Shown: positions 1-64,000 of the stretch, piece after piece
Layout of the letters: every line of letters starts with the position of its first letter
Position numbering within the stretch: position 1 is the stretch's first letter
Assembly (NCBI GenBank): GCA_020427395.1
Contig: JAGQON010000004.1
Span: forward strand, 1 to 64,000
Direction of reading: 5' to 3'
DNA from: Phycisphaerales bacterium
GTDB taxonomy: Bacteria; Planctomycetota; Phycisphaerae; Phycisphaerales; UBA1924
Length of the DNA: 64,000 nt
Program-made: the position numbers and the translations under genes
The notes under the pieces: generated by a model
Databases searched by the model: none
Seen by the model: only the letters and a program-made list of their open reading frames with translations
What the model was told of the DNA's origin: nothing

Positions 1-1
1 G

Positions 2-313
2 TTTGCCCCCACGGGCTTCTGGGCCCGCAAGATCATGGAGGGCAACGGCATCACGGGCAAGTTCGACGCGGTGGTGGTCCCCGCCCCGGCGGCCGGCTTT
101 GTGACCCGCGTGTACAACGACGGAAACAACCTGTTCGTGGGCCAGACCTGCCCCAGCGACACCAACCTCGACGGGGCGTTGAACTTCTTCGATGTGTCGG
201 TGTTCCTGAGCAACTACAACGCGGGGAGCCTGGCCGCGGACCTCAACGGCGACGGCGTGCTGAACTTCTTCGATGTCTCGACCTTCCTGAGCAGCTACAA
301 CATGGGCTGCTGA
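2..313 (+). CDS. GC-type dockerin-domain protein, C-terminal part
   Basis: Only the last roughly 103 residues are in the window; the reading frame is open to the left edge. The tail carries two dockerin-like calcium loops, DTNLDGALNFFD and DLNGDGVLNFFD, each followed by a V-S-x-F-L-S-x-Y-N helix, and the protein ends in Met-Gly-Cys. This matches the GC-type dockerin found at the C terminus of many exported Phycisphaerae proteins, where the final Gly-Cys is thought to be part of a sorting or anchoring signal. The enzymatic or structural part lies upstream and cannot be judged. It is followed by a strong bidirectional terminator. Confidence 0.85.
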   Translation, partial: FAPTGFWARKIMEGNGITGKFDAVVVPAPAAGFVTRVYNDGNNLFVGQTCPSDTNLDGALNFFDVSVFLSNYNAGSLAADLNGDGVLNFFDVSTFLSSYNMGC

Positions 314-333
314 GCGATTCGTCAAACAAGAAC

Positions 334-365
334 AAAGGGACGGGCGATCGCCCGTCCCTTTTTCA
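334..365. terminator. Bidirectional intrinsic terminator
   Basis: A perfect 28-nt palindrome (334-361, arm AAAGGGACGGGCGA) has T-runs on both strands. It lies between the convergent dockerin gene and phosphomannomutase gene and can serve both. Confidence 0.85.
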
Positions 366-386
366 ATGCATCCATCGAGATCAGGA

Positions 387-1808
387 TCAGTGATCGACCT
401 TCGTACCCAGCAGCGGGGTCACCTCGGCGTACACCTCATCGAGCAGTTCCTGCGTCTTGGCCTCGATATTGAGCCGCAGCAGCGGCTCGGTGTTGGACTT
501 GCGGATGTTCATCCACCAGCCCTCGCTGTCGAAGCAGTCCACCGTCACGCCGTCGAGCTCGTCGATGTCGCCACGGTCGCCGAAGGTCTCCATGACCGTC
601 TCGAGCGCCTCGTCCTGCTCTTCGTTCTCGAAGTTGACCTCGCCCGACTGCACATACCGCATGAGCGGCTTGACCAGCTTGCTCATCGGCTTGCTTGAGT
701 TCGCTAGCACCGAAAGGAAGGTCGCCATCGCGATCGCGCCGCTGTCGGCGTTGAAGTTCTTGCGGAAGTAGAAGTGCCCCGAGAGCTCGCCGCCGAAGAT
801 TGCGCCGTTCTCCGCGAGCAGCTGCTTCATGAACACATGCCCCACGCGCCCACGAAGCGGCTTGCCGCCGTGCTTCTCGATCTCTTCCTTGACCGCCTTG
901 GTCGAGCGCAGGTCGTACACGATCGGGCTGCCGGGCTGCTGCTCGAGGAAGTAGGGGACCAGCAGGGCCGTCATGATGTCGCAGGGCACGATCTGCCCCT
1001 TCTCATCCACCGCCACGCACCGGTCCGCGTCGCCGTCGAAGCACAGACCCAGATCGGCTCCCTGCTTCACGACCTCCTCGCACAGCATCTCAAGGTTCGC
1101 CGCCACCAGCGGGTTGGGCTCGTGGACGAACTCGCCCTTGGAGTTGTCAAAGTTCATCTCGATGATCTCGAGACCCTCGACCGCCTCGCCGTTCTTCCCG
1201 AAGACCTTGGGGCACATGGTGCCCGCCATGCCGTTGCTGGCATCAACCACGATCCGCAGCGGGTTGCTCGCGTCACGCTTACCCAGGTCGAGGAACTTGC
1301 GCACATGCTTGGCGTAGGCGTCCCACAGGTCGCGCTGTTCGACGCTCGTGCCCTGCTGGGGCTCAAGGTTCTTGTCGGTCATGGCCGCGTGCTTGCGCAC
1401 CTCGCCCAGGCCCGTCAGCTCGCCCACCGGCTTGGCCTTGCGCTTGGAGATCTTGAACCCGTTGTACTGCGGCGGGTTGTGCGACGCCGTCACCGCCACG
1501 CCGCCCGAGCAGTCGAGGTAGTTGATGGCGAAGTACATCATCGGGGTGTCGATCAGCCCGAGATCGATCACCGACGCGTTGTTGCAGGTCAGCCCCTTCA
1601 CCAGCTCGTCTCGGAGCGTCGGCGACGACTTGCGCATGTCCCGACCAACGACGACCGTCTTCATCATCGGGGTCGTCTCGCCGTCCTGCTCGGCCTCATC
1701 GAGCAGGAACTTGGCCGTCCCGCAGCCAATCTGCCACGCCATGTAGTCCGTCAGCAGGTCCGGGTAGGTGCCGCGAATGTCGTATGCCTTGAAGACGCGT
1801 CCGAGCAT
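387..1808 (-). CDS. Phosphomannomutase/phosphoglucomutase
   Basis: A 473-aa alpha-D-phosphohexomutase that interconverts hexose 1- and 6-phosphates, supplying nucleotide-sugar precursors for envelope polysaccharides. All four family signatures are visible: the start motif FKAYDIRGTYPDLL, the phosphoserine loop TASHNPPQYNGFK near residue 105, the metal loop DGDADR near 258, the sugar loop GELSGHFYF, and the C-terminal phosphate loop SNTEPLLRLN. The frame stays open upstream to 2057, but the ATG at 1808 has an AGGGAGAG ribosome site and begins exactly where the family begins, so I chose it. Length is normal for the family. It is monocistronic, divergent from the YCII-like gene. PMM versus PGM preference cannot be decided from sequence. 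Confidence 0.95.
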   Translation of the reverse strand: MLGRVFKAYDIRGTYPDLLTDYMAWQIGCGTAKFLLDEAEQDGETTPMMKTVVVGRDMRKSSPTLRDELVKGLTCNNASVIDLGLIDTPMMYFAINYLDCSGGVAVTASHNPPQYNGFKISKRKAKPVGELTGLGEVRKHAAMTDKNLEPQQGTSVEQRDLWDAYAKHVRKFLDLGKRDASNPLRIVVDASNGMAGTMCPKVFGKNGEAVEGLEIIEMNFDNSKGEFVHEPNPLVAANLEMLCEEVVKQGADLGLCFDGDADRCVAVDEKGQIVPCDIMTALLVPYFLEQQPGSPIVYDLRSTKAVKEEIEKHGGKPLRGRVGHVFMKQLLAENGAIFGGELSGHFYFRKNFNADSGAIAMATFLSVLANSSKPMSKLVKPLMRYVQSGEVNFENEEQDEALETVMETFGDRGDIDELDGVTVDCFDSEGWWMNIRKSNTEPLLRLNIEAKTQELLDEVYAEVTPLLGTKVDH

Positions 1809-1996
1809 GTGGGTGTCTCTCCCTGAGTGTGTGAGCCTGATCGGCCGGAAAATCGCGTAAATCCGTCGGGCTAAGAGGATAGCGCCCAAGAACCGGCTCC
1901 GCCGCTTTCCTACGCCCCCTAGCACACCCCTGATCGCACAATTCGGACAATCAGGTCGTGTGCAACCCCGGATTTGATGATGGGTATATCCCTCAC

Positions 1997-2719
1997 ATGC
2001 ACAGAACCACACACAAACTGGCGACGATCGCGCTGGCGATCGCGGGAATGGGGACACCCGCGATCGCTCAGCCCGTCGCCGACAAACACACCGCGACTGC
2101 AGTCAAGGACTACATCTTCTCCTACCTCGTGCTCGACCAGCCCGAGAAGCTCAGCCAGGAGGAGATGCAGACCGCCATGCAGGGGCACTTCTCCAACATG
2201 ACCGCGATGGCCGAGGCCGGCGACCTGCTCATCGCAGGCCCGCTCGCCGAGCCCCGCATCGACCAGACATACCGCGGCATCTTCGTCTTCTCCACGGATA
2301 ACATCGAGAAGGGCAAGGCCCTCTTCAGCACCGACCCCGGCGTCAAGGCCGGCGTTTTCAAGCCCGAGATGTACACCATCCGCTGCGATGAGCCCCTCAA
2401 GGAACTGCTCCGCCTTGAGAAGGAATACGAGAAGCGCCGCCTCGAAGACCCCGAGATCCCCGATGCCTGGGTCGGGCGCATGTTCGTCCTCGCCATCGCT
2501 CCCGCGGATGCCAAGTTCGAGCACACCGACGCCGTCCTCATCGACGCCACCATGGATCGCATCGATGACGACACCGACGAACCCCGGCATCTGCTCTGGC
2601 TCGACGCGATCAATGTCGATGAGGCCAAGTCCAGGTTCAAACCCGCCGATCTCGACCAGTGGTCGTTCTACGGCTGGTACGGCTCGCCCTGCGTCGCCGA
2701 GCTCAAAGACATTAGCTGA
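1997..2719 (+). CDS. Exported YCII-related protein
   Basis: A 240-aa protein starting with a signal peptide (MHRTTHKLATIALAIAGMG, cleavage likely after AIAQP-type sequence). Residues about 35-110 resemble a YCII (YciI-like) ferredoxin-fold domain, with the telltale His, then a Gly-Asp-Leu-Leu-Ile-Ala-Gly-Pro turn. A second, weaker copy (about residues 145-225) seems to follow, ending in WSFYGWYGSPC. YCII domains are small and mostly of unknown reaction, so no substrate is proposed. An in-frame ATG at 1958 exists, but the signal peptide starts at 1997. Its 3' end overlaps the convergent aminotransferase by 8 bp. Confidence 0.7.
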   Translation: MHRTTHKLATIALAIAGMGTPAIAQPVADKHTATAVKDYIFSYLVLDQPEKLSQEEMQTAMQGHFSNMTAMAEAGDLLIAGPLAEPRIDQTYRGIFVFSTDNIEKGKALFSTDPGVKAGVFKPEMYTIRCDEPLKELLRLEKEYEKRRLEDPEIPDAWVGRMFVLAIAPADAKFEHTDAVLIDATMDRIDDDTDEPRHLLWLDAINVDEAKSRFKPADLDQWSFYGWYGSPCVAELKDIS

Positions 2720-3929
2720 TCCCAACAATCGAGCGGATCGCATCAGCGCAGTAGCGGTACTGCTCCATGCTGTTATACACCTGCGGGCTCACCCGGATCA
2801 TCGGCGTGTCCCCGCCCGGATTGGGCACGATCATCGACTCGATCCGGTGCTCAGCCATCAGCCGCTCACGCAGCACCCGCGGGTCCATCCCCGGCGCCGG
2901 GATATCGATCACCGCCAGCGGCCCGAGCATCGAGTCCGGCACAACTGGCTCCGTCCCCAGCGCACCACACAGCAGGTCCCGCGCCTCTATGCACATAGCT
3001 CGGTTGCGTTCCATCAGCTCATCGATCCCACCGGTATAGAACCCCCCGAGCGTCTCGATCGCGTCCGCGACCACCATCATCGGCGTGCGATCGTCCGTCC
3101 CCATGTAATCAAACTCGTGGTTGAACGCGCTCCGCTTCGTCCGACCGATCGCCGCCTTAATCCCGTACGCGTCGTTGGACAGAATCACCGGGCGGAAACC
3201 GCCCTGCTTGTCCTTGTGCACATACAGAAACGCGCACCCCTTGGCGCTGCACAGCCACTTGTGCGCGTTGCCCGTGCAGTAGGTCGGGTTCCACGCCTTG
3301 ATGTCCATCGGCACGCAGCCCGGCCCGTGGGCCGCGTCCAGAAGCGTCTCCACCCCGCGCCCATTGAGCTCCGCGATCAGCCGCTCAACCGGCATCCGCA
3401 CCGCCGTCGCGCTGGTGATCAGGCTGAACATCGCCAGACGCGTACGATCGCTGACCCGCCCCATGATCGCCTCGACCACCGAATCCTCATCGATCGGATT
3501 CCACGGCAGGTCTACCACCACCAACTCCGCCCCCGTCTGCTCGCACGCCCGGCGCAGGTTGTTGATGCAGGCCGGGTACTCGAACCGTGTCACCAGCACC
3601 TCGTCGCCGGGTCGCAGATCGACATTGGCGATCACATTCGCCACACCGCTCGTCGCATTGGACACGAACACCAGATCCTCCGCCTCAGCGTTGATCAGCG
3701 ATCCGAGCGCTTCGCGTGATCGGTCGATGTCCGTCCACAGGTCATAGATATAAAACCGCATCGCGTCCCGCTCGATCCGCTCGCGGTGCGCCGACTGGGC
3801 ATCGAGCACCCGCCGAGGGCACGCCCCGAACGAGCCGTGGTTGAGGTACACCACCTCGGGGTCGAGCATGAACTGCGTTGCGAGAGATGATGGCGAAGGA
3901 AGCGTGTGGGTCATGGGGTGATTGTACAT
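2712..3929 (-). CDS. Class V aminotransferase-fold PLP enzyme (isopenicillin-N epimerase-like)
   Basis: A fold-type I PLP protein of 405 aa. The N-terminal motif VVYLNHGSFGACP, the Asp of the DAAHGPG segment and the presumed Schiff-base lysine in NAHKWLCSAKG are all present in the order expected for the class V family, subgroup with isopenicillin-N epimerase and cysteine desulfurase-like proteins. The usual reactive-cysteine loop of cysteine desulfurases is not evident, so epimerase/lyase-type chemistry is more likely than sulfur transfer; the substrate is unknown. An alternative ATG at 3914 is equally plausible because neither start has a clear ribosome site. Convergent 8-bp overlap with the YCII-like gene downstream. 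Confidence 0.85.
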   Translation of the reverse strand: MYNHPMTHTLPSPSSLATQFMLDPEVVYLNHGSFGACPRRVLDAQSAHRERIERDAMRFYIYDLWTDIDRSREALGSLINAEAEDLVFVSNATSGVANVIANVDLRPGDEVLVTRFEYPACINNLRRACEQTGAELVVVDLPWNPIDEDSVVEAIMGRVSDRTRLAMFSLITSATAVRMPVERLIAELNGRGVETLLDAAHGPGCVPMDIKAWNPTYCTGNAHKWLCSAKGCAFLYVHKDKQGGFRPVILSNDAYGIKAAIGRTKRSAFNHEFDYMGTDDRTPMMVVADAIETLGGFYTGGIDELMERNRAMCIEARDLLCGALGTEPVVPDSMLGPLAVIDIPAPGMDPRVLRERLMAEHRIESMIVPNPGGDTPMIRVSPQVYNSMEQYRYCADAIRSIVGIS

Positions 3930-3935
3930 ATCAGT

Positions 3936-4631
3936 TCAGTTACCGAATACCCGCTTCCACCAACTGCGTTTCTTTTCCTGTTTGTTGTTCTCAGATTGAA
4001 TCCGAGATTGGTATGCATCTAGCGCACTTTGTGATACTCGGTTTGGTTTTCTCGGGGGCCATGTATTCTGCCACTCAAGATTGACACGGATACGGCGTCC
4101 CAAGTCGCCGTCCCAATCTGTTTCGAGCCCATGTTCACCGAGCACGCGACAGACATGATTGGCGATCTCGATAGAACCCTCTTCGGTGCCCTTCCGATCT
4201 CCATAGTTGAGGAATATACCATCACCATCGACAGCGTTTTCTGTGTCTTGCACATGATAAAAAGTGAATCCTCGCCATCGCGTTCCTTGGGACTCATCAA
4301 AGTCGATTTGTATCCGGATCTCCGCCGCTCCACAGCTCCCACAACACGAGTAATGGTGCTGGGCCAGTATGCCCTGCTCTTTCAGTGAGTCGAATGCTGC
4401 TCTGAGTCGATCACAGTCGGTTGGGGTACTCCAGCTCGCTTGAGATTGAATCTGAGCTTGAATCGCTCCGGATACAGCCCTTGTCGCATAGTCATCAACA
4501 TCAGCGACCCCTTCATCCCTCAGCATCTCTCGGACAAGTTCGAGTACATAGTCCTCTTGCTCGTACCCAGTCGCGATAAGACGCCCTGCATATGCCTTCG
4601 GATCTTCAACTGGGTCGAATTCGTAACTCAT
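3936..4631 (-). CDS. Unknown protein, DUF6891-like
   Basis: A 231-aa soluble protein with no signal peptide or membrane segment. The most distinctive part is HHYSCCGSCG near residue 95, a Cys-pair cluster I associate with the DUF6891 family; a basic tail (KKRSWWKRVFGN) ends the protein. The ATG at 4631 has a good AGGAGAG ribosome site. Base composition is clearly more AT-rich than neighbouring genes, which could mean recent arrival. It is read in the same direction as the PLP-enzyme gene, only 6 bp upstream of it, so co-transcription is possible. Function unknown. Confidence 0.6.
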   Translation of the reverse strand: MSYEFDPVEDPKAYAGRLIATGYEQEDYVLELVREMLRDEGVADVDDYATRAVSGAIQAQIQSQASWSTPTDCDRLRAAFDSLKEQGILAQHHYSCCGSCGAAEIRIQIDFDESQGTRWRGFTFYHVQDTENAVDGDGIFLNYGDRKGTEEGSIEIANHVCRVLGEHGLETDWDGDLGRRIRVNLEWQNTWPPRKPNRVSQSALDAYQSRIQSENNKQEKKRSWWKRVFGN

Positions 4632-4680
4632 CAGCAGGCTCTCCTGTCAATCAAAATCTTCTCCATGCTACACTATCACC

Positions 4681-5514
4681 ATGAGCCAGCCATACCGCGT
4701 CCGACTCGAGGCCTTCGAAGGCCCCATGGATCTCCTGCTCTACCTCATCCGCAGCCACGAGGTCGATATCCACGACATCCCCATCTCCACCGTCGCGGAC
4801 CAGTACATCGGTTTCCTCGACGATGTCGACCGCATCGACATCGATGTGGCCGGCGAGTTCCTCGTCATGGCCTCCACGCTCATGGAGATCAAGTCCCGCA
4901 TCCTCGCCGCCGAGGCCGAACGCAAGGACCGCGGCGAGGACGAGGGCGAGCGCCCCGACCTCGACGAGCCGGGCATCGACCCCCGCGCTGAGCTGGTCCA
5001 GCAGCTGCTCGAATACAAGAAGTACCGCGACGCCGCCGACGCCCTCCAGCAGCGACAGGAGACCTGGGAGCAGCGATACCCCGTCAAGGCCGCGGGTATT
5101 GACGACGAGGCCGTCCGCGAGGCCGTCGAGGACATGGGCGAGCTGGAGATGGAGGACCTGGACCTCTCCGACCTCGTCGAGGCCTTCCGCCAGATCCTCG
5201 CCAGTGTGAACTTCGACCGCCTCGGCGAGCACGCCGTCATCAGCGACGACACCCCGCTGGAGGTCCACGCCAACAACATCCTCGAGAAGCTCCGCGACCG
5301 CCTCCAGCACGGTTCAGCCGCCTCGATGTCGCTCCGCAGCGTCATCGTCGGCAAGACCCGGGCCGAATGCGTCGGCATGTTTCTCGCGATCCTCGTGCTC
5401 GTCCGAGACCAGCGCCTCAGCGTCACCATGAACGAGGGCGAGGTCGAGATGGAACTCCGCGAGTCCGACGACCAGAACCTCGAGATCGCCAGCGTCGTCG
5501 ACGAGTTTGATTGA
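4681..5514 (+). CDS. scpA: Segregation and condensation protein A
   Basis: A 277-aa kleisin that bridges the SMC ATPase heads with ScpB in the chromosome-condensing SMC-ScpAB complex. The N-terminal signature FEGPMDLLLYLI and the following acidic, helix-rich VDIHDIPI region are diagnostic, and the C-terminal winged-helix part (about 190-277) is present. Residues 75-110 are a charged acidic linker typical of kleisins. No scpB is seen in the window. The stop codon overlaps the ATG of the next gene (TGATG), so the acetyltransferase is probably translated by coupling. Confidence 0.93.
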   Translation: MSQPYRVRLEAFEGPMDLLLYLIRSHEVDIHDIPISTVADQYIGFLDDVDRIDIDVAGEFLVMASTLMEIKSRILAAEAERKDRGEDEGERPDLDEPGIDPRAELVQQLLEYKKYRDAADALQQRQETWEQRYPVKAAGIDDEAVREAVEDMGELEMEDLDLSDLVEAFRQILASVNFDRLGEHAVISDDTPLEVHANNILEKLRDRLQHGSAASMSLRSVIVGKTRAECVGMFLAILVLVRDQRLSVTMNEGEVEMELRESDDQNLEIASVVDEFD

Positions 5515-6011
5515 TGCCCGCGCCGTCGCTCAACTTGCGCCCGGTCATCGAAGCGGACATCGCCCCGTTCTTCGAGCACCTCCAGCACCCGCCCGCCCAG
5601 CAGATGGCCGCCTTCATCCCCGAGAACCCCGCCGACCGCGGTGCCCACGAAGCCCACTGGGCCAAGCTCCTCGCCAACCAATCGGTTCTCAACCGCAGCA
5701 TCGAGCTCATCGAGCCCGATGCCGATCCCGTGCTCGTCGGTCACATCTGCAGCTTCACGATGGAAGGCGATCGAGAGATCACCTACTGGATCGATCACCA
5801 CCACTGGGGCAGGGGCATCGCGACCCAAGCTCTGGCCAAGTTCCTGGGGGTCGAGACCACCCGCCCGCTCTTCGGGCGGGCCGCCAAGGACAATCCAGCC
5901 TCGATCCGGGTCATGGAGCGTTGCGGCTTCCGCCTGCTCCGCGAAGAACGCGGCTACGCCAACGCCCGCGCCTGCAAGATCGACGAGGTCGTCATGGTGC
6001 TCGATCGCTGA
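5514..6011 (+). CDS. GNAT-family N-acetyltransferase (RimJ/RimL-like)
   Basis: A 165-aa GNAT protein. The pattern of strand, ITYWIDHHHWGRGIATQAL (acetyl-CoA binding Q/RxxGxG/A-like loop read as HWGRGIA) and late motif NPASIRVMERCGFR is that of single-domain acetyltransferases such as those acting on ribosomal-protein N termini or small amines; the actual substrate is unknown. It starts inside the scpA stop codon (TGATG). A TTG codon one triplet earlier is less likely. Confidence 0.85.
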   Translation: MPAPSLNLRPVIEADIAPFFEHLQHPPAQQMAAFIPENPADRGAHEAHWAKLLANQSVLNRSIELIEPDADPVLVGHICSFTMEGDREITYWIDHHHWGRGIATQALAKFLGVETTRPLFGRAAKDNPASIRVMERCGFRLLREERGYANARACKIDEVVMVLDR

Positions 6012-6214
6012 TTCGTGTGAAGAGTGGGGTTCCTGGCCCGTTTTCAGCCCCGAATTGGGATCCGGAGACGCTGATTCGGGGCATCTTGGGCTAATGTATG
6101 ATCAAGCCGGCCCGCCCGACGGGCCGATTGGACCAATGCGGGGCATCGCCCCACGAGAGTATCGAACGCAACCGCCGAGCAACACCGGCGATGAACACAC
6201 AGGGTCTATACGCC

Positions 6215-6544
6215 ATGAGCAACGGCAACACCAAGAACAACAGCTTTTCACACGCCTTCCTCCCGGGCCTGATCCTCGGGCTCATCATCGGGGCCGTCGC
6301 GGGGGCCTTCCTCCCCGATTTCCTCGGCGGGCCCAAGCTCCCCGAAGCCACCGGCACCCAGCATACCGGCACCCATAGCGGTGCCCGCGATCGCGACCAG
6401 CAGCTCCCCGACGACACCGAGGGCATGATCGACGACATGCAGGAGCAGGGCGAGGACATGATGGAGAACGCGGAAGACACCATCGACGACGCGATGGACG
6501 ACGCAGAAAACAACCTGCCCACCGACCCGCCCAGCGACGGCTGA
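6215..6544 (+). CDS. Small single-pass membrane protein with acidic tail
   Basis: A 109-aa protein of unknown function. Residues about 12-35 form one hydrophobic helix (FLPGLILGLIIGAVAGAFLP) rich in small residues; the rest is hydrophilic, with a strongly acidic Met/Asp/Glu stretch (about 65-95) predicted to be helical or disordered. An in-frame ATG at 6191 is possible; 6215 has AGGG about 12 nt ahead. A terminator follows closely, so it is a single-gene unit. Confidence 0.55.
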   Translation: MSNGNTKNNSFSHAFLPGLILGLIIGAVAGAFLPDFLGGPKLPEATGTQHTGTHSGARDRDQQLPDDTEGMIDDMQEQGEDMMENAEDTIDDAMDDAENNLPTDPPSDG

Positions 6545-6570
6545 TCGCCAACCAAGCATGGAAGACCTCG

Positions 6571-6602
6571 AACAACCCCGCGAATCCGCGGGGTTGTTTG
6601 CT
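6571..6602 (+). terminator. Intrinsic terminator
   Basis: The arms AACAACCCCGCG and CGCGGGGTTGTT pair around a short GATTC-type loop directly after the small membrane protein gene, followed by a T-containing stretch. Confidence 0.8.
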
Positions 6603-6613
6603 ACCATGAACCC

Positions 6614-7528
6614 ATGACCACCGACGCCCGACAGCTCATCGCCCAGCACGCCCGGACGACCCAGCTGCTCGGCGTTGATTTCCTACCCCTCGGCACCCCA
6701 CCCGCACACCTGAGCCAGGCCCCCAGCGTCCAGATCGAACAGAAGCCCGCCCCTGCGTTACGCCCTGAGTTTGTTCGTTCTGATCCGGTAGACGAGCCCA
6801 TGTTCGCTCCGTCGTCAATCAGCACCACGAGCGTGCCCACCGCGGGCATCGAGACGGTCCAGCTGAGCGAGCTGCGAGCGATGAGCGATGCGTTGCCCGA
6901 CCCCGAGGCACGCCTCGAAGCGCTGCGGGCCCGTTACGAGCAGGACGCGCCGCATAAGCACTTCAACACCACCTTCACCTCCATCGTCTTCGGCGAGGGC
7001 TCACCCACGGCGGACCTCATGTTCGTGGGCGAAGCGCCCGGCGAGGAGGAGGACATCACCGGACGCCCCTTCGTCGGGCGTGCCGGGCAGCTGCTCGAGA
7101 AGATGATCGTGGCGATGGGCTTCTCGCGACAGAGCGTGTACATCTGCAATGTGCTCAAGACCCGCCCGCCCAACAACGCGACCCCAACCAGCGAGGAGGC
7201 ACGCCTCTGCGCACCCTACCTGCTTGAGCAGATCCGCATCATCGCGCCCAAGGTGATTGTCACACTTGGCTTGCCCGCATCGCACCTGCTGCTGGGAACC
7301 ACCAGCCCCATGCGATCGCTGCGCGGTCAATGGCACGCCTTCCCGCCTGCGCCCAGCGCGAGCGGGCTCATGGGCGATCAGGAGATGGGTGAATACCCCT
7401 GTGTGCAGGTCATGCCGACCTACCACCCCGCCTATCTGCTCCGTTCGTACACCGAAGAAAATCGGCGCAAGGTGTGGTCCGATTTGCAGTTGGTCATGGA
7501 ACGCCTGCGCATCGATTCGGACGCATGA
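6614..7528 (+). CDS. Family 4-type uracil-DNA glycosylase, Fe-S ligands mostly lost
   Basis: A 304-aa protein. Residues about 125-300 form a family 4 (UdgA-type) uracil-DNA glycosylase: motif [17 protein letters not shown] near 137, the [10 protein letters not shown] segment, and the closing motif [10 protein letters not shown]. These enzymes remove uracil from DNA and normally bind a [4Fe-4S] cluster through four cysteines. Here the N-terminal CxxC is absent (sequence before VFGEG has no Cys), the Cys after NVxK is Thr, and only the Cys of ARLCAPYL remains; a new Cys sits in YICNV. The first 110 residues are a Pro-rich, poorly structured extension not usual for the family. Activity on uracil is plausible because the catalytic loops are intact; cluster binding is doubtful. 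Confidence 0.88.
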
Positions 7529-7609
7529 TTCATGCATAATCCGTGAATATCGCGCGATCTTGGGCGGAATATGGATCAGCCCGCATCCATGCGTGAAACC
7601 GGGCGTATA

Positions 7610-7838
7610 TTTTGCCGAAGATTCTGTCGGCACTTGGAACCATTCGGAAACCAGTGTCGAACAGTCAGGCAACCCATCTTCGCAGGTCTCGCGAAGGTGT
7701 TGAATATGAAGATCGCTGAGTGTAACCAGGCACGACTCGTGCCAAGGGTCATCGAGCCGAATCGGTTCGTGTCAGCGACCAACCAAGACCCCCACGAGAC
7801 TCGGCGCTTGGCCTTCGGGCTGAGTGCCGGGTTTTTTT
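7610..7838 (+). ncRNA. Candidate structured small RNA (novel)
   Basis: At least five local hairpins can be drawn in a row: 7614-7618/7627-7631 (GCCGA/TCGGC), 7631-7637/7651-7656 (CACTTGG/CCAGTG), 7675-7683/7691-7699 (CATCTTCGC/GCGAAGGTG), 7729-7733/7739-7743 (GGCAC/GTGCC) and 7758-7761/7766-7769. They finish in a 12-bp terminator stem with a TTCG loop and seven T. A TATATT box at 7606-7611 could be the -10 element. No known conserved core of RNase P, tmRNA, SRP or 6S RNA was recognised. It does not lead into a gene on this strand, so it is not a leader. Boundaries are inferred. Confidence 0.45.
7802..7838 (+). terminator. Strong intrinsic terminator with TTCG tetraloop
   Basis: The arms CGGCGCTTGGCC and GGCTGAGTGCCG (three wobble pairs) close on a TTCG loop and are followed by a run of seven T. 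Confidence 0.85.
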
Positions 7839-7883
7839 CTGTCCCTGCCCCACCCGCGCAGGTCCGATACCCGACAATGCAAG

Positions 7884-7915
7884 CCACAAAAAACGCACAC
7901 CCTCGGGTGTGCGTT
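7884..7915 (-). terminator. Intrinsic terminator for copper-binding lipoprotein gene
   Basis: On the minus strand the stem ACGCACACC/GGTGTGCGT is followed by six T, 25-30 nt beyond the stop codon of the lipoprotein gene. Confidence 0.8.
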
Positions 7916-7940
7916 GTGAGTCATGGATGCGCTGACGCGA

Positions 7941-8531
7941 TCAGGGCTCGTCGTGCTCGCCCTCGCCGTGATCATGCCCGCTGTGGTCCATCATGTCGTG
8001 GGCCTGATCTTTCATCTGCTCAAAGTTTTCCACGATCGCGTTCTCAAAGTTGAGCTCGGTCTCGGCGGGCAGCTTGGTGAGCTTGGTGACCTCCCACGCG
8101 GGGCGGTTGCCGCCCCAGTTGACCACGAACTCGAACTCGACCTTGTCACCGACCGCGAACCCATCGAGCGAGACACCCTCGGCAAGGGGGAACGGCATCG
8201 TCATCGAACGCATACCGGCGATGCCGTCAGCGGTGATATTCACGACCCCCTCCGAAGTTTTGAACTCGGGGATCTGCTCGTGATGGATCTGAAGCTCGCT
8301 GCCCGGGACCTCGGGGTTCGGGAGCGTGGCGATCTCACCCCGGATGCCGCTGTAGACATCGGGCGCGCGGTTTTCATCGCCGTGGTCGTGCCCGTCGTGG
8401 TCATGGTGTGCATCGACGCCCGACTGGGGCGCGTTGCTGCTGTTGCTGTTGGCATCGCTGCACCCAACGAGGGCGAGCCCGGCGATGAGCGCAAGGGCGC
8501 TGGGAATCATGCGTGTACGCGTGCTGGTCAT
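7941..8531 (-). CDS. His-rich copper-binding lipoprotein (CusF-like domain)
   Basis: A 196-aa lipoprotein. The N terminus is a lipoprotein signal with lipobox LVGC, giving an extracytoplasmic membrane-anchored product. A His/Asp run follows (DAHHDHDGHDHGDEN), and the C terminus has another (HSGHDHGEGEHDE). The middle, with MRSMTMPFPL and VGDKVEFEF, matches the Cu(I)/Ag(I)-binding CusF-type beta-barrel found in copper-efflux systems, in which the Met residues bind metal. It probably buffers or hands over copper outside the cytoplasmic membrane. The ATG at 8531 has an excellent AGGAGGT ribosome site; the longer frame from 8630 is not needed. No efflux pump is adjacent. Confidence 0.82.
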   Translation of the reverse strand: MTSTRTRMIPSALALIAGLALVGCSDANSNSSNAPQSGVDAHHDHDGHDHGDENRAPDVYSGIRGEIATLPNPEVPGSELQIHHEQIPEFKTSEGVVNITADGIAGMRSMTMPFPLAEGVSLDGFAVGDKVEFEFVVNWGGNRPAWEVTKLTKLPAETELNFENAIVENFEQMKDQAHDMMDHSGHDHGEGEHDEP

Positions 8532-8591
8532 CGGTACCTCCTGAGTGGGTGATCCTGCAACCATCATGATACGCACGCTCTGCACGCGCAT

Positions 8592-8615
8592 GAAAAACCC
8601 GCTCATCCGAGCGGG
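8592..8615 (-). terminator. Intrinsic terminator
   Basis: On the minus strand, stem CCCGCTC/GAGCGGG with a 4-nt loop is followed by TTTTTCA, about 25 nt after the stop codon of the 105-aa hypothetical gene. Confidence 0.75.
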
Positions 8616-8639
8616 TCGATGATCAGGCATACCCGTCGA

Positions 8640-8957
8640 TCAGGATTTCTCGACCGCGAGGTACTTCTCGACCGAGGCCAGGTCGGGCGCGATGTCGTGG
8701 GTGAAACGCATCGACCAGCTGCTGCCCTGCTCGCAGATCGCGATCTGGGCGGCCTTCTCACGCGAGTACCACATGCGTCCGCCGCGGATGTAGGCATGCA
8801 TACGCTGACGACGCATGCGCTGGGCCCGCGCGAGGTTCTTCTTGATATCGGGGTCGCGGCGCATCAGACGCGTGATGGTGTCACGCGAGCCCTTGTTGTT
8901 GGGCACTTTGCTGATGGTGCACTTGATGGTGTCGCCGGCGCTGAGTGTGTCGATCAT
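8640..8957 (-). CDS. Conserved-looking small basic protein of unknown function
   Basis: A 105-aa protein that begins MIDTLSAGDTIKC, a small beta-type opening (GDTIxCTIxKVP) reminiscent of short nucleic-acid or ribosome-associated domains, followed by a strongly basic helix (RRDPDIKKNLARAQRMRRQR, about residues 27-46) and a YIRGGRMWYSRE segment. The ATG at 8957 has a GAGG ribosome site; the upstream in-frame extension looks non-coding. The charge pattern suggests RNA or DNA binding, but this is inference only. It is monocistronic with its own terminator. Confidence 0.6.
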   Translation of the reverse strand: MIDTLSAGDTIKCTISKVPNNKGSRDTITRLMRRDPDIKKNLARAQRMRRQRMHAYIRGGRMWYSREKAAQIAICEQGSSWSMRFTHDIAPDLASVEKYLAVEKS

Positions 8958-9163
8958 GACATGCCTCGTACTGATTCGTCTCGCGAACGCTGCACGCCCA
9001 GGTGTGGGTAAGCAATTGTGTTCGCAGGGGTTGCAACGGGTTTGCTCCCGCACGGCTCTGCGCTGCGCGGGACGACAAGTTTAGCCGACAAATTCATTTG
9101 GTCCAGCCCGACCCCTACACTACTGGTTCACGAACCTGCACGAACGACCCACGAGGAGCGTCG

Positions 9164-10540
9164 ATGTCCCAGACCCCACCCGAACAACCAGCCCAGCCAG
9201 CATTCGACCCCAACGCCGCCCACCAGAACGCCCCCAAGCTCCGGCGGATCCGTGGCGTGCCCGTGCCCGTCAACACCCCCGACGGCAAGCAGGTCACCAT
9301 GCTCGGGCTCGCCGATGCCCAGCAGATCTCCACAAAGATGGTCGTCACCCACCCTGCTTTCCAGACCGTCCTTCCCATGATGGACGGCTCACGCAGCCTC
9401 GATCAGATCATTTCCGAGGTCGGAAAGGGGCTTCAGCGCCCCATGCTCGAGCAACTCGTCGCCCAGCTCGACGACGCCGGGCTCATCGTCGGACCCACCT
9501 ACGAGGCCCTCGCACAGAAGATGCGCGACGATTTCGACGCCAACGACACCCTCCCCCCTGGGTCCACGGCTCAGATGGCCGACCTCCTTGTCTCTCAAGC
9601 GTTGGGCGAAAATGCCACTGACGAGCAGAAAAAGGAAATGGGCCCCCAAAAACTCGCCGAACAAATGGACGCATGGATCGATGATGCCCTCAAGGACAGC
9701 GAGTCGCCAAGCCTGGAGACCCTCCCGGCTGGAATCATCGCCCCGCACTTGGATTATGTCCGCGGGTGGATGAACTACGCCCACATCTACGGGCGGATGC
9801 GGGTCGTCGATCGCCCCGACCGCATCGTCATTCTCGGCACGAATCATTTTGGTCAATCGAGCGGAATTTGTGGCTGTGACAAGGGTTACGAGACGCCACT
9901 GGGTGTCTGTCAGCTCGATTCCGAGCTGCTCGAGGGTCTGATGGGCTCGCTTGGGCAGGAACAGGGCGAGCAGCTGCTGGCCAACCGGTTCGATCATGAA
10001 AACGAGCACTCCATCGAGCTGCACATCCCCTGGATCCAGCATGTGTTCGGCAAGGACGACGCCGGGAACTATCCGAAGGTCTTCGCCGCCCTGATCCACG
10101 ATCCCACCGTCAATAATGGTGAGAGCTACGACGGGAACGGGCTGGCGCTCGATCCCTTCGTCGAAGCCCTCAAGGGAGCCATCTCGAAGGTGGGGGGCAG
10201 GACACTGGTTGTCAGTTCGGCAGATCTGAGCCATGTAGGCCCCGCTTTTGGGGATCAGCAGGTCCTCGCGGGCGACGATGAGCAGGCCCAGCAGTTCCGG
10301 ATGAAGGTCGCCCAGCACGATCAGGAGATGCTCAGGCTCATCGCCGATCTCAAGATCGACGACCTGATCGGCTCCATGGCCTGGCAGCAGAACCCGACCC
10401 GTTGGTGCTCAATTGGTAACATCACCGCCATGATGCGCACCCTCGAGCCCAGCCAGGTCGATGTGCTCAACTATGCCGCCACGATGGACCCGCAGGGCAC
10501 TGCCTTTGTTTCTTCCGCCAGTGTCGCCGTCTATCGCTGA
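9164..10540 (+). CDS. MEMO-family (AmmeMemoRadiSam system protein B) protein
   Basis: A 458-aa protein. Residues about 195-458 form the MEMO/AMMECR-associated domain, related to class III extradiol dioxygenases: AGIIAPHLDYVRGW, the RIVILGTNHFGQS strand-loop, DHENEHSIELHIPWI, and VVSSADLSHVGPAFGD contain the His/Asp/Glu residues that line the putative metal pocket. The first 190 residues are an extra helical domain, part of which (TMLGLADAQQISTKM, MMDGSRSLDQII) resembles a PqqD-like winged helix. The family usually occurs beside a radical SAM protein and AMMECR1, but neither is here. The reaction is not established for the family. GAGGAG precedes the ATG. Confidence 0.85.
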   Translation: MSQTPPEQPAQPAFDPNAAHQNAPKLRRIRGVPVPVNTPDGKQVTMLGLADAQQISTKMVVTHPAFQTVLPMMDGSRSLDQIISEVGKGLQRPMLEQLVAQLDDAGLIVGPTYEALAQKMRDDFDANDTLPPGSTAQMADLLVSQALGENATDEQKKEMGPQKLAEQMDAWIDDALKDSESPSLETLPAGIIAPHLDYVRGWMNYAHIYGRMRVVDRPDRIVILGTNHFGQSSGICGCDKGYETPLGVCQLDSELLEGLMGSLGQEQGEQLLANRFDHENEHSIELHIPWIQHVFGKDDAGNYPKVFAALIHDPTVNNGESYDGNGLALDPFVEALKGAISKVGGRTLVVSSADLSHVGPAFGDQQVLAGDDEQAQQFRMKVAQHDQEMLRLIADLKIDDLIGSMAWQQNPTRWCSIGNITAMMRTLEPSQVDVLNYAATMDPQGTAFVSSASVAVYR

Positions 10541-10627
10541 TGTCATTCTGGGCATTGTCACGCGTGTGTCACAAGCCTCGTGTGGGCAGGAACAGCCCTT
10601 CGCACATTTCGTATCGTGTGCGTGTGC

Positions 10628-10646
10628 CGCACAAAGCGGATACGAT
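10628..10646 (+). promoter_or_regulatory. Possible promoter motif shared with the kinase gene
   Basis: The 19-nt block ending in GGATACGAT lies 66 nt ahead of the PilM-PilN start and matches 16 of 19 positions with 38467-38485 upstream of the Ser/Thr kinase gene. TACGAT could be a -10 element; no standard -35 box is apparent. Confidence 0.3.
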
Positions 10647-10712
10647 TGGTCCCCCGGGCACGCGTTTCGTGTGTTCGTGACCTGAAAGTACGGTTTCAAA
10701 CCCGGAGATCGC

Positions 10713-12743
10713 ATGGCTTCTTCGAATATCTGCTGGGGCATCGAGATGGGCTTCGGCGCCATCAAGGCCCTGAAGCTCGAGAACGACGGCGGCGAGTACA
10801 AGGTGCTCGACTACGCCGTCATCAATCACCCCAAGGTGCTCTCAACCCCCGAGCTCGACCAGACCGACGCGATGCGCGTTGCGATGGGTACGCTCGTCAA
10901 CCAGCACGACCTGAGCAACACCCGCGTTGCTGTCTCGCTGCCCGGGCACCAGAGCTTTGCCCGCTTCGCCAAGCTCCCGCCCGTCGAGCCCAAGAAGGTG
11001 CCCGACATCGTGAAGTTCGAGGCGGTCCAGCAGATACCATTCCCGCTCGAAGAGGTGGAATGGGACTACCAGACCTTCGTCTCGCCCGATTCGCCCGACA
11101 TCGAGGTCGGCATCTTCGCCGTGACCCGTCAGCGGATCATGGACCAGCTGGCGATGCTCAACGATGTGGGCATCACCCCCGAGCTCGTCACCCTCTCACC
11201 CATCGCGGCCTACAACGCCTTGGCCGTCGACCTGGGCTTTACCAACGACACCCCGGGCACGATCATCCTTGATGTCGGCACCGTCGCGACGGACATGATT
11301 ATCGCCGAGGCCGGGCGCGTCTGGGTCCGCACCTTCCCGATCGGCGGTCATCAGTTCACCGAGGCGCTCGTCAACGCCTTCAAGCTCAGCTATACCAAGG
11401 CCGAGAAGCTCAAACGCGAGGCCGAGCAGTCCAAGCACGCCCGCCATGTGTTCCAGGCCATGCGCCCGGTGTTCGGCGACATCGTGCAGGAGATCCAGCG
11501 CTCGATCGGCTTCTACCAGAGTGTGCACCCCGATGCCGACCTCAAGCGACTCGTCGGGCTCGGCTCGACCTTCCGCCTGCCTGGTCTTCGCAAGTACCTC
11601 AAGCAGCAGCTCCAACTCGATGTCTACCGCCTTGAGCAGTTCAAGAAGATCTCCATGGACGGCCCGCAGGCCGGCGAGTTCCAGGCGGCGAGCTTCAATC
11701 TCGCCACCGCCTACGGCTGCGTCCTCCAGAGCTTTGAGCACGCCCCGATGCGGGCGAACCTGATGCCCGTGCCGGTCATCAAGGAAGCCCTCTGGAAGCG
11801 CAAGGTCCCGTACTTTGCCGCGGCAGCCGGGCTGGCCGCCGCCGCAGCGGGCGCTATGTTCATCCGCCCGCTGCTCGACAGCAGCGCTTTCGAGGGCGCA
11901 AGCAAGCCCCCGATCATCGCCACCGTGTCTCGCGAGGCCAAAAGCCTCGCCGATGAGGCACAGGAGGCTGGCGTGACTGATGGTGCCAGCGCCAACCTCA
12001 AGGCCGCCGAGCTCGTGGGGCTGCTCGATGAGCACGCCTACTACGCCCAGATCCTCGAGGACACCTCGCGACTGATCAGCATGGTCGATGCCAACGCCCG
12101 CCAGGCCGCCGAGAGCGACCAGCGACTTGCCGAGGCGATCCGTCAGCACGAGCCCATGCGTCTTGTCTCGCTCTTCAACGAGTTCCAGACCGCGCCCGTT
12201 GCCGACGCCGGTTCGTCTTCTCGATCCAACCCGCGCACGGTCCGCGGCGGTCAATCCAACGACCCCACGCAGGTCACCGTCGGCGATGCGGCACTGCAGC
12301 CGATCCAGGACAAGCGTCGCATCAAGGTGACGGCCCAGTTCGAGATCCCCCTCGAGAGTCCCAGTGTGTTCCTGCTCGACATGGTCGACCCGGTATTGCG
12401 CAACCAGCTCCAGCGCGACGACGCTCCCTACAGCGTCGTCGTGAGTGAGGCCGAGCCGTGGGTCATCGACTCGGCGGCCGGCGGGATGAGCCGCACCAAC
12501 CCACGACCAGGCATCGGGGCGCAGGACCCGCGGCCGATCGTTGTTGGAACATCAACACCCACACGCTCAACCAATCTCGAATCGTTGGCTCCGATCGAGA
12601 ACCCGAGCACCGCGCGCAGCACACCTCGTTTCGGTTCGAACCAGGACGACACCGCGATCCAGACTTCCACGGTCACGATCACCTGGTACGCCGTGCTCGA
12701 TTCCATGACCGAACCGACTGAGAACAACGGAGATGAGCCGTGA
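10713..12743 (+). CDS. PilM-PilN fusion, pilus/secretion inner-membrane platform protein
   Basis: A 676-aa protein joining two normally separate pilus-assembly proteins. Residues 1-345 are PilM, an actin-like ATPase fold: GIEMGFGAIKALKL opening, the VAVSLPGHQSFARF strand, and GTIILDVGTVATDMIIAE phosphate-loop region. At about residue 348 the text ANLMPVPVIKEALWKRK followed by a 20-residue hydrophobic helix copies the N terminus of PilN (NLLP motif, then its membrane anchor). The remaining 290 residues would lie outside the cytoplasmic membrane. In type IV pili and type II secretion, PilM binds the cytoplasmic tip of PilN, so fusion keeps partners together. The gene heads a three-gene operon and overlaps the next by GTGA. 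Confidence 0.85.
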   Translation: MASSNICWGIEMGFGAIKALKLENDGGEYKVLDYAVINHPKVLSTPELDQTDAMRVAMGTLVNQHDLSNTRVAVSLPGHQSFARFAKLPPVEPKKVPDIVKFEAVQQIPFPLEEVEWDYQTFVSPDSPDIEVGIFAVTRQRIMDQLAMLNDVGITPELVTLSPIAAYNALAVDLGFTNDTPGTIILDVGTVATDMIIAEAGRVWVRTFPIGGHQFTEALVNAFKLSYTKAEKLKREAEQSKHARHVFQAMRPVFGDIVQEIQRSIGFYQSVHPDADLKRLVGLGSTFRLPGLRKYLKQQLQLDVYRLEQFKKISMDGPQAGEFQAASFNLATAYGCVLQSFEHAPMRANLMPVPVIKEALWKRKVPYFAAAAGLAAAAAGAMFIRPLLDSSAFEGASKPPIIATVSREAKSLADEAQEAGVTDGASANLKAAELVGLLDEHAYYAQILEDTSRLISMVDANARQAAESDQRLAEAIRQHEPMRLVSLFNEFQTAPVADAGSSSRSNPRTVRGGQSNDPTQVTVGDAALQPIQDKRRIKVTAQFEIPLESPSVFLLDMVDPVLRNQLQRDDAPYSVVVSEAEPWVIDSAAGGMSRTNPRPGIGAQDPRPIVVGTSTPTRSTNLESLAPIENPSTARSTPRFGSNQDDTAIQTSTVTITWYAVLDSMTEPTENNGDEP

Positions 12744-14107
12744 ATAAAGTGCTAGGTTTCATCAAGGGCAACCTAATCATCGTGATCTCGGTGGTGCTGA
12801 TCCTGGCGCTGCTGCCGGTCGGATATGTCTTCTCCGGCAAGTGGAACGATGGCGTCCGCACCAAGGTGAAGGACGCCTACGACAAGGAGAAACGCTCGCT
12901 GACCTCCAGCGGCAAGGTGACCTATTCGCTCCCGGCCGTGCTCGAGGGCGAGCAGGATGTCAGCGAGTCTCGCGCACCCAACGCCGCAGTCACCGAGTTC
13001 TTCAAGCAGGCCAAGGCCGCCCGCGAGGATCAGGTGAAGGATGTTGTCGCACGCGGCACCCAGTTCAACCAGGGCGACCATGTCGAGCTCGTCCCCGGGC
13101 TGCTGCCCGACGCGGGCGACTCTCGCAACCGCCAGCGCCTCGGGCGCGCTATGAGCGAGGCGATCGTCGGCACCAACGACCAGCCCTCGGTCTACCAGCG
13201 CAAGCTCCGCCGCCTCAACGCGGGCTCGCCGCCCAGCCCCGAGGTCATGCAGCAGACCCTTGAGCAGACCAAGACCCAGTTCGAGCAGGAGTACCGCAGC
13301 TCGGATGCCCAGGGCAACATCACCTCCGAGCAGCAGGAAGAGATCAAGAAGCGTCTCAGTGCCCGCCGACTCGGCGAGTACATCAATCGTGCCAAGTCGC
13401 TGACTTTCTACTGCGACCCCAGCGCGTTCGTCAATGGCTCGCCCACGGGTGACACCAAGACCGTCGGCGCTGACAAGTACTCGGTTGTTCCGGCCGTGAA
13501 CTGGCCCCCCAGCCAGGTCACCGAGACCGTGGCGTTCACCTGGCTCTGGGACTACTGGGTTATCAGCGATGTTCTCGACGCCGCGGCCTGGGCGAACACC
13601 AACGCCGCCTCTGGCGCCATGTCTATCCCCGAAGCCCCCGTCAAGCGCATCGACCTGATCCGTGTCTCGGGCCTTGAGGTCGCGGCAAGCACCGCCGATG
13701 CGGACCCCGATAGCTTCGGCGGGCGACCCCCGCGCGGCGGAAAACCCGACGATGCCCAGCAGAGTCAGGAAGCCGCAAGCTTCACCGGGCGTGAGGGAGG
13801 CACCGCGACCAGCCCCTTCGACCTTCGCCAGATTGATGTCGTCGCGGTCGTTGCCTCCAAGGATCTGCCCAAGTTCCTCGACGCGTTCGGCAAGGTCAAC
13901 TTCATGACCGTGACCGATGTCGATCTTCAGGAGGTCGATGTCTGGGAAGAGCTGCGCCAGGGTTATTACTACGGCAACGACCATGTCGTGCGCGTCTCAC
14001 TCAAGATCGAGTCGGTCTGGCTCCGCTCGTGGGTGTCCCCGCTCATGCCAGCACCCGTTCGAGAGACACTGGGTGTCCCCGCGGTCCAGGGCGATTCCGA
14101 GGGCTGA
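12740..14107 (+). CDS. PilO-like inner-membrane platform protein
   Basis: A 455-aa protein with one N-terminal membrane helix (about residues 10-30, LIIVISVVLILALLPVGYVF) and a large extracytoplasmic part. A coiled, charged stretch follows the membrane helix, and the C-terminal part DLPKFLDAFGKVNFMTVTDV plus VVRVSLKIESVW has the spacing of the ferredoxin-like fold of PilO/GspM. A Gly/Pro-rich linker is near residues 320-350. It starts at GTG inside the stop codon of the PilM-PilN gene (GTGA, ribosome site GGAG), so the two are translationally coupled. Assignment to PilO rests on position, topology and this C-terminal resemblance. Confidence 0.6.
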   Translation: MNKVLGFIKGNLIIVISVVLILALLPVGYVFSGKWNDGVRTKVKDAYDKEKRSLTSSGKVTYSLPAVLEGEQDVSESRAPNAAVTEFFKQAKAAREDQVKDVVARGTQFNQGDHVELVPGLLPDAGDSRNRQRLGRAMSEAIVGTNDQPSVYQRKLRRLNAGSPPSPEVMQQTLEQTKTQFEQEYRSSDAQGNITSEQQEEIKKRLSARRLGEYINRAKSLTFYCDPSAFVNGSPTGDTKTVGADKYSVVPAVNWPPSQVTETVAFTWLWDYWVISDVLDAAAWANTNAASGAMSIPEAPVKRIDLIRVSGLEVAASTADADPDSFGGRPPRGGKPDDAQQSQEAASFTGREGGTATSPFDLRQIDVVAVVASKDLPKFLDAFGKVNFMTVTDVDLQEVDVWEELRQGYYYGNDHVVRVSLKIESVWLRSWVSPLMPAPVRETLGVPAVQGDSEG

Positions 14108-14162
14108 TCCGATCGGAGAGACCCGAACGATCCAGATTCATCACGCATAAGGCGATCACGAT

Positions 14163-16142
14163 ATGAAACTCAAAGGCGTCAACCCAATCGAACAGCACAT
14201 CGAGAAGATGGTGCTCGGGCTTGTGCTGATCATCCTCCTCGGGGTGATCGCGCTGCAGTTCGTCACCACGCCCAACAACATCGAAGACGGCGGGCGCTCG
14301 ATCGAACCGGCACAGGTCTACACCTCGCTCGAACAGCAGGCCAACCAGCTCCAGAGCCAGATCACCGACCTCAATCCGGTGCTGCCAGAAGTTCAGCCTG
14401 TCGATCTGGTCGAGCGTTACGACCGCGCGTTTGCCAACGCCGGTGCCACGCGACTCACCCTCTCAAGCCCGCTGGGTGATGGTGTCAATGTTGCCAGCGC
14501 CATGGGCGCCGATACAGGCCCGATCGATATCGCCAGCAGTGGCCCCATCGCAGCGCTCGGCGTGCCCAAGACCTCAACCCCGATCGCCGGGGCCCAGTGG
14601 GCCACGCTCGATCCCTACGCACTGCTCGTGGCGCCCGAGTACGCCCAGTATGTGCCCGCGCAGCAGCCCTATGACTTCAACTCCATCAGCGTGCAGGCCT
14701 CGTTCAGCGGCACCGCCCTCCAGTCGGTCCTCAACGGCGAGAACGGTGGCACCGCCATCCCGCGCCGCTTCTGGGCCGCTACTGGCATTGCGATCCTGGG
14801 CTTCGAGGCCGAGCGCCAGCGACTGATGCCCGATGGTAGCTGGGGCACCGCCGAGCCGATCGTCACCCCGCCGCACACCCCGACCCCGGTCCAGGCCGTC
14901 AGCAACGCTTCGGGGCTGCAGGATCTGGTCACCGTAGTCGGCAACGCCGCCCGAGAGGCAGCCGAGGTCGTCCGACCCCGCTTCCCCCCGACGATCGCCG
15001 GGCCCGAATGGATCCCGCCAAGCGACCGCGCGGAGCTGAGCACCGGCTCCGAGGCCGATCAGATCAAGCGCGTTCAGCGTCAGCTCGATCGCGCCCGCGA
15101 AGAGCTCGAACGACTCACCAGCCCTCCCGGCGGTCCCGCGACCAATCCTGGCCGTGATCCACGCGACCCCGGCGGCGGCAAGACCAGCGATCCTGCGCCA
15201 ACACGTCCGGGAAGCACATCGCCCGGCACGACCGATCGCAACAACGATCGCATCGAGCGTGTGCGTGATCGCATCAAGGATCTTGAGAACGAGCTCAAGG
15301 AGTTGGGCGTCGAAGAGGACAAGGCTGCCCGGGTCCGCACCTCCGCCCGCGATTTCCGTTCGATCCTTGAAGAAGAGAGCATCGACCTCTGGGCCCACGA
15401 CATGGGTGTCGAGCCAGGCGCGACCTACCGCTACCGGACCCGAGTGATCGTGAACAACCCGCTCTTCCGCAAGCAGGCAGACCTCGACCCCGACGACGCG
15501 GATCAGCAGGCTCTCGCCCGCGACCCATTCGCTCACGGCGCGTGGTCCGATTGGTCCGAGCCGGTCGTGGCTGGTGCCCGAGAATACTACTTTGTGACCT
15601 CCGCCAGCGATGGCGCTTCGGGTACGACCGAGCCCACCAAGACCACCATCGAGCTCTACCGCGTTTTCTATGGCCATTACCGCAAGTCGACGCTCAATGT
15701 CTCACCCGGCGATGGGCTGGCATCGGATGTCCGAATCTCGGGCAACCTGCTGGCGTTCGACACAAGTACCATCACTGCCGAAGAGGCGGCCAAGGCCATT
15801 GCCGATCTGGAGAATGAGGAAAACAAGTCGCCGCTCCCCGCCGGGATCAGCGAGCTGTCCTCACGGATCAGCATCGACTTGGGCGTCTATGTACTGGATA
15901 TCTATCCGGGGCAGGAGCAAACCAAGTCCGGGCTGGGCGGGCAATCCAGCACCGTGATGCGTGTGGTGCTCCGGAGCAAGGATGGCGAGCTGGTGGTTCA
16001 CACAGAGCCGGGCGATGAGGGCTCCCTGGCGTTCGCTCTGGCGTCCGAATCGGCGTCCTCGGCCACCTCAACCCGGCTGCGAGCACCCGGCGAGCCGGCG
16101 ATTTCTCCCGCCGCAGAGTTGTTCAAACCCGTCGAGCCCTGA
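14163..16142 (+). CDS. Membrane-anchored periplasmic protein of the pilus-like operon
   Basis: A 659-aa protein with a short cytoplasmic start (MKLKGVNPIEQHIEKM), one membrane helix at about residues 17-35 and a long extracytoplasmic region. A coiled-coil heptad segment (about 300-325) and a Pro/Gly/Thr-rich disordered stretch (about 325-360) are followed by a second charged helix (DRIERVRDRIKDLENELKEL) and a beta-rich C-terminal part. In a normal pilus operon this position holds PilP or a second PilO-type protein, but I see no lipobox or recognisable PilP domain. Third and last gene of the operon; an intrinsic terminator follows. Confidence 0.6.
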   Translation: MKLKGVNPIEQHIEKMVLGLVLIILLGVIALQFVTTPNNIEDGGRSIEPAQVYTSLEQQANQLQSQITDLNPVLPEVQPVDLVERYDRAFANAGATRLTLSSPLGDGVNVASAMGADTGPIDIASSGPIAALGVPKTSTPIAGAQWATLDPYALLVAPEYAQYVPAQQPYDFNSISVQASFSGTALQSVLNGENGGTAIPRRFWAATGIAILGFEAERQRLMPDGSWGTAEPIVTPPHTPTPVQAVSNASGLQDLVTVVGNAAREAAEVVRPRFPPTIAGPEWIPPSDRAELSTGSEADQIKRVQRQLDRAREELERLTSPPGGPATNPGRDPRDPGGGKTSDPAPTRPGSTSPGTTDRNNDRIERVRDRIKDLENELKELGVEEDKAARVRTSARDFRSILEEESIDLWAHDMGVEPGATYRYRTRVIVNNPLFRKQADLDPDDADQQALARDPFAHGAWSDWSEPVVAGAREYYFVTSASDGASGTTEPTKTTIELYRVFYGHYRKSTLNVSPGDGLASDVRISGNLLAFDTSTITAEEAAKAIADLENEENKSPLPAGISELSSRISIDLGVYVLDIYPGQEQTKSGLGGQSSTVMRVVLRSKDGELVVHTEPGDEGSLAFALASESASSATSTRLRAPGEPAISPAAELFKPVEP

Positions 16143-16167
16143 TTCTGCGTCTGTTATACGACCTCAA

Positions 16168-16192
16168 GCCCCGTTCCGACGGGGTTTTTTCA
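16168..16192 (+). terminator. Intrinsic terminator of pilus-like operon
   Basis: Stem CCCCGT/ACGGGG with a short loop is followed by TTTTTT, 26 nt after the last stop codon of the operon. Confidence 0.8.
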
Positions 16193-16637
16193 TGCCCTTG
16201 AAGCGGGGAGTGGGGGGGGCGATGATGAATGGTTTGGAGGACGGCGGCGCATGTGCTGCGTGTGCGCGTAAAGAATTGTCAGACAAGGCCCTGAATTGTT
16301 GATGAAGCAATTTGACGCGTCATTTGCACCGCCTATCATCCCCCCGCCTCTCAACGGAGGCAAAACCGATCTGAACGGGCTGGACCCTGGAAGATCAGCT
16401 TCTCTGACAAGTGGATGACGACGAGCGGAACTCAGATCGCCGTGCTTCAAAGGAGGCACGGGTCGAGGCTGAGTTCGGCAAATACTAACTGAGAAATCTC
16501 TTATGCGTCGAAATGGTGCTCTCCTCTCACGGCCTCTGCCAGGGTCCGTGTCGAGGGGAGTTGATTGTCCTAGCCGGCAGGTTAGGGAGGTCATTGACGG
16601 ATCGGTTTGGTGTTCGATTTCGGTCGGCATCAGGTCG
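16193..16637. other. rRNA promoter and leader region
   Basis: This 445-bp stretch contains no gene. It holds the rRNA promoter (16312-16339) and a roughly 300-nt leader with a composite hairpin: outer arms GAACTCAG/CTGAGTTC (16428-16435, 16469-16476) and inner arms CCGTGC/GCACGG. The end of the leader pairs with sequence after the 23S gene. No 16S or tRNA gene is present. Confidence 0.7.
16312..16339 (+). promoter_or_regulatory. Sigma-70-type rRNA promoter
   Basis: TTGACG (16312-16317) and TATCAT (16334-16339) are separated by 16 nt. This is the best housekeeping-promoter match I found and lies about 300 nt before the 23S gene. Confidence 0.7.
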
Positions 16638-16638
16638 G
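16613..16638 (+). other. 5' arm of 23S precursor processing stem
   Basis: TTCGATTT (16613-16620) and CGGCATCAGGTCGG (16625-16638) are complementary to AAATCGAA (19417-19424) and CCGACCCGATGCCG (19393-19406) on the far side of 23S. Such flanking stems are typical RNase III processing substrates. Confidence 0.7.
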
Positions 16639-19392
<2,754 letters not shown>

Positions 19393-19424
19393 CCGACCCG
19401 ATGCCGAAAGGTCATCAAATCGAA
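19393..19424 (+). other. 3' arm of 23S precursor processing stem
   Basis: CCGACCCGATGCCG and AAATCGAA are complementary to 16625-16638 and 16613-16620 upstream of 23S, forming a long stem that would loop out the mature rRNA. Confidence 0.7.
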
Positions 19425-19550
19425 GTGAGTCAACATCATTTCAACGCACTGAGATTGCTCAGTATGCCGAGCTTGATTGTCAAACAATCAGGCTTCCGCT
19501 CGTCGCATCCGTCAGAGTCATGACGGCCCGGGAAACCGGTCCATCCATGA

Positions 19551-19660
19551 TTGTTGGTGACCATATAGCTGGGGTCACACCTGTTCCCATATCGAACACA
19601 GTAGTTAAGCCCAGCTAGCCGATGATACTGTTCAGCGGGAAAGTAGGTTATCGCCAACTC
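19551..19660 (+). rRNA. 5S ribosomal RNA
   Basis: The core CCCATATCGAACACAGTAGT and the loop E/helix IV region GCCGATGATACTG are typical 5S sequence. Helix I pairs GTTGGTGA (19553-19560) with TCGCCAAC (19651-19658). The gene is only about 110 nt; short 5S rRNAs of about 109-111 nt are a known planctomycete trait. It follows 23S by about 160 nt with no tRNA in the spacer. Confidence 0.95.
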
Positions 19661-19662
19661 TT

Positions 19663-19700
19663 CAGCCCCTTGAGGTAAACCTCGAGGGGCTGTTTTCGTT
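19663..19700 (+). terminator. Terminator of 23S-5S operon
   Basis: A 13-bp stem (arms CAGCCCCTTGAGG and CCTCGAGGGGCTG, loop TAAA) is followed by TTTTCGTTTTT. Confidence 0.9.
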
Positions 19701-19780
19701 TTTGCACCTCACCTCTGCACCACTCCGAAATCCTCCAACAACTGCCATACAATCACCTCAACAGCACCAAGGAGGGCAAC

Positions 19781-20497
19781 ATGAACATCAGCGACCGTTC
19801 CGTTCAGCTTTACGACGATGGGGCCGACGATCTGCTCAACGCCGAATCGTTCCCCGACCGCGTCTCGCTGCTCCCCGCCGAGCACGGCGCACCCCAGGCA
19901 GGCTCGCGGCTCCGGGTCATGTGGGGGCAGGACCTGCTCGCTGATGTCCTCGACGGGCGGTACCGCGCCGTGATCTGCGGCGTCAACGACAAAGATAACT
20001 CCCACGGCGTCATCGCCCAGATCTGCTCGCTGCTCACCACCAGCCAGTGGTCTGCAAGTTCCGTCACCAGCTACGCCAAGATGTTCCAGGAATCCCTCCA
20101 GATCCACGCGGCCAACGACCGCGAGCCATACATCCTCAAGTACGACCTCGATTCGGTCCTCATCCTTGCCATGCTCCGCCCCCACGGACGCGACTACTTC
20201 ACCGTCGGCGATATTGCACGCGGCTTCCGGACCATCACCAAGATGCTCCAGGGGCGAGCAGATCGCCGCCCGGTCTGCACCGTCTCGTTCCTCGGGGCCG
20301 CGAGCAACAAACTCGTTGTCGACGATGCCAACCAGGAAGAGCCCAGCTTCGAGACGGTCCTGCGAACCATGCACGATGCGGGCTACCGCGGCGATGTCTA
20401 CCCCTCGCCCAAGATGTGGAACTACGCCCATATCGGTGTCTTCCCAAGCTACCCTTATCCCAAGGGGATCGATCGGATGCGAGCAGGCAGCAGCTGA
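19781..20497 (+). CDS. Unknown soluble protein
   Basis: A 238-aa protein with no signal peptide, membrane segment or motif I can place. It is alpha/beta in character, with a Rossmann-like start of a strand in RYRAVICGVNDKDNSHG (about 61-77) and a conserved-looking end rich in aromatics (PKMWNYAHIGVFPSYPYP). The ribosome site AAGGAGGGCAAC is strong. Its stop overlaps the ATG of the DinB-like gene by one base (TGATG), so the two are probably expressed together. Confidence 0.65.
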   Translation: MNISDRSVQLYDDGADDLLNAESFPDRVSLLPAEHGAPQAGSRLRVMWGQDLLADVLDGRYRAVICGVNDKDNSHGVIAQICSLLTTSQWSASSVTSYAKMFQESLQIHAANDREPYILKYDLDSVLILAMLRPHGRDYFTVGDIARGFRTITKMLQGRADRRPVCTVSFLGAASNKLVVDDANQEEPSFETVLRTMHDAGYRGDVYPSPKMWNYAHIGVFPSYPYPKGIDRMRAGSS

Positions 20498-21021
20498 TGG
20501 CATCAACATTCGACCCAGCTCGGCTTATTGCCCGGCTTGAGCACGGCGCTCTCGCGATCGCCGCAGCGGTTGCGTGTATTGATCCAGATGATGCGAGCTG
20601 GCGACCGGACCCCGTTTCGTGGTCAGTTCTCGAGATCGTTTGCCACCTCGCCGACGAGGAGTCGGCGGATTTTCGTACACGGACGCTCATGACGCTTGAG
20701 GACCCCGAGGCGGATTGGCCGCCGATCGATCCGCAGGGCTGGGCGATCGAGCGTGATTACCAGTCGAAGAATCTTCAGGAGCAGCTCGATCGCTTCCTCG
20801 CGCTGCGGCGTGAGAGCATCATGATGCTCCGATCGCTTACGGGTCCCGATTGGTCGCGCACGCACACCCACCCCGTGCTGGGCAGCGCTACTGCTGGTCA
20901 GATGCTCGCGTGCTGGTGCGCCCACGATGCGCTGCACCTGCGTCAGCTCAGCCGGCGTTTGTATCAGTTGGCCCAGCGCGATGGTGGGGGCGTGTCGCTG
21001 GACTACGCGGGAACCTGGTAG
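20497..21021 (+). CDS. DinB-superfamily protein
   Basis: A 174-aa four-helix-bundle protein of the DinB/YfiT type. The three metal-binding His positions are visible: EIVCHLADEE near residue 47 and AHDALHLRQL near 145-150. The family includes mycothiol- or bacillithiol-dependent transferases and many uncharacterised thiol-S-transferase-like enzymes; the cofactor here cannot be told. It is coupled by TGATG to the upstream unknown gene. Confidence 0.85.
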   Translation: MASTFDPARLIARLEHGALAIAAAVACIDPDDASWRPDPVSWSVLEIVCHLADEESADFRTRTLMTLEDPEADWPPIDPQGWAIERDYQSKNLQEQLDRFLALRRESIMMLRSLTGPDWSRTHTHPVLGSATAGQMLACWCAHDALHLRQLSRRLYQLAQRDGGGVSLDYAGTW

Positions 21022-21069
21022 CTCGGTGCCGCGTATGCCACTCTCGGGCATGCACGCAAGGGGAACGCG

Positions 21070-21891
21070 ATGAAGAAGAAACAGATCCTGCTCGGCGGAT
21101 TCCTCGCGGTGCTGGCGCTGGCGATGCTCAGCGGCATCGCGGCCATCGTGCTGCCGCAGCGCTTTGTGAGCGAAGAGGTCATCTTCACCATCATGCTCGT
21201 GGGCTGCTATGCGCTGGGCATTCTCATGGTGATCGCGGTGGGGCGTGACATGCGCGTCACGATGCAGCTCGCGACAATCAGCGCCCTGATCTCGATGCTG
21301 ACATTCGTCGCGCTGATCTGGCTCAATCAGTACTTCGGCTATCGCTATGACGACATGCTGATCAAGCTCGGGCTCGCGACGCTGATCATCGCCCTCGCCC
21401 TGCTGCACCGCCTGCTCATCGTTCCGCTCGATCCGCGCATGTTCTGGGGGCGGCTCTCCAAACGCGTCGCGCTGATCGGCGCGGGGATGACCGGCGGGTG
21501 CTTTATCGCCTTCCTCGTGCTTGAGGACTACATCTTCGGGGAAGATCTCATCATCCGCATCCTCGGCATCGGGCTGCTCGCCACCGCCGGCGCGAGCATC
21601 GCCATCGGAGCCATCTCGCTCTTTGGCCCGCGCCCGGGCGAGGACGAGCCGGATGTCGTCGCCGAGTCCATTCCTGTTCGTCTCACCTGCCCGGTCTGTG
21701 AGGATCAGATCGAGGCGATGTCCAACACCGCGGGCCACTGCGGGCGATGCAAGCTCCAGATCGAGATCCGCACCCGGGAGCTGCGTTGTGTGTGCGGCTA
21801 CCTGCTCCACAAACTCGAGCGCGACATCTGCCCGGAGTGCGGCACGCCTGTCGAGGCGGGGCAGCGCTGGGAGCCTGCCAGCCGCGCATGA
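21070..21891 (+). CDS. Six-helix membrane protein with C-terminal zinc ribbons
   Basis: A 273-aa inner-membrane protein. Six hydrophobic helices can be drawn between residues 5 and 190, followed by a cytoplasmic Cys-rich tail with TCPVCEDQIEAM, HCGRC, CVCGY and CPECG, forming two rubredoxin-like or zinc-ribbon knuckles. Membrane proteins with such ribbons are frequent in planctomycetes but not assigned a function. Starts at 21070 with GGGGAACG ahead of it. A GC-rich inverted repeat follows and may end transcription. Confidence 0.65.
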   Translation: MKKKQILLGGFLAVLALAMLSGIAAIVLPQRFVSEEVIFTIMLVGCYALGILMVIAVGRDMRVTMQLATISALISMLTFVALIWLNQYFGYRYDDMLIKLGLATLIIALALLHRLLIVPLDPRMFWGRLSKRVALIGAGMTGGCFIAFLVLEDYIFGEDLIIRILGIGLLATAGASIAIGAISLFGPRPGEDEPDVVAESIPVRLTCPVCEDQIEAMSNTAGHCGRCKLQIEIRTRELRCVCGYLLHKLERDICPECGTPVEAGQRWEPASRA

Positions 21892-21894
21892 CCA

Positions 21895-21925
21895 ATGCCC
21901 CCGGCTCGTCGCGAGCCGGGGGCAT
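21895..21925. terminator. GC-rich inverted repeat between convergent genes
   Basis: A perfect 14-bp stem (ATGCCCCCGGCTCG/CGAGCCGGGGGCAT, loop TCG) lies between two convergent genes. It lacks a T-tract, so termination is probable but not certain. Confidence 0.6.
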
Positions 21926-21955
21926 GAGAGAATGCGCAGGGACGATCCTGAGGGA

Positions 21956-22381
21956 TCAGTTGAGCACGCCCGAGATCGGGCCAACGCTGACGACATCGCC
22001 GGCGCGGACCGAGGGGGTGCCGGGGAGATCATCGGGGTCGTCGCTCGGCGAGCGGAAGGTGACCTCGCCCATGCCGAAGGCGTTGGTGGTGATGGTGCCG
22101 ATCACGGTGCCGTTGAGGGTGACCTCGTAGGTGGTCTTGGGATCGGCGTCTTCGATCGAGACATCGAAGCGGGCGCGGATCGCGGGGCCGCGGGTCTCGG
22201 CGCGGTAGCGGGCGTTGCCGCTGGCCAGCGTGGCGGGGCCTTCGAGATCTGCGCGGAACTCGATGCGGTCGTTGCGTTCAACCGAAGCGCCCTCCTGTGC
22301 CATCGGGAGGGTCATCGCCGCCGTTGCCGCCAGGGCGCAGGTCGAGAGAAGTGCGGCTGAGATCAGTGCGTAGCGTTTCAT
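21956..22381 (-). CDS. Exported beta-rich protein of unknown function
   Basis: A 141-aa protein with a signal peptide (MKRYALISAALLSTCALAAT) and a short mature domain of alternating polar and hydrophobic strands (FRADLEGP, YEVTLNGTVIGTI, MGEVTFRS). The ending VRAGDVVSVGPISGVL is compatible with a small immunoglobulin- or lipocalin-like barrel. Start ATG at 22381 has AAGGAG. Some planctomycete exported proteins share this layout, but I do not recognise a named family. Confidence 0.6.
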   Translation of the reverse strand: MKRYALISAALLSTCALAATAAMTLPMAQEGASVERNDRIEFRADLEGPATLASGNARYRAETRGPAIRARFDVSIEDADPKTTYEVTLNGTVIGTITTNAFGMGEVTFRSPSDDPDDLPGTPSVRAGDVVSVGPISGVLN

Positions 22382-22604
22382 TGTGTGACTCCTTAATTCA
22401 TGTGCGTTTTGCACGGGTTGTGGTTTCGAGCCGACGCGGCTCAAGAGTCACATTGCACTTCGCGTGCCAAACCACGCGCTGGCCACACCTGCGCAGGGTT
22501 CACGGAAAAAAGGGGGAAAAACGCGGCCAAAACTGTCGCCCGAGTGCCACGGCACCATGGCGTGGCGGAAGCTGTACACACTGGCCACCATTGTCATCAG
22601 ATCT

Positions 22605-24323
22605 TCAGCGTGTCCAACCCTGCGCAATCGGCATGCGACGCCCCGGGCCGAACGCCTTGCTCGTGACACGCAGGCCTACGGCCATCTGCTGCCGCTTGTA
22701 CTCATTGCGATCGATCAGCTTGCAGAACCGGCGCACGACATCGGGGTCGAAGCCGGTTTCCTCGATGATCCGAGTGGCGCTCTGGAGTTGCTCGATGTGG
22801 CGCAGCACGATCTCGTCGAGGATGTGGTACTCGGGCAGTGAGTCCGAATCGAGCTGATCCGGCGCGAGCTCCGCGCTCGGAGGCTTCTCGATCGTGCTCA
22901 CCGGGATCGGTGCCCGATCAAAGCCGAGCGACGCAAAGTGCTCGTTGATGTACCGGCACACACGGAAGACCATCGTCTTGGGCAGGTCGGCGATGACCGC
23001 GAGCCCGCCGTTCATGTCGCCGTAGAGCGTGCAGTAACCAACCGCGATCTCGCTCTTGTTGCCCGTGGTGAGCACGAGTGCGCCGGTGCGGTTGCTCAGC
23101 GCCATCATGAGCGTGCCACGGATTCTTGATTGCAGGTTTTCCTGTGTCAGGTCGGGCAGGGTCTGCCCGAGCGTCTTGTGCCCAAGCTCACTGAACGCGG
23201 GATTGAGCGACTCGCTGAGCCCCGCGAAGCCCGATTCGATCGGCATGCTCACGCACTCGATGCCGAGGTTGCGTGCCAGCTCGAACGCGTCGGTCTTGCT
23301 GCCGGTGCTGCTGAAGCGCCCGGGCATCGACGCCCCGACGACCTTGTCCTTCCCGATCGCCCGCACCGCGAGCGTAGCGACGAGGGCCGAGTCGATCCCA
23401 CCGCTGAGCCCGATGCACGCACGCTCGAAGCCGCACTTGAAGAGATAGTCCTTCACGCCCAGCGTGAGGGCATCGACGATCATCCGCTCATCGGCTTCGG
23501 GCTTGGCTTCGATCGGTTTGAGGTTGTTGGTGTCGACGAGCAGCAGCTGTTCGCCGAAGGCGTCGCCCAGCGCACAGATCTGCCCCTGCGCATCGACGAC
23601 GCACGACTGCCCAGAGAAGATCAGGTCGTCGTTGGCGCCGACCTGATTCACCGAGACCACCGGCAGTCGGTGGCGCAGCGCGTGCTGGATGACGATCTCG
23701 CGGTGACGCTGGTCTTTGTGGAGCGCGTAGGGCGAGGCGCTGGGGGCGATGATGATCTGCGCCCCCGCGTCGGCGAGCTGCTGCACCGGGTCCGGCTCGT
23801 CGCTGTAGCGGTCCGCGAATCCGGCGTCGTGGCCCTTCCACAGGTCCTCGCAGATCGCCAGCCCGATCTTCACGCCGTCGATGTCGAACACCCGGGTCTG
23901 GTTGCCCGCGACAAAGTAGCGGTCCTCGTCGAAGACATCGTAAGTTGGTAGCAGGCGTTTGTCGTAGTAGCCCACGAACCGGTTATCTTTGTACACCACC
24001 AGCGAGTTTGCGATGTGGGTGTGCGCTTCGGGCCCCGGCTCGATGCCGCCCGCATCGACCTCGAGGGGCAGCGGGGTGCCCAGCACGATCGCGATGTCTT
24101 TGGTGTGTATTTCGCCGATCATCTTGGCGGTCTGGGCGCACTCACGCACAAAGCCCTCGACATGCAGCAGATCACGCGGCGGGTAGCCGCACACCGCCAG
24201 CTCGCTGAAGACCACCAGGTCCGCGCCCTGCTGGCGTGCCTCGTCGATCGCCCAGACGATCGCCTCGGTGTTGCACGAGAGCTTGCCGATGGTCATGTTG
24301 AGCTGCGCGATCGCGATCTTCAT
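22605..24323 (-). CDS. nadE: Glutamine-dependent NAD+ synthetase
   Basis: A 572-aa two-domain enzyme that amidates nicotinic acid adenine dinucleotide to NAD+. Residues about 1-265 are the nitrilase-type glutaminase, with the triad Glu in FSELAVCGYPPRDLL, Lys in YYDKRLLPTYDVFDE and Cys in GLAICEDLW. The synthetase domain follows, with the ATP pyrophosphatase loop LSGGIDSALVA near 312 and TTGNKSEIAVGYCTLYGDMNG-type region. Length is normal for the long bacterial form. It is the last of three minus-strand genes, 27 nt after the flippase-like gene. Confidence 0.96.
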   Translation of the reverse strand: MKIAIAQLNMTIGKLSCNTEAIVWAIDEARQQGADLVVFSELAVCGYPPRDLLHVEGFVRECAQTAKMIGEIHTKDIAIVLGTPLPLEVDAGGIEPGPEAHTHIANSLVVYKDNRFVGYYDKRLLPTYDVFDEDRYFVAGNQTRVFDIDGVKIGLAICEDLWKGHDAGFADRYSDEPDPVQQLADAGAQIIIAPSASPYALHKDQRHREIVIQHALRHRLPVVSVNQVGANDDLIFSGQSCVVDAQGQICALGDAFGEQLLLVDTNNLKPIEAKPEADERMIVDALTLGVKDYLFKCGFERACIGLSGGIDSALVATLAVRAIGKDKVVGASMPGRFSSTGSKTDAFELARNLGIECVSMPIESGFAGLSESLNPAFSELGHKTLGQTLPDLTQENLQSRIRGTLMMALSNRTGALVLTTGNKSEIAVGYCTLYGDMNGGLAVIADLPKTMVFRVCRYINEHFASLGFDRAPIPVSTIEKPPSAELAPDQLDSDSLPEYHILDEIVLRHIEQLQSATRIIEETGFDPDVVRRFCKLIDRNEYKRQQMAVGLRVTSKAFGPGRRMPIAQGWTR

Positions 24324-24350
24324 CGCTCAATCGTACGCCCGGGGCGTTCG

Positions 24351-25430
24351 TTATTCGCTGCCGACGCTTCGCTCGATCAGCTCGTTCTCGGCCGGCTCGC
24401 CGCCCGGATCGAGCGGCTTGCGGGCCTTGAGCCACGCGATTCCGAACCCGGCGCAGCCGAGATTGACCACCGCCTCGACCGCGGTGACGAAGAGCACCAC
24501 GGCGGCGATGGGCACATCGCCCGACGCGGTCTCGCTGGTCGCGATGGTCGAGATCCCCACCATCTGTGAGATCGCGATGATCCCCGCCTCGCGTGTGCCC
24601 AGCATCCCCGCCGGGGAAGCGGCACCGATGAGGAAGTAGCAGGCCCCGAGCAGCAGCGAGTCCTCCATCGAGATCGGGAGTTCCAGCACGCGCGCCGCGA
24701 GATAAAAACGCAACGCGAACGCGATGATGTCGATCATCCGGAAGGTATTGGCGATCAGGGTCGCACGCGGGTGAGCGAGCATCTCAAAGCCCGAGTGCAC
24801 ACGCACGAACGCCTTGCTGGCGGTCACACGATCGCTCAAGCCAATCCGGGAGAGTCGTGCGATCCCGACATCGCCCGCCAGCTGGCGGGCCAGGGCGCTG
24901 CCGATGAATGTGCAGCCAAAGCTCCCGGCCAGCGAGGCGATCCACCACACCAGGTTCACCTCACGCTGCCAGAGACTGACAAGCACCAGCGGGCCCATGA
25001 TCGCCGCCATCAGCACCGCCTCGGCCAGGATCCACGCGCCGATGGTCAGCACCGGGACCCCGTCCCGGCGGTTGTGGATCACGAACCGCGACACCACCGA
25101 GAGTTTGAAGGGCAGGTACGCCAGGAAGGTTGCGATCGCGTTCGTGGCGATCACATCCGTTGCACGGAGGCGATGGATCGGGTTGATCACCACCCAGAAG
25201 ATGATCCCGTTGAACCCGACCGACAATGCCGCCAGCGTCAGCAGCAGCATCAGCTCTCCGGGCGTCGCCTCGCTGAGCTTGCTCAGCTGCTCGCGGTTCT
25301 CGGGGCGCAGCGCCATCCGCACGGCCCAGCCCAGCAGCACGATCCCGATGCCGAACCCAACGATCTGCACAACGATCCCCAGCACGCTGCGCGAGCCGGA
25401 CTTCTTCGGGGTGGTTGGGTCGCTGCTCAT
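24351..25430 (-). CDS. Lysylphosphatidylglycerol-synthase-like (UPF0104) membrane protein
   Basis: A 359-aa polytopic protein with about eight hydrophobic helices. The signatures LAYLPFKLSVVSRFVIHNR and GAASPAGMLGTREAGIIAI correspond to the conserved loops of the LPG-synthase transmembrane/AglD family, whose members flip or modify lipids. The soluble aminoacyl-transfer domain of MprF is absent, so lysyl transfer is not implied. It starts at ATG 25430, overlapping the stop of the upstream glycosyltransferase-like gene by four bases (ATGA), which points to lipid-linked sugar metabolism. Confidence 0.75.
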   Translation of the reverse strand: MSSDPTTPKKSGSRSVLGIVVQIVGFGIGIVLLGWAVRMALRPENREQLSKLSEATPGELMLLLTLAALSVGFNGIIFWVVINPIHRLRATDVIATNAIATFLAYLPFKLSVVSRFVIHNRRDGVPVLTIGAWILAEAVLMAAIMGPLVLVSLWQREVNLVWWIASLAGSFGCTFIGSALARQLAGDVGIARLSRIGLSDRVTASKAFVRVHSGFEMLAHPRATLIANTFRMIDIIAFALRFYLAARVLELPISMEDSLLLGACYFLIGAASPAGMLGTREAGIIAISQMVGISTIATSETASGDVPIAAVVLFVTAVEAVVNLGCAGFGIAWLKARKPLDPGGEPAENELIERSVGSE

Positions 25431-27514
25431 GGGCTCGGGGGGGTGATCCGGAATACGGCCCGGACCGGATTCCCGGCGCGGTCGCTCCATACTTCTATCG
25501 GCTCGCCGAGCGAATCGATCCACTCGATCAGCCGTTGCGGGTCAATCGTGGGGGGCAGCCAGCCGCTGCGGGCGTATCGGTCGATCTCGGTGAAGCTCAC
25601 GACGACGACATCGATGCCCTCATCGCGGAGTGTCTGTGTCCACCGCTCGGGCTCATCGGGGTGCTGCTCGATGGCATCCTCGATCAGCCAGCGGTCGTAG
25701 ACGGTGTTGTAACGCACATCGCGGATGATGAAGAACGGCGTCGCGTCGCCCATCAGGTAGATCGTATCGTCCTCGGCGGTCATCCGGTTCAGCGCCGGCA
25801 CCCACGGCAGCGACTCGAACTCGTACGCACCCATCGAGAAGCCCGCCCCGAGGTCGATCAGCGTGAACGGGTTCCCATTGTTCTGGAGCATCGCAAACCC
25901 GCCCGCCTGCAACCCCAGCATCACCGCCAAAACCCGCGCGATTGAACGCCGTGCGATCTCGCTGGCGATGCGAGCGACAGCCACCGAGCCGAGCACGCAG
26001 AGAATCGGTGTCAGCGGGATCAGGAAACGCGACTGGATGTGCGTGAGCATCAGCCACGCGGCGAGCGGGACCATGAGCGTCAGCAGGGCAATCAATCCAG
26101 CACGCCGGGTCGTACGCGTGAACAGCAGCGAGACCAGCCCGACAGTTGCCAGCAGCGGCAATAGTCCCCACTGGGCGTTCGTGATCCCGCGGAACCGCGA
26201 GACATGGTCGAGCCCGCCCGGGTCGGGGAGCACCAGCAGACGCACGCGATCGGTGATCGAACCCTCGAAATGGTGGGCGCCGGCGTAGATCGCGTGCTGA
26301 GCTTCGCTCCAGTGCCCCTCACCGAAGAAGCCCGTCAGCTGCGGGAAGACCGGGTTGCCCGTGGCCAGCTCGTTGCGGATCAGCCACGGCGCGATCGTCA
26401 GCGACCCGACGAGCACACACGCCATCGCCGCTGGCAGCCATCGTTTGAAGGGCGAGCACGCCAGCAGCACGATGCCCACGCTGGGCGCGAGCAGGAAGAG
26501 GGCCGTGGGCTTGCAACAGCACGCGCCGCCAACGATCAGCCCGCACAGCACACCGCGATTCAAGGGCGCGATCGGCAGCATCGCCACCAGCAACGCACAC
26601 GCCCCGAGCAGGACGACCGCCGCCTCGTTGTACGCGATCGTGCCGACCACCACCATCCAGGGTGTGCACAGGGTGAGCAGCATGGCGAGGCGACCAGCGG
26701 TCCGATCGTCGCGATCAGGAAGCACTCGCGTCATGAATGCACGAGAGAGCTCACCGATCGCGAATGCTCCGGCGACGAGCATCATGGCGCTGAGCAGCTG
26801 CGCACTCATCGCGGCGCTGGCGTGCCGTTCGAGCATGCCGCCACCGTTCAGAAGCGCCAGATGCGCGTACGCTCCCTCGACATATCCCGGCAGGAAGGAG
26901 TACACATTGTGCTCGCTGGGCCAGATTCGTCCCTGCTCGATCCACTCGCGAGGAAGCTGCAGGTGGTAGCTCAGCGCATCGAACCCGCCATATTCTGAGC
27001 CCCACAAGACCCCGGGCGGGTTGCACGCCATGACCAGGGCCAGAGAAACCCCGCACGCGATCACCGCCGTCAGCGGATCAATCCGGACCGCACCAAACCC
27101 ATGCGTGTTCGCCCGGCGCAGATCGAGCGCGAGCAGCCCGAGCCCCAGCCCGGTCACGCCCCAGGCGCTGAGCGTGCTCAGCAGCCCCAGCACGCCCAGC
27201 AGGTGCGTGAGCGCCAGCGTGAGCGTGAGCCCCGCGCCCAGCTCGATCGCCCAGCGAGACTGACAATCACCGAGCATCGGTCGGACTATTCGCCCGATGC
27301 CCACCGCACCCAGCAGATACACCAGCGGCTGCCAGCCCGAGCCAAGCAGCGTGAACACCACGCCCGCGACGCGAGACGCCCACGGGCCGCCCTGCCCGCG
27401 TGCAAGCAGCACGCAGGCGAAGACAACACCGATCAGCGTGAGCACCACGATCGCCCGCCCGCCGATGAGCGGCGAACCGTTGCGTTCATGCTGCGTCTGC
27501 TGATCCTTGGGCAC
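25427..27514 (-). CDS. Large polytopic membrane protein, probable GT39/ArnT-like glycosyltransferase
   Basis: A 695-aa protein with at least ten hydrophobic helices over residues 1-520 and a soluble C-terminal part. After the early helices comes the acidic loop GGFDALSYHLQLPREWIEQG, resembling the catalytic first loop of GT-C glycosyltransferases that use polyprenyl-phosphate sugars. The C-terminal segment with MGDATPFFIIRDVRYNTVYD is the kind of extracytoplasmic domain seen in planctomycete members. The only workable start near the 5' end is GTG at 27514, without an obvious ribosome site. Coupled to the flippase-like gene. The substrate is unknown. Confidence 0.7.
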   Translation of the reverse strand: MPKDQQTQHERNGSPLIGGRAIVVLTLIGVVFACVLLARGQGGPWASRVAGVVFTLLGSGWQPLVYLLGAVGIGRIVRPMLGDCQSRWAIELGAGLTLTLALTHLLGVLGLLSTLSAWGVTGLGLGLLALDLRRANTHGFGAVRIDPLTAVIACGVSLALVMACNPPGVLWGSEYGGFDALSYHLQLPREWIEQGRIWPSEHNVYSFLPGYVEGAYAHLALLNGGGMLERHASAAMSAQLLSAMMLVAGAFAIGELSRAFMTRVLPDRDDRTAGRLAMLLTLCTPWMVVVGTIAYNEAAVVLLGACALLVAMLPIAPLNRGVLCGLIVGGACCCKPTALFLLAPSVGIVLLACSPFKRWLPAAMACVLVGSLTIAPWLIRNELATGNPVFPQLTGFFGEGHWSEAQHAIYAGAHHFEGSITDRVRLLVLPDPGGLDHVSRFRGITNAQWGLLPLLATVGLVSLLFTRTTRRAGLIALLTLMVPLAAWLMLTHIQSRFLIPLTPILCVLGSVAVARIASEIARRSIARVLAVMLGLQAGGFAMLQNNGNPFTLIDLGAGFSMGAYEFESLPWVPALNRMTAEDDTIYLMGDATPFFIIRDVRYNTVYDRWLIEDAIEQHPDEPERWTQTLRDEGIDVVVVSFTEIDRYARSGWLPPTIDPQRLIEWIDSLGEPIEVWSDRAGNPVRAVFRITPPSP

Positions 27515-27573
27515 CGGGCCATTGTACGAGCCCGCGGGCGCGATCGGATCAGAGCGAGTTGCTAGAATCGGGC

Positions 27574-28050
27574 ATGGCCCTCGAACCCATCAAGACCAAA
27601 GCCGGCCCCTCGGCCCAGCTCGACATCATCGAGCCGCTCTGCGCCGTGTTTCGACGGGCGCTCAAGGGCGAGGGCCTCAAGTACACCCCCGAGCGGGCCA
27701 TGATCCTCGACACGATCATCGCCTTCGACGGGCTCTTCGAGGCCGAGCAACTCCTCGACGCCCTCAAGAAGAAGGGCCACAGCGTCTCCAAGGCGACGGT
27801 CTACCGAACCCTGAAGCTGCTCGAATCGTGCGGCATCATCCAGCAGGTGCTCTTCGATCGCGACCAGTCGCACTACCAGCTGGCCGTGGGCAACACGGGC
27901 AACACCCTGCTCATCAATATCGATTCGGGCGAGGTCGAGACGCTCGAGATCCCCGAACTCATCGCCCTTCGTGACAAGGTGTGCGCCGCCCGCGGGCTCA
28001 AGGCCAAGGGGCACAAGCTGCAGATCTTCGTCAGCGCCGGCGACGAATGA
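27574..28050 (+). CDS. Fur-family regulator without metal ligands
   Basis: A 158-aa Fur-like protein. The winged-helix DNA-binding half is well conserved (GLKYTPERAMILDTI, then VSKATVYRTLKLLESCGII). The dimerisation half keeps its length but has lost the sensor: the HDH-L-I-C-x-x-C-G block of Fur is replaced by GNTGNTLLINIDSG, and no other CxxC occurs. Only a His in KGHKLQIFV remains. It therefore probably does not sense iron or zinc in the classical way. ATG at 27574 is preferred to TTG at 27559. It diverges from the glycosyltransferase-like operon and overlaps the convergent PEP-CTERM gene by 20 bp. Confidence 0.85.
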   Translation: MALEPIKTKAGPSAQLDIIEPLCAVFRRALKGEGLKYTPERAMILDTIIAFDGLFEAEQLLDALKKKGHSVSKATVYRTLKLLESCGIIQQVLFDRDQSHYQLAVGNTGNTLLINIDSGEVETLEIPELIALRDKVCAARGLKAKGHKLQIFVSAGDE

Positions 28051-28726
28051 GCCCGGCACTCAGCCCGGACAGTACCAGCAAGCTTGCCGGCGCGGGGATG
28101 ACAATTGCCGCCTCGCCGGCTACATCGTTGTAGCCCCAGCGCTGCGGGATGATGTCGATATCGACCACGCCATCAAGCACCGTAAAGACACGCTTGAACT
28201 CCGCGAAGCCGTAGTGCAACCCGTCGTTCTGCTCAAACTCGATCGCGATCGTGAAGGTGTCATCCACCGTGAAGATGCCCGGCGTGCCCGTCAGGTCGTT
28301 GTAGCCGTGGATCGGACGCCAGCCGTCGACGAAGTTGGCAGTCTCATCGATCGCGTCGCCGGTGCGAAAGACCTGCGGTCCGTAGTACGGGACCCCTTCT
28401 GGGCCCAACTGTGTGGGGATGAGAATGAAATCGGTTGATCTGGCGGTGTTGGTCACCGAGCCGGTGCCCATCCAGATGAACTCGCCGTTGAGGTCGATCA
28501 GGTGCATGAAGAAGATCGAGCCGGCCGGGGTTTCGCCGGCCTTTGGCTGCTGGTTTGTACCCAGCGTGATGTCAAGCGATTGCCCGTAGATCACATTGCC
28601 GAAGTTCGGGTCGTAATACACCAGCGCCCCCAGCTCGCCGGTGTTCTGATAGACGATCATGTCCGCGAAGGATAGTGATGAAACGCTCATGGTCGCGAGC
28701 GTGGCGATGGTGCGGGTGGTGAGCAT
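28031..28726 (-). CDS. Exported protein with PEP-CTERM-like tail
   Basis: A 231-aa protein beginning with a signal peptide (MLTTRTIATLATMSVSSLSFA) and ending in IPAPASLLVLSGLSAGLIRRRR-type sequence: a Pro-Ala-Pro motif, a hydrophobic helix and a run of arginines. That is the PEP-CTERM layout recognised by exosortase systems. The mature part is beta-rich and acidic, with no catalytic motif I recognise; it could be a surface or matrix protein. GGAG precedes the start. Confidence 0.75.
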   Translation of the reverse strand: MLTTRTIATLATMSVSSLSFADMIVYQNTGELGALVYYDPNFGNVIYGQSLDITLGTNQQPKAGETPAGSIFFMHLIDLNGEFIWMGTGSVTNTARSTDFILIPTQLGPEGVPYYGPQVFRTGDAIDETANFVDGWRPIHGYNDLTGTPGIFTVDDTFTIAIEFEQNDGLHYGFAEFKRVFTVLDGVVDIDIIPQRWGYNDVAGEAAIVIPAPASLLVLSGLSAGLIRRRR

Positions 28727-28815
28727 GGGGGTCTCCGGCGTGGGGTTGCAGGGCTGGATTCGAGCATAACCGATCCTCGACGCACGACGCGAGCAGAAAT
28801 CCCCGCCGATCCCCT

Positions 28816-29277
28816 TCAGCGGATCGCAACACGCATGTTTTTGGCGCTCCCGGCGTCATGGATGGACACGATCGACCCGTACGGCACCTCGTCGCGGGCC
28901 GCCACACGCAGGATCAGCCCGTCGCTCAATGCCGGGTCCATGCCCTCGATGCGAGCGACGACCTCGCTCAGATTCAGTGGCTGATCGCTCAATCCACGCA
29001 CAAGGACCGTCCCGTTGTCCACGAACAGCTCGAGATCGAGCATGGGTGTTGGCAGGTCGTAGCCGCTGCCTGCCAGGTCCTCATCCTTCTGCTCGGGCAG
29101 GTCGGTGCGCAGGAACCACTCCTGCCCGGCGATCGTCGAGGCGGCCATGAAGAAGATCAGGATCACCAGCACCACATCCACCATCGGCGTCATGTTGGGC
29201 CCGAAGCGCCCGCCCTGCTGGAAGATGTTCCGCTGGCGCAACGGGCGCGATCGCGATGCGTGGTGCGGCTCGATCAT
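28816..29277 (-). CDS. ExbD/TolR-family protein (second copy)
   Basis: A 153-aa protein with one N-terminal membrane helix (VDVVLVILIFFMAASTIAG, about residues 32-50) and a periplasmic domain. The Asp of MTPMVDVV is the conserved proton-pathway residue of TolR/ExbD. Together with the adjacent ExbD and ExbB genes it would form a proton-motive-force transducing unit. It starts inside the stop of the first exbD (ATGA) and ends the six-gene minus-strand run. Confidence 0.88.
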   Translation of the reverse strand: MIEPHHASRSRPLRQRNIFQQGGRFGPNMTPMVDVVLVILIFFMAASTIAGQEWFLRTDLPEQKDEDLAGSGYDLPTPMLDLELFVDNGTVLVRGLSDQPLNLSEVVARIEGMDPALSDGLILRVAARDEVPYGSIVSIHDAGSAKNMRVAIR

Positions 29278-29690
29278 GACCGCTGCTCCGTCACCAGTTC
29301 CACCTTGCCCACGCCCATGTCACGCAGCACATTGAGCACCGGTCGCACGAAGCGGTATGGCGCCCGATCATCCGCCCGGACCCGCACCGGTGCGCCGGGG
29401 TTCCGTGCCAGCATCCCGCTGAGTTGCGCCTGGAGCCGATCAAGCTCGATCGCGTCACCGTTGAGCGAGCGTTCGCCGTCCATATTGATGCCGATGACGA
29501 TCGGATCGACCTGATCGGTTTCCTCGACGCCCGTGCCGGTCCTGGGCAGCATGATGGCCGCGCGCCGATCGAGCGCGAGCTGCCCCACAAGGAGGTAGAA
29601 CACGATCAGCACCATGACCACATCGATCATCGGCGTGACATTGACCCGGGCCGACGAGTGCTCGCCGCTCATGATGGACCGGCGGCGCAT
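29274..29690 (-). CDS. ExbD/TolR-family protein (first copy)
   Basis: A 138-aa biopolymer-transport protein with the membrane helix VTPMIDVVMVLIVFYLLVG (about residues 17-35), again with the key Asp, and a small periplasmic domain ending in RPVLNVLRDMGVGKVEL, typical for the family. Its ATG overlaps the ExbB stop by one base (TGATG), and its stop overlaps the next start (ATGA). Two unlike ExbD copies behind one ExbB are common in planctomycetes. Confidence 0.9.
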   Translation of the reverse strand: MRRRSIMSGEHSSARVNVTPMIDVVMVLIVFYLLVGQLALDRRAAIMLPRTGTGVEETDQVDPIVIGINMDGERSLNGDAIELDRLQAQLSGMLARNPGAPVRVRADDRAPYRFVRPVLNVLRDMGVGKVELVTEQRS

Positions 29691-30364
29691 CACGACGCGT
29701 CGGTCTCCTGCTCGGGGATCAGGTCCACCAGCTCGCCAGCCTGCGCCATCGCGGTGTTGCAGTGCTTCTCCACCAGCGAGCGGAAGATGCCGTAGATCAG
29801 CAGGCACGGAATAGCCAGCACCAGCCCGAGCATTGTGTGGAACAGCGCCTTGGAGATACCAAGCGACAGATCCGTCGGTCCGGCCGCCCCGCCGGCCTGC
29901 CCCAGACGCACGAACGCGAGGATCATGCCCCAGACCGTGCCCGCCAGCCCAACCAGCGGTCCGAGCTCGCCGATGATCCGCAGCAGGTCCAGAGGTCGGC
30001 TCCAGCGGGCGCAGGCGTTGGACGCCGCGAGCTCGGCCGCATCACGCATCGCGACGCGACCCTTGCCCCGCGCGTCGTAGGCGGCCTTGCATGCGATGGA
30101 GACGATGGCCGTGCGATCGCTCAGCCCCTTCTCCACGCCGCCCATGTTCTTCTGCATCAGGTGCCCGCGCAGGTTCTGGTAGATCGAGTCTGGCGCGATG
30201 ACCGACTGGCGGGCGTCCATCACGATCCGTGCGATCAGCGTCACCGCGACCAGCGAGCCGAGGATCAGCGCGATGCTGAAGATATCGAACGATTCAACGA
30301 AGAGGGACCACGCGTTCGTCGCGCCGTCGGCTCCCGAACTCTGGGCGAGCGTCAGTGCAGGCAT
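29690..30364 (-). CDS. MotA/TolQ/ExbB proton-channel family protein
   Basis: A 224-aa protein with three hydrophobic segments (about 20-45, 120-145 and 160-185). The conserved block IIGELGPLVGLAGTVWGMILAF-type sequence and GISKALFHTMLGLVLAIPC identify the TolQ/ExbB/MotA channel family. With the two downstream ExbD proteins it likely energises an outer-membrane process or envelope motor. GTG at 30370 is an alternative start. Confidence 0.92.
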   Translation of the reverse strand: MPALTLAQSSGADGATNAWSLFVESFDIFSIALILGSLVAVTLIARIVMDARQSVIAPDSIYQNLRGHLMQKNMGGVEKGLSDRTAIVSIACKAAYDARGKGRVAMRDAAELAASNACARWSRPLDLLRIIGELGPLVGLAGTVWGMILAFVRLGQAGGAAGPTDLSLGISKALFHTMLGLVLAIPCLLIYGIFRSLVEKHCNTAMAQAGELVDLIPEQETDAS

Positions 30365-30396
30365 GCACACAGGGTATCACGCCTGCGCGACCCGTG

Positions 30397-31044
30397 TCAC
30401 TCGCCCTGCTCCAGATCCGCCTGCTCGATTGGGCGGCTGATTACATGCTCCTCGTTGAACCACGCGTTCAGGTCCGCCAGTCGCGCCCGCTCGCTGGCAA
30501 AGGGCCAGGTCAGGCAATCGCCCGAGACAGGCTGCCCCGTCACAGGGCAGGTTGTGTCTGGTCGTGGGCGGATGGCATCGAACCCGGCCCGCTCCTGCCA
30601 GTGCTCGGGGATGCTGAATCGGAACCGTCGGCTCGTCTCGTCCACATGGTCGATATTGATCCTCAGGGCATCCGCGGGGATCGAGTCATCGATCCGCTCG
30701 GGCCACTCGATGAGCACGATGGCGTCACCGTCGATAATCCGGTCCCAGCCCAGCGCGTCCAGCTCCGATTCGTCGCCGAGTCGGTAGCAGTCGAGGTGGG
30801 CGATGGTCGGGTGCTCGCCATCGTCCTCGCCGTAGATGTTCATGATGACGAAGGTGGGGGAGGAGACCGCATCGGGCGCGACGCCATAGTTCTGGGCCAG
30901 CAGGCGCACGAAGGTCGTCTTGCCGGCCCCCATCTCGCCCTCAAGGCGCACAACATCTCCCCGGCGAAGCACGGCCGCCAGATCGTCGGCGATCACGCGG
31001 GTGTGCTCAAGGGACGGTGCGTTGCGGGTCAGCTCGATGGGCAT
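30397..31044 (-). CDS. tsaE: TsaE fused to a degenerate YacG-like zinc finger
   Basis: A 215-aa protein. Residues 1-140 are TsaE, the P-loop ATPase that drives TsaBD in making the t6A base of tRNA: Walker A GEMGAGKTTF near 35, SSPTFVIMNIY, HLDCYRLGD and IEWPERI are all present. The last 50 residues (nt 30400-30549) are unusual: CPVTGQPVSG, then WPFASERARLADLNAW and FNEEHVI align with YacG (DUF329), the gyrase-inhibiting zinc finger, but three of its four Cys are replaced (Thr, Ala, Ala). The fusion is continuous, with no frameshift visible. It sits between serA and exbB in the minus-strand run. Confidence 0.93.
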   Translation of the reverse strand: MPIELTRNAPSLEHTRVIADDLAAVLRRGDVVRLEGEMGAGKTTFVRLLAQNYGVAPDAVSSPTFVIMNIYGEDDGEHPTIAHLDCYRLGDESELDALGWDRIIDGDAIVLIEWPERIDDSIPADALRINIDHVDETSRRFRFSIPEHWQERAGFDAIRPRPDTTCPVTGQPVSGDCLTWPFASERARLADLNAWFNEEHVISRPIEQADLEQGE

Positions 31045-31074
31045 GAGTGATTGTAGATCACCCTGAGGGGCGAT

Positions 31075-32346
31075 TCACCACAGCATCCGCGTGCGGATGG
31101 ACTCCTCGATGGTGTCGATCCGGCGTGCCAGTTCGTCCGCGTCGCTCGGGTCGGCGTCCAGCACCAGGTAGCCGATCTGCTGGTTGGTCTGCAGGTACTG
31201 GGCGCTGATATTGATGCCCAGCTCGCTGGCGTGCTCGTGGATCTTGCCCAGCACGCCCGGCACATTGCGGTGGAAGTTCAGGATCCGGTGCGGGCGTTTC
31301 TCGCCCTCGACCAGGTGCCGCTGCTGATCGGGCAGGTCGACCTCGGGCACATTGACCGAGCCGGTGGTCGTGCCCATGTTGATGAACCGCGCGAGCTTGC
31401 TCGCGGCGTCGAGGCTGATCGCCTCCTGCGCTTCGATCGTCGAGCCGCCGACATGCGGCGTGAGGATCACATTCTCCAGCCCCTGCAGCGGGCAGCTGAA
31501 CGCTTCGCCGTTCTTGGCCGGCTCATCGGGGAAGACATCGATCGCGGCACCTGCAATGGCGCCCGACTCAATCGCGTCCCTGAGCGCTTCGAGGTCGACG
31601 ACGCTGCCGCGTGCGTTGTTGATCAGGTACGCGCCCTTCTTCATCATCGCCAGCTGCGCCCGCCCGATCATGCCCCGTGAGGTCTGCGTATCGGGGACAT
31701 GGAGCGTGACGACATCGCTCTTGGAGAGCACTTCTTCCAGCGACGACGCGACGCCCGCGTTGCCCAGAGGGAGCTTGCTGAGTGTGTCGTAGAACAGCAC
31801 CCGCATGCCCATGGCCTCGGCCAGGATTGAGACCTGCGAGCCGATATGCCCGTAGCCCACGATGCCCAGCGTCTTGCCGCGCACCTCGTGTGCGCCGCTG
31901 GCGCTCTTGAGCCACTGGCCCTTGTGTGCCGCGTGGCTGCGGGCTGTCAGCTGCCGGTGCAGCGCGACGATCTCCGCGATCGTCAGCTCCGCGACCGAGC
32001 GTGTATTGCTGAAGGGCGAGTTGAAGACCACGATGCCCCGCTCAGCAGCGGCCTCCAGGTCGACCTGGTTCGTGCCGGCGCAGAAGCACCCGATCGCCAG
32101 CAGACGATCGCACTGCTCAATCACCTCGCGGGTGATCTGCGTTTTGGATCGAAGCCCCACGACATGCGCCCGCTTGATTTCCTCGATCAGTGCATCGCCC
32201 TCGAGCGCACCCGCGTGGGTGCGGACGCCAAAGCCCGCCTCCTGCAGTGCGATGGTGCCCGCCGCGTGCGTGCCCTCGAGCAGCACGATCTCGATTTGCG
32301 ATTTGGGGAATGAGGTCTTCATCGTCTGTGTCGCTGTCTCAGCCAT
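31075..32346 (-). CDS. serA: D-3-phosphoglycerate dehydrogenase with ACT domain
   Basis: A 423-aa enzyme for the first step of serine synthesis, oxidising 3-phosphoglycerate with NAD+. The NAD loop GIVGYGHIGSQVSILAEAMG, the catalytic Arg of NNARGSVVD and the His in LTPHVGGSTIEAQ are in place. A C-terminal ACT domain (about 345-423, FHRNVPGVLGKIHEH) makes it the serine-inhibitable E. coli type. It begins 8 bp inside the end of uppP, suggesting coupling. Confidence 0.95.
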   Translation of the reverse strand: MAETATQTMKTSFPKSQIEIVLLEGTHAAGTIALQEAGFGVRTHAGALEGDALIEEIKRAHVVGLRSKTQITREVIEQCDRLLAIGCFCAGTNQVDLEAAAERGIVVFNSPFSNTRSVAELTIAEIVALHRQLTARSHAAHKGQWLKSASGAHEVRGKTLGIVGYGHIGSQVSILAEAMGMRVLFYDTLSKLPLGNAGVASSLEEVLSKSDVVTLHVPDTQTSRGMIGRAQLAMMKKGAYLINNARGSVVDLEALRDAIESGAIAGAAIDVFPDEPAKNGEAFSCPLQGLENVILTPHVGGSTIEAQEAISLDAASKLARFINMGTTTGSVNVPEVDLPDQQRHLVEGEKRPHRILNFHRNVPGVLGKIHEHASELGINISAQYLQTNQQIGYLVLDADPSDADELARRIDTIEESIRTRMLW

Positions 32347-33280
32347 CGCTGTTCACCGCCGCGGGAATTTCGGGTGTCGTCGGTTCGGGCTCGTCGATGC
32401 TGACCACGCCCATCGCGATGAGCCCCGCCAGCACGGCCGCCAGTACCAGACGGTAGTAGCCGAACAGCGCGAGTCCATGCTTGTTGAGAAATGCCACAAG
32501 CCAGCGGACCGCGATGGCCGCCGAGATGGTCGCCACGATCAGCCCGACGGCGATCGGTGTCCAGCCCAGCAGCTCGAACATGTTGGGCCCGCCGGTCTCG
32601 CTCGCGTGCTTGAGATTCTTGAGCAGCGAATACACGCACGCCCCGCCAAGCGTCGGCAGACCAAGCAGGAAGCTGAACTCGGCCGCCTGCTTGGGCCTGA
32701 GCCCCGCGATCACACCGCCCACGATCGTCATCATCGAGCGGCTGGTGCCCGGCACCATCGCCACGCACTGCATCAGCCCGATGAACAGCGCCTTGGGGAT
32801 GCTCAGCTCGATCATGTCGTTTTCTGGGTCCTCGTCCGTGTCGACCTTTTTGAACTTCATCCGGTCCAAGACGATCATGAACACGCCGCCCAGCGCCAGC
32901 GCGGTGATCACCGAGGGCGTATTGAACAGCTTTTCTTCGATAATGTCGTTGAGCAGCACGCCCAGCACCGCCGCGGGCAGGAACGCCACGATGATGTTGA
33001 TCGCCAGCTTGAGCCCCGCGGCGTCTTTGCCCAGCAGCCCCTTGCACATCTGCACCACGCGCGGGAAGTAGAGCCCCAGCACCGCCAGGATCGCGCCCCC
33101 CTGCACCACGATGTTGAAGGTATCCACGGCCTCCTGCTGCGCCGCGTTCTCACCCAGCCCCAGCAGGTCCGCCGCGATGATCAGGTGACCGGTCGACGAC
33201 ACAGGAAGATACTCGGTGATCCCCTCGACCAGTCCGAGCACCACGGCCTGTACAATGTTCATCGAACCGCTGTCCACCAT
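32339..33280 (-). CDS. uppP: Undecaprenyl-diphosphatase
   Basis: A 313-aa polytopic protein that recycles undecaprenyl diphosphate to the monophosphate carrier needed for peptidoglycan and other polysaccharides. The active-site motifs are clear: LGLVEGITEYLPVSSTGHL at residues 14-32 and MVPGTSRSMMTIV near 170. Seven to eight membrane helices follow. An Asp/Glu-rich cytoplasmic loop near residue 145 is longer than usual. An alternative start at 33262 (MNIVQAV) would remove six residues. First gene of the minus-strand run, divergent from the RNA methyltransferase. Confidence 0.95.
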   Translation of the reverse strand: MVDSGSMNIVQAVVLGLVEGITEYLPVSSTGHLIIAADLLGLGENAAQQEAVDTFNIVVQGGAILAVLGLYFPRVVQMCKGLLGKDAAGLKLAINIIVAFLPAAVLGVLLNDIIEEKLFNTPSVITALALGGVFMIVLDRMKFKKVDTDEDPENDMIELSIPKALFIGLMQCVAMVPGTSRSMMTIVGGVIAGLRPKQAAEFSFLLGLPTLGGACVYSLLKNLKHASETGGPNMFELLGWTPIAVGLIVATISAAIAVRWLVAFLNKHGLALFGYYRLVLAAVLAGLIAMGVVSIDEPEPTTPEIPAAVNSDG

Positions 33281-33325
33281 GCGTCTCTCGCCCCGTTCTG
33301 ATCCACGAAAGTATGTGCCTACCCC

Positions 33326-34183
33326 ATGTCCATCGGCTCAATGATTGAGATCACTGACGCGTCAGACCCGAGAATCGGCGTCTTTCTCAATCAAAAAGAC
33401 GCCTGGCTCAAGGCCGCCCACAACCCCGATGCGCCGGACGATGCCCAAGGTGATCATGGGTTTTTCATCGCCGAAGGCGTGCTCGTGGTTGAGCACCTGC
33501 TCCAATCGTGTTTCCCCACCCGCTCAATCTTCGTCTCCCGATCCCGAGTGCCGGGCGTCGAACCGCTGCTTGCCAGCGTGCCCGAGTCGGTCCCGATCTA
33601 TGTCGCCGAGCAGGAGCTGATGGATGCTGTGGTCGGCTTCCCCATCCACCGCGGGCTGCTCGCCTGCGGGCAGCGTCTGCCTAGCCCCGACCCGGTTGAA
33701 CTGGCCCGATCCTGCCACGCCCTGATCGTGCTTGAGGACCTGAGCAACCACGACAATGTCGGCTCCGTCTTCCGATCCGCGGCCGCGCTCGGGGGCGAGG
33801 GCGTGGGTGTGATCCTCAGCGCCCGCTGCTGTGACCCGCTCTATCGCAAGGCCCTGCGGGTCTCGATGGGGCATGTGCTGCGGGTGCCCTTCGCGATCTG
33901 TGAAGACCTGCCCGTCCTGATGCCCAAGCTGAGCGACATCGGCTATACCACGCTGGCCCTGACCCCGTCCCCGGATGCCGAGGTGCTCAGTCCGTCCGAT
34001 AAGAGGCGATACGAGCGTCCGGCCCTGTGCTTCGGGGCCGAAGGGCCGGGGCTCAGCGAGGCCTTGATGCGGGCGGCGAACCACCGGGTCCGCATCGAGA
34101 TGGCCAGCGGAGTGGATTCATTGAATATTTCCGTCGCGGCGGCGGTTAGCATGTACGCATGCCTTTCACCCCGTATGGGCTAA
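33326..34183 (+). CDS. SpoU/TrmH-family RNA 2'-O-methyltransferase
   Basis: A 285-aa SPOUT enzyme. The N-terminal substrate-binding part ([16 protein letters not shown], about 46-61) is followed by the methyltransferase knot with motif 1 [19 protein letters not shown] near 137, motif 2 [13 protein letters not shown] near 236 and motif 3 [15 protein letters not shown] near 265. These proteins methylate riboses of rRNA or tRNA using SAM; the target base cannot be assigned. Start at the first ATG; a second at 33341 is possible. Confidence 0.9.
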
Positions 34184-34255
34184 GGCATATCAAAACACAT
34201 CAGGGGGATCGCCGGGCATACCCGCTCAGGCGAGCGAACCACAAGGAGCAACCAC

Positions 34256-34945
34256 ATGAGCTTTGTCACGATGATCCTCGCCAGCGCGGGCCTCTCGCTT
34301 TCCATGATGGGCCCGGGCAGCTGCCCGCCCGGCTGCGAGAAGGACTGCTGCACCGCCGAAGCCGCACCAGAGAAGGACGCACACTGCCCGCTCTGCGCGA
34401 CCAAGGAAACCAAGCAGGCCGAACTACCCCAGATCGACACCGCGACCTACGGCAATGCCAACTGGCCCGCCCACAACCCTGAGAAGGGGCTCTATTTCAA
34501 GAACTTCCAGGGCAAGCCCATGCCCGCCAAGTTCAGCGACGAGACCGTCCTCAGCGGCGAGCGCACGCTTGAGCACACCAAGGGCAAGGTCATGATCGTG
34601 GACTTCTGGGCGACCTGGTGCGGCCCGTGCGTCGCGGCCGCCCCCAAGCTTGCCGAACTGCAGGAAGCCAACAAGGACAACCTCCAGGTCGTCGGCGTCT
34701 CGGGCGTCAACGAGGATCAGGCCACCGTCGCGGCCTTTCTTGAGTCCCACGAGGAGCCCTTCGTCCAGCTCTTCGACAGCGATCAGAAGGTCATGAAGCA
34801 CTTTGAAACCCGCGGTATTCCGCTGGTTCTGGTGGTCTCGACCGACGGCGTGATCCGCTGGATGGGCAACCCCCTCCAGCCCGAGTTCAAGAAAGTCGTC
34901 GAGCAGGTCCTCGAGGCCGATCCCCTGATCCAGGCCAAGAGCTAA
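34256..34945 (+). CDS. Exported thioredoxin-like (TlpA-type) protein with Cys-rich N terminus
   Basis: A 229-aa protein. A short hydrophobic leader (about 3-22) is followed by a cysteine cluster, CPPGCEKDCC and CPLC (about residues 23-47), that may bind metal or carry disulfides. The TlpA/ResA-like domain occupies about 95-225 with active site WCGPC, GIPLVLVVS (cis-Pro) and a late STDGVIRWMGNP. It probably reduces or isomerises disulfides, or acts in cytochrome maturation, outside the cytoplasmic membrane. AAGGAG precedes the ATG. It is a paralogue of the next gene; a terminator separates them. Confidence 0.85.
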   Translation: MSFVTMILASAGLSLSMMGPGSCPPGCEKDCCTAEAAPEKDAHCPLCATKETKQAELPQIDTATYGNANWPAHNPEKGLYFKNFQGKPMPAKFSDETVLSGERTLEHTKGKVMIVDFWATWCGPCVAAAPKLAELQEANKDNLQVVGVSGVNEDQATVAAFLESHEEPFVQLFDSDQKVMKHFETRGIPLVLVVSTDGVIRWMGNPLQPEFKKVVEQVLEADPLIQAKS

Positions 34946-34976
34946 ACTCCATCCCGAGCCATTTCAGACCTCAAAG

Positions 34977-34997
34977 CCCGCTTTATGCGGGTTTTTT
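34977..34997 (+). terminator. Intrinsic terminator
   Basis: Stem CCCGC/GCGGG with loop TTTAT is followed by TTTTTT, 32 nt after the thioredoxin-like gene. Confidence 0.8.
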
Positions 34998-35098
34998 ACA
35001 TCGAGATCGTGGTTGGTGCGCTTCAACCACACGCAAGTCCTGTTAGTATACATAGACACATACCTTGCAATGAAATCGACCCCTCACGGAGGAACCCC

Positions 35099-36268
35099 AT
35101 GTCATTCACCAACCGCACGCGTTCGATCGCGACCCTTTCCATGATGATCCTGGCCGGCAGCGCCCTCGGTATCGGCATGCTCCCCGCCCCGGGCATTGAG
35201 CGCGAGGGCAACGCCGAGCATGTCAACGCGATGCACGAGCTTGAGTGCAAGCCTTTCGATACCACCCTCTTTGATGGGCTGACCAACTGGTCACTCGCAG
35301 ACACCGTCAACGCCTCGTCGATCGAGAACAAGGTCGTCCTGATTGCCATGGTCGATTCGGGCAACCCCAAGTCGCTGCTGACGCTCTCGACCCTCGCCCG
35401 CTACGCACGCCAGAACGGCGACGACGGTCTCGTGACCCTGGCCGTCCACCCGGAGCTGGGCTGGGAGGCGATGCAGGAGAAGATTGACCAAGGCCGCGTC
35501 AAGGTGCTGACCGCGATGGACACCGGCGATGCATTCGCCAAGGCCGTCGGGAGCGACGATGCGCCCGACCTTTACCTGATCGATCGCGCCGGCCAGCTGC
35601 GCTACGCCGATTTCGAGAGCGCTTCGCTCAAGCGAGCGGTGGGGCAGCTGCTGCGTGAAACCAAGGACGAAGCCATCGCCAACGCTAAGCTCCAGAGCGA
35701 GGGCGTTGAGATCGCCGAGGGTGACGACTCCGACAGCGGCACCAAGAAGGCCGAGCCCAAGTCCATCCCGACCGAGGCCTACGCCACGGCCGACTGGCCC
35801 GCGCAGAACAAAGACAAGTTCCCCGCCAACGATTTCCAAGGCAAGCCGCTCCCCGTGCCTCTGGGCAACGAGGAATGGCTGTCTGAAAAGAAGGACATCC
35901 AGAACAAGGTCATCGTCCTCGATTTCTGGGCGACCTGGTGCGGCCCGTGCCGCGCGGCCTCACCCATGCTCGAAGACCTCCAGCGCGAGTACGAGGGCAA
36001 GCTCGAAATCCTCGCCATCGGCGGCTCCAACGACGACGAACGCGCGCACAAGCGCTATGTCATCGGCAGCAAGAAGGCCTATTCCAACCTCTACGACAAG
36101 AACGACTCCATCTACCGCCCAATGGGTGTCAAGGCGATCCCCCACACCATCCTGATGTCCACCGACGGCATCATCCGCTGGCAGGGCAACCCGCACTCAC
36201 CCGATTTCAAGGCGGCGGTGAAGAAGGTCATCGAGGTCGATCCGATGTTCGCCGAAGGCGAGGACTGA
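35099..36268 (+). CDS. Exported tandem thioredoxin-fold protein
   Basis: A 389-aa protein with a signal peptide (about 1-30). Two thioredoxin-fold units follow. The first (about 60-195) keeps the fold pattern, including a LYLIDRAGQLRY strand, but where WCxxC should be it reads DSGNPKS, so it is redox-dead. The second (about 235-385) has WCGPC, a cis-Pro in KAIPHTIL and STDGIIRWQGNP, very close to the upstream paralogue. An acidic linker (GDDSDSGTKKAEPK) joins them. The ATG at 35099 has GGAGGAACCCC; the longer frame from 34985 runs through the previous terminator and is rejected. Confidence 0.85.
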   Translation: MSFTNRTRSIATLSMMILAGSALGIGMLPAPGIEREGNAEHVNAMHELECKPFDTTLFDGLTNWSLADTVNASSIENKVVLIAMVDSGNPKSLLTLSTLARYARQNGDDGLVTLAVHPELGWEAMQEKIDQGRVKVLTAMDTGDAFAKAVGSDDAPDLYLIDRAGQLRYADFESASLKRAVGQLLRETKDEAIANAKLQSEGVEIAEGDDSDSGTKKAEPKSIPTEAYATADWPAQNKDKFPANDFQGKPLPVPLGNEEWLSEKKDIQNKVIVLDFWATWCGPCRAASPMLEDLQREYEGKLEILAIGGSNDDERAHKRYVIGSKKAYSNLYDKNDSIYRPMGVKAIPHTILMSTDGIIRWQGNPHSPDFKAAVKKVIEVDPMFAEGED

Positions 36269-36298
36269 TCGGGCACGGCGCATAGGCAACAATCACCT

Positions 36299-36901
36299 AT
36301 GCCCGACAACAACGCGAATGAATACGAACCCACCCGCAGCGACACGCCAATCGCTGCGGGTGTTCGTTTATCCCGGCCCCGCTTGCATGTGGTGCTCATC
36401 GAGCCCGAGATCCCCAACAACACGGGCAACATCGGGCGCACTTGTGTGACCACCGGGTGTCGCTTGCATCTGGTCCACCCGCTGGCGTTCGATATCGATG
36501 AGAAGGCCTGCCGCCGGGCCGGGCTCGATTACTGGCCGAGACTTGATCTCGTTGAGCACGACAACGCTGAGGCGTATCTCGGGGCCCACCCGCCCAGTTC
36601 CAATCCGCCCGCCCGATCCTGGTTCCTGACCTCGCACGCGACGCGCTCGATCTTCGATGTCCCCATCGGGATGGGTGACCACCTTGTCTTTGGACGCGAG
36701 AGCCGGGGGCTCGACCGGGGCGTGATCGATCGTGTGCCCGAGTCGCAGCGCATCAGCGTGCCCATGGTGCCGGGCGAACGATCACTGAACCTGTCAACCT
36801 GCGTCGCGGTTTGTGTCTACACAGCTGTTCGGAATATGTATGGAAACGGCGATGTGCGTCTCGACGAATCCGGTCGGTTGCACGATGCTTCGCTCCCCTG
36901 A
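36299..36901 (+). CDS. trmL: tRNA (cytidine/uridine-34)-2'-O-methyltransferase
   Basis: A 200-aa SPOUT methyltransferase of the TrmL class, which methylates the wobble ribose of tRNA-Leu. Motif 1 VLIEPEIPNNTGNIGRTC (about 24-41), LDYWPRLDL, motif 2 VFGRESRGLDRGVID and motif 3 SVPMVPGERSLNLSTCVAVCVY are all typical. A 20-residue N-terminal extension precedes the usual start. The gene stands 30 nt after the tandem thioredoxin gene and could be co-transcribed. Confidence 0.92.
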   Translation: MPDNNANEYEPTRSDTPIAAGVRLSRPRLHVVLIEPEIPNNTGNIGRTCVTTGCRLHLVHPLAFDIDEKACRRAGLDYWPRLDLVEHDNAEAYLGAHPPSSNPPARSWFLTSHATRSIFDVPIGMGDHLVFGRESRGLDRGVIDRVPESQRISVPMVPGERSLNLSTCVAVCVYTAVRNMYGNGDVRLDESGRLHDASLP

Positions 36902-36949
36902 GGTGGGGAGGACCCGACCAGAACGGCTCAGATTCTTGACTTTTTGCGT

Positions 36950-37122
36950 CTCACGCATGAACAAGTCGCGTGGCTGACGCGTATATCTGGCGTTGACAAG
37001 TTCTCTCTCTTCCCTTTCAGAACGGCACTGAAGAGGTGCCGGGACGACGAAAGTGTGACCCGGATTCTCTCCTCTCTCCAGAACAGTGTACCGCCGCAAG
37101 GTGGTGCACTGTTTTCCTTTTT
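36950..37122 (+). ncRNA. Candidate small RNA ending in a terminator
   Basis: Between trmL and the small lipoprotein gene, hairpin CGGCAC/GTGCCG (37023-37028, 37036-37041) is followed by CGGG/CCCG pairing and then a strong terminator. TTGACA near 36995 could be a -35 element, but no convincing -10 is found. It might instead be the 3' untranslated part of trmL. The true 5' end is unknown. Confidence 0.3.
37083..37122 (+). terminator. Strong intrinsic terminator
   Basis: A 13-bp stem (ACAGTGTACCGCC/GGTGGTGCACTGT, loop GCAA) is followed by TTTTCCTTTTT. Confidence 0.85.
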
Positions 37123-37173
37123 GCATCGGCAGACTTCGCCTCGAAACCATCGTGGAACGGATAGGATGTGCTG

Positions 37174-37407
37174 ATGAGAACACGATCACCGATCGACAAC
37201 CCAACCCGGCTGCTCGCGTGCCTTGCGATCATGGCGAGCATTGCCGCTGCGGGGTGCCAGAAGACCGCCCTGCGTCCAGACGACACCCGATCACAGTTCG
37301 ATCGTTACGACCGAGCTCGATCGCAGCGTGCCGAGCCGTACCTCATGGACGAGTACGGGCGACGCACGCCCAACCTGACCGACCGTCTGCTGGTCCGCGA
37401 GGAATAA
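37174..37407 (+). CDS. Small lipoprotein of unknown function
   Basis: A 77-aa protein with a lipoprotein signal (hydrophobic run then SIAAAGC) and a very short polar mature part rich in Arg and Asp, with the aromatic PYLMDEYGRR segment near the end. It would sit at the outer face of the cytoplasmic membrane or in the outer membrane. The ATG at 37174 lies 6 nt after an in-frame GTG. Monocistronic: it follows a terminator. Confidence 0.6.
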   Translation: MRTRSPIDNPTRLLACLAIMASIAAAGCQKTALRPDDTRSQFDRYDRARSQRAEPYLMDEYGRRTPNLTDRLLVREE

Positions 37408-37622
37408 GAGCGTCCGATCACCACCAACCCCGAACACGCATGACGCTTTGTTCGGGATATGCAAGTCGTGACACACACGCCGTAGCTGTTTGCGCCGATC
37501 AATCTGCATTTTGCGCGGGAATGTGCAAGAAAAACACCTGTCTCTACCGAATGGTATTGGTACGCTAGTTCAGCGCTTCGAATCACATCAACTCAAGCGA
37601 GCCGACCTTGTCGCAGCGATCA

Positions 37623-38270
37623 ATGACAACCCGCACAGCACGCTCGATGCGGACCAAAGTTGTTTGGTCTGTGCTCGGTGTTGGTATGACCGTCGGGATC
37701 GGCCTGCTCTCGGCGCTCGATTCCGGCTCGTCGGCCCGCACCGGCGGTCGTTCGCTCGCTCCCCTCATGGGCATTGAGCGCAGCGTGGGCATGGATTCGA
37801 TCTTCCAGACCGCCACGCCCATCGCCGACAACCGCTGGAACTCGATCGTCATCGTCCACTCGGGGCAGCCCGCGGGCTCGGCCGAGGACATCGCCAGCGA
37901 GCACAAGTCGCTCGGCTACGACGGCCTGGGCTTCCATTTCGTCGTTGGCAACGGCAAACGGATGGGCGACGGTGAGATCCATGTCGGCTACCGCTGGCTC
38001 GATCAGCAGCCCGGCGCGGACCTCAGCGGGGTCAACTCATCGTTCACCAGCGCCAGTGCCATCGAGATCTGTCTCGTCGGCGACGGCGACCGACGCCCCT
38101 TCAGCGACGAGCAGCTCTACCGGCTCGCGCAGCTCGTGCACGCGCTGAGCGACGAGCTGGGCATCCCCGCCGATCGTGTGCTGCTACACAAGGACCTCGG
38201 CGGCACCTCATCACCCGGGCAGTTCTTCCCGCGCAGCGAGTTCGAGCAGCTGCTCGCCTCGATGGGATAA
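37623..38270 (+). CDS. Membrane-anchored amidase/PGRP-like protein, catalytic site altered
   Basis: A 215-aa protein. An N-terminal hydrophobic segment (about 12-30) exports or anchors it. Residues about 70-215 resemble the amidase_2/peptidoglycan-recognition fold: IVIVHSGQP supplies the first zinc His, GLGFHFVVGNG and IEICLVGDG follow, and the end reads LLHKDLGGTSSPGQFFP. In active enzymes the residue directly before this last Pro-Gly is Cys or Asp (third zinc ligand), with Lys two before it; here they are Ser and Thr. It may bind peptidoglycan without cutting it. Starts at TTG 37608 or ATG 37647 are possible. Confidence 0.75.
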   Translation: MTTRTARSMRTKVVWSVLGVGMTVGIGLLSALDSGSSARTGGRSLAPLMGIERSVGMDSIFQTATPIADNRWNSIVIVHSGQPAGSAEDIASEHKSLGYDGLGFHFVVGNGKRMGDGEIHVGYRWLDQQPGADLSGVNSSFTSASAIEICLVGDGDRRPFSDEQLYRLAQLVHALSDELGIPADRVLLHKDLGGTSSPGQFFPRSEFEQLLASMG

Positions 38271-38297
38271 CCCTGTAATCAATCACGAATCCACTTG

Positions 38298-38326
38298 CCG
38301 CGGATGCTGATGCATCCGCGGTTTTC
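38298..38326 (+). terminator. Intrinsic terminator
   Basis: A 10-bp stem (CCGCGGATGC/GCATCCGCGG, loop TGAT) is followed by TTTTC, about 30 nt after the amidase-like gene. Confidence 0.8.
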
Positions 38327-38639
38327 ATTCGTGCGTATCATCGGGCATCCTGAGCTGTTCGGGCGTCCCATCTCTCGCCGGGGCGACCATATGTTTCCGC
38401 GGCTCAGGATCGGCCTCGATCTCTCGAATAACATCAAGACTCTGTGAGCGTCACACTCGGCAGGCGCGCACAGGGTGGATACGATCACTGCCGATAACAC
38501 GCGTTCTGTGCCCCCGGGCTGGAACGTGAGACCAAAGAAGCCGAATAGGACATCTCGGGTTGTCCTGCCACAACCCCGAGACATGGTGCCATCAGATCCC
38601 GGTCGGTGATTGGTTGGGGAACGCGAGAGCTTTGCACGC
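38327..38639. other. Intergenic region upstream of the kinase gene
   Basis: This 313-bp stretch contains no gene that I can support. Its only notable content is the CGCACA-to-TACGAT motif at 38467-38485 and a GC-rich CCCCGAGACATGG region just before the kinase start. Confidence 0.5.
38467..38485 (+). promoter_or_regulatory. Possible promoter motif shared with the pilus operon
   Basis: Sixteen of 19 positions match 10628-10646, including the whole GGATACGAT. It lies 154 nt before the kinase start codon. Confidence 0.3.
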
Positions 38640-39533
38640 ATGACGACAGATCCCGTAGCAGTCTGGAAGAAGGGCGACACCGTCGAGGGGTACCGCGTGA
38701 TCAGCGAGATCGGGCGTGGCGCCGCGTCGGTGATCTACCTCGTGCAGGACCCCAAGACCAAGCAGATCTGGGCGCTCAAGCATGTCGTCAAGAAGAACCC
38801 GAAAGAGCAGCGGTTCCTCGACCAGACCGAGACCGAGTACAAGATCGCCTCGCAGCTCGATCACGACTCGATCCGCAAGATCCCCCGCATGATCAAGAAG
38901 GGCACCCTGCTCAAAACCAACGAGCTCTATCTCGTCATGGAACTCGTCGACGGCGTCTCGCTCCACGAGGAGCAGCCCGACGATCTGGCCACCCTTGTGG
39001 ACATCTTCCAGCAGACCGCCTCGGCTCTCTCGCAGATGCACGACCGCGGGTTCGTCCACGCGGACATGAAGCCGCACAATGTGATCGTCGGCGTCGGTAT
39101 GGACGGCAACCACACCGCCAAGCTCATCGACCTTGGGCAGTCGTGCAAGACGGGCACCATCAAGAAGCGCATCCAGGGCACGCCCGACTACATCGCCCCC
39201 GAGCAGGTCCACCGGCGCGAGATCACGCCCAAGACCGACATCTACAACTTCGGCGCCACCATGTACTGGGTGCTCACCGGCAAAAACATCCCCACGGCCA
39301 TGGGGCACCAGAACGATTCGCTCGTCGGCTCGCTCGACGACTCGCTTATCGAGAAGGCAACGCCCGTCATCGAGATCAACCCGCTGGTTCCCAAGCGTCT
39401 CAACGACCTGATCATGCAGTGCGTCGCCGTCGAGCTCGATCAGCGGCCCGAGTCGATGCACGCCGTGGCCGACAAGCTCGACATGGTCCTGGGCATGCTG
39501 CGGGCCGAATCCATGCCCCAGCAGGCGGACTGA
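38640..39533 (+). CDS. Serine/threonine protein kinase (non-RD type)
   Basis: A 297-aa soluble Hanks-type kinase consisting of little more than the catalytic domain. The Gly-rich loop IGRGAASVIYLV, the ATP-anchoring Lys in IWALKHVVK, the catalytic Asp of HADMKPHN near 141, the metal loop IDLGQSC (DLG for DFG) and GTPDYIAPEQ are all present, so it should be active. The residue before the catalytic Asp is Ala, not Arg, making it a non-RD kinase that may not need activation-loop phosphorylation. There is no membrane segment or sensor domain. The substrate is unknown. Confidence 0.92.
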   Translation: MTTDPVAVWKKGDTVEGYRVISEIGRGAASVIYLVQDPKTKQIWALKHVVKKNPKEQRFLDQTETEYKIASQLDHDSIRKIPRMIKKGTLLKTNELYLVMELVDGVSLHEEQPDDLATLVDIFQQTASALSQMHDRGFVHADMKPHNVIVGVGMDGNHTAKLIDLGQSCKTGTIKKRIQGTPDYIAPEQVHRREITPKTDIYNFGATMYWVLTGKNIPTAMGHQNDSLVGSLDDSLIEKATPVIEINPLVPKRLNDLIMQCVAVELDQRPESMHAVADKLDMVLGMLRAESMPQQAD

Positions 39534-39618
39534 TCCGCCCAGCCCAACCCCCCATCAGAGCCCGTCAGTTGCCCTGTTTGGGCTCGAATCCCGCAAGGGG
39601 CCGATACAAGCACAAGCC

Positions 39619-40509
39619 ATGTGGACCCTCGACCTGAGCGATCTCGATGAAGTCGTCGACACGCTGCGTAGCGGCGCCAGGGCGATGCGCGAGGCCACCT
39701 GCCGGCGAGGCGCCATCGATTACATCGAATCGCCCGGGCACCTCATCGCCACCGGCGACACCCACGACCACCCGCACAACTTCAAGGCCGTCCTCGCCGC
39801 CGCCGGGCTGGACGGCGAGTTCGGGGCCGAGGAAAAGCACCTCACCCTCCACGAGATCATCCACGGCGAGCTGCCCGAGCAGCCCGGGCTCCCGCTCGAC
39901 ACCAGCTACCGCGGGCTCACCCGCGTGGCCGCGCTCAAGGCGATGCACCCCGAGCTTGTTCACATCCTGCTTGCCAACCACGAGCTCGCCCAGGCCATCG
40001 GCTCGGGCATCATGAAGAACGGCATCCCCTGCGTCAAGGCGTTCGACGCCGGTGTCGAGTCCGTGTTCGGCGATCGCAGCGACATCGTCTTCGAGGCCAT
40101 CCGCGAGTTCGTCTTCGCCATGCCCATCGCCCTGCGCTGCCGCTGTCCGCAGGGCGATATCCTGTGTGCGCACTCGTTGCCGGGTCCCGCCTCCATGGGA
40201 CGCTTTGATACCACCATCATCGACCGCGACCTCACCGAGCAGGACTACGAGCCGCGCGTTGGCTCGGCCCACCTCATGGTCTGGGGACGCGGCTACGACC
40301 ACGACCAGCTCGAAGACCTCACCGAACGCTGGGGCGTGAACCTGTTCATCCTGGGGCATGAGCACGCCGACAAGGGTTACAACATCGTTGAGCCCAACGC
40401 GATCGTGCTGAACACCGACCACGAGCGAGGTGTCTACCTGCCGATAGACCTGTCCCACAAGCCGACGATCGAGCAGTGCGAGCAGCAGATCGTGCGCGTG
40501 AGCAGGTAA
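39619..40509 (+). CDS. Calcineurin-like metallophosphoesterase
   Basis: A 296-aa protein. The dinuclear metal signature is recognisable in order: LIATGDTHDHPHN near 50, LLANHELAQ (Asn-His) near 119, CAHSLPG near 180 and FILGHEHADKGYNIV near 252. Such enzymes hydrolyse phosphoesters, from phosphoproteins to nucleotides. Its position after a Ser/Thr kinase gene is suggestive of opposing phosphatase action, but the gap of 85 nt and the lack of PPP-type loops leave this open. Confidence 0.8.
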   Translation: MWTLDLSDLDEVVDTLRSGARAMREATCRRGAIDYIESPGHLIATGDTHDHPHNFKAVLAAAGLDGEFGAEEKHLTLHEIIHGELPEQPGLPLDTSYRGLTRVAALKAMHPELVHILLANHELAQAIGSGIMKNGIPCVKAFDAGVESVFGDRSDIVFEAIREFVFAMPIALRCRCPQGDILCAHSLPGPASMGRFDTTIIDRDLTEQDYEPRVGSAHLMVWGRGYDHDQLEDLTERWGVNLFILGHEHADKGYNIVEPNAIVLNTDHERGVYLPIDLSHKPTIEQCEQQIVRVSR

Positions 40510-40521
40510 TCACGGAACAGC

Positions 40522-42159
40522 TCAGTTCTGCTTCGGGCGCGGATGGATCGCGCGATCGTCATCGAACCCGTAGGCCTCAGGGTCGAGGAACTTGCCCTTG
40601 TGGTGCTCGGGCTTGGGTTCTTCCACGATGATCGGGTGCGCCAGCGCGCTGGGGTCCTGACGCACGCCGGTGATCTCCCACGACACGCGCGCGTTGGGTG
40701 CGCCGCCGGCGATCGCGAACTGGTTCGCGGAGATCTCCGACGCGATGTACAGGTTGGGCATCGGTGCGCCCATCGCGGTGAGCTGGTACCGGAAGTCGCG
40801 ATTGAGCGCCTCGAAGTAGTCCGGGAGCTGCACGATCGCGTGCCCATCCGCGTCGAGCGTGATGACCCCGTTGTAGATGTTCATCATGTCGGGCGATTCG
40901 ACGAAGGAGTGGGAGAGGTACTGGTTCTCCGGGTCGAGCGGGTGATCGATCTTGAAGGAGCCCGAAGACTTGGAGAGGGTGCCCGCGACATGGACATTGC
41001 CCTGGAAGTACCCCGCGAACTTGGTGCCGCCGGTCCCGAAAGTCTCGCCGTACACACCGTACGCCGTGTTCGCGGAGTTCCCGACCTGCGCGCCGCCGTA
41101 CACGCCGTAGGCCGTCCGTGATCCGCCCGATGCGGGGTTCTGTGCAAACCCGTTGACGCCGTAGAAAGTATCCGCGCCGGAGGAGAACCCGCCCGCGAAC
41201 CCTTGCACGCCCGTGCGCGTCAGGCTGGGCCCGAAACCGCTGTTGACGGACTCGCCGTAGATCCCCGTGCGTCCGCCGCTGCCAAAGATCGCGGTTCCCG
41301 CGCCGTCGGAGACGTTGTTGTACGCCTCGACCCCGTACTCATCCGTCGCAAGGAATGCCTCGGTGTCCTCGTCAGCGTGCTCCGCCTGCAGCGCCGCGTC
41401 CCCGCTCGTGGTCCGCGCGTACGCGCCGATGTTCGTTGTCGACTGCCCCCAGAGCCCGAACCCGTTGTTGGTGCTCCCAAAGACAGCGACTCCGCCGGGC
41501 ACCGTGCCGTAGACCCCGTACCCGAACCCCGCGTGCGATCCGTAGAGCCCGACGCCGTTGAACCCGGTCCCGTTGTTCACGCCGCGCACGCCGGCCGAGA
41601 ACCCGCCGGGCGTCGTATCGGTGACTTCGCCGAACACGCCAGCCGCGTTCGATGACCCCGAATCGGTGCGCCCGTACACCCCCGGGTTGGTGCCGGTGGT
41701 ATTACTGGATCGACCCGTGATCGGGATCGCGCCCGTCGATGTCGCGCTGATGATCACGCCCGTGTCCACGCTCACCCACGGGGCGGAGAGGTCGAACGCA
41801 AGGTTCGCCTGCTGCGCACGAGTCGCGCGGATCGCGTACGGCGCATAGTTGATCTTCGTGCGCGGGTTCAGGTTCGTCCCCTCGACCCGCACCGCCAGCC
41901 AGCGGTCCGACCCATCGAACCATGAGTCATCAAAGTCGATCTCGACCTCGAAGAGACCATCGACGACCTCGACATTGCTGATGTCGATGAACTGGAGCAG
42001 CAGCCCGATCGTGGGCGCGTCAGCCAGCGAGAATCGCATGTCATACAGGCCGTTGGCGGGCTGCCCGTTGTCCTCGAGCGTGCCCTGATAGGTGATGGGG
42101 GCCGCCGCGGCGCTCCCCGCGCAGATGAGGAGTGCGAGCAGTGTCTTCATATTCATCAT
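40522..42159 (-). CDS. Large secreted YG-repeat protein
   Basis: A 545-aa exported protein with a signal peptide (MMNMKTLLALLICAGSAAAA). The N-terminal 100 residues form a beta-rich domain (ITYQGTLEDNGQPANGLYDM). From about 130 to 400 are imperfect repeats built on G-V-Y-G or G-V-x-G every 12-25 residues, likely a beta-helix or beta-prism stalk. The C-terminal domain (SFKIDHPLDPENQYLSHSFVE, split here as SFKIDHPLDP and SHSFVESPDM) resembles a domain found at the end of fibre-like surface proteins in many environmental bacteria. It is probably a surface fibre. The ATG at 42159 has AGAGGGAA. Confidence 0.7.
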   Translation of the reverse strand: MMNMKTLLALLICAGSAAAAPITYQGTLEDNGQPANGLYDMRFSLADAPTIGLLLQFIDISNVEVVDGLFEVEIDFDDSWFDGSDRWLAVRVEGTNLNPRTKINYAPYAIRATRAQQANLAFDLSAPWVSVDTGVIISATSTGAIPITGRSSNTTGTNPGVYGRTDSGSSNAAGVFGEVTDTTPGGFSAGVRGVNNGTGFNGVGLYGSHAGFGYGVYGTVPGGVAVFGSTNNGFGLWGQSTTNIGAYARTTSGDAALQAEHADEDTEAFLATDEYGVEAYNNVSDGAGTAIFGSGGRTGIYGESVNSGFGPSLTRTGVQGFAGGFSSGADTFYGVNGFAQNPASGGSRTAYGVYGGAQVGNSANTAYGVYGETFGTGGTKFAGYFQGNVHVAGTLSKSSGSFKIDHPLDPENQYLSHSFVESPDMMNIYNGVITLDADGHAIVQLPDYFEALNRDFRYQLTAMGAPMPNLYIASEISANQFAIAGGAPNARVSWEITGVRQDPSALAHPIIVEEPKPEHHKGKFLDPEAYGFDDDRAIHPRPKQN

Positions 42160-42283
42160 GTTGATTCCCTCTGTGATGGTGATTGTGAGCCACGAGCGTA
42201 CCAGATTGCTTCGGTGTCGCAAAGCAACTTCCCGGCTCAACGCAACTCCCGCCCAGGATATTGGGTACCTTCTAGCAGTGAGC

Positions 42284-42559
42284 ATGCCTTCCATCCCACA
42301 CTGCCCCCGGTGCAGCTACGACCTCAGCGGCGTCGCGCCCACGCCGCAGACCGACCCGGAGGGGATGGCGCTCTTCACCTGCCCCGAGTGCGGGGCGAGC
42401 GTGACCATGCTAGCCGCCCTCAACCAGCGTGAGCCCGACAAGCACCCCAAGCTGACGGCCATGATGATGATCATCATCGCGTTCTCGTGGTTTGTGCTGG
42501 GCACCAGCTGTCTGACCTGCGCGGTGCTGGGGCTGCGCTCATGCGGGAGCTCGCCATGA
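42284..42559 (+). CDS. Small zinc-ribbon membrane protein
   Basis: A 91-aa protein with an N-terminal zinc ribbon, CPRCSYDLSG and CPECGASV, spaced about 25 residues apart, and one hydrophobic helix near the C terminus (about 62-85). The Cys-x2-Cys-x-Tyr-Asp-Leu pattern is frequent in planctomycete membrane proteins. Its stop overlaps the ATG of the next gene by four bases. Function unknown. Confidence 0.6.
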   Translation: MPSIPHCPRCSYDLSGVAPTPQTDPEGMALFTCPECGASVTMLAALNQREPDKHPKLTAMMMIIIAFSWFVLGTSCLTCAVLGLRSCGSSP

Positions 42560-43512
42560 GGGAATCGACGCCCAAGCCCATCTGTCCCAAATGCGGCTAT
42601 GACCAGTCCGGCGAGATCGCGACTTGGGAGTCGCAGTGCCCTGTGCACGGCGTCTGCTCCGAGTGCGGCATCAGGTTTCAATGGATCGAAGTCTTCAGGC
42701 CCGCGATGCATGACCTGCCGTGGTACGCGGAGCACGGACGCTCAATCCGTTCTCGTCTCTGGCGAACGCCTGGTACGCTCCGACGCCTGATCCTACCCCA
42801 TCAGTTCTGGGCCCAGCTCGGCGTGACCAAGCGGATATCTGTGTGGGGTCTCTGCGTCTGGCTGCTGCTGATCATGCTCGGCATGCACCTGCTGATCGCC
42901 ATCCCCGCGGGGTGGTCACGCTGGGACAGCCGCAACTGGCAGGGTCTCTCGCTCGATCAGTACTTCATGTCCTACGGCTACTACGGATATGCCCAGATCC
43001 TCTTCGACGGCATCGCCCACCCCTTCTTCTACGCACTCCCAAACTCCGCTGGCTACATCGTCAGCCTGGATGTATACCGCTCGACATGGCTCAATAGCAT
43101 GACCATGTACCACCAGTTCCTCCGCCCGATGGGCGTGCAGGTCGGCTTCGTGATCACTTGGATCATCGTCCTCTTCGCAATCCCTCAAACGCGACGGCTG
43201 GCAAAGATCCGCACCGGTCACCTCGCCCGAGCCGCGATCCTGAGCATGTTCGCCGTGGTGTTCAGCTACGAGATGCACAAACTGTTCAACGCCATGCATG
43301 GATCCGGCGGCCTCACACGGATGCTCATCGAACAAATCGAACCGCTTTTCTCGCTCTCCATGATCATCTGGCAGATTGCTTTCTGGGCATGCGCCATCGT
43401 CATCGGCTGGCGAGTGGAGCAATGGAAGCTGCTCGTTACGCTGGGCACCATCGCCGCAATCCTCGGCGGGGTCACATTCCGCGTGTACATCTTCATCATG
43501 GCCTCATCATGA
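42556..43512 (+). CDS. Zinc-ribbon polytopic membrane protein, copy 1
   Basis: A 318-aa protein. The cytoplasmic N terminus has a zinc ribbon, [16 protein letters not shown] then CSECGIRF (Cys pairs about 24 residues apart). About six hydrophobic helices occupy residues 95-315. The ATG at 42556 lies in the stop codon of the preceding gene (ATGA) with GGGAG ahead. The ribbon DNA is nearly identical to that of the next gene, while the membrane parts have diverged. Function unknown. Confidence 0.65.
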   Translation: MRESTPKPICPKCGYDQSGEIATWESQCPVHGVCSECGIRFQWIEVFRPAMHDLPWYAEHGRSIRSRLWRTPGTLRRLILPHQFWAQLGVTKRISVWGLCVWLLLIMLGMHLLIAIPAGWSRWDSRNWQGLSLDQYFMSYGYYGYAQILFDGIAHPFFYALPNSAGYIVSLDVYRSTWLNSMTMYHQFLRPMGVQVGFVITWIIVLFAIPQTRRLAKIRTGHLARAAILSMFAVVFSYEMHKLFNAMHGSGGLTRMLIEQIEPLFSLSMIIWQIAFWACAIVIGWRVEQWKLLVTLGTIAAILGGVTFRVYIFIMASS

Positions 43513-44516
43513 CCAAACCGACTCACCAACCCATCTGCCCCAAGTGCGGCTACGACCAGTCCGGCGAGATCGCGACTTGGGAGTTTCAATGTGCGGTGCA
43601 GGGCACCTGCCCGGAGTGCGGATTTGGGTTCGAGTGGGTCGATCTGCTCACCCCGGGACGCGTAAGACTCTCGTGGTATGTCGAGCACGCGAGCTCATTA
43701 TGGAGTTCGCTGCTCAAATGGCCCGGCACCCTCTCGTACCTGCTCTTCCCGAATCGGTATTGGCGTCGTTTGACCATGGTTGCGCCGCGCTCGATGGCCC
43801 GCTGGCTGCTCTCGTTTACAACACTGATGCTGATTTTCCATCTCATCACTTCAGTTACGCTTGCTCTGTCGTTGCATGGTTCTGTTGTGCAGTCGAACGC
43901 GTCGATGCGTGCGATCATACCGGCACTCAGCCCGCAGCAGCAAGCACAGGCGCAGCAGTACATCATTCCCGACAGCGGGTTCGACTATTGGTTTCGCGTG
44001 TCAGGCGAATCGCTGCTGGCGCCAGTTGTCAATCGATCGTTTTATTCGAGTGACTTTGCTGAGCTTGGTGGGGGCGTTGCGGTGTTCTGTAGCGGCGTCT
44101 CGCTCATGTGGATTATCATGTTCGGGTGCTTTCCCACGACGCGTAAGCGCGCCAAACTCAGGATGATCCATGTAGTGCGTGCGGCGATCGTTTGCTCCAC
44201 GATCCCGTTTCTCGCGTTTGAGATCGGGCGTGTGTGCGATGGGTTGGTTTATGCCGGGGACTATTGGAGTCCGCTTCGCAATATCGAGCAGTATCTCAGC
44301 CCGTTGGCGCTGTCGGTTGTTGCGATCGTGATCTGGGTTCAGTGGTTCTGGGTCAGTGCCGTACGCATCGGCTGGAGAGTTCGGGCGAACTGGGCCGAGC
44401 TTGCGCTGGTATGCTTCGCATCGTTCTTTGGGATTGTGTTCGCTGGAGTTGGGATGCTGATTTCTCAGTCCATCAGCGGCATGCTCGATCTCTTTGCGTC
44501 TCAGTTGGGGATCTGA
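43509..44516 (+). CDS. Zinc-ribbon polytopic membrane protein, copy 2
   Basis: A 335-aa paralogue of the preceding gene. The ribbon [16 protein letters not shown] is identical in protein sequence and 30 nt of its DNA are unchanged. Around six hydrophobic helices follow, in the same relative places, with little residue identity. It starts in the stop codon of copy 1 (ATGA) and is the last of the three coupled ribbon genes. Confidence 0.65.
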
Positions 44517-44557
44517 TCAGTCGCTCAGACCCACTCGCTCGCGGCTACCATTCTCCC

Positions 44558-45853
44558 ATGACCACCACCACCCACTCGATCGACCAGGCCATCCTCGACA
44601 CCATCGCCGCCACCGACCCCCAAGTCGCCGACATTGTCCGCGCCGAGGCCGAGCGTCAAGAGACCACGATCGAGCTGATCGCCAGCGAGAACCATGCTTC
44701 GCCCGCCGTGACCGTCGCCGCCGGCACCTGCATGACCAACAAGTACGCCGAGGGCTACCCCGGGCGCCGCTACTACGGCGGCTGCGAGCATCACGACAAG
44801 GTCGAGCAGCTGGCGCGCGACCGCGCCAAGCAGCTCTTCGGCTGCGAGTTCGCCAATGTCCAGCCCCACTCGGGCGCGCAGGCCAACACCGCTGCCTTCA
44901 TGGCCATGATGGAGCCCGGCGACACCTTCCTCTCGCTCGTCCTCAAGGACGGCGGCCACCTCTCCCACGGCATGCACCTCAACTTCTCGGGCATCTTCTA
45001 CAAGCCCGTCCACTACCAGCTTCATTACGACAAGAGCCACCCCCAGCACGAGCAGATCGACTACGACTCGGTTCGCAAGGCCGCCCATGAGCACAAGCCC
45101 AAGGCCATCCTCTGCGGCTACAGCGCCTACCCCCGCGTCATCGACTTTGCGAAGTTCCGTGAGATCGCCGACGAGGTTGGCGCGTATCTCATGGCCGATA
45201 TTGCCCACATCGCCGGGCTCGTGGCCGCGGGCGTCCACCCCAGCCCCTTCCCGCACGCCCATGTCGTGACGACCACCACCCACAAGTCCCTGCGCGGCCC
45301 GCGCGGCGGGCTCATCATGACCAACGACGAGGAACTCAACAAGGCGATCAACCGCAATGTCTTCCCCGGCGTGCAGGGCGGCCCGCTGATGCACATCATC
45401 ACCGCCAAGGCCGTCGCCTTCGGCGAGGCCCTCAAGCCCGAGTTCAAGAGCTACCAGCAGCAGGTCGTTCGCAATGCCCAGGCACTCGCCTCAGCCCTCG
45501 TCGGGCACGGCTTCCGCATTACCAGCGGCGGCACCGACAACCACCTCATGCTCGTCGACCTCACCGTGAAGGACAGCGAACTCACGGGCAAGGACGCCGA
45601 GAAATGGCTCGAGATGGCAGGTCTCATCACTAACAAGAATGGCATCCCCGATGACCCACGCTCGCCCATGATCACCTCTGGCATCCGCCTGGGCACCCCC
45701 GCGACGACCACGCGCGGCTTCAAAGAAGCCGAGATGGGTCAGATCGCTGAGTGGATCAACCGCGTCATCGAGTCCAAGGGCGACGAGGGCACGATCAACG
45801 CTGTCCGCGAAGAAGTGAAGTCGCTCTGCGCCCGCTTCCCGCTCCAGCACTGA
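44558..45853 (+). CDS. glyA: Serine hydroxymethyltransferase
   Basis: A 431-aa PLP enzyme that interconverts serine and glycine with tetrahydrofolate. The motifs [44 protein letters not shown], the PLP-lysine loop [14 protein letters not shown] near 242 and the late [15 protein letters not shown] are all typical. Length is normal. The ATG at 44558 is where the family starts, although the frame is open further upstream. The pentapeptide gene follows after 3 nt. Confidence 0.97.
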
Positions 45854-45856
45854 CCC

Positions 45857-46510
45857 GTGCCCGCCCTCGAGCCGGAACAGCCCGACCTCGAACCAGGCGC
45901 GACGCTCGATCACGCGCCGAGCGATTCGTTCATCGACCGCGCCCAGCTTGAGCGTGTCGAGATCATCGAGCCGCTTCGCGCGTTCGCTCGCGACCTCTCG
46001 CTCTCCATGTGCCGCGTCCGCGCCGGCGCGTTCGCGGCAACGACACTCCCGGGTTTGCGCATGGTTGATTGCGAGATTGGGCGTGCCGACTGCTCGGGCG
46101 CGACCTGGATCGACACCCGCATCGTCCGCACCCGCTTCGAGTCCTGCAAGTGCACCGGTCTCGACACACGCGGCGGCACGCTCCGCGATGTCCGCTTCCA
46201 CGAGTGCAAGATGCCCGACGCGTTCATGCAGGAGTGCACGCTGGACCGTGTTTGGTTCGAGACCTGCGACCTGCAGAACATCGATCTGTCTGGATCAACC
46301 CTCGACCGCATTACCCTCCGCGACTGCGATGCCCGGGGCCTGTATCTACTGGGCGCACGCATCACCGCCCTCGACCTGCGGGGCAGCCGCATCGATCACC
46401 TCGCGATCGACACACGCTCAGTATCAAACATCATCATCGACCCGCTGCAGGCCCCCGCGCTCGCCGAGTCGCTCGGCGCACGGGTCATCGATCGCAACGA
46501 AGAGATCTGA
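45857..46510 (+). CDS. Pentapeptide-repeat-like protein
   Basis: A 217-aa protein beginning at GTG, 3 nt after glyA, so likely co-transcribed. From about residue 55 to 195 it shows the pentapeptide pattern A/C-[D/N]-L/F-x-x (for example ADCSGATWIDTRI, CDLQNIDLSGSTL, ARGLYLLGA), which folds as a right-handed square beta-helix. Members sometimes mimic DNA or act as scaffolds; nothing here says which. Its stop codon abuts the first inverted repeat of the nuclease element. Confidence 0.75.
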   Translation: MPALEPEQPDLEPGATLDHAPSDSFIDRAQLERVEIIEPLRAFARDLSLSMCRVRAGAFAATTLPGLRMVDCEIGRADCSGATWIDTRIVRTRFESCKCTGLDTRGGTLRDVRFHECKMPDAFMQECTLDRVWFETCDLQNIDLSGSTLDRITLRDCDARGLYLLGARITALDLRGSRIDHLAIDTRSVSNIIIDPLQAPALAESLGARVIDRNEEI

Positions 46511-46564
46511 CTCCTCCCCCGCACCTGCGGGGGAGGTGGCACGCGCAGCGTGACGGAGGGGGGG
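46511..46564 (+). repeat. REP-like inverted repeat, left copy (A)
   Basis: About 54 bp starting CTCCTCCCCCGC and ending ACGGAGGGGG. It has two internal palindromes (CCTCCCCCGC/GCGGGGGAGG and CACGC/GCGTG). It is near-identical in inverted orientation to 46995-47050 and in direct orientation to 54854-54906. It abuts the pentapeptide stop codon and the nuclease stop codon. Confidence 0.9.
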
Positions 46565-46984
46565 CTAGCGTTCAATCCGTTGCTCACCGAGTTCTCGTAT
46601 GCGCTGATGGGCAGTCGTTCGAATCCGTTCAAGAACCGCTTCTCGATGCTTGAAGACATCCTCAGCCGTGAATCGAAGCACGACCAGCCCGGCCTGTTTC
46701 ATCCATCGATCTCGTTCTCGATCGAGTGTGAGTCGTGAGCCCTGATGCGTCTCACCGTCTATCTCGATGATGAGCCTGGCGGCATGGCAGTAGAAATCCG
46801 CTATGAAGTCGCCCATCGGGGATTGCTTTCGGAAGTGCAAACCAGCAAGCTGTCGCCGCTTGAGGGCATTCCATAGGAAGCGTTCTGGGGGCGAGAGGTC
46901 CCGACGCAGCGACCGCGCTTTCTCATGTGACAAGGGCGTGCCACGAGTCTGTGCGCGAAATGATCTGGGATCAGGCACGCACAC
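46565..46984 (-). CDS. DUF559 PD-(D/E)XK-type endonuclease-like protein
   Basis: A 139-aa protein of the DUF559 family, related to Vsr-type very-short-patch endonucleases. The core motifs are intact: FRKQSPMGDFIADFY, ARLIIEIDGETHQGSR (the D, E-x-D of a PD-(D/E)XK site), DRWMKQAGLVVLRF, ending with helix EAVLERIR. It should be able to cut DNA; the target is unknown. Start is GTG 46984, but a slightly different start is possible. The 3' end touches repeat A and the 5' end lies 10 bp from repeat B, so gene and repeats look like one unit. Confidence 0.85.
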   Translation of the reverse strand: MCVPDPRSFRAQTRGTPLSHEKARSLRRDLSPPERFLWNALKRRQLAGLHFRKQSPMGDFIADFYCHAARLIIEIDGETHQGSRLTLDRERDRWMKQAGLVVLRFTAEDVFKHREAVLERIRTTAHQRIRELGEQRIER

Positions 46985-46994
46985 AGCATACCAG

Positions 46995-47050
46995 AGTCCC
47001 CCTCCGTCACGCTATCGCGTGCCACCTCCCCCGCAAGCGCGGGGGAGGAG
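46995..47050 (-). repeat. REP-like inverted repeat, right copy (B)
   Basis: Reverse complement of copy A with few differences (CGCTT for CACC in the first loop, ATAGC for CAGC in the second). It lies 10 bp upstream of the nuclease start and 7 bp from the stop of the next convergent gene. Confidence 0.9.
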
Positions 47051-47057
47051 AAGCTCA

Positions 47058-47393
47058 TCACGGCTGCGGCAGCGTCCGGCTCGTGAAGTTCTTATCGATC
47101 TTCACCCTGCCCCAGTTGTAGTACCCGAACCCAGTCCGCTCGCCGTCGGGGAACTTGAGGTAGGTCATCGAGCCGTCCGCGTGCACACGCACGATCCGGT
47201 CCGAGAGCCCGACATAATCAACCACCGCTGTCGGATCGGACGGCGAGCTGTGCGGGTCGGGCTGGGCTGCCCCCATGCCGCCGATGACGACGCCGACCAT
47301 CAGCGTGATCGACGAAACCGCCAGCAGACGCCAGCGGGCGTTGGACTTGGAGAGCTGAGAAAAACGATCATTTTGGGTGTTGTGTGTATCCAT
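47058..47393 (-). CDS. Small single-pass membrane protein
   Basis: A 111-aa protein with one hydrophobic helix at about residues 22-42 (LLAVSSITLMVGVVIGGMGA) and a 65-residue extracytoplasmic part (VDYVGLSDRIVRVHADG, KFPDGERTGFGYYNWGR). The aromatic-Gly end is distinctive but unassigned. The ATG at 47393 is used; no good ribosome site is seen. Convergent with the nuclease element. Confidence 0.5.
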   Translation of the reverse strand: MDTHNTQNDRFSQLSKSNARWRLLAVSSITLMVGVVIGGMGAAQPDPHSSPSDPTAVVDYVGLSDRIVRVHADGSMTYLKFPDGERTGFGYYNWGRVKIDKNFTSRTLPQP

Positions 47394-47451
47394 GGCATCA
47401 GTATGACCGATCGATCGCCCGGCGACTGACACAAATCAGTACACTTTGTGC

Positions 47452-47835
47452 ATGAAACACGCCCTGCTGATCATCTCGCTGCTCTTCATGAGCGCCTGCG
47501 TGTCCACGACCCGCCGCGCCCCGCGAACCGCCCTCATCGGGCACATCGTCTTCATCGACCTCAAGCAGAACAGCGACTACGACGCCGTCCTCCGCGACAG
47601 CAACGAGATGCTGGCCACCATCCCCAGCGTCAGCACCTACGCCGCCGGGCGGCACATCGACACCGGACGCGACACCATCATCAACGACTACGACCTGGCC
47701 ATCTACCTCGGCTTCGAGTCCGTCGAGGACCTCAACGCCTATGTGATCCACGACCAGCACATCGCGTATGTCACGAAATGGAAGCCACGCTTCGAATCCC
47801 TGCGCATCTACGACATGCACGACCCGACGGAGTAG
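47452..47835 (+). CDS. Lipoprotein with Dabb (stress-responsive alpha/beta barrel) domain
   Basis: A 127-aa protein with a lipoprotein signal (LLIISLLFMSAC, lipobox MSAC) and a Dabb domain in residues 28-120: GHIVFIDLKQNSDYDAVLRD, TYAAGRHIDTGRD, AIYLGFESVEDLNAYVIHD. Dabb domains are small dimeric barrels also seen in hydrolases and cyclases; extracytoplasmic lipoprotein versions are common in planctomycetes. Reaction unknown. The gene is convergent with the RarD-like transporter gene. Confidence 0.8.
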   Translation: MKHALLIISLLFMSACVSTTRRAPRTALIGHIVFIDLKQNSDYDAVLRDSNEMLATIPSVSTYAAGRHIDTGRDTIINDYDLAIYLGFESVEDLNAYVIHDQHIAYVTKWKPRFESLRIYDMHDPTE

Positions 47836-48816
47836 CTACTCGAGCAGTTCCGTCCGAGCCGCCGCCCGCGCCTGCCGATGCCCGCGGATCATGTCCCAGC
47901 TGTAGATCCCCACGGCCAGCCAGATGATCGCGAACGCCACGAACTTCAGCGGTGAAAAGTGCTCACCAAAGAACACGACCGACAGCAGCAGCTGCCCCGT
48001 CGGGGCGGTGTACTGCAGCAGCCCGACCGTGCCCAGCGGCAGCAGACGCACCGCGTGCGTGAAGCAGATCAGCGGCACGATGGTCACCACGCCGCCCAGC
48101 AGCATCACCAGCGAGATCCACATCGGCGTGTCGTCGGCGAAGAAGATCCCCTGATCCGTCCGTCCCAGCCAGATGATCAGTCCCACACACACCGGCAGCA
48201 TGAGCATCATCTCGAAGGTCAGCCCGACGCTCGGGCCCACATTCGCCCGCTTGCGGAGCAGCCCGTAGGTCCCAAAGCTCGCAGGCAGCAGGATCGACAG
48301 CCACGGGAGCCCCAGCGAGTCGGCCGCGCTCAGCTCCGCATACCCCATCACCAGCACCGCCGTCGCCGCCAATCCGATCGCGCCCCACTGAACCGGCCTT
48401 GGTCGTTCGCCAAGGAACAGGAACCCCAGTGCGATCGAGAACAGCGGATTGATGTAGTACCCCAGCGATGCGTGGCTCAGGCGATCGGTCGACACCGCGT
48501 AGATAAAGAAGTACCAGTTGATCGCGATCAGGCAGGTGCTGGGGATTAGCACCTTGAGCGACGCCCAGCGCGTGGCCGCCTGCATGAACGCCCCAAGCTG
48601 CCTTGTAAAAGCGAGCAACAACAGCAGGATCGGGATGCCGAACAGCACGCGCTGCGCCAGGATCTCCGCCGGGTTTGCGTGGTGCACCGACAGCAGCTTG
48701 AAGTAGCTGGGCACGATGACCGCCCACCAACCGAAGGCCCCGGCCGCGTACGCGATCCCCTTGCCCTTCTGCGGGTACTGCTCTGCGGGGCTGATGGGCG
48801 TTGGGCTTTCGGGCAT
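47836..48816 (-). CDS. rarD: EamA-family transporter, RarD type
   Basis: A 326-aa protein with ten hydrophobic helices in two five-helix halves. The opening KGIAYAAGAFGWWAVIVPSY, the NWYFFIYAVSTDRLSHASLGYYINPLFSI block and TAPTGQLLLSVVFFGEHF match RarD of the drug/metabolite transporter superfamily. The substrate is unknown (chloramphenicol sensitivity protein in others). ATG at 48816 gives the expected length; the frame is open to 48891. Confidence 0.88.
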   Translation of the reverse strand: MPESPTPISPAEQYPQKGKGIAYAAGAFGWWAVIVPSYFKLLSVHHANPAEILAQRVLFGIPILLLLLAFTRQLGAFMQAATRWASLKVLIPSTCLIAINWYFFIYAVSTDRLSHASLGYYINPLFSIALGFLFLGERPRPVQWGAIGLAATAVLVMGYAELSAADSLGLPWLSILLPASFGTYGLLRKRANVGPSVGLTFEMMLMLPVCVGLIIWLGRTDQGIFFADDTPMWISLVMLLGGVVTIVPLICFTHAVRLLPLGTVGLLQYTAPTGQLLLSVVFFGEHFSPLKFVAFAIIWLAVGIYSWDMIRGHRQARAAARTELLE

Positions 48817-48924
48817 GAACGCGAAGTCTAGGTGCGTGGGCGAGAGCCCCTGCGGCGGAACGTGAGATATGCGATAATCACGAACACCCACCCGCTATTC
48901 CGCGAAGAATGAAGGGAATCCCCG

Positions 48925-50316
48925 ATGATCGCATCGCTCGGCCGCGTGCTCACCAAGGTCTTCACCAAGACCGCGCCAGACCCCTTCGTCATCGCCGTCG
49001 GGCTCACCCTCCTCGCCGCCATCCTTGCCCTCGTCTTCGGCACCTACCCCGGCGCGACGACGAGCGCCGAGAAGCTCAACGCCATGATCGACGCGTGGCG
49101 TGGGTCCGACGGGCTCTGGAAGTTCCTCGCCTTCGGCATGCAGATGTCGCTCATCCTCGTCACCGGGCATGCACTGGCCGCCAGCAAGCCCATCCGTCTG
49201 CTCATCGGCAGGCTCGCCGGGCTGCCGAGCTCCGCGCCAGCCGCGGCCGCGCTCGTCGGGCTCGTGGCCGCCATCTTCGGGCTCATTAACTGGGGGCTTG
49301 GGCTCATCGTTGGTGCGCTGTTTGCCCGAGAGGTCGCGCGGGTGTGCGCAACCAAGAACATCAGCGTGCACGGCCCGCTCCTCGCCGCGGCCGGCTACAT
49401 GGGGCTCCTGGTCTGGCACGGCGGCTTCTCGGGCTCCGCGCCGCTGAAAATGACCACCGAGGCCCAGGCACGCGATGTCCTCCCCGCCAGCGTCTTCGAA
49501 TCGCTCGAGACCGGTGCGGTTCCATTGAGTGACACGCTCCTGAGCCCCATGAACCTCTTTATCTCCGGCGGGCTGCTCATCATCATCCCGATCGTGCTGT
49601 GGTTGCTCACCCCCAAGCACGACAACGAGATCACGCCCATGCCCCTCGACGATGATGCCACGGAGATCGAGCATATCGCTGGGGAGGTCAGCGGCTTCCC
49701 CGACTGGATCGAGCGCTCGCCCATCGTCGTCTGGGCGCTGGCACTCATGCTCGTCTACGCGTTCGTGCGATTCTCGACCAAGGACGGCTTCATGTCGCTC
49801 GGCCCAAACGAAGTGAACATCGCCATGCTCGCGCTCGGGCTCATCATGCACGGCTCGGTCCGTTCCTACATGAGCGCCGCCGAAGATGGCGCGCGTGGTT
49901 GTGCCGGGATCATTCTCCAGTTCCCGCTCTACGCGGGCATCATGGGGATGCTCGCCAGCAGCGGGCTCATCAACGACTTCAGCCGTTTCATGGCCAGCGT
50001 CGCCAATGAGACCACCGCCCCGGTCCTGACCCTCGCCAGCGCCGCCATCGTCAATGTCTTTGTCCCCTCAGGTGGCGGGCAGTGGGGGATCCAGGGCCCA
50101 ATCGCGCTCCAGACCGGCGCCGAAGCCGGCGTCGCCCCCGCGAAGATGATCATGGCCGTGGCGTATGGCGATCAGCTCACCAACATGCTCCAGCCCTTCT
50201 GGGCGCTGCCGCTGCTGGCGATCACGAGGGTGAAGGCACGCGAGATCGTCGGCTACACCGCCGTCGTCATGATCGTGGCCGCGTTATGGATGGTGGTGGG
50301 GTTGCTGGTGTTCTAG
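48925..50316 (+). CDS. Short-chain fatty acid transporter, AtoE family
   Basis: A 463-aa integral membrane protein with about ten hydrophobic helices. INWGLGLIVGALFAREVAR, YMGLLVWHGGFSGSAPL, and the late NVFVPSGGGQWGIQGPI and YGDQLTNMLQPFW match the AtoE/TIGR00366 family that moves acetoacetate or other short-chain fatty acids. GAAGGGAA precedes the start. No fatty-acid catabolic gene is adjacent. Confidence 0.92.
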   Translation: MIASLGRVLTKVFTKTAPDPFVIAVGLTLLAAILALVFGTYPGATTSAEKLNAMIDAWRGSDGLWKFLAFGMQMSLILVTGHALAASKPIRLLIGRLAGLPSSAPAAAALVGLVAAIFGLINWGLGLIVGALFAREVARVCATKNISVHGPLLAAAGYMGLLVWHGGFSGSAPLKMTTEAQARDVLPASVFESLETGAVPLSDTLLSPMNLFISGGLLIIIPIVLWLLTPKHDNEITPMPLDDDATEIEHIAGEVSGFPDWIERSPIVVWALALMLVYAFVRFSTKDGFMSLGPNEVNIAMLALGLIMHGSVRSYMSAAEDGARGCAGIILQFPLYAGIMGMLASSGLINDFSRFMASVANETTAPVLTLASAAIVNVFVPSGGGQWGIQGPIALQTGAEAGVAPAKMIMAVAYGDQLTNMLQPFWALPLLAITRVKAREIVGYTAVVMIVAALWMVVGLLVF

Positions 50317-50341
50317 TCCCCTTGCGGCCCTCGATATCAGC

Positions 50342-51235
50342 TCAGGGCGACTGACCAAGCAGCCCCTCCAGCTCGAACGACCAATTACGGTGCGTGTCGT
50401 AGTCGCTCATCCCCACATGGCCGTCCCGATCGAGGTCCGCGATCACGCTGCCGCGAGCGAGGAGATGCAGGAACAGGCGGGTGTCTTCCATATTCACCCG
50501 CGCATCACCGTTCATATCCAGCCGGTTCGTAAGCCATTCAATGCGATGAGAGTCCCGCCCACGCTCGGGCTCAGGTGATTCACCGGTTTGCATCAGCACA
50601 TCCATCTGATACACGCCGCGCTCCTCGTTGTTTAAACGCCCATCGCCGTTCGCGTCATACTGGGGGAGCAACCTGTCGAGATTCTCCTGCACCACCGAGC
50701 GGTAATACGCATCCAGCGCCTCCCGCTCTTCCGTATCGATCCGCATATCCCGGTTAGCATCGAACCGACCGAGTACCTTCTGTCCCGCGATCGACCGCTC
50801 ATACCGCGGGCGGTTCATCACATCCGCCTCGAACTCGTCGATCTCGCCATCACCATCCGTATCGAAGCGGCGAATACGCTCCGTACGCATGAGCTCATTG
50901 AACTCGTCCCGCGCCGTCCTGTCTGTCCGCGCATGAGACGCGTAGAACGCAGTCTCCATCTCACTCATCTCGGTTTCCCACAATGCGGCCTTCTCGAACG
51001 CGGGCTCATCGGATCGCTCGATGTAGCGAGCCAGCACCGGCTGTGAGTCGGCCAGCGTATCGATCGGCAGCACCACCGCGCCGGTCGACGCATCATCGCT
51101 CTCGCTCGCTTTCGGTTCCGATGAAGGCTCGCCCATGGGGCTGTCGTCGCCGTGCGGATCGTGTCTGAACGCGAAAAAACCTGCGAAGATCATCGCACAC
51201 CCAATAACAAACCACATTGTCAGCTTTCCCCGCAT
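50342..51235 (-). CDS. Membrane-anchored protein with five EF-hand-like loops
   Basis: A 297-aa protein with an N-terminal membrane helix (LTMWFVIGCAMIFAGFFAF, about 5-23) and an extracytoplasmic remainder. Five EF-hand-like calcium loops are visible: DTDGDGEIDEFE, DANRDMRIDTEE, DANGDGRLNNEE, DMNGDARVNMED and DLDRDGHVGMSD, two with incomplete ligands. It may act as calcium sensor or adhesive. The start could be upstream (51313), which would overlap the divergent lipoprotein gene; 51235 avoids that. Confidence 0.7.
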   Translation of the reverse strand: MRGKLTMWFVIGCAMIFAGFFAFRHDPHGDDSPMGEPSSEPKASESDDASTGAVVLPIDTLADSQPVLARYIERSDEPAFEKAALWETEMSEMETAFYASHARTDRTARDEFNELMRTERIRRFDTDGDGEIDEFEADVMNRPRYERSIAGQKVLGRFDANRDMRIDTEEREALDAYYRSVVQENLDRLLPQYDANGDGRLNNEERGVYQMDVLMQTGESPEPERGRDSHRIEWLTNRLDMNGDARVNMEDTRLFLHLLARGSVIADLDRDGHVGMSDYDTHRNWSFELEGLLGQSP

Positions 51236-51303
51236 ATCTGCTTTACCAGCGCCTATTCGGCGCGTTGCATGTTCTTGCACTTCACTCACGCTAAGAATCA
51301 TGC

Positions 51304-51771
51304 ATGATTTCAACGAACACGCACCATCGTACCCTCGCTCTCTCCCTCCTCGCCGTCGCCCTCATCCTCCCCGGCTGCGCGGCCGCCGTCCCCCTCGTCT
51401 CCGCCGGTGCCTCCGCCGGCGAGGCGGGCTACAGCTTCTGGCGATCCGGTCTGCTCACCTATGTCGACGAGGGCACGACTACGGAGATGAACGAGGCCGT
51501 CGAACGCACACTCGATCGCCTCAACCTGACCATCGACGAAACCAAGCTCCGCGACGCCCACACCGACGAACTCGACGGCCGCTGGTGGTCCATCCACTCC
51601 GACCGGGGCCATCTCGTCACCATCGAGACCCGCCCGCTCACAAGCGTGATGGTCGAGGTGAAGATCAACGCCGGTGCGTTTGGCAACAAGGCCGCGACGG
51701 AACTCATCGCGGATCGCCTCAAGGCGGAGCTGGATTGGATCCAAAATGCAACAGGTGATCTAAGTGATTGA
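51304..51771 (+). CDS. DUF3568-like lipoprotein
   Basis: A 155-aa lipoprotein (signal with lipobox LPGC). The mature part begins AAAVPLVSAGASAGEAGYSFWRSGLLTY-like sequence, then an alpha-beta domain with RTLDRLNLTIDETKL and MVEVKINAGAFGNKAAT. The short, repeated alpha/beta layout matches DUF3568 proteins of bacterial envelopes. No function is known. Divergent from the EF-hand gene. Confidence 0.75.
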   Translation: MISTNTHHRTLALSLLAVALILPGCAAAVPLVSAGASAGEAGYSFWRSGLLTYVDEGTTTEMNEAVERTLDRLNLTIDETKLRDAHTDELDGRWWSIHSDRGHLVTIETRPLTSVMVEVKINAGAFGNKAATELIADRLKAELDWIQNATGDLSD

Positions 51772-51794
51772 AAAATTGTCGCGACAGTAGCTAG

Positions 51795-52844
51795 TCAAGG
51801 TGTGTGCTTGCCTGTTCCTTCGCAGGACGGGCAGTCAATAATTTTACTACTAGTTCCCAAAACAACAGAGTAGCCATTGACCGTACGTGTTGTTTCGCGT
51901 ACTTCGCCCGCGCCTTCACATATAACACATATACCTTTGGCTCGAAGGGATGCTTCGTGCTCCATTTTTTTCTGCCATATATCCTTAATGCCATCAGATA
52001 TGCCCGTCCAAAACTCTGTTGTTCTATTTGTTTTTTTTGTTACAAATCGTACTATCTGGTGATGCCGTCGAACTCGATCCGGCAGTTCGTCAAGCAATGT
52101 TGTTTCAGTTTCTGAATCAGGGGTAGAGGCCAGGGCTGCGATTGCTCGCACATCGATGTCGTTCGGCGATTCTTCGATAGCACTGAATAACTGGCTGATG
52201 CTGGAGTCGTGGCCGAGTTGAGTCATGATGTAGGCGGAACGGGCTTTGAATGCGGGGTCATTCGAGAACGGGTTTCGTGTATGTGTAATATGTGCGACAT
52301 TTTGGATTAATTTATCGCTTACTACTCCGTTTGCTCTAGGTGGAATATAGCTTGGCCACGGATTAGGGTAGGCTGTGGTGGCAACCGTTGCAATGCGGTA
52401 GGCTTCTGAGGCGACTCCTCTGTCTCCGGATTTGCCCATGTTTGCCATATAGTACTGTTCCAGAGTTAGAGCAAAAGAAACAGCTTCAAGTTGAATCAGC
52501 ATAAGAGAGCGTCTCTGCTCTGTTGTAATTTCTTTGCTGTAACTGAATGCTCCTGCATCTCGATAAAGCTGTAGTAATGAATCGATTCCATCGCGAAGCA
52601 GTATAAAGCCACGACCATTGGTGTGGCTCTTGTCAAGAAGACTATTACGTGAAGCAACTATAGAATTATACTCTGTTTGGGCATGCTCTGTCGGGCTAGT
52701 GGGCAGGGTGGGTTCAGCAATTTTCTCTTGAGGCGGTGGTGGTGTCCGTTCTGATCCACGCCGGGGCTGTGATGCTTCTGAAACAGTGGTCATCAGTAGT
52801 TGTGTCAAGATCGCGGCGACGAGTGGTAAGTGTGTTGCTGCCAT
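51795..52844 (-). CDS. AT-rich orphan gene: exported protein with DnaJ-like Cys motif
   Basis: A 349-aa protein with a signal peptide (MAATHLPLVAAILTQLLMTT), a Pro/Thr-rich linker, a helical repeat-like middle (about 100-270) and a C-terminal pair of CxxCxGxG motifs (CVICEGAGE, CPSCEGTGK) like half of a DnaJ zinc finger. The DNA is visibly richer in A/T than its neighbours, so horizontal gain is plausible. The ATG at 52844 has GAGAGG. The frame runs open to 53153 but that part is repeat-derived. Function unknown. Confidence 0.6.
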   Translation of the reverse strand: MAATHLPLVAAILTQLLMTTVSEASQPRRGSERTPPPPQEKIAEPTLPTSPTEHAQTEYNSIVASRNSLLDKSHTNGRGFILLRDGIDSLLQLYRDAGAFSYSKEITTEQRRSLMLIQLEAVSFALTLEQYYMANMGKSGDRGVASEAYRIATVATTAYPNPWPSYIPPRANGVVSDKLIQNVAHITHTRNPFSNDPAFKARSAYIMTQLGHDSSISQLFSAIEESPNDIDVRAIAALASTPDSETETTLLDELPDRVRRHHQIVRFVTKKTNRTTEFWTGISDGIKDIWQKKMEHEASLRAKGICVICEGAGEVRETTRTVNGYSVVLGTSSKIIDCPSCEGTGKHTP

Positions 52845-53152
52845 AAAGCGCCTCTCTGTAAAGCAAGTATAAATGAAACTGTTACTTGTGGATACAGCTT
52901 CAACTGTGTGTTGGTTGAAACCCGCATGATAGCTGATTTTATTCGAAAGCCACTGCAGTTGCAATAGACTCTGTGCTGACATGCTCAGGCTTTGATGTAT
53001 GTCACCCAGTTTCTGAATTGCGGTGGCCAATAGTGCCGTCCACAGCTCCATAATCCCCTCTTTCTCCCCCTCTGTGTGCTCCGTACCCTCTGTGGTAAGT
53101 CTTTCCCCACAAACCACTAGCACCCCCAAATCCACGCATATCATTCCCCCCA
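52845..53152. other. Intergenic region upstream of the AT-rich gene
   Basis: This 308-bp region separates the AT-rich gene from rimO. It contains no gene that I can support; its end carries the CACAGAGG-type repeat at 53061-53100. The rest is AT-richer and without clear promoter or hairpin. Confidence 0.5.
53061..53100 (-). repeat. CACAGAGG-type imperfect tandem repeat
   Basis: On the minus strand ACCACAGAGGGTACGGAG is followed by CACACAGAGGGGG, an imperfect ACRSAGAG repeat I associate with degenerate repeats scattered through many environmental bacterial genomes. Its translation gives TTEGTEHTEGEKEG. Copy number in this genome is unknown. Confidence 0.5.
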
Positions 53153-54847
53153 ATGCCCACCCCGACCCCGACCCAACCCGACGCCATCGAGACCATCTCC
53201 TTCGTCTCCCTCGGCTGCCCCAAGAACCTCGTCGACTCCGAGAAGATGCTCGGGTTGCTGGCCGCCGACGGGCTCATGCCCGTCTCCGCCGAGGCCATCG
53301 AGGATCAGGAGCACGACGATCTCTCCCTCTCCGGGTCTGAGCAGGACAGCTCCGCGATCAGCGGGCGGGTCACGCCGGCGGATGCGGTGGTGATCAACAC
53401 CTGCGGGTTCCTCGAGGCCTCCAAGCAGGAGTCTCTCGGGGTGATTGCCGAGGCGGTCAAGCTCAAGGAGCAGGGCAAGATCAAACGCGTCGTCGTGGCC
53501 GGCTGCCTCGTGCAGCGCCATCGCGCCAAGATGCTCGAGTGGGCGCCCGGCATCGACTCCATGGTCGGCGTTTTCGACCGCGAGCACATCATCGAAGCCG
53601 TGCGAGGCGTCAAGTCTGAGCGTGAGACCCTCGAAGAGGTCCCCAAGTACTGGATCAACGCCAACGCCCTCACCAGCGCCGACGCCAAGGGGCTCAACAC
53701 CGTCGGGCTCACCGTCTCGGGCAAGGACGGCAAGGGCATCGGGTACTACGAGTCCGACAACGCCCGCCTCCGTCTCACCCCGCGCCACTACGCCTACCTC
53801 CGCATCTCCGAGGGCTGCAACCAGAACTGCGCCTTCTGCACCATCCCCTCCATCCGAGGCAAGATGCGCTCCAAGCCCGAGGACCGCATCATCGAAGAAG
53901 CCCGCGAGCTCATGCGCGACGGCGCGTACGAACTCCTCATGATCGGGCAGGACACCACAAGCTACGGCGACGACATCGGCGTCGGGCTCGGACAAGTCCC
54001 CGGCGATGACAAGTTCCGCGCGGGTCTGCCCAAGCTGCTGCGCAACCTCGACGCGGCCGTCACCGAAGAGATCGGACGCGGGTGGCTGCGAATGATGTAC
54101 GCCTACCCGACCTACTTCTCCGACGAGATCATCGACGCCTTCGCCGAACTCGCCGACAAGGGCAACCTGCTGCCCTACCTCGACATCCCCCTCCAGCACG
54201 GGTCCGATCGCATGCTCGAACGCATGCGCCGCAATGTCACCAGCGCACACCAGACCGAGTTGTGTCACAAGTTGCGTGAACGAATCCCCGGCATGGCCAT
54301 CCGCACCACCTTCATCACCGGATTCCCCGGCGAGACCGATCAGGACCACCAGGACCTGCTCGACTTCATCGAAGAGGTCCAGTTCGACGCCGTTGGCTGC
54401 TTCCAGTACTCCAAGGAGCCCGGCACCGTCGCCGGACGCATGGAAGACGACCCTGAGCTGGCGGTGCCCAAGCACATCAAGCAGCAGCGCCACGACGAGA
54501 TCATGGCCCTGCAGCAGCAGATCGCATTCGAGCAGACCGAGTTCATCGCCGAGCAGTACGACGAGAAGAACCCGACCACCAGCGGGGCGCAGTTCGATGT
54601 CCTCATCGACAAGGACACCGGCAACCAAGTCGAACCCACCCCCGGTGTCTCGCGCGGCGGCACCCTCTACGCCGGGCGAACCTACTTCCAGGCCCCCCAG
54701 ATCGACTCGACGACGCATGTCATCAGCAAGGCCCCGCTCTCCTCCGGCGAGCTGGTCCGCTGCACCATCGTGGCCGCCGACGGCTACGACCTCATCGCCG
54801 TCCCCGTCGAAGAACTCGAACGCAAGGTCTCCCTGCCCCTCGCCTAA
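53153..54847 (+). CDS. rimO: Ribosomal protein uS12 methylthiotransferase
   Basis: A 564-aa radical SAM enzyme that adds a methylthio group to Asp-89 of ribosomal protein S12. The UPF0004 domain has the three cluster cysteines (SLGCPKNLVDSE, INTCGFLE, AGCLVQRH); the radical SAM motif is CNQNCAFC (Cys 222, 226, 229); a TRAM-like C-terminal domain follows (RCTIVAADGYDLIAV). It is longer than usual because of a Ser/Asp/Glu-rich insert near residues 45-65 and another near 160-205. ATG at 53153; no AGGAGG is seen. Confidence 0.95.
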   Translation: MPTPTPTQPDAIETISFVSLGCPKNLVDSEKMLGLLAADGLMPVSAEAIEDQEHDDLSLSGSEQDSSAISGRVTPADAVVINTCGFLEASKQESLGVIAEAVKLKEQGKIKRVVVAGCLVQRHRAKMLEWAPGIDSMVGVFDREHIIEAVRGVKSERETLEEVPKYWINANALTSADAKGLNTVGLTVSGKDGKGIGYYESDNARLRLTPRHYAYLRISEGCNQNCAFCTIPSIRGKMRSKPEDRIIEEARELMRDGAYELLMIGQDTTSYGDDIGVGLGQVPGDDKFRAGLPKLLRNLDAAVTEEIGRGWLRMMYAYPTYFSDEIIDAFAELADKGNLLPYLDIPLQHGSDRMLERMRRNVTSAHQTELCHKLRERIPGMAIRTTFITGFPGETDQDHQDLLDFIEEVQFDAVGCFQYSKEPGTVAGRMEDDPELAVPKHIKQQRHDEIMALQQQIAFEQTEFIAEQYDEKNPTTSGAQFDVLIDKDTGNQVEPTPGVSRGGTLYAGRTYFQAPQIDSTTHVISKAPLSSGELVRCTIVAADGYDLIAVPVEELERKVSLPLA

Positions 54848-54853
54848 CCAACT

Positions 54854-54906
54854 CGCCTCCCCCGCGCTTGCGGGAGAGGTGTCACGCGAAGCGTGACGGA
54901 GGGGGT
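54854..54906 (+). repeat. REP-like repeat, solitary copy (C)
   Basis: Starts 6 nt after the rimO stop codon. CCTCCCCCGCGCTTGCGGGA and CACGCGAAGCGTGACGGAGG match copies A and B at 46511 and 46995. No nuclease gene accompanies this copy. Confidence 0.9.
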
Positions 54907-54928
54907 CTTTCCAACAACCAATCACCAC

Positions 54929-55022
54929 GGGTGCCCTGCTTTGATCCGACGCCAGTCGGACAAGGCAGGAACAAGCGTCATCCAAAGACCTGCTTTGCCC
55001 TCAGGGTCAAAGCAGGGCACCC
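54929..55022. repeat. 94-nt element with 16-bp perfect terminal inverted repeat
   Basis: GGGTGCCCTGCTTTGA (54929-54944) is the exact reverse complement of TCAAAGCAGGGCACCC (55007-55022). Inside are two smaller hairpins, CCGAC/GTCGG and a CCTGCTTTG/CAAAGCAGG arm pair. No gene is enclosed. Confidence 0.7.
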
Positions 55023-55059
55023 ACTCTGAACCACACGCATTTAAACTCGTACTCCCCCC

Positions 55060-55524
55060 ATGCACATCCTCACCCAAGACCCCGCCACCCCCGACATCAC
55101 CGCCCTGCTCAATCAACACCTCGACGAGATGCGCTCCATCTCGCCGCCCGAGAGCAAGCACGCCCTCGACATCGAGGGCCTGCGTGCTCCCGACATCACC
55201 TTCTGGTCCGTACGCAACAACGACAACGCCCTCATGGGCTGCGGCGCTCTCAAACGCCTCGACAGCACCCACGCCGAAATCAAATCCATGCGCACCGAAC
55301 CCGCGCATCGGCGCAAGGGTGTCGCGGCATCGCTGCTCGCGCACATCATCGACCACGCGCAGTCCAACCAAATCGCACGCCTGAGTCTGGAAACCGGCGC
55401 ACAAGACCACTTCGCACCCGCCCGCGCACTCTATGAACGCTTCGGATTTGTTCCCTGTGGCCCGTTCGGCAGCTACCGCGAAGATCCTAACAGCGTGTTC
55501 ATGAGCCGTGTGCTCAACGCGTAA
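55060..55524 (+). CDS. GNAT-family N-acetyltransferase
   Basis: A 154-aa acetyltransferase. LMGCGALKRLDSTHAEIKSM gives the early strands, EPAHRRKGVAASLLAHI the acetyl-CoA loop (R-R-K-G-V-A), and ALYERFGFVPCGPFG the end, as in the PanM/YitI-type single-domain members. Substrate unknown. It begins 38 nt after the 94-nt inverted-repeat element. Confidence 0.88.
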   Translation: MHILTQDPATPDITALLNQHLDEMRSISPPESKHALDIEGLRAPDITFWSVRNNDNALMGCGALKRLDSTHAEIKSMRTEPAHRRKGVAASLLAHIIDHAQSNQIARLSLETGAQDHFAPARALYERFGFVPCGPFGSYREDPNSVFMSRVLNA

Positions 55525-55701
55525 GTTTTTCTGAACGCACCGCGATCACCACAAGCCGTTGATTCCGACGAACATGCACCCCACCGAGCCCGTCCGCGGG
55601 GGCAAACCGCCCACAATCCGGGTTGATCGACGCTGGAGTGGGGTCTAGAACCCCTCCCCGTTTTCTCATTGCGATTCGTTCCTTGTGCCGATGAGGTGTC
55701 C

Positions 55702-57264
55702 ATGGTCCGCAGCGGTCATGTGGTGATGTTGTGCGCTCTCGTCCTGTTGACGATCGGCGTGGTGATGGTGCAGAGCGCCGGGATGTCCGTGCGTCCCCTC
55801 GCCACCGACGCCGACCCAACCGCCGCCGCCGCCGTATCCGGCGTGAGCATCAAGGCCCTGCTCACCTCCCGCACCAGCCTCTACCTCGTCGTGGCCGTGG
55901 GCGCGATGGCCCTCGCCACCCGTCTGCCTGTTCGTCGCCTCGCCGATCGCCTGCAACGCGTCGTGTGGTTCAAGCCCGGCGGCGACATGGGCGTCCTTGT
56001 CATCGCCTCGCTGATGCTCGTGGGCATGCTCGTCCTCGTCTATGTGCCCGGCATCGCCCGCGTGAACAACGGCTCGGCCCGGTGGATCAACCTCCACCTG
56101 CCCGGCCTGGAGAGCGTCCAGCCCTCAGAGATCGCCAAGTGGGGGATCATCATCCTCGTCGCCTGGTACGCCGCACGCCTCGGCTCGTACAAAGAACACC
56201 GCCTGCGCAAGTTCTTCACCGGGCTGCTCCCCGTCTGCCTCTGCGCCGGCGTCGTTGCTGCCGTGGTCATTAAGGAAGACCTGGGCACCGGGGCCCTCAT
56301 GCTCCTGGCTACCGCCATCGTCCTGCTCGCCGGCGGCGCCCGCTGGACCCACTTCGCCGCCTTCATCCCCTTCGCGCTCTTCGGGCTCGTTGGTGCCATC
56401 ATCGCCGCACCTTACCGCGTCACCCGCATCACCACCTTCCTCAATCCCTACGCCGACCCCGCGGGCGACGGCTACCACATGATCCAGTCCATGTCCACCG
56501 TCGCAGGTGGCGGGCTCTTCGGACGCGGGCTGGGCAACGGGCTCCAGAAGTTCGGCTACCTGCCGGAAGACACCACCGACTTCCTCTTCGCCGTCGTCTG
56601 CGAAGAGCTCGGGATCATCGGGGCCTTCATCGTCATCTGCGCCTACGCCGGCATCGTCTGGACCGGAACGAGTATCGCCATGCGCGAACGCTCCAAGATG
56701 CTCCAGCTCATCGTGCTCGGCGTCGTCGCCACCTTCGCCCTCCAAGCCATCATCAACCTGTGTGTCGTCACCGGGCTCGGCCCAACAAAGGGCATCGCGC
56801 TGCCCCTCATGTCCTCCGGCGGCACAGGATGGATCCTCACCGCCTTCATGCTCGGGCTCGTCGTCTCCATCGAACGCACCCAGGAGTTCAGCGCCCTCTA
56901 CATCGACAACCAGATCGAGGACGACAGCTCGCACCTCGCCCTCCGCGCTGCACGCGGCTCGATCATCGAGGCCAAACCCACGCCCGCCGATCGGGCCGTA
57001 CTCTTCGATCGCCCGCTGTCTGCCAGCACCCCGGTACCACAGAGGGCCGAGGCCCAGCCCGACCCCGATGTGCAACTGGATGAGATGAGCGAGCTCCTGG
57101 GCGAGAATCCCGCCGAGCCCGCCGCCCCAGGTCTCTTCGCACGCCTGCGTGAGCGCATCGCCGGTCGCGACGAGCAAGTGGATGAACCCGAGCTCACCTC
57201 AACCAGCGCCATCCGGGCCGGCTACGACGCCGACGAATCCGAACGCGCCGACCTTTTCTCATGA
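55702..57264 (+). CDS. ftsW: SEDS-family lipid-II polymerase, FtsW/RodA type
   Basis: A 520-aa polytopic protein with about ten hydrophobic helices. The SEDS signatures NGSARWINL, QPSEIAKWG, KEDLGTGALML, GLFGRGLGNGLQKFGYLPEDTTD (in pieces here: GLGNGLQKFGYLPEDTTDF) and LPLMSSGGT are present; these proteins polymerise lipid II glycan strands at division (FtsW) or elongation (RodA). The 90-residue hydrophilic tail after the last helix is longer than usual. Overlap with murG by four bases (ATGA) favours FtsW. ATG at 55702 has GAGG. Confidence 0.9.
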   Translation: MVRSGHVVMLCALVLLTIGVVMVQSAGMSVRPLATDADPTAAAAVSGVSIKALLTSRTSLYLVVAVGAMALATRLPVRRLADRLQRVVWFKPGGDMGVLVIASLMLVGMLVLVYVPGIARVNNGSARWINLHLPGLESVQPSEIAKWGIIILVAWYAARLGSYKEHRLRKFFTGLLPVCLCAGVVAAVVIKEDLGTGALMLLATAIVLLAGGARWTHFAAFIPFALFGLVGAIIAAPYRVTRITTFLNPYADPAGDGYHMIQSMSTVAGGGLFGRGLGNGLQKFGYLPEDTTDFLFAVVCEELGIIGAFIVICAYAGIVWTGTSIAMRERSKMLQLIVLGVVATFALQAIINLCVVTGLGPTKGIALPLMSSGGTGWILTAFMLGLVVSIERTQEFSALYIDNQIEDDSSHLALRAARGSIIEAKPTPADRAVLFDRPLSASTPVPQRAEAQPDPDVQLDEMSELLGENPAEPAAPGLFARLRERIAGRDEQVDEPELTSTSAIRAGYDADESERADLFS

Positions 57265-58409
57265 GCCATCCCCACGCGCCAACCAACGCCTACCTCTTCG
57301 CAGGCGGCGGCACGGGCGGGCACATCTACCCCGCGCTAGCGATCATCGAGCAGCTCCAAGCCCTCGACCCCAGCGCCCACTGCGAGTTGCTGATTTCCGA
57401 TCGCCCCAACGACCGAACAATCCTCGATCAGCACGATCTCCCCTTCGCACCGCTCCCCGCCAAGCCCTTCGCGACGCGTCCCAAGGGTCTGATGCGCTTC
57501 ATCTCCTCCTGGGGTCCCAGTGTCCGCCAGACACGCGAAGCGCTGCGCCGCCTCAAGCAGTCGCACGATCGAGTGATCCTCGTCGCCATGGGCGGCTTCG
57601 TCGCCGCGCCCGCCGCCCGGGGCGCCCGATGCGAGGGCGTGCATGTCGCCCTGGTCAACCTCGACGCTGTGCCCGGCAAGGCCAACGAGCTCATCGCCCG
57701 CAAGGCCGACACCATCTACACCGCCTGCGACATCGACGGGCACCCGGAGTGGCAACGAGTCCCGCCAATCGTCCGCGCATCAACCATCCAGCATCTCGAT
57801 CCGCACGACGCCCGCGCCCGTTTCGGGCTCGACCCCAACACCCATACCCTGCTCATCACCGGGGGCTCCACCGGCGCTCAGTCCCTCAACCGATTCATGC
57901 AGCTCTTCACCGAAACCCACCGCGATCAGCTCCAGGGCTGGCAGGTCATCCATCAGACCGGCAAACAGATCGACGGCACCGAGCTCGAAGCGCTGCGATC
58001 CGCCTACCGCACGATCGGCATCCACGCGTGGGTCGAGCATTACATCGACGACATGGGCGGCGCCTATGCGGCCGCCGACCTTGGCATCGGCCGCTGCGGG
58101 GCTGGCACCGTCGCCGAATGCTGGGCCGCCCACCTGCCATCGCTCTTCTTCCCCTATCCTTACCACAAGGACGAGCACCAGCTCCACAACGCCAAGCCGC
58201 TGCTCCGCATCGAGGGCGCCATCGCCTGCACCGATCATGTCGAGCCCCAGGGCAACCTCCGGGCATATGGGGAGATCCTCGCCGATCTGCTCACCAACCC
58301 CGACCGGCGCGATCGCATGCGAGCCGCCCTTGAATCACTCGGGCAGCCCGATGGCGCATCGCGAATCGCGCAAGCCCTTGTCAACGCTGAGTCAAGTTCT
58401 CGGACCTAA
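57261..58409 (+). CDS. murG: UDP-GlcNAc:lipid I N-acetylglucosaminyltransferase
   Basis: A 382-aa GT28 enzyme making lipid II from lipid I on the cytoplasmic face of the membrane. The N-terminal Gly-rich loop FAGGGTGGHIYPALA, VAMGGFVAAPAA, and the donor-site motif GGSTGAQSLN near 203, followed by the GIGRCGAGTVAEC segment near 276, are typical. It begins in the stop codon of ftsW (ATGA). Together the two genes support peptidoglycan synthesis in this organism. Confidence 0.95.
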   Translation: MSHPHAPTNAYLFAGGGTGGHIYPALAIIEQLQALDPSAHCELLISDRPNDRTILDQHDLPFAPLPAKPFATRPKGLMRFISSWGPSVRQTREALRRLKQSHDRVILVAMGGFVAAPAARGARCEGVHVALVNLDAVPGKANELIARKADTIYTACDIDGHPEWQRVPPIVRASTIQHLDPHDARARFGLDPNTHTLLITGGSTGAQSLNRFMQLFTETHRDQLQGWQVIHQTGKQIDGTELEALRSAYRTIGIHAWVEHYIDDMGGAYAAADLGIGRCGAGTVAECWAAHLPSLFFPYPYHKDEHQLHNAKPLLRIEGAIACTDHVEPQGNLRAYGEILADLLTNPDRRDRMRAALESLGQPDGASRIAQALVNAESSSRT

Positions 58410-58492
58410 CCCGCAATCTTGCCCCCCGATCGCCCAATCACCGCGTGAAGTTGGGAGTTTTTGCACCCACATGCGGTACACTCAGGGAGGCG

Positions 58493-59044
58493 ATGAGCGA
58501 CAAGCACACCCCCAAACCCGAACGCATCGACGATGCCCAGGTCTGCGTCGTCTGGCATCCCAGCGATCGCGCCCCAGCGCCCGAGCTGCTCCGTGCCCTG
58601 AACAACAAGGGCATGACGCTCATCGATGCCGACGACCCACACCTGGCCTTCAGCGCCGCGTGCAAGGTCGCAAACACCGCTCGGCGTGTCGTGCTCGTCC
58701 TCGATGGTCGCGATTCGCTCTCGAATGTCGACGCGATCATCGGGGCCTTGCCTCGTTTTTCGCCCCGTGTGCTCTGCTGGGCCCATGTTCCCGGCGCGAA
58801 CCCGCCGCTCGTCCCGCTCGTACAACCCGTGAAGCCCGCCTCGCCAGAGCCGAGCGTGCCCACCTATCCCGCGAAGTCACCCAGCGCACCAGCCGCCAAA
58901 AGCGACGAATCCAAGCTGCGTCTGGTGGGAGACGCGGCACCGGCGGCACCCAAGCTCAGGCAGGCGATGAGCGCTCGCGATGTGCTCGATGCCGACGAGC
59001 TGGACGCCCTGCTCGCGGGCGAGGCCGGGGACCGCAAGAACTGA
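58493..59044 (+). CDS. Unknown protein upstream of the GGDEF gene
   Basis: A 183-aa soluble protein. The first 95 residues form an alpha/beta domain (VCVVWHPSDRAPAPELLRAL, RRVVLVLDGRDSL) that could be a divergent receiver-like fold; the rest is Pro/Ala-rich linker ending in an acidic helix (SARDVLDADELDALLAG). Ribosome site CAGGGAGG is strong. It sits 35 nt before the GGDEF gene, so they are likely co-transcribed and may act together. Confidence 0.6.
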   Translation: MSDKHTPKPERIDDAQVCVVWHPSDRAPAPELLRALNNKGMTLIDADDPHLAFSAACKVANTARRVVLVLDGRDSLSNVDAIIGALPRFSPRVLCWAHVPGANPPLVPLVQPVKPASPEPSVPTYPAKSPSAPAAKSDESKLRLVGDAAPAAPKLRQAMSARDVLDADELDALLAGEAGDRKN

Positions 59045-59079
59045 AGACGCGAACGATCGACAGAGAGACAGCCAAAGAC

Positions 59080-60612
59080 ATGAGCAACCCAACGCCATCA
59101 CGATCCAGCAGCGACGCTCACCAGCCGTGGCGCGTGATCCTCGTCGGGCGCACCGGGCTCGATCAGACCCTGCGGCGCGATCCGCAGATCGAGCTGATCC
59201 GCTGCCGAGACACCATCGAGGCCATCGGCGAGCTGGGCGACCCCATCGACCACGAATCGCCAGAGCAGGCGATCGTCATCGTCGCGCCCGATGCCATCGA
59301 AGATACCCAGCGTGAACGCAAGCAGCTTATCAACGCCCTGCGACTCATCGACCCAGCCGTACGCGTGCTGATCGTGGGCGACCACGCGGGCGAGTTCGAT
59401 GCCAGCGTGCAGCGCAACCAATCGCTCGGCGATCTCATCGACCAGATCGCCTCATCGCTCGATCAGTCCGAGCCCGCGCCGGTCACGCTCCGATTCATCG
59501 ACCCGAGCCAAACTTCCCAGCCTGAAACCCGGCCTGAAATCCAACCCCAACGCCAGGCCAAACCCGAGCCCGTGCCCGCCGAGTCGGAAACGCCAGAGCC
59601 CGAACGCAAGCCCGAGGTCAAGGTCGTCGTCAAAAACGAAGACTTCGAGCACCGAGCACAGCGCACCTTCGAGCAGCAGGACGACATCCATCGCAGCATC
59701 ATCCTCGGCGACACCAGCCCCAGCGGTATCCCTGCCACCCCCGTCACGGCCATGCCCGTGGTGCACGACGACGAGCCCGTCGTCTCCGCCATGCTCAAGG
59801 GGCGGCCCATCATCGAGCCCGCTATTGCCCAGATCAACGCTCGCCTCGGTCGCAGCGACATCACCCTCGTGCAGGGCGACGAGCCCAACGCAACGCTCGG
59901 CGTGCCCGTCATCGTCGGCGACAAAGCCGTGGGCATCCTCTGCTGCCCCGATACCGCCTGGCTCAACACCAACGGACGCCTGCTGCTTGCCACCCACGCA
60001 CGCTGGCTCTCCACCTGGATCCGCCTCGAAGCACAGCAGAGCGAACTCCGGCGATGCGCCTTCACCGACGCGCTGACCGGCGCATGGAACCGGCGATACT
60101 TCGATCGCTACCTGACCGCCGCGATCGAGCAGTCACGCAGGGCCCGCCGATCGCTGAGCATCATGGTGTTCGATATCGATAGCTTCAAGCACTACAACGA
60201 CACCTACGGGCACGGTGCTGGCGACGAGATCCTCATCGAGACCGTCAAGCTGCTCACCTCCGTTATCCGCCCATCCGATCGCGTCTGTCGCGTCGGCGGC
60301 GACGAGTTCGCCGTCATCTTCTACGAACCCGAAGGCCCCCGAGAAGCCGGCAGCAAGCCCCTCGAATCGATCTACCAGATCGCATGCCGATTCCAGACGC
60401 AGATCTGCCAGCACCGCTTCCCCAAGCTGGGTACCGAGGCGCTCGGGACCCTCACGGTCTCCGGCGGGCTCTCCAGCTACCCATGGGACGGGCACGATGG
60501 CGCATCGCTCCTCGAATCCGCGGACCGATGCGCGATGGAATCCAAGCGACAGGGCAAGAACGCCATCACGCTCGGCCCCGGGGCCGAAAGCGTCTGCCAC
60601 CTCGATCGCTGA
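59080..60612 (+). CDS. Diguanylate cyclase (GGDEF) with divergent sensor domains
   Basis: A 510-aa soluble protein. Residues 10-105 look like a degenerate receiver-type alpha/beta domain (WRVILVGRTGLDQTLRRD, VRVLIVGDHAG) without the phospho-Asp set; a Pro/Glu-rich linker follows; about 200-325 is GAF-like; and the GGDEF domain occupies about 330-500 with DALTGAWNRRYFDRYL, FDIDSFKHYNDTYGHGAGD and an intact GGDEF near 406. An inhibitory I-site RPSD lies five residues ahead. It should make cyclic di-GMP and be product-inhibited. No EAL domain is seen in the window. Confidence 0.9.
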   Translation: MSNPTPSRSSSDAHQPWRVILVGRTGLDQTLRRDPQIELIRCRDTIEAIGELGDPIDHESPEQAIVIVAPDAIEDTQRERKQLINALRLIDPAVRVLIVGDHAGEFDASVQRNQSLGDLIDQIASSLDQSEPAPVTLRFIDPSQTSQPETRPEIQPQRQAKPEPVPAESETPEPERKPEVKVVVKNEDFEHRAQRTFEQQDDIHRSIILGDTSPSGIPATPVTAMPVVHDDEPVVSAMLKGRPIIEPAIAQINARLGRSDITLVQGDEPNATLGVPVIVGDKAVGILCCPDTAWLNTNGRLLLATHARWLSTWIRLEAQQSELRRCAFTDALTGAWNRRYFDRYLTAAIEQSRRARRSLSIMVFDIDSFKHYNDTYGHGAGDEILIETVKLLTSVIRPSDRVCRVGGDEFAVIFYEPEGPREAGSKPLESIYQIACRFQTQICQHRFPKLGTEALGTLTVSGGLSSYPWDGHDGASLLESADRCAMESKRQGKNAITLGPGAESVCHLDR

Positions 60613-60639
60613 TCCCAACACCCGCGCTATCCTCCATTC

Positions 60640-61542
60640 ATGCTCAGCACCAAGCCGATGATTGATGTGCTCGCCATCGACCTCGACGGCACCTTGCTCG
60701 ACCCGTCGCACAAGGTCTCGCAGCGCAATATCGAGGCCGTCCAACGCGCCCGTGAAGCCGGCATCACCGTCCTTGTCTGCACCGGACGCGGGCTTGGCGA
60801 ATCCATCTCCGCGATGAAGGCCATCGACCAGCGCGACCCCGTCATGGTCGCCGGCGGTTCCATCATCGCCGACCCGACCACCGGCAGAACCCTGCACCGC
60901 TTCACCCTCAGCGATCAGGTCGTCAAGGCCGCGACCGACCTCTTCCACGAGGTCGAATGCCCCGCGCTGGTCATGAAGGACCCCAGCGATATCAACTACG
61001 ACTACCTCGTCCTCAACTCCGATAGCGAGCACCCCATCCACCCGATCACGCAGTGGTGGTTCGACGACCACAAACTCCGCGTCAACTACGCCGCCCACGC
61101 CCACCTCGACGAGCACCCAGAGCACACTGTCCGCGTGGGCATGTGCGCCGAGAGCTCCATCAGCAACCCCATCACCGAGAAGATCCTCCAGCAGCTCGGC
61201 GACGAGGTCTGGCTCTATGACTTCCCCTGCGTCACACCCGGCGATCACTCCGGCGAGATCGTCCATATCCTCGAGCTCTTCGCCCACAAGATCAACAAGT
61301 GGGCCGCCATCAGCTGGTATCTCGAGATGCACGACATCGACCCCAAGCGTGTCGGTGCCATCGGCGATCAGGTCAACGATGTGCCGATGATGGAGCAGGC
61401 CGGTGTCGGTATCGCGATGGGCAACGCCGTCGATGCCGTCAAGGCGCATGCCAGATACAACACCGCAACCAACACCGAGGACGGCGTCGCCATCGCCATC
61501 GACGCCATCCTCTCGGGCAACCTGAGCGATCTGGAGCGCTGA
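60640..61542 (+). CDS. HAD-superfamily Cof-type hydrolase
   Basis: A 300-aa haloacid-dehalogenase-like phosphatase. Motif I IDLDGTLLDPSHKVS with the nucleophile Asp, motif II VCTGRGLGE, the conserved Lys near KINKW and motif III GDQVNDVPMMEQAGVGIAMGNA define the Cof subfamily, which dephosphorylates sugar phosphates or cofactor precursors such as PLP or FMN. Specificity unknown. It is followed 2 nt later by rsmA. Confidence 0.92.
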   Translation: MLSTKPMIDVLAIDLDGTLLDPSHKVSQRNIEAVQRAREAGITVLVCTGRGLGESISAMKAIDQRDPVMVAGGSIIADPTTGRTLHRFTLSDQVVKAATDLFHEVECPALVMKDPSDINYDYLVLNSDSEHPIHPITQWWFDDHKLRVNYAAHAHLDEHPEHTVRVGMCAESSISNPITEKILQQLGDEVWLYDFPCVTPGDHSGEIVHILELFAHKINKWAAISWYLEMHDIDPKRVGAIGDQVNDVPMMEQAGVGIAMGNAVDAVKAHARYNTATNTEDGVAIAIDAILSGNLSDLER

Positions 61543-61544
61543 GC

Positions 61545-62399
61545 ATGCAGACGCTCACGGAGATCAAGTCGCTGCTCGAACGCGCTGGCCACCCGCCCAA
61601 GAAAGCACTCGGGCAGAACTTCCTCACCGATCACAACATGATCCGAAAGCTCGTGGACGATTCCGGCGTCCAGAACGGCGATCTCGTCCTCGAGGTCGGC
61701 CCGGGCACCGGTGCCCTCAGCGTCGAACTGCTCGAACGCGGTGTCCGCCTCATCGCCTGCGAACTCGACGCCGCCCTCGCCAAGCTCCTCCGAGAAACGC
61801 TGGGCACCCAATACCCCGACCACTTCACACTCATCGAGGGCGACTGCCTGCAGCGCAAGCGCGCCATCAATCCCGAGATCATCAGCGCCATTGGCGACAG
61901 CCCCTTCAAGCTCGTCGCCAACCTGCCATACCACGCAGCCACACCCCTCATGCTCGCGCTCATGACCCGACACCCCAACTGCTCGGGCATGTTCACCACC
62001 ATCCAGCACGAGGTCGTCCAGCGTTTCAACGCGCACACCGGGACCAAGGAGTTCGGCACCATCAGTATCATCGCCCAGCAGCTGGGAACCGTTGGCACAA
62101 TCGCCAAGCTCCCGCCCGGCTGCTTCTGGCCCCAGCCCAGCGTCGCCAGCGCCATGATGCGATGGGTCCGCGATGAATCCCGATCCCCCGACCCCGAATG
62201 GTGGGTCTGCTTTGCCGAGTGCACACAGCAGCTCTTCCAGACCAGACGCAAACAGCTCGCCGGCGTCATCAACAAAATGACTCCACACCCGATCGACTGG
62301 CCCCCGGGCATCAATCCGACCGATCGTATCGATGCACTCCCCCCGGATCGTGTCGAGGCACTCTGCCGTGCCATCGTCAATTCCGGGTATGATGCCTGA
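61545..62399 (+). CDS. rsmA: 16S rRNA dimethyladenosine transferase
   Basis: A 284-aa SAM enzyme (KsgA type) that dimethylates A1518 and A1519 of 16S rRNA. The signature KKALGQNFLTDHNMI, the SAM loop LEVGPGTGALSVEL, NLPYHAATPLML (NLPY catalytic motif) and the EVVQRFNAHTGTKEFG segment are clear. The last 20 residues overlap the next possible start. Ribosome biogenesis gene in a plus-strand run. Confidence 0.96.
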   Translation: MQTLTEIKSLLERAGHPPKKALGQNFLTDHNMIRKLVDDSGVQNGDLVLEVGPGTGALSVELLERGVRLIACELDAALAKLLRETLGTQYPDHFTLIEGDCLQRKRAINPEIISAIGDSPFKLVANLPYHAATPLMLALMTRHPNCSGMFTTIQHEVVQRFNAHTGTKEFGTISIIAQQLGTVGTIAKLPPGCFWPQPSVASAMMRWVRDESRSPDPEWWVCFAECTQQLFQTRRKQLAGVINKMTPHPIDWPPGINPTDRIDALPPDRVEALCRAIVNSGYDA

Positions 62400-62430
62400 G
62401 CAAGCCAGCCGCAGGAAGGATGTTCGACGG

Positions 62431-63438
62431 ATGCCTCAGCACGACGCCCAGTCATTCGCGAGCACCCTTGAACCCGTCCTGCACCACGAATGCCACGGGC
62501 ACCTTGGCCCTATCTCCTGGTTCAAGGCCGACTGGCAGCACGGCGGCGCCTCCACGGGCTTTTCCACCTGGCGCCTCAGGACTATCACCGGCACGCCCAA
62601 AGAAGTCCCCTGCGTCGTCAAAATGCCCATCGGGCACAAAGAGTACTTCTGGACCAAACGCCTCGGACTCGTCCGCCCAGATGAATGGGACGAGCCACGC
62701 TCCCTGGCACTCCCCACGCCCCGCGTGCTCGCCGCCGGGTTTGAACTGGGCGGCTACGACCTCGCCTGGATCGTCATGGAACGCTTCGCCAACCCACCCA
62801 TCGCACTCGAACGCTCCGACGCCTCGCTCTGGTCGATGTTCGAGACCGCCGCCGAGTTCCATGAGGCCACCATCCTCGAACGCCCCGTCGAGCCCGAGCT
62901 GTGCCCGCCAGCACCCGACTGGGCCGATCTGCTCGAAAAAGGGCACGAGACGCTCCGGGAAAATGATTTCGACGATCGCGCTCAGTGGATCGAGGCGCTC
63001 AATCAAACAGAGCGCGTCCTCCATCAGCTCGCCGCGGCATGGGAGAACCGCCCGATCGACACCTGGTGCCACCACGACCTGCACCCGCACAACGCCATGC
63101 GCCGCGTCTGCGAGGACACCTCGGTGCCCGGGCACTGCACCCTGATCGACCTCGCGCTCGTCGCCCCGGGGTGCTGGATCGAGGATGCCCTCTACATGGA
63201 ACGCCTCTTCTGGGGGCGGGAACAGCAGCTGTGCGGCATCGACCCCCTGACCACCCTCGCGGACACCAGAAAAGCCATCGGGCTGCCCTCCGATCAGGAC
63301 GAACTGGACCTCGCCGATGTCCGCAGGGTCCTCATGGCCGCATCTTCCCCAGCCTTTATCCGAACAGAAAACGATCAAATCTACCTAAAAGCCGCTCTAA
63401 ACACGCTCCAGCGACTTCTCCCCGCGTTTTTCGGGTAA
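62431..63438 (+). CDS. Aminoglycoside phosphotransferase-like kinase fold protein
   Basis: A 335-aa APH/choline-kinase-fold protein. The Brenner-type motif WCHHDLHPHNAM near 222 and the following LIDLALVAPGC (metal Asp) are present, and the N-terminal VVKMPI with its Lys is the probable ATP anchor. Such proteins phosphorylate small molecules or act as kinase-like factors; a drug target cannot be inferred. An in-frame ATG at 62392 would overlap rsmA, but 62431 has AGGAAGGA at good distance. Confidence 0.85.
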   Translation: MPQHDAQSFASTLEPVLHHECHGHLGPISWFKADWQHGGASTGFSTWRLRTITGTPKEVPCVVKMPIGHKEYFWTKRLGLVRPDEWDEPRSLALPTPRVLAAGFELGGYDLAWIVMERFANPPIALERSDASLWSMFETAAEFHEATILERPVEPELCPPAPDWADLLEKGHETLRENDFDDRAQWIEALNQTERVLHQLAAAWENRPIDTWCHHDLHPHNAMRRVCEDTSVPGHCTLIDLALVAPGCWIEDALYMERLFWGREQQLCGIDPLTTLADTRKAIGLPSDQDELDLADVRRVLMAASSPAFIRTENDQIYLKAALNTLQRLLPAFFG

Positions 63439-63539
63439 GATAGCCCGACTACGCGGCGACGGATCGTCGCGGTTCAATGCATATCTCGCCCATCGCCACA
63501 CAAGCGATGCGGCGCTGATCACTGAAAGGGAGTGCCCAC

Positions 63540-63710
63540 ATGGACCAGCTCGACAAGATGATTCAACTCGCCGAATCCTGCCGCGAGGACTACAACAAGG
63601 CCAAGGGCGGCAACAAGGCCGCGGGCACCCGCGTCCGCAAGATCATGCAGGATGTCAAGAATGCCGCTCAGGACATCCGCAAGGAGATGCTCGAGTCACG
63701 CGACGGCTGA
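63540..63710 (+). CDS. Histone H1-like small basic protein
   Basis: A 56-aa protein. The core GNKAAGTRVRKIMQDVK (about residues 24-40) and the helix NAAQDIRKEM match the Hc1-like/AlgP-type histone-like proteins of many bacteria, thought to bind DNA or RNA. The strong GGGAG ribosome site before ATG and the compact length suggest a highly expressed protein. Confidence 0.8.
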   Translation: MDQLDKMIQLAESCREDYNKAKGGNKAAGTRVRKIMQDVKNAAQDIRKEMLESRDG

Positions 63711-63747
63711 TCGCCACCAACACAGCGTTTCTCGCGACACACACACC

Positions 63748-64000
63748 ATGTCCGCATCGCCAAGCATGCCATCACCGACACGCCCAGATCGGAAGTACCT
63801 TCTCGATCTCGAGGGCATCGACCTCAGCGGAACCATCGCTGATCGCGATGCCATGTTCGAGCTGATCCCGCACCGCTACGAGATGGCGCTGCTCGATCGC
63901 ATCGTCTGGGCCAAGGACACCGGGCTCTCGGGCATCGGCGCCATGAAGATCCGAGGCGATGAGTTCTGGGTTCGTGGGCACTTCCCGAATCAGCCCATGC
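63748..64000 (+). CDS. FabZ-type 3-hydroxyacyl-ACP dehydratase, N-terminal part
   Basis: The first 84 residues only; the gene runs off the window. After a basic lead (MSASPSMPSPTRPDRKYLLD) comes MFELIPHRYEMALLDRIVW, with the His and Tyr of the FabZ hot-dog motif, and the strand GHFPNQPM that holds the second conserved element. The enzyme would dehydrate 3-hydroxyacyl-ACP in fatty-acid synthesis. The 25-residue N-terminal extension and the missing C-terminal part leave the exact subfamily open; LpxA-type fusion is possible. A later ATG at 63766 could be the true start. Confidence 0.75.
   Translation, partial: MSASPSMPSPTRPDRKYLLDLEGIDLSGTIADRDAMFELIPHRYEMALLDRIVWAKDTGLSGIGAMKIRGDEFWVRGHFPNQPM

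Follow-up and report, generated by a model that had tools for sequence, protein, structure and literature searches.

Within the window, the 64,000-nucleotide stretch of DNA analysed here, a gene for a DUF559 nuclease is enclosed by two inverted palindromic repeats (REPs). This 540-bp stretch (46511-47050) is on balance probably a REP-DUF559-inverted REP unit whose nuclease, by cutting its own REPs, sets off their spread. The grounds for this reading were observed: the anatomy of the unit, the recurrent presence of such repeats around DUF559 genes in many phyla, the likeness between the left and right ends of units, a repeat number that is tied to DUF559 within the genus, and sites that are empty in related genomes.

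Anatomy of the unit and its nuclease

The features of the unit and of the genes beside it are given in Table 1. Both REPs follow one plan, in which a first hairpin (hp1, CCTCCCCCGC..GCGGGGGAGG) is joined through a short linker to a small and variable second hairpin (hp2), followed by a GACGGAGGGGG tail, with both tails facing the nuclease gene. The pattern matched twice in the window, against 0.00 matches expected from shuffled sequence, and each REP is predicted to form two hairpins as single-stranded DNA, with stems of 10 bp (hp1) and 5 bp (hp2) and z values of -3.2 to -5.9.

Table 1. Features of the DUF559 unit and its neighbours (positions in the window)
Feature	Position	Strand	Description
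Left REP	46511..46562	+	hp1 46513-46536, TGG link, hp2 46540-46552, GACGGAGGGGG tail toward gene
DUF559 (PF04480) nuclease gene	46565..46978	-	137 aa, GTG start, TAG stop abutting left REP
Right REP, inverted copy	46998..47050	-	hp1 47025-47048, hp2 47008-47021, tail toward gene
Left neighbour, 217-aa protein	45857..46510	+	conserved marker for empty-site search, outside unit
Right neighbour, convergent ORF	47058..47432	-	conserved marker, outside unit

A sequence-only reading of this DNA had described a DUF559 gene enclosed by near-identical, facing copies of a doubly palindromic repeat and set between convergent genes. The enclosure, the paired hairpins of each copy and the convergent neighbours were all confirmed. 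The copies are complementary to each other at 94% of the outer 35 nt and 100% of the inner 16 nt; near-identity holds for their stems, but the loops of hp1 and hp2 are not alike between the left and right copies. The stop codon of the nuclease gene (46565-46567) abuts the left REP, as had been stated, but the start is further from the right REP than the 10 bp given in that reading: the longest nuclease ORF (46565-46984, minus strand) begins 13 bp from it, and the GTG at 46976-46978, the start that agrees with those of relatives, lies 19 bp from it. No target-site duplication was evident at the window site or at the cleanest empty sites found between congeners G015 and G004 (see below), the flanks having diverged.

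The window protein matches PF04480 with an E value of 5.7e-31 (107.1 bits; gathering cut-off 20.6 bits). Among 36 relatives of this nuclease, residues R25, E32, F49, R50, Q52, C64, E72 and D86 are invariant, while D61, D74 and H78 are near-invariant. An AlphaFold (AF2) model of the protein (pLDDT 89.7) has as its best match, among the Foldseek matches listed, NGO0050, a putative endonuclease-like protein of N. gonorrhoeae of solved structure; the second PDB entry among these matches is I-Bth0305I (probability 1.00, TM 0.59/0.80), and Vsr itself is absent from them. The protein thus combines a fold match of the I-Bth0305I type with the conserved acidic residues and histidine of EDxHD/Vsr-like enzymes, and its earlier description as a Vsr-like PD-(D/E)XK nuclease is backed, as regards affinity to Vsr and homing nucleases, by the predicted fold. 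A link between DUF559 and EDxHD has been published (PMC9403480, citing Taylor 2011). The window nuclease and the EDxHD homing nucleases may share descent.

Conservation of the hairpins was followed among 109 strict copies of the repeat. In 106/109 of these, spanning 41 variants, hp2 retains three or more base pairs in its stem, and a GNA triloop occurs in 77 of them on the strand that reads hp1-hp2-tail and in 0 on the other strand. DNA hairpins with GNA loops, e.g. GCGAAGC, are unusually stable; the term GNA-loop hairpin occurs, for example, in PMC4686876. The strand-biased GNA loops and the kept hp2 stems fit with recognition of a folded single strand, and the DUF559 protein is probably an endonuclease recognising the hairpins of its own REP.

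Association of DUF559 genes with palindromic repeats

The pairing of DUF559 genes with REPs is general across phyla. Inverted palindromic repeats, defined as an inverted repeat with a score of at least 16 between the two flanks of a gene, bracket 43/51 DUF559 genes versus 1/132 control ORFs from the same loci (Fisher 1.8e-32, with independence slightly overstated by orthologues among the 51 genes, three at radA and two at fahA). Relatives supplied part of the 51 genes; the others came from one Chloroflexi contig, from E. coli and from records of other phyla in a plasmid collection. Bracketed genes were seen in planctomycete-type relatives, Sphingobium, Deinococcus, cyanobacteria, Sinorhizobium, Azospirillum and Chloroflexi; the unbracketed cases include contig ends, N runs, E. 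coli ycjD and N. gonorrhoeae. The N. gonorrhoeae gene (L180) has repeats on both sides in direct orientation. A repeat that is common with no enrichment around DUF559 genes had been named as an outcome that would speak against the unit; the repeat is dispersed (34 hp1 copies in this genome) yet enriched at these genes, as the above counts show.

DUF559 matches were found in 28/61 genomes (this one and 60 relatives), some of them being domains of very long proteins, and a scan of genome contigs yielded a single relative. The second DUF559 gene of this genome (G000 C161:22159-22470, L098) has complete REP pairs on either side, which belong to a different subfamily (CCTTCCCCGCCCCGCGGGGAAGG). On a plasmid of Sphingomonas parapaucimobilis (L181), a DUF559 gene is situated between two transhydrogenase subunit genes, interrupting a conserved operon. 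Several DUF559 units and REPs in short contigs of G001, G009, G014 and G021 sit at contig ends or next to N runs, so copies in these draft assemblies are probably undercounted.

The repeat itself varies: within the genus it takes the form hp1+hp2+GGAGGGG, whereas rhizobia and the order's other families have CCCTCTCCC..GGGTGAGGG and cyanobacteria have CCCCC..GGGGGCTAGGGGG. Within a unit, the left and right ends are more alike than ends compared between different units of that genome (median similarity 29.0 versus 19.5, p 2e-6). At a coarse level REP class tracks nuclease clade, being clustered on a tree of 45 nucleases (label A, 9 changes versus 14.7 when shuffled). Genomes G001 and G005 carry both REP classes, and on the tree their nucleases follow REP class rather than host; those with CCCTCTCCC-type REPs cluster with enzymes of other genera having that REP type (96/89). 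The Mantel correlation between nuclease and repeat was 0.50 (p 0.001), and 0.19 (p 0.09) without the two units of the other class. The correlation inside one REP class thus did not hold up, and it is too weak to establish close cognate specificity between nuclease and repeat.

Several genera have a DUF559 unit in the gap that lies upstream of fahA (L100, L101, L103, L121, L122, L124; L113), and these units differ in REP class and nuclease clade, that of G007 being of a different REP class from those of G001 and G005. The gap is a recurrent insertion site. In the fahA units of G001 and G005, hp1 differs between the species but is identical at both ends of each unit, while the two nucleases are closely related (71% identity), a combination that points to homogenisation of the ends or repeated insertion.

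Distribution of units and repeats between genomes

The left neighbour of the unit was found in 14/21 genomes of the genus, and the unit is absent beside it in 13/13 congeners readable there; presence of the unit at the same site in all relatives, which had also been named as evidence against it, was thus not what was found. A lone hp1 follows directly after the stop codon of the left neighbour in the three nearest congeners (G018, G014 and G009), and the remaining, more distant readable congeners have no hairpin at this site. At radA, the unit is present in G009 and G014, G018 has a lone hp1 and G000 has nothing; in G015, a unit from the same nuclease clade adjoins radA. Nearly all inspected hp1 copies come with hp2 and the tail, a lone hp1 being unusual. 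It may be the scar left after loss of everything between the two palindromes, or the target.

Approximately 0.29 Mb of G015, which has 4 DUF559 genes, was compared with 1.08 Mb of G004, in which no DUF559 was found. The compared G004 DNA lacks single REPs, paired REPs and pairs enclosed by a further, outer repeat that are present in G015, the cleanest differences (inserts 11 and 12) being 166 versus 13 bp and 162 versus 2 bp. Differences in presence among congeners concern gene-free REPs and REP pairs much more often than the unit with the gene, which is thus only one form of the system. The nested pairs lie within an outer inverted repeat TAGGYCGTGTCTGAYGGCTC..GAGCCGTCAGACACGACCTA (L333 ~7719-7946, L339 ~1461-1739 and L340 ~1470-1721), the arms of which were counted 8 times in G015 loci, all beside hp1, and 0 times in G004 loci; the arrangement may be a composite MITE or a hot spot for insertion. 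In Sinorhizobium, a DUF559 gene with REP pairs parts two genes that directly adjoin in Shinella, by gain or loss. Shinella served for this comparison as the 'pSymB' of S. meliloti Ak57 is 3.7 Mb in size and looks like a mislabelled chromosome, so that same-species plasmids gave no empty site. From the sites described we infer that the unit is mobile.

The main rival to this reading is homing into REPs, which is considered unlikely. DUF559 would cut gene-less REPs or hairpins and repair from a REP-flanked copy would bring the gene in, with REPs serving as targets and homology arms and owing their spread to something else. Such a process would suit the lone hp1 in relatives where others hold the unit, at both the window and radA sites, the location of some units between complete REP pairs (L098; Sinorhizobium K101 and C101) and the fact that the closest solved fold outside DUF559, among the matches listed, is that of the homing nuclease I-Bth0305I. 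It sits poorly with the gene-free REP pairs and single REPs at sites that are hairpin-free in the sister genome, which argue that the REPs themselves spread, with the other REP class of the fahA unit in G007, and with the missing hairpin at the window site in more distant congeners.

Repeat number within the genus follows DUF559 better than it does Y1/RAYT transposases. There are 34 hp1 copies in this genome and 190 in G015; congeners with a stand-alone DUF559 have 7-190 and those without have 0-32, or 0-12 when G008 is set apart (61% complete, 32 copies, no stand-alone DUF559 found). The REPs are dispersed singly and as inverted pairs, 117-141 bp apart. Since the counts come from kin genomes of one genus and are non-independent, p values are only indicative for the correlation of repeat number with DUF559 (Spearman 0.81; partial given Y1_Tnp 0.63, p 0.002) and with Y1_Tnp (rho 0.68; partial given DUF559 0.31, p 0.18). 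The latter correlation, the occurrence of Y1_Tnp domains in most genomes of the genus sample and the lack of a gene at most REP copies would be in keeping with DUF559 as a passenger, caught between two REPs that are moved by RAYT/Y1 or another enzyme. This is improbable: the partial correlation with Y1_Tnp is not significant, the repeat occurs in 0/20 loci fetched for Y1_Tnp matches in the genus, G015 with its 190 copies has one Y1 match, located inside a 1440-aa open frame, and a passenger would not be one family across phyla with different REPs. RAYT as the mover was rejected on the 0/20 count.

A further explanation, regarded as very improbable, is that the hairpins are immobile expression or insulation elements (terminators or mRNA stabilisers) of a cellular nuclease of repair or restriction type. 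The location of the window unit directly after a stop codon and between convergent genes, and the lone hairpin kept at this site in three relatives, could be understood in this way, and the DUF559 protein VsrA of Caulobacter has been interpreted as a 5mC mismatch-repair enzyme (PMC12907096). The window hairpins, on the other hand, have no intrinsic-terminator-like site, as they lack a T run, and match no Rfam family; a terminator or known RNA was rejected as a candidate on these results. The dispersed copies, their presence or absence between congeners and the interruption of the transhydrogenase operon on the Sphingomonas plasmid also argue against immobile elements.

Proposed mechanism and comparison with known systems

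In the mechanism favoured here, DUF559 would recognise the hairpins of its own REP, perhaps as a folded single strand or cruciform, and a nick or cut at the REP would lead to single REPs being copied or relocated, and likewise inverted REP pairs (~160 bp, REPIN/MITE-like) and, more rarely, the gene-carrying unit. To our knowledge, PD-(D/E)XK/EDxHD nucleases have no strand-transfer activity, so host repair would have to complete any movement after the DUF559 cut. The action of DUF559 on the REP as the driver of its spread, along with the strand and repair steps, is what we infer from the observations above. DUF559 would then do for these REPs what RAYT (TnpA-REP) does for GTAG-type REPs, by means of an unrelated catalytic fold. 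The chances are about even that DUF559 enzymes serve a second class of REP systems, found across phyla and independent of RAYT, whose REPs they cut and, with the help of host repair, multiply along with REP pairs and their own REP-flanked gene. Activity of DUF559 in cells is at least plausible, as VsrA is needed for a DNA-damage response of Caulobacter when a cytosine methyltransferase is missing (PMC12907096).

No earlier description of a DUF559-REP link was found among 5.39 million open papers, 14 of which mention DUF559, and priority is not certain. Palindromic repeats are among the commonest repeats of bacterial genomes, and for many of them no enzyme is known that moves them, as has been said explicitly of CGTC REPs (PMC3733652). 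DUF559 may supply this enzyme for one large group of such repeats. If it does move another large REP class, a widespread nuclease of 'unknown function' would acquire a role, and enzymes of a class that is not known for transposition would join those that shape genomes.

CGTC-tagged REPs form head-to-head palindrome pairs, have Planctomycetes among their hosts and are described as lacking a transposase of their own (Di Nocera et al. 2013, PMC3733652). They are recognised by a CGTC at one stem end and a CCA-like tail. The DUF559-linked repeats resemble them in being palindromic, in forming head-to-head pairs and in occurring in Planctomycetes, but the tag varies among DUF559-linked copies (CCGTC, CCGCC, CCGAC, CCGTT). 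Membership among CGTC REPs was rejected on this lack of a conserved tag and on the different, direct-orientation repeat that flanks the N. gonorrhoeae DUF559 gene.

The window protein shares its predicted fold with the EDxHD homing nuclease I-Bth0305I. Unlike the genes of such nucleases, its gene is not within an intron, intein or split gene and is bracketed by inverted REPs, and the protein, at 137 aa, has little beyond the catalytic domain. VsrA is similar in its DUF559 domain and Vsr-like fold, but work on it has dealt with mismatch repair, in which it would act as a nuclease connected with 5mC. E. coli YcjD is likewise encoded by a DUF559 gene, found in part of the species only, with a hairpin of the GAGAGGG/GGGTGAGGG type downstream and a long palindrome upstream; its flanks, however, do not form an inverted pair (score 8.5). 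The ycjD gene (L157, E. coli K-12 1351407-1351760) occupies the place of the eefRABC efflux operon of other strains. Its candidacy as a clean strain-level insertion was rejected: the gene is polymorphic, but other strains carry the eef operon in its place.

The system most similar to the DUF559 unit is that of REP-RAYT, REPtrons and REPINs, the analogue put forward in the sequence-only reading, and the analogy was borne out. In both, short palindromic REPs are scattered through the genome, alone or in inverted pairs, REPs flank one or a few enzyme genes, and enzyme and REP class co-vary, the repeat class following the DUF559 enzyme coarsely; TnpA-REP and REP are known to co-evolve (PMC8266576). 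The enzyme here is a DUF559 of PD-(D/E)XK/EDxHD type, in contrast to the HuH/Y1 tyrosine enzymes of REP-RAYT, and as it is not HuH the unit is not a member of that system. Moreover, no conserved GTAG foot was seen in the DUF559-linked repeats, which have two stems or a G-rich tail. In our reading, the DUF559 unit would work like a REP-RAYT system with another enzyme.
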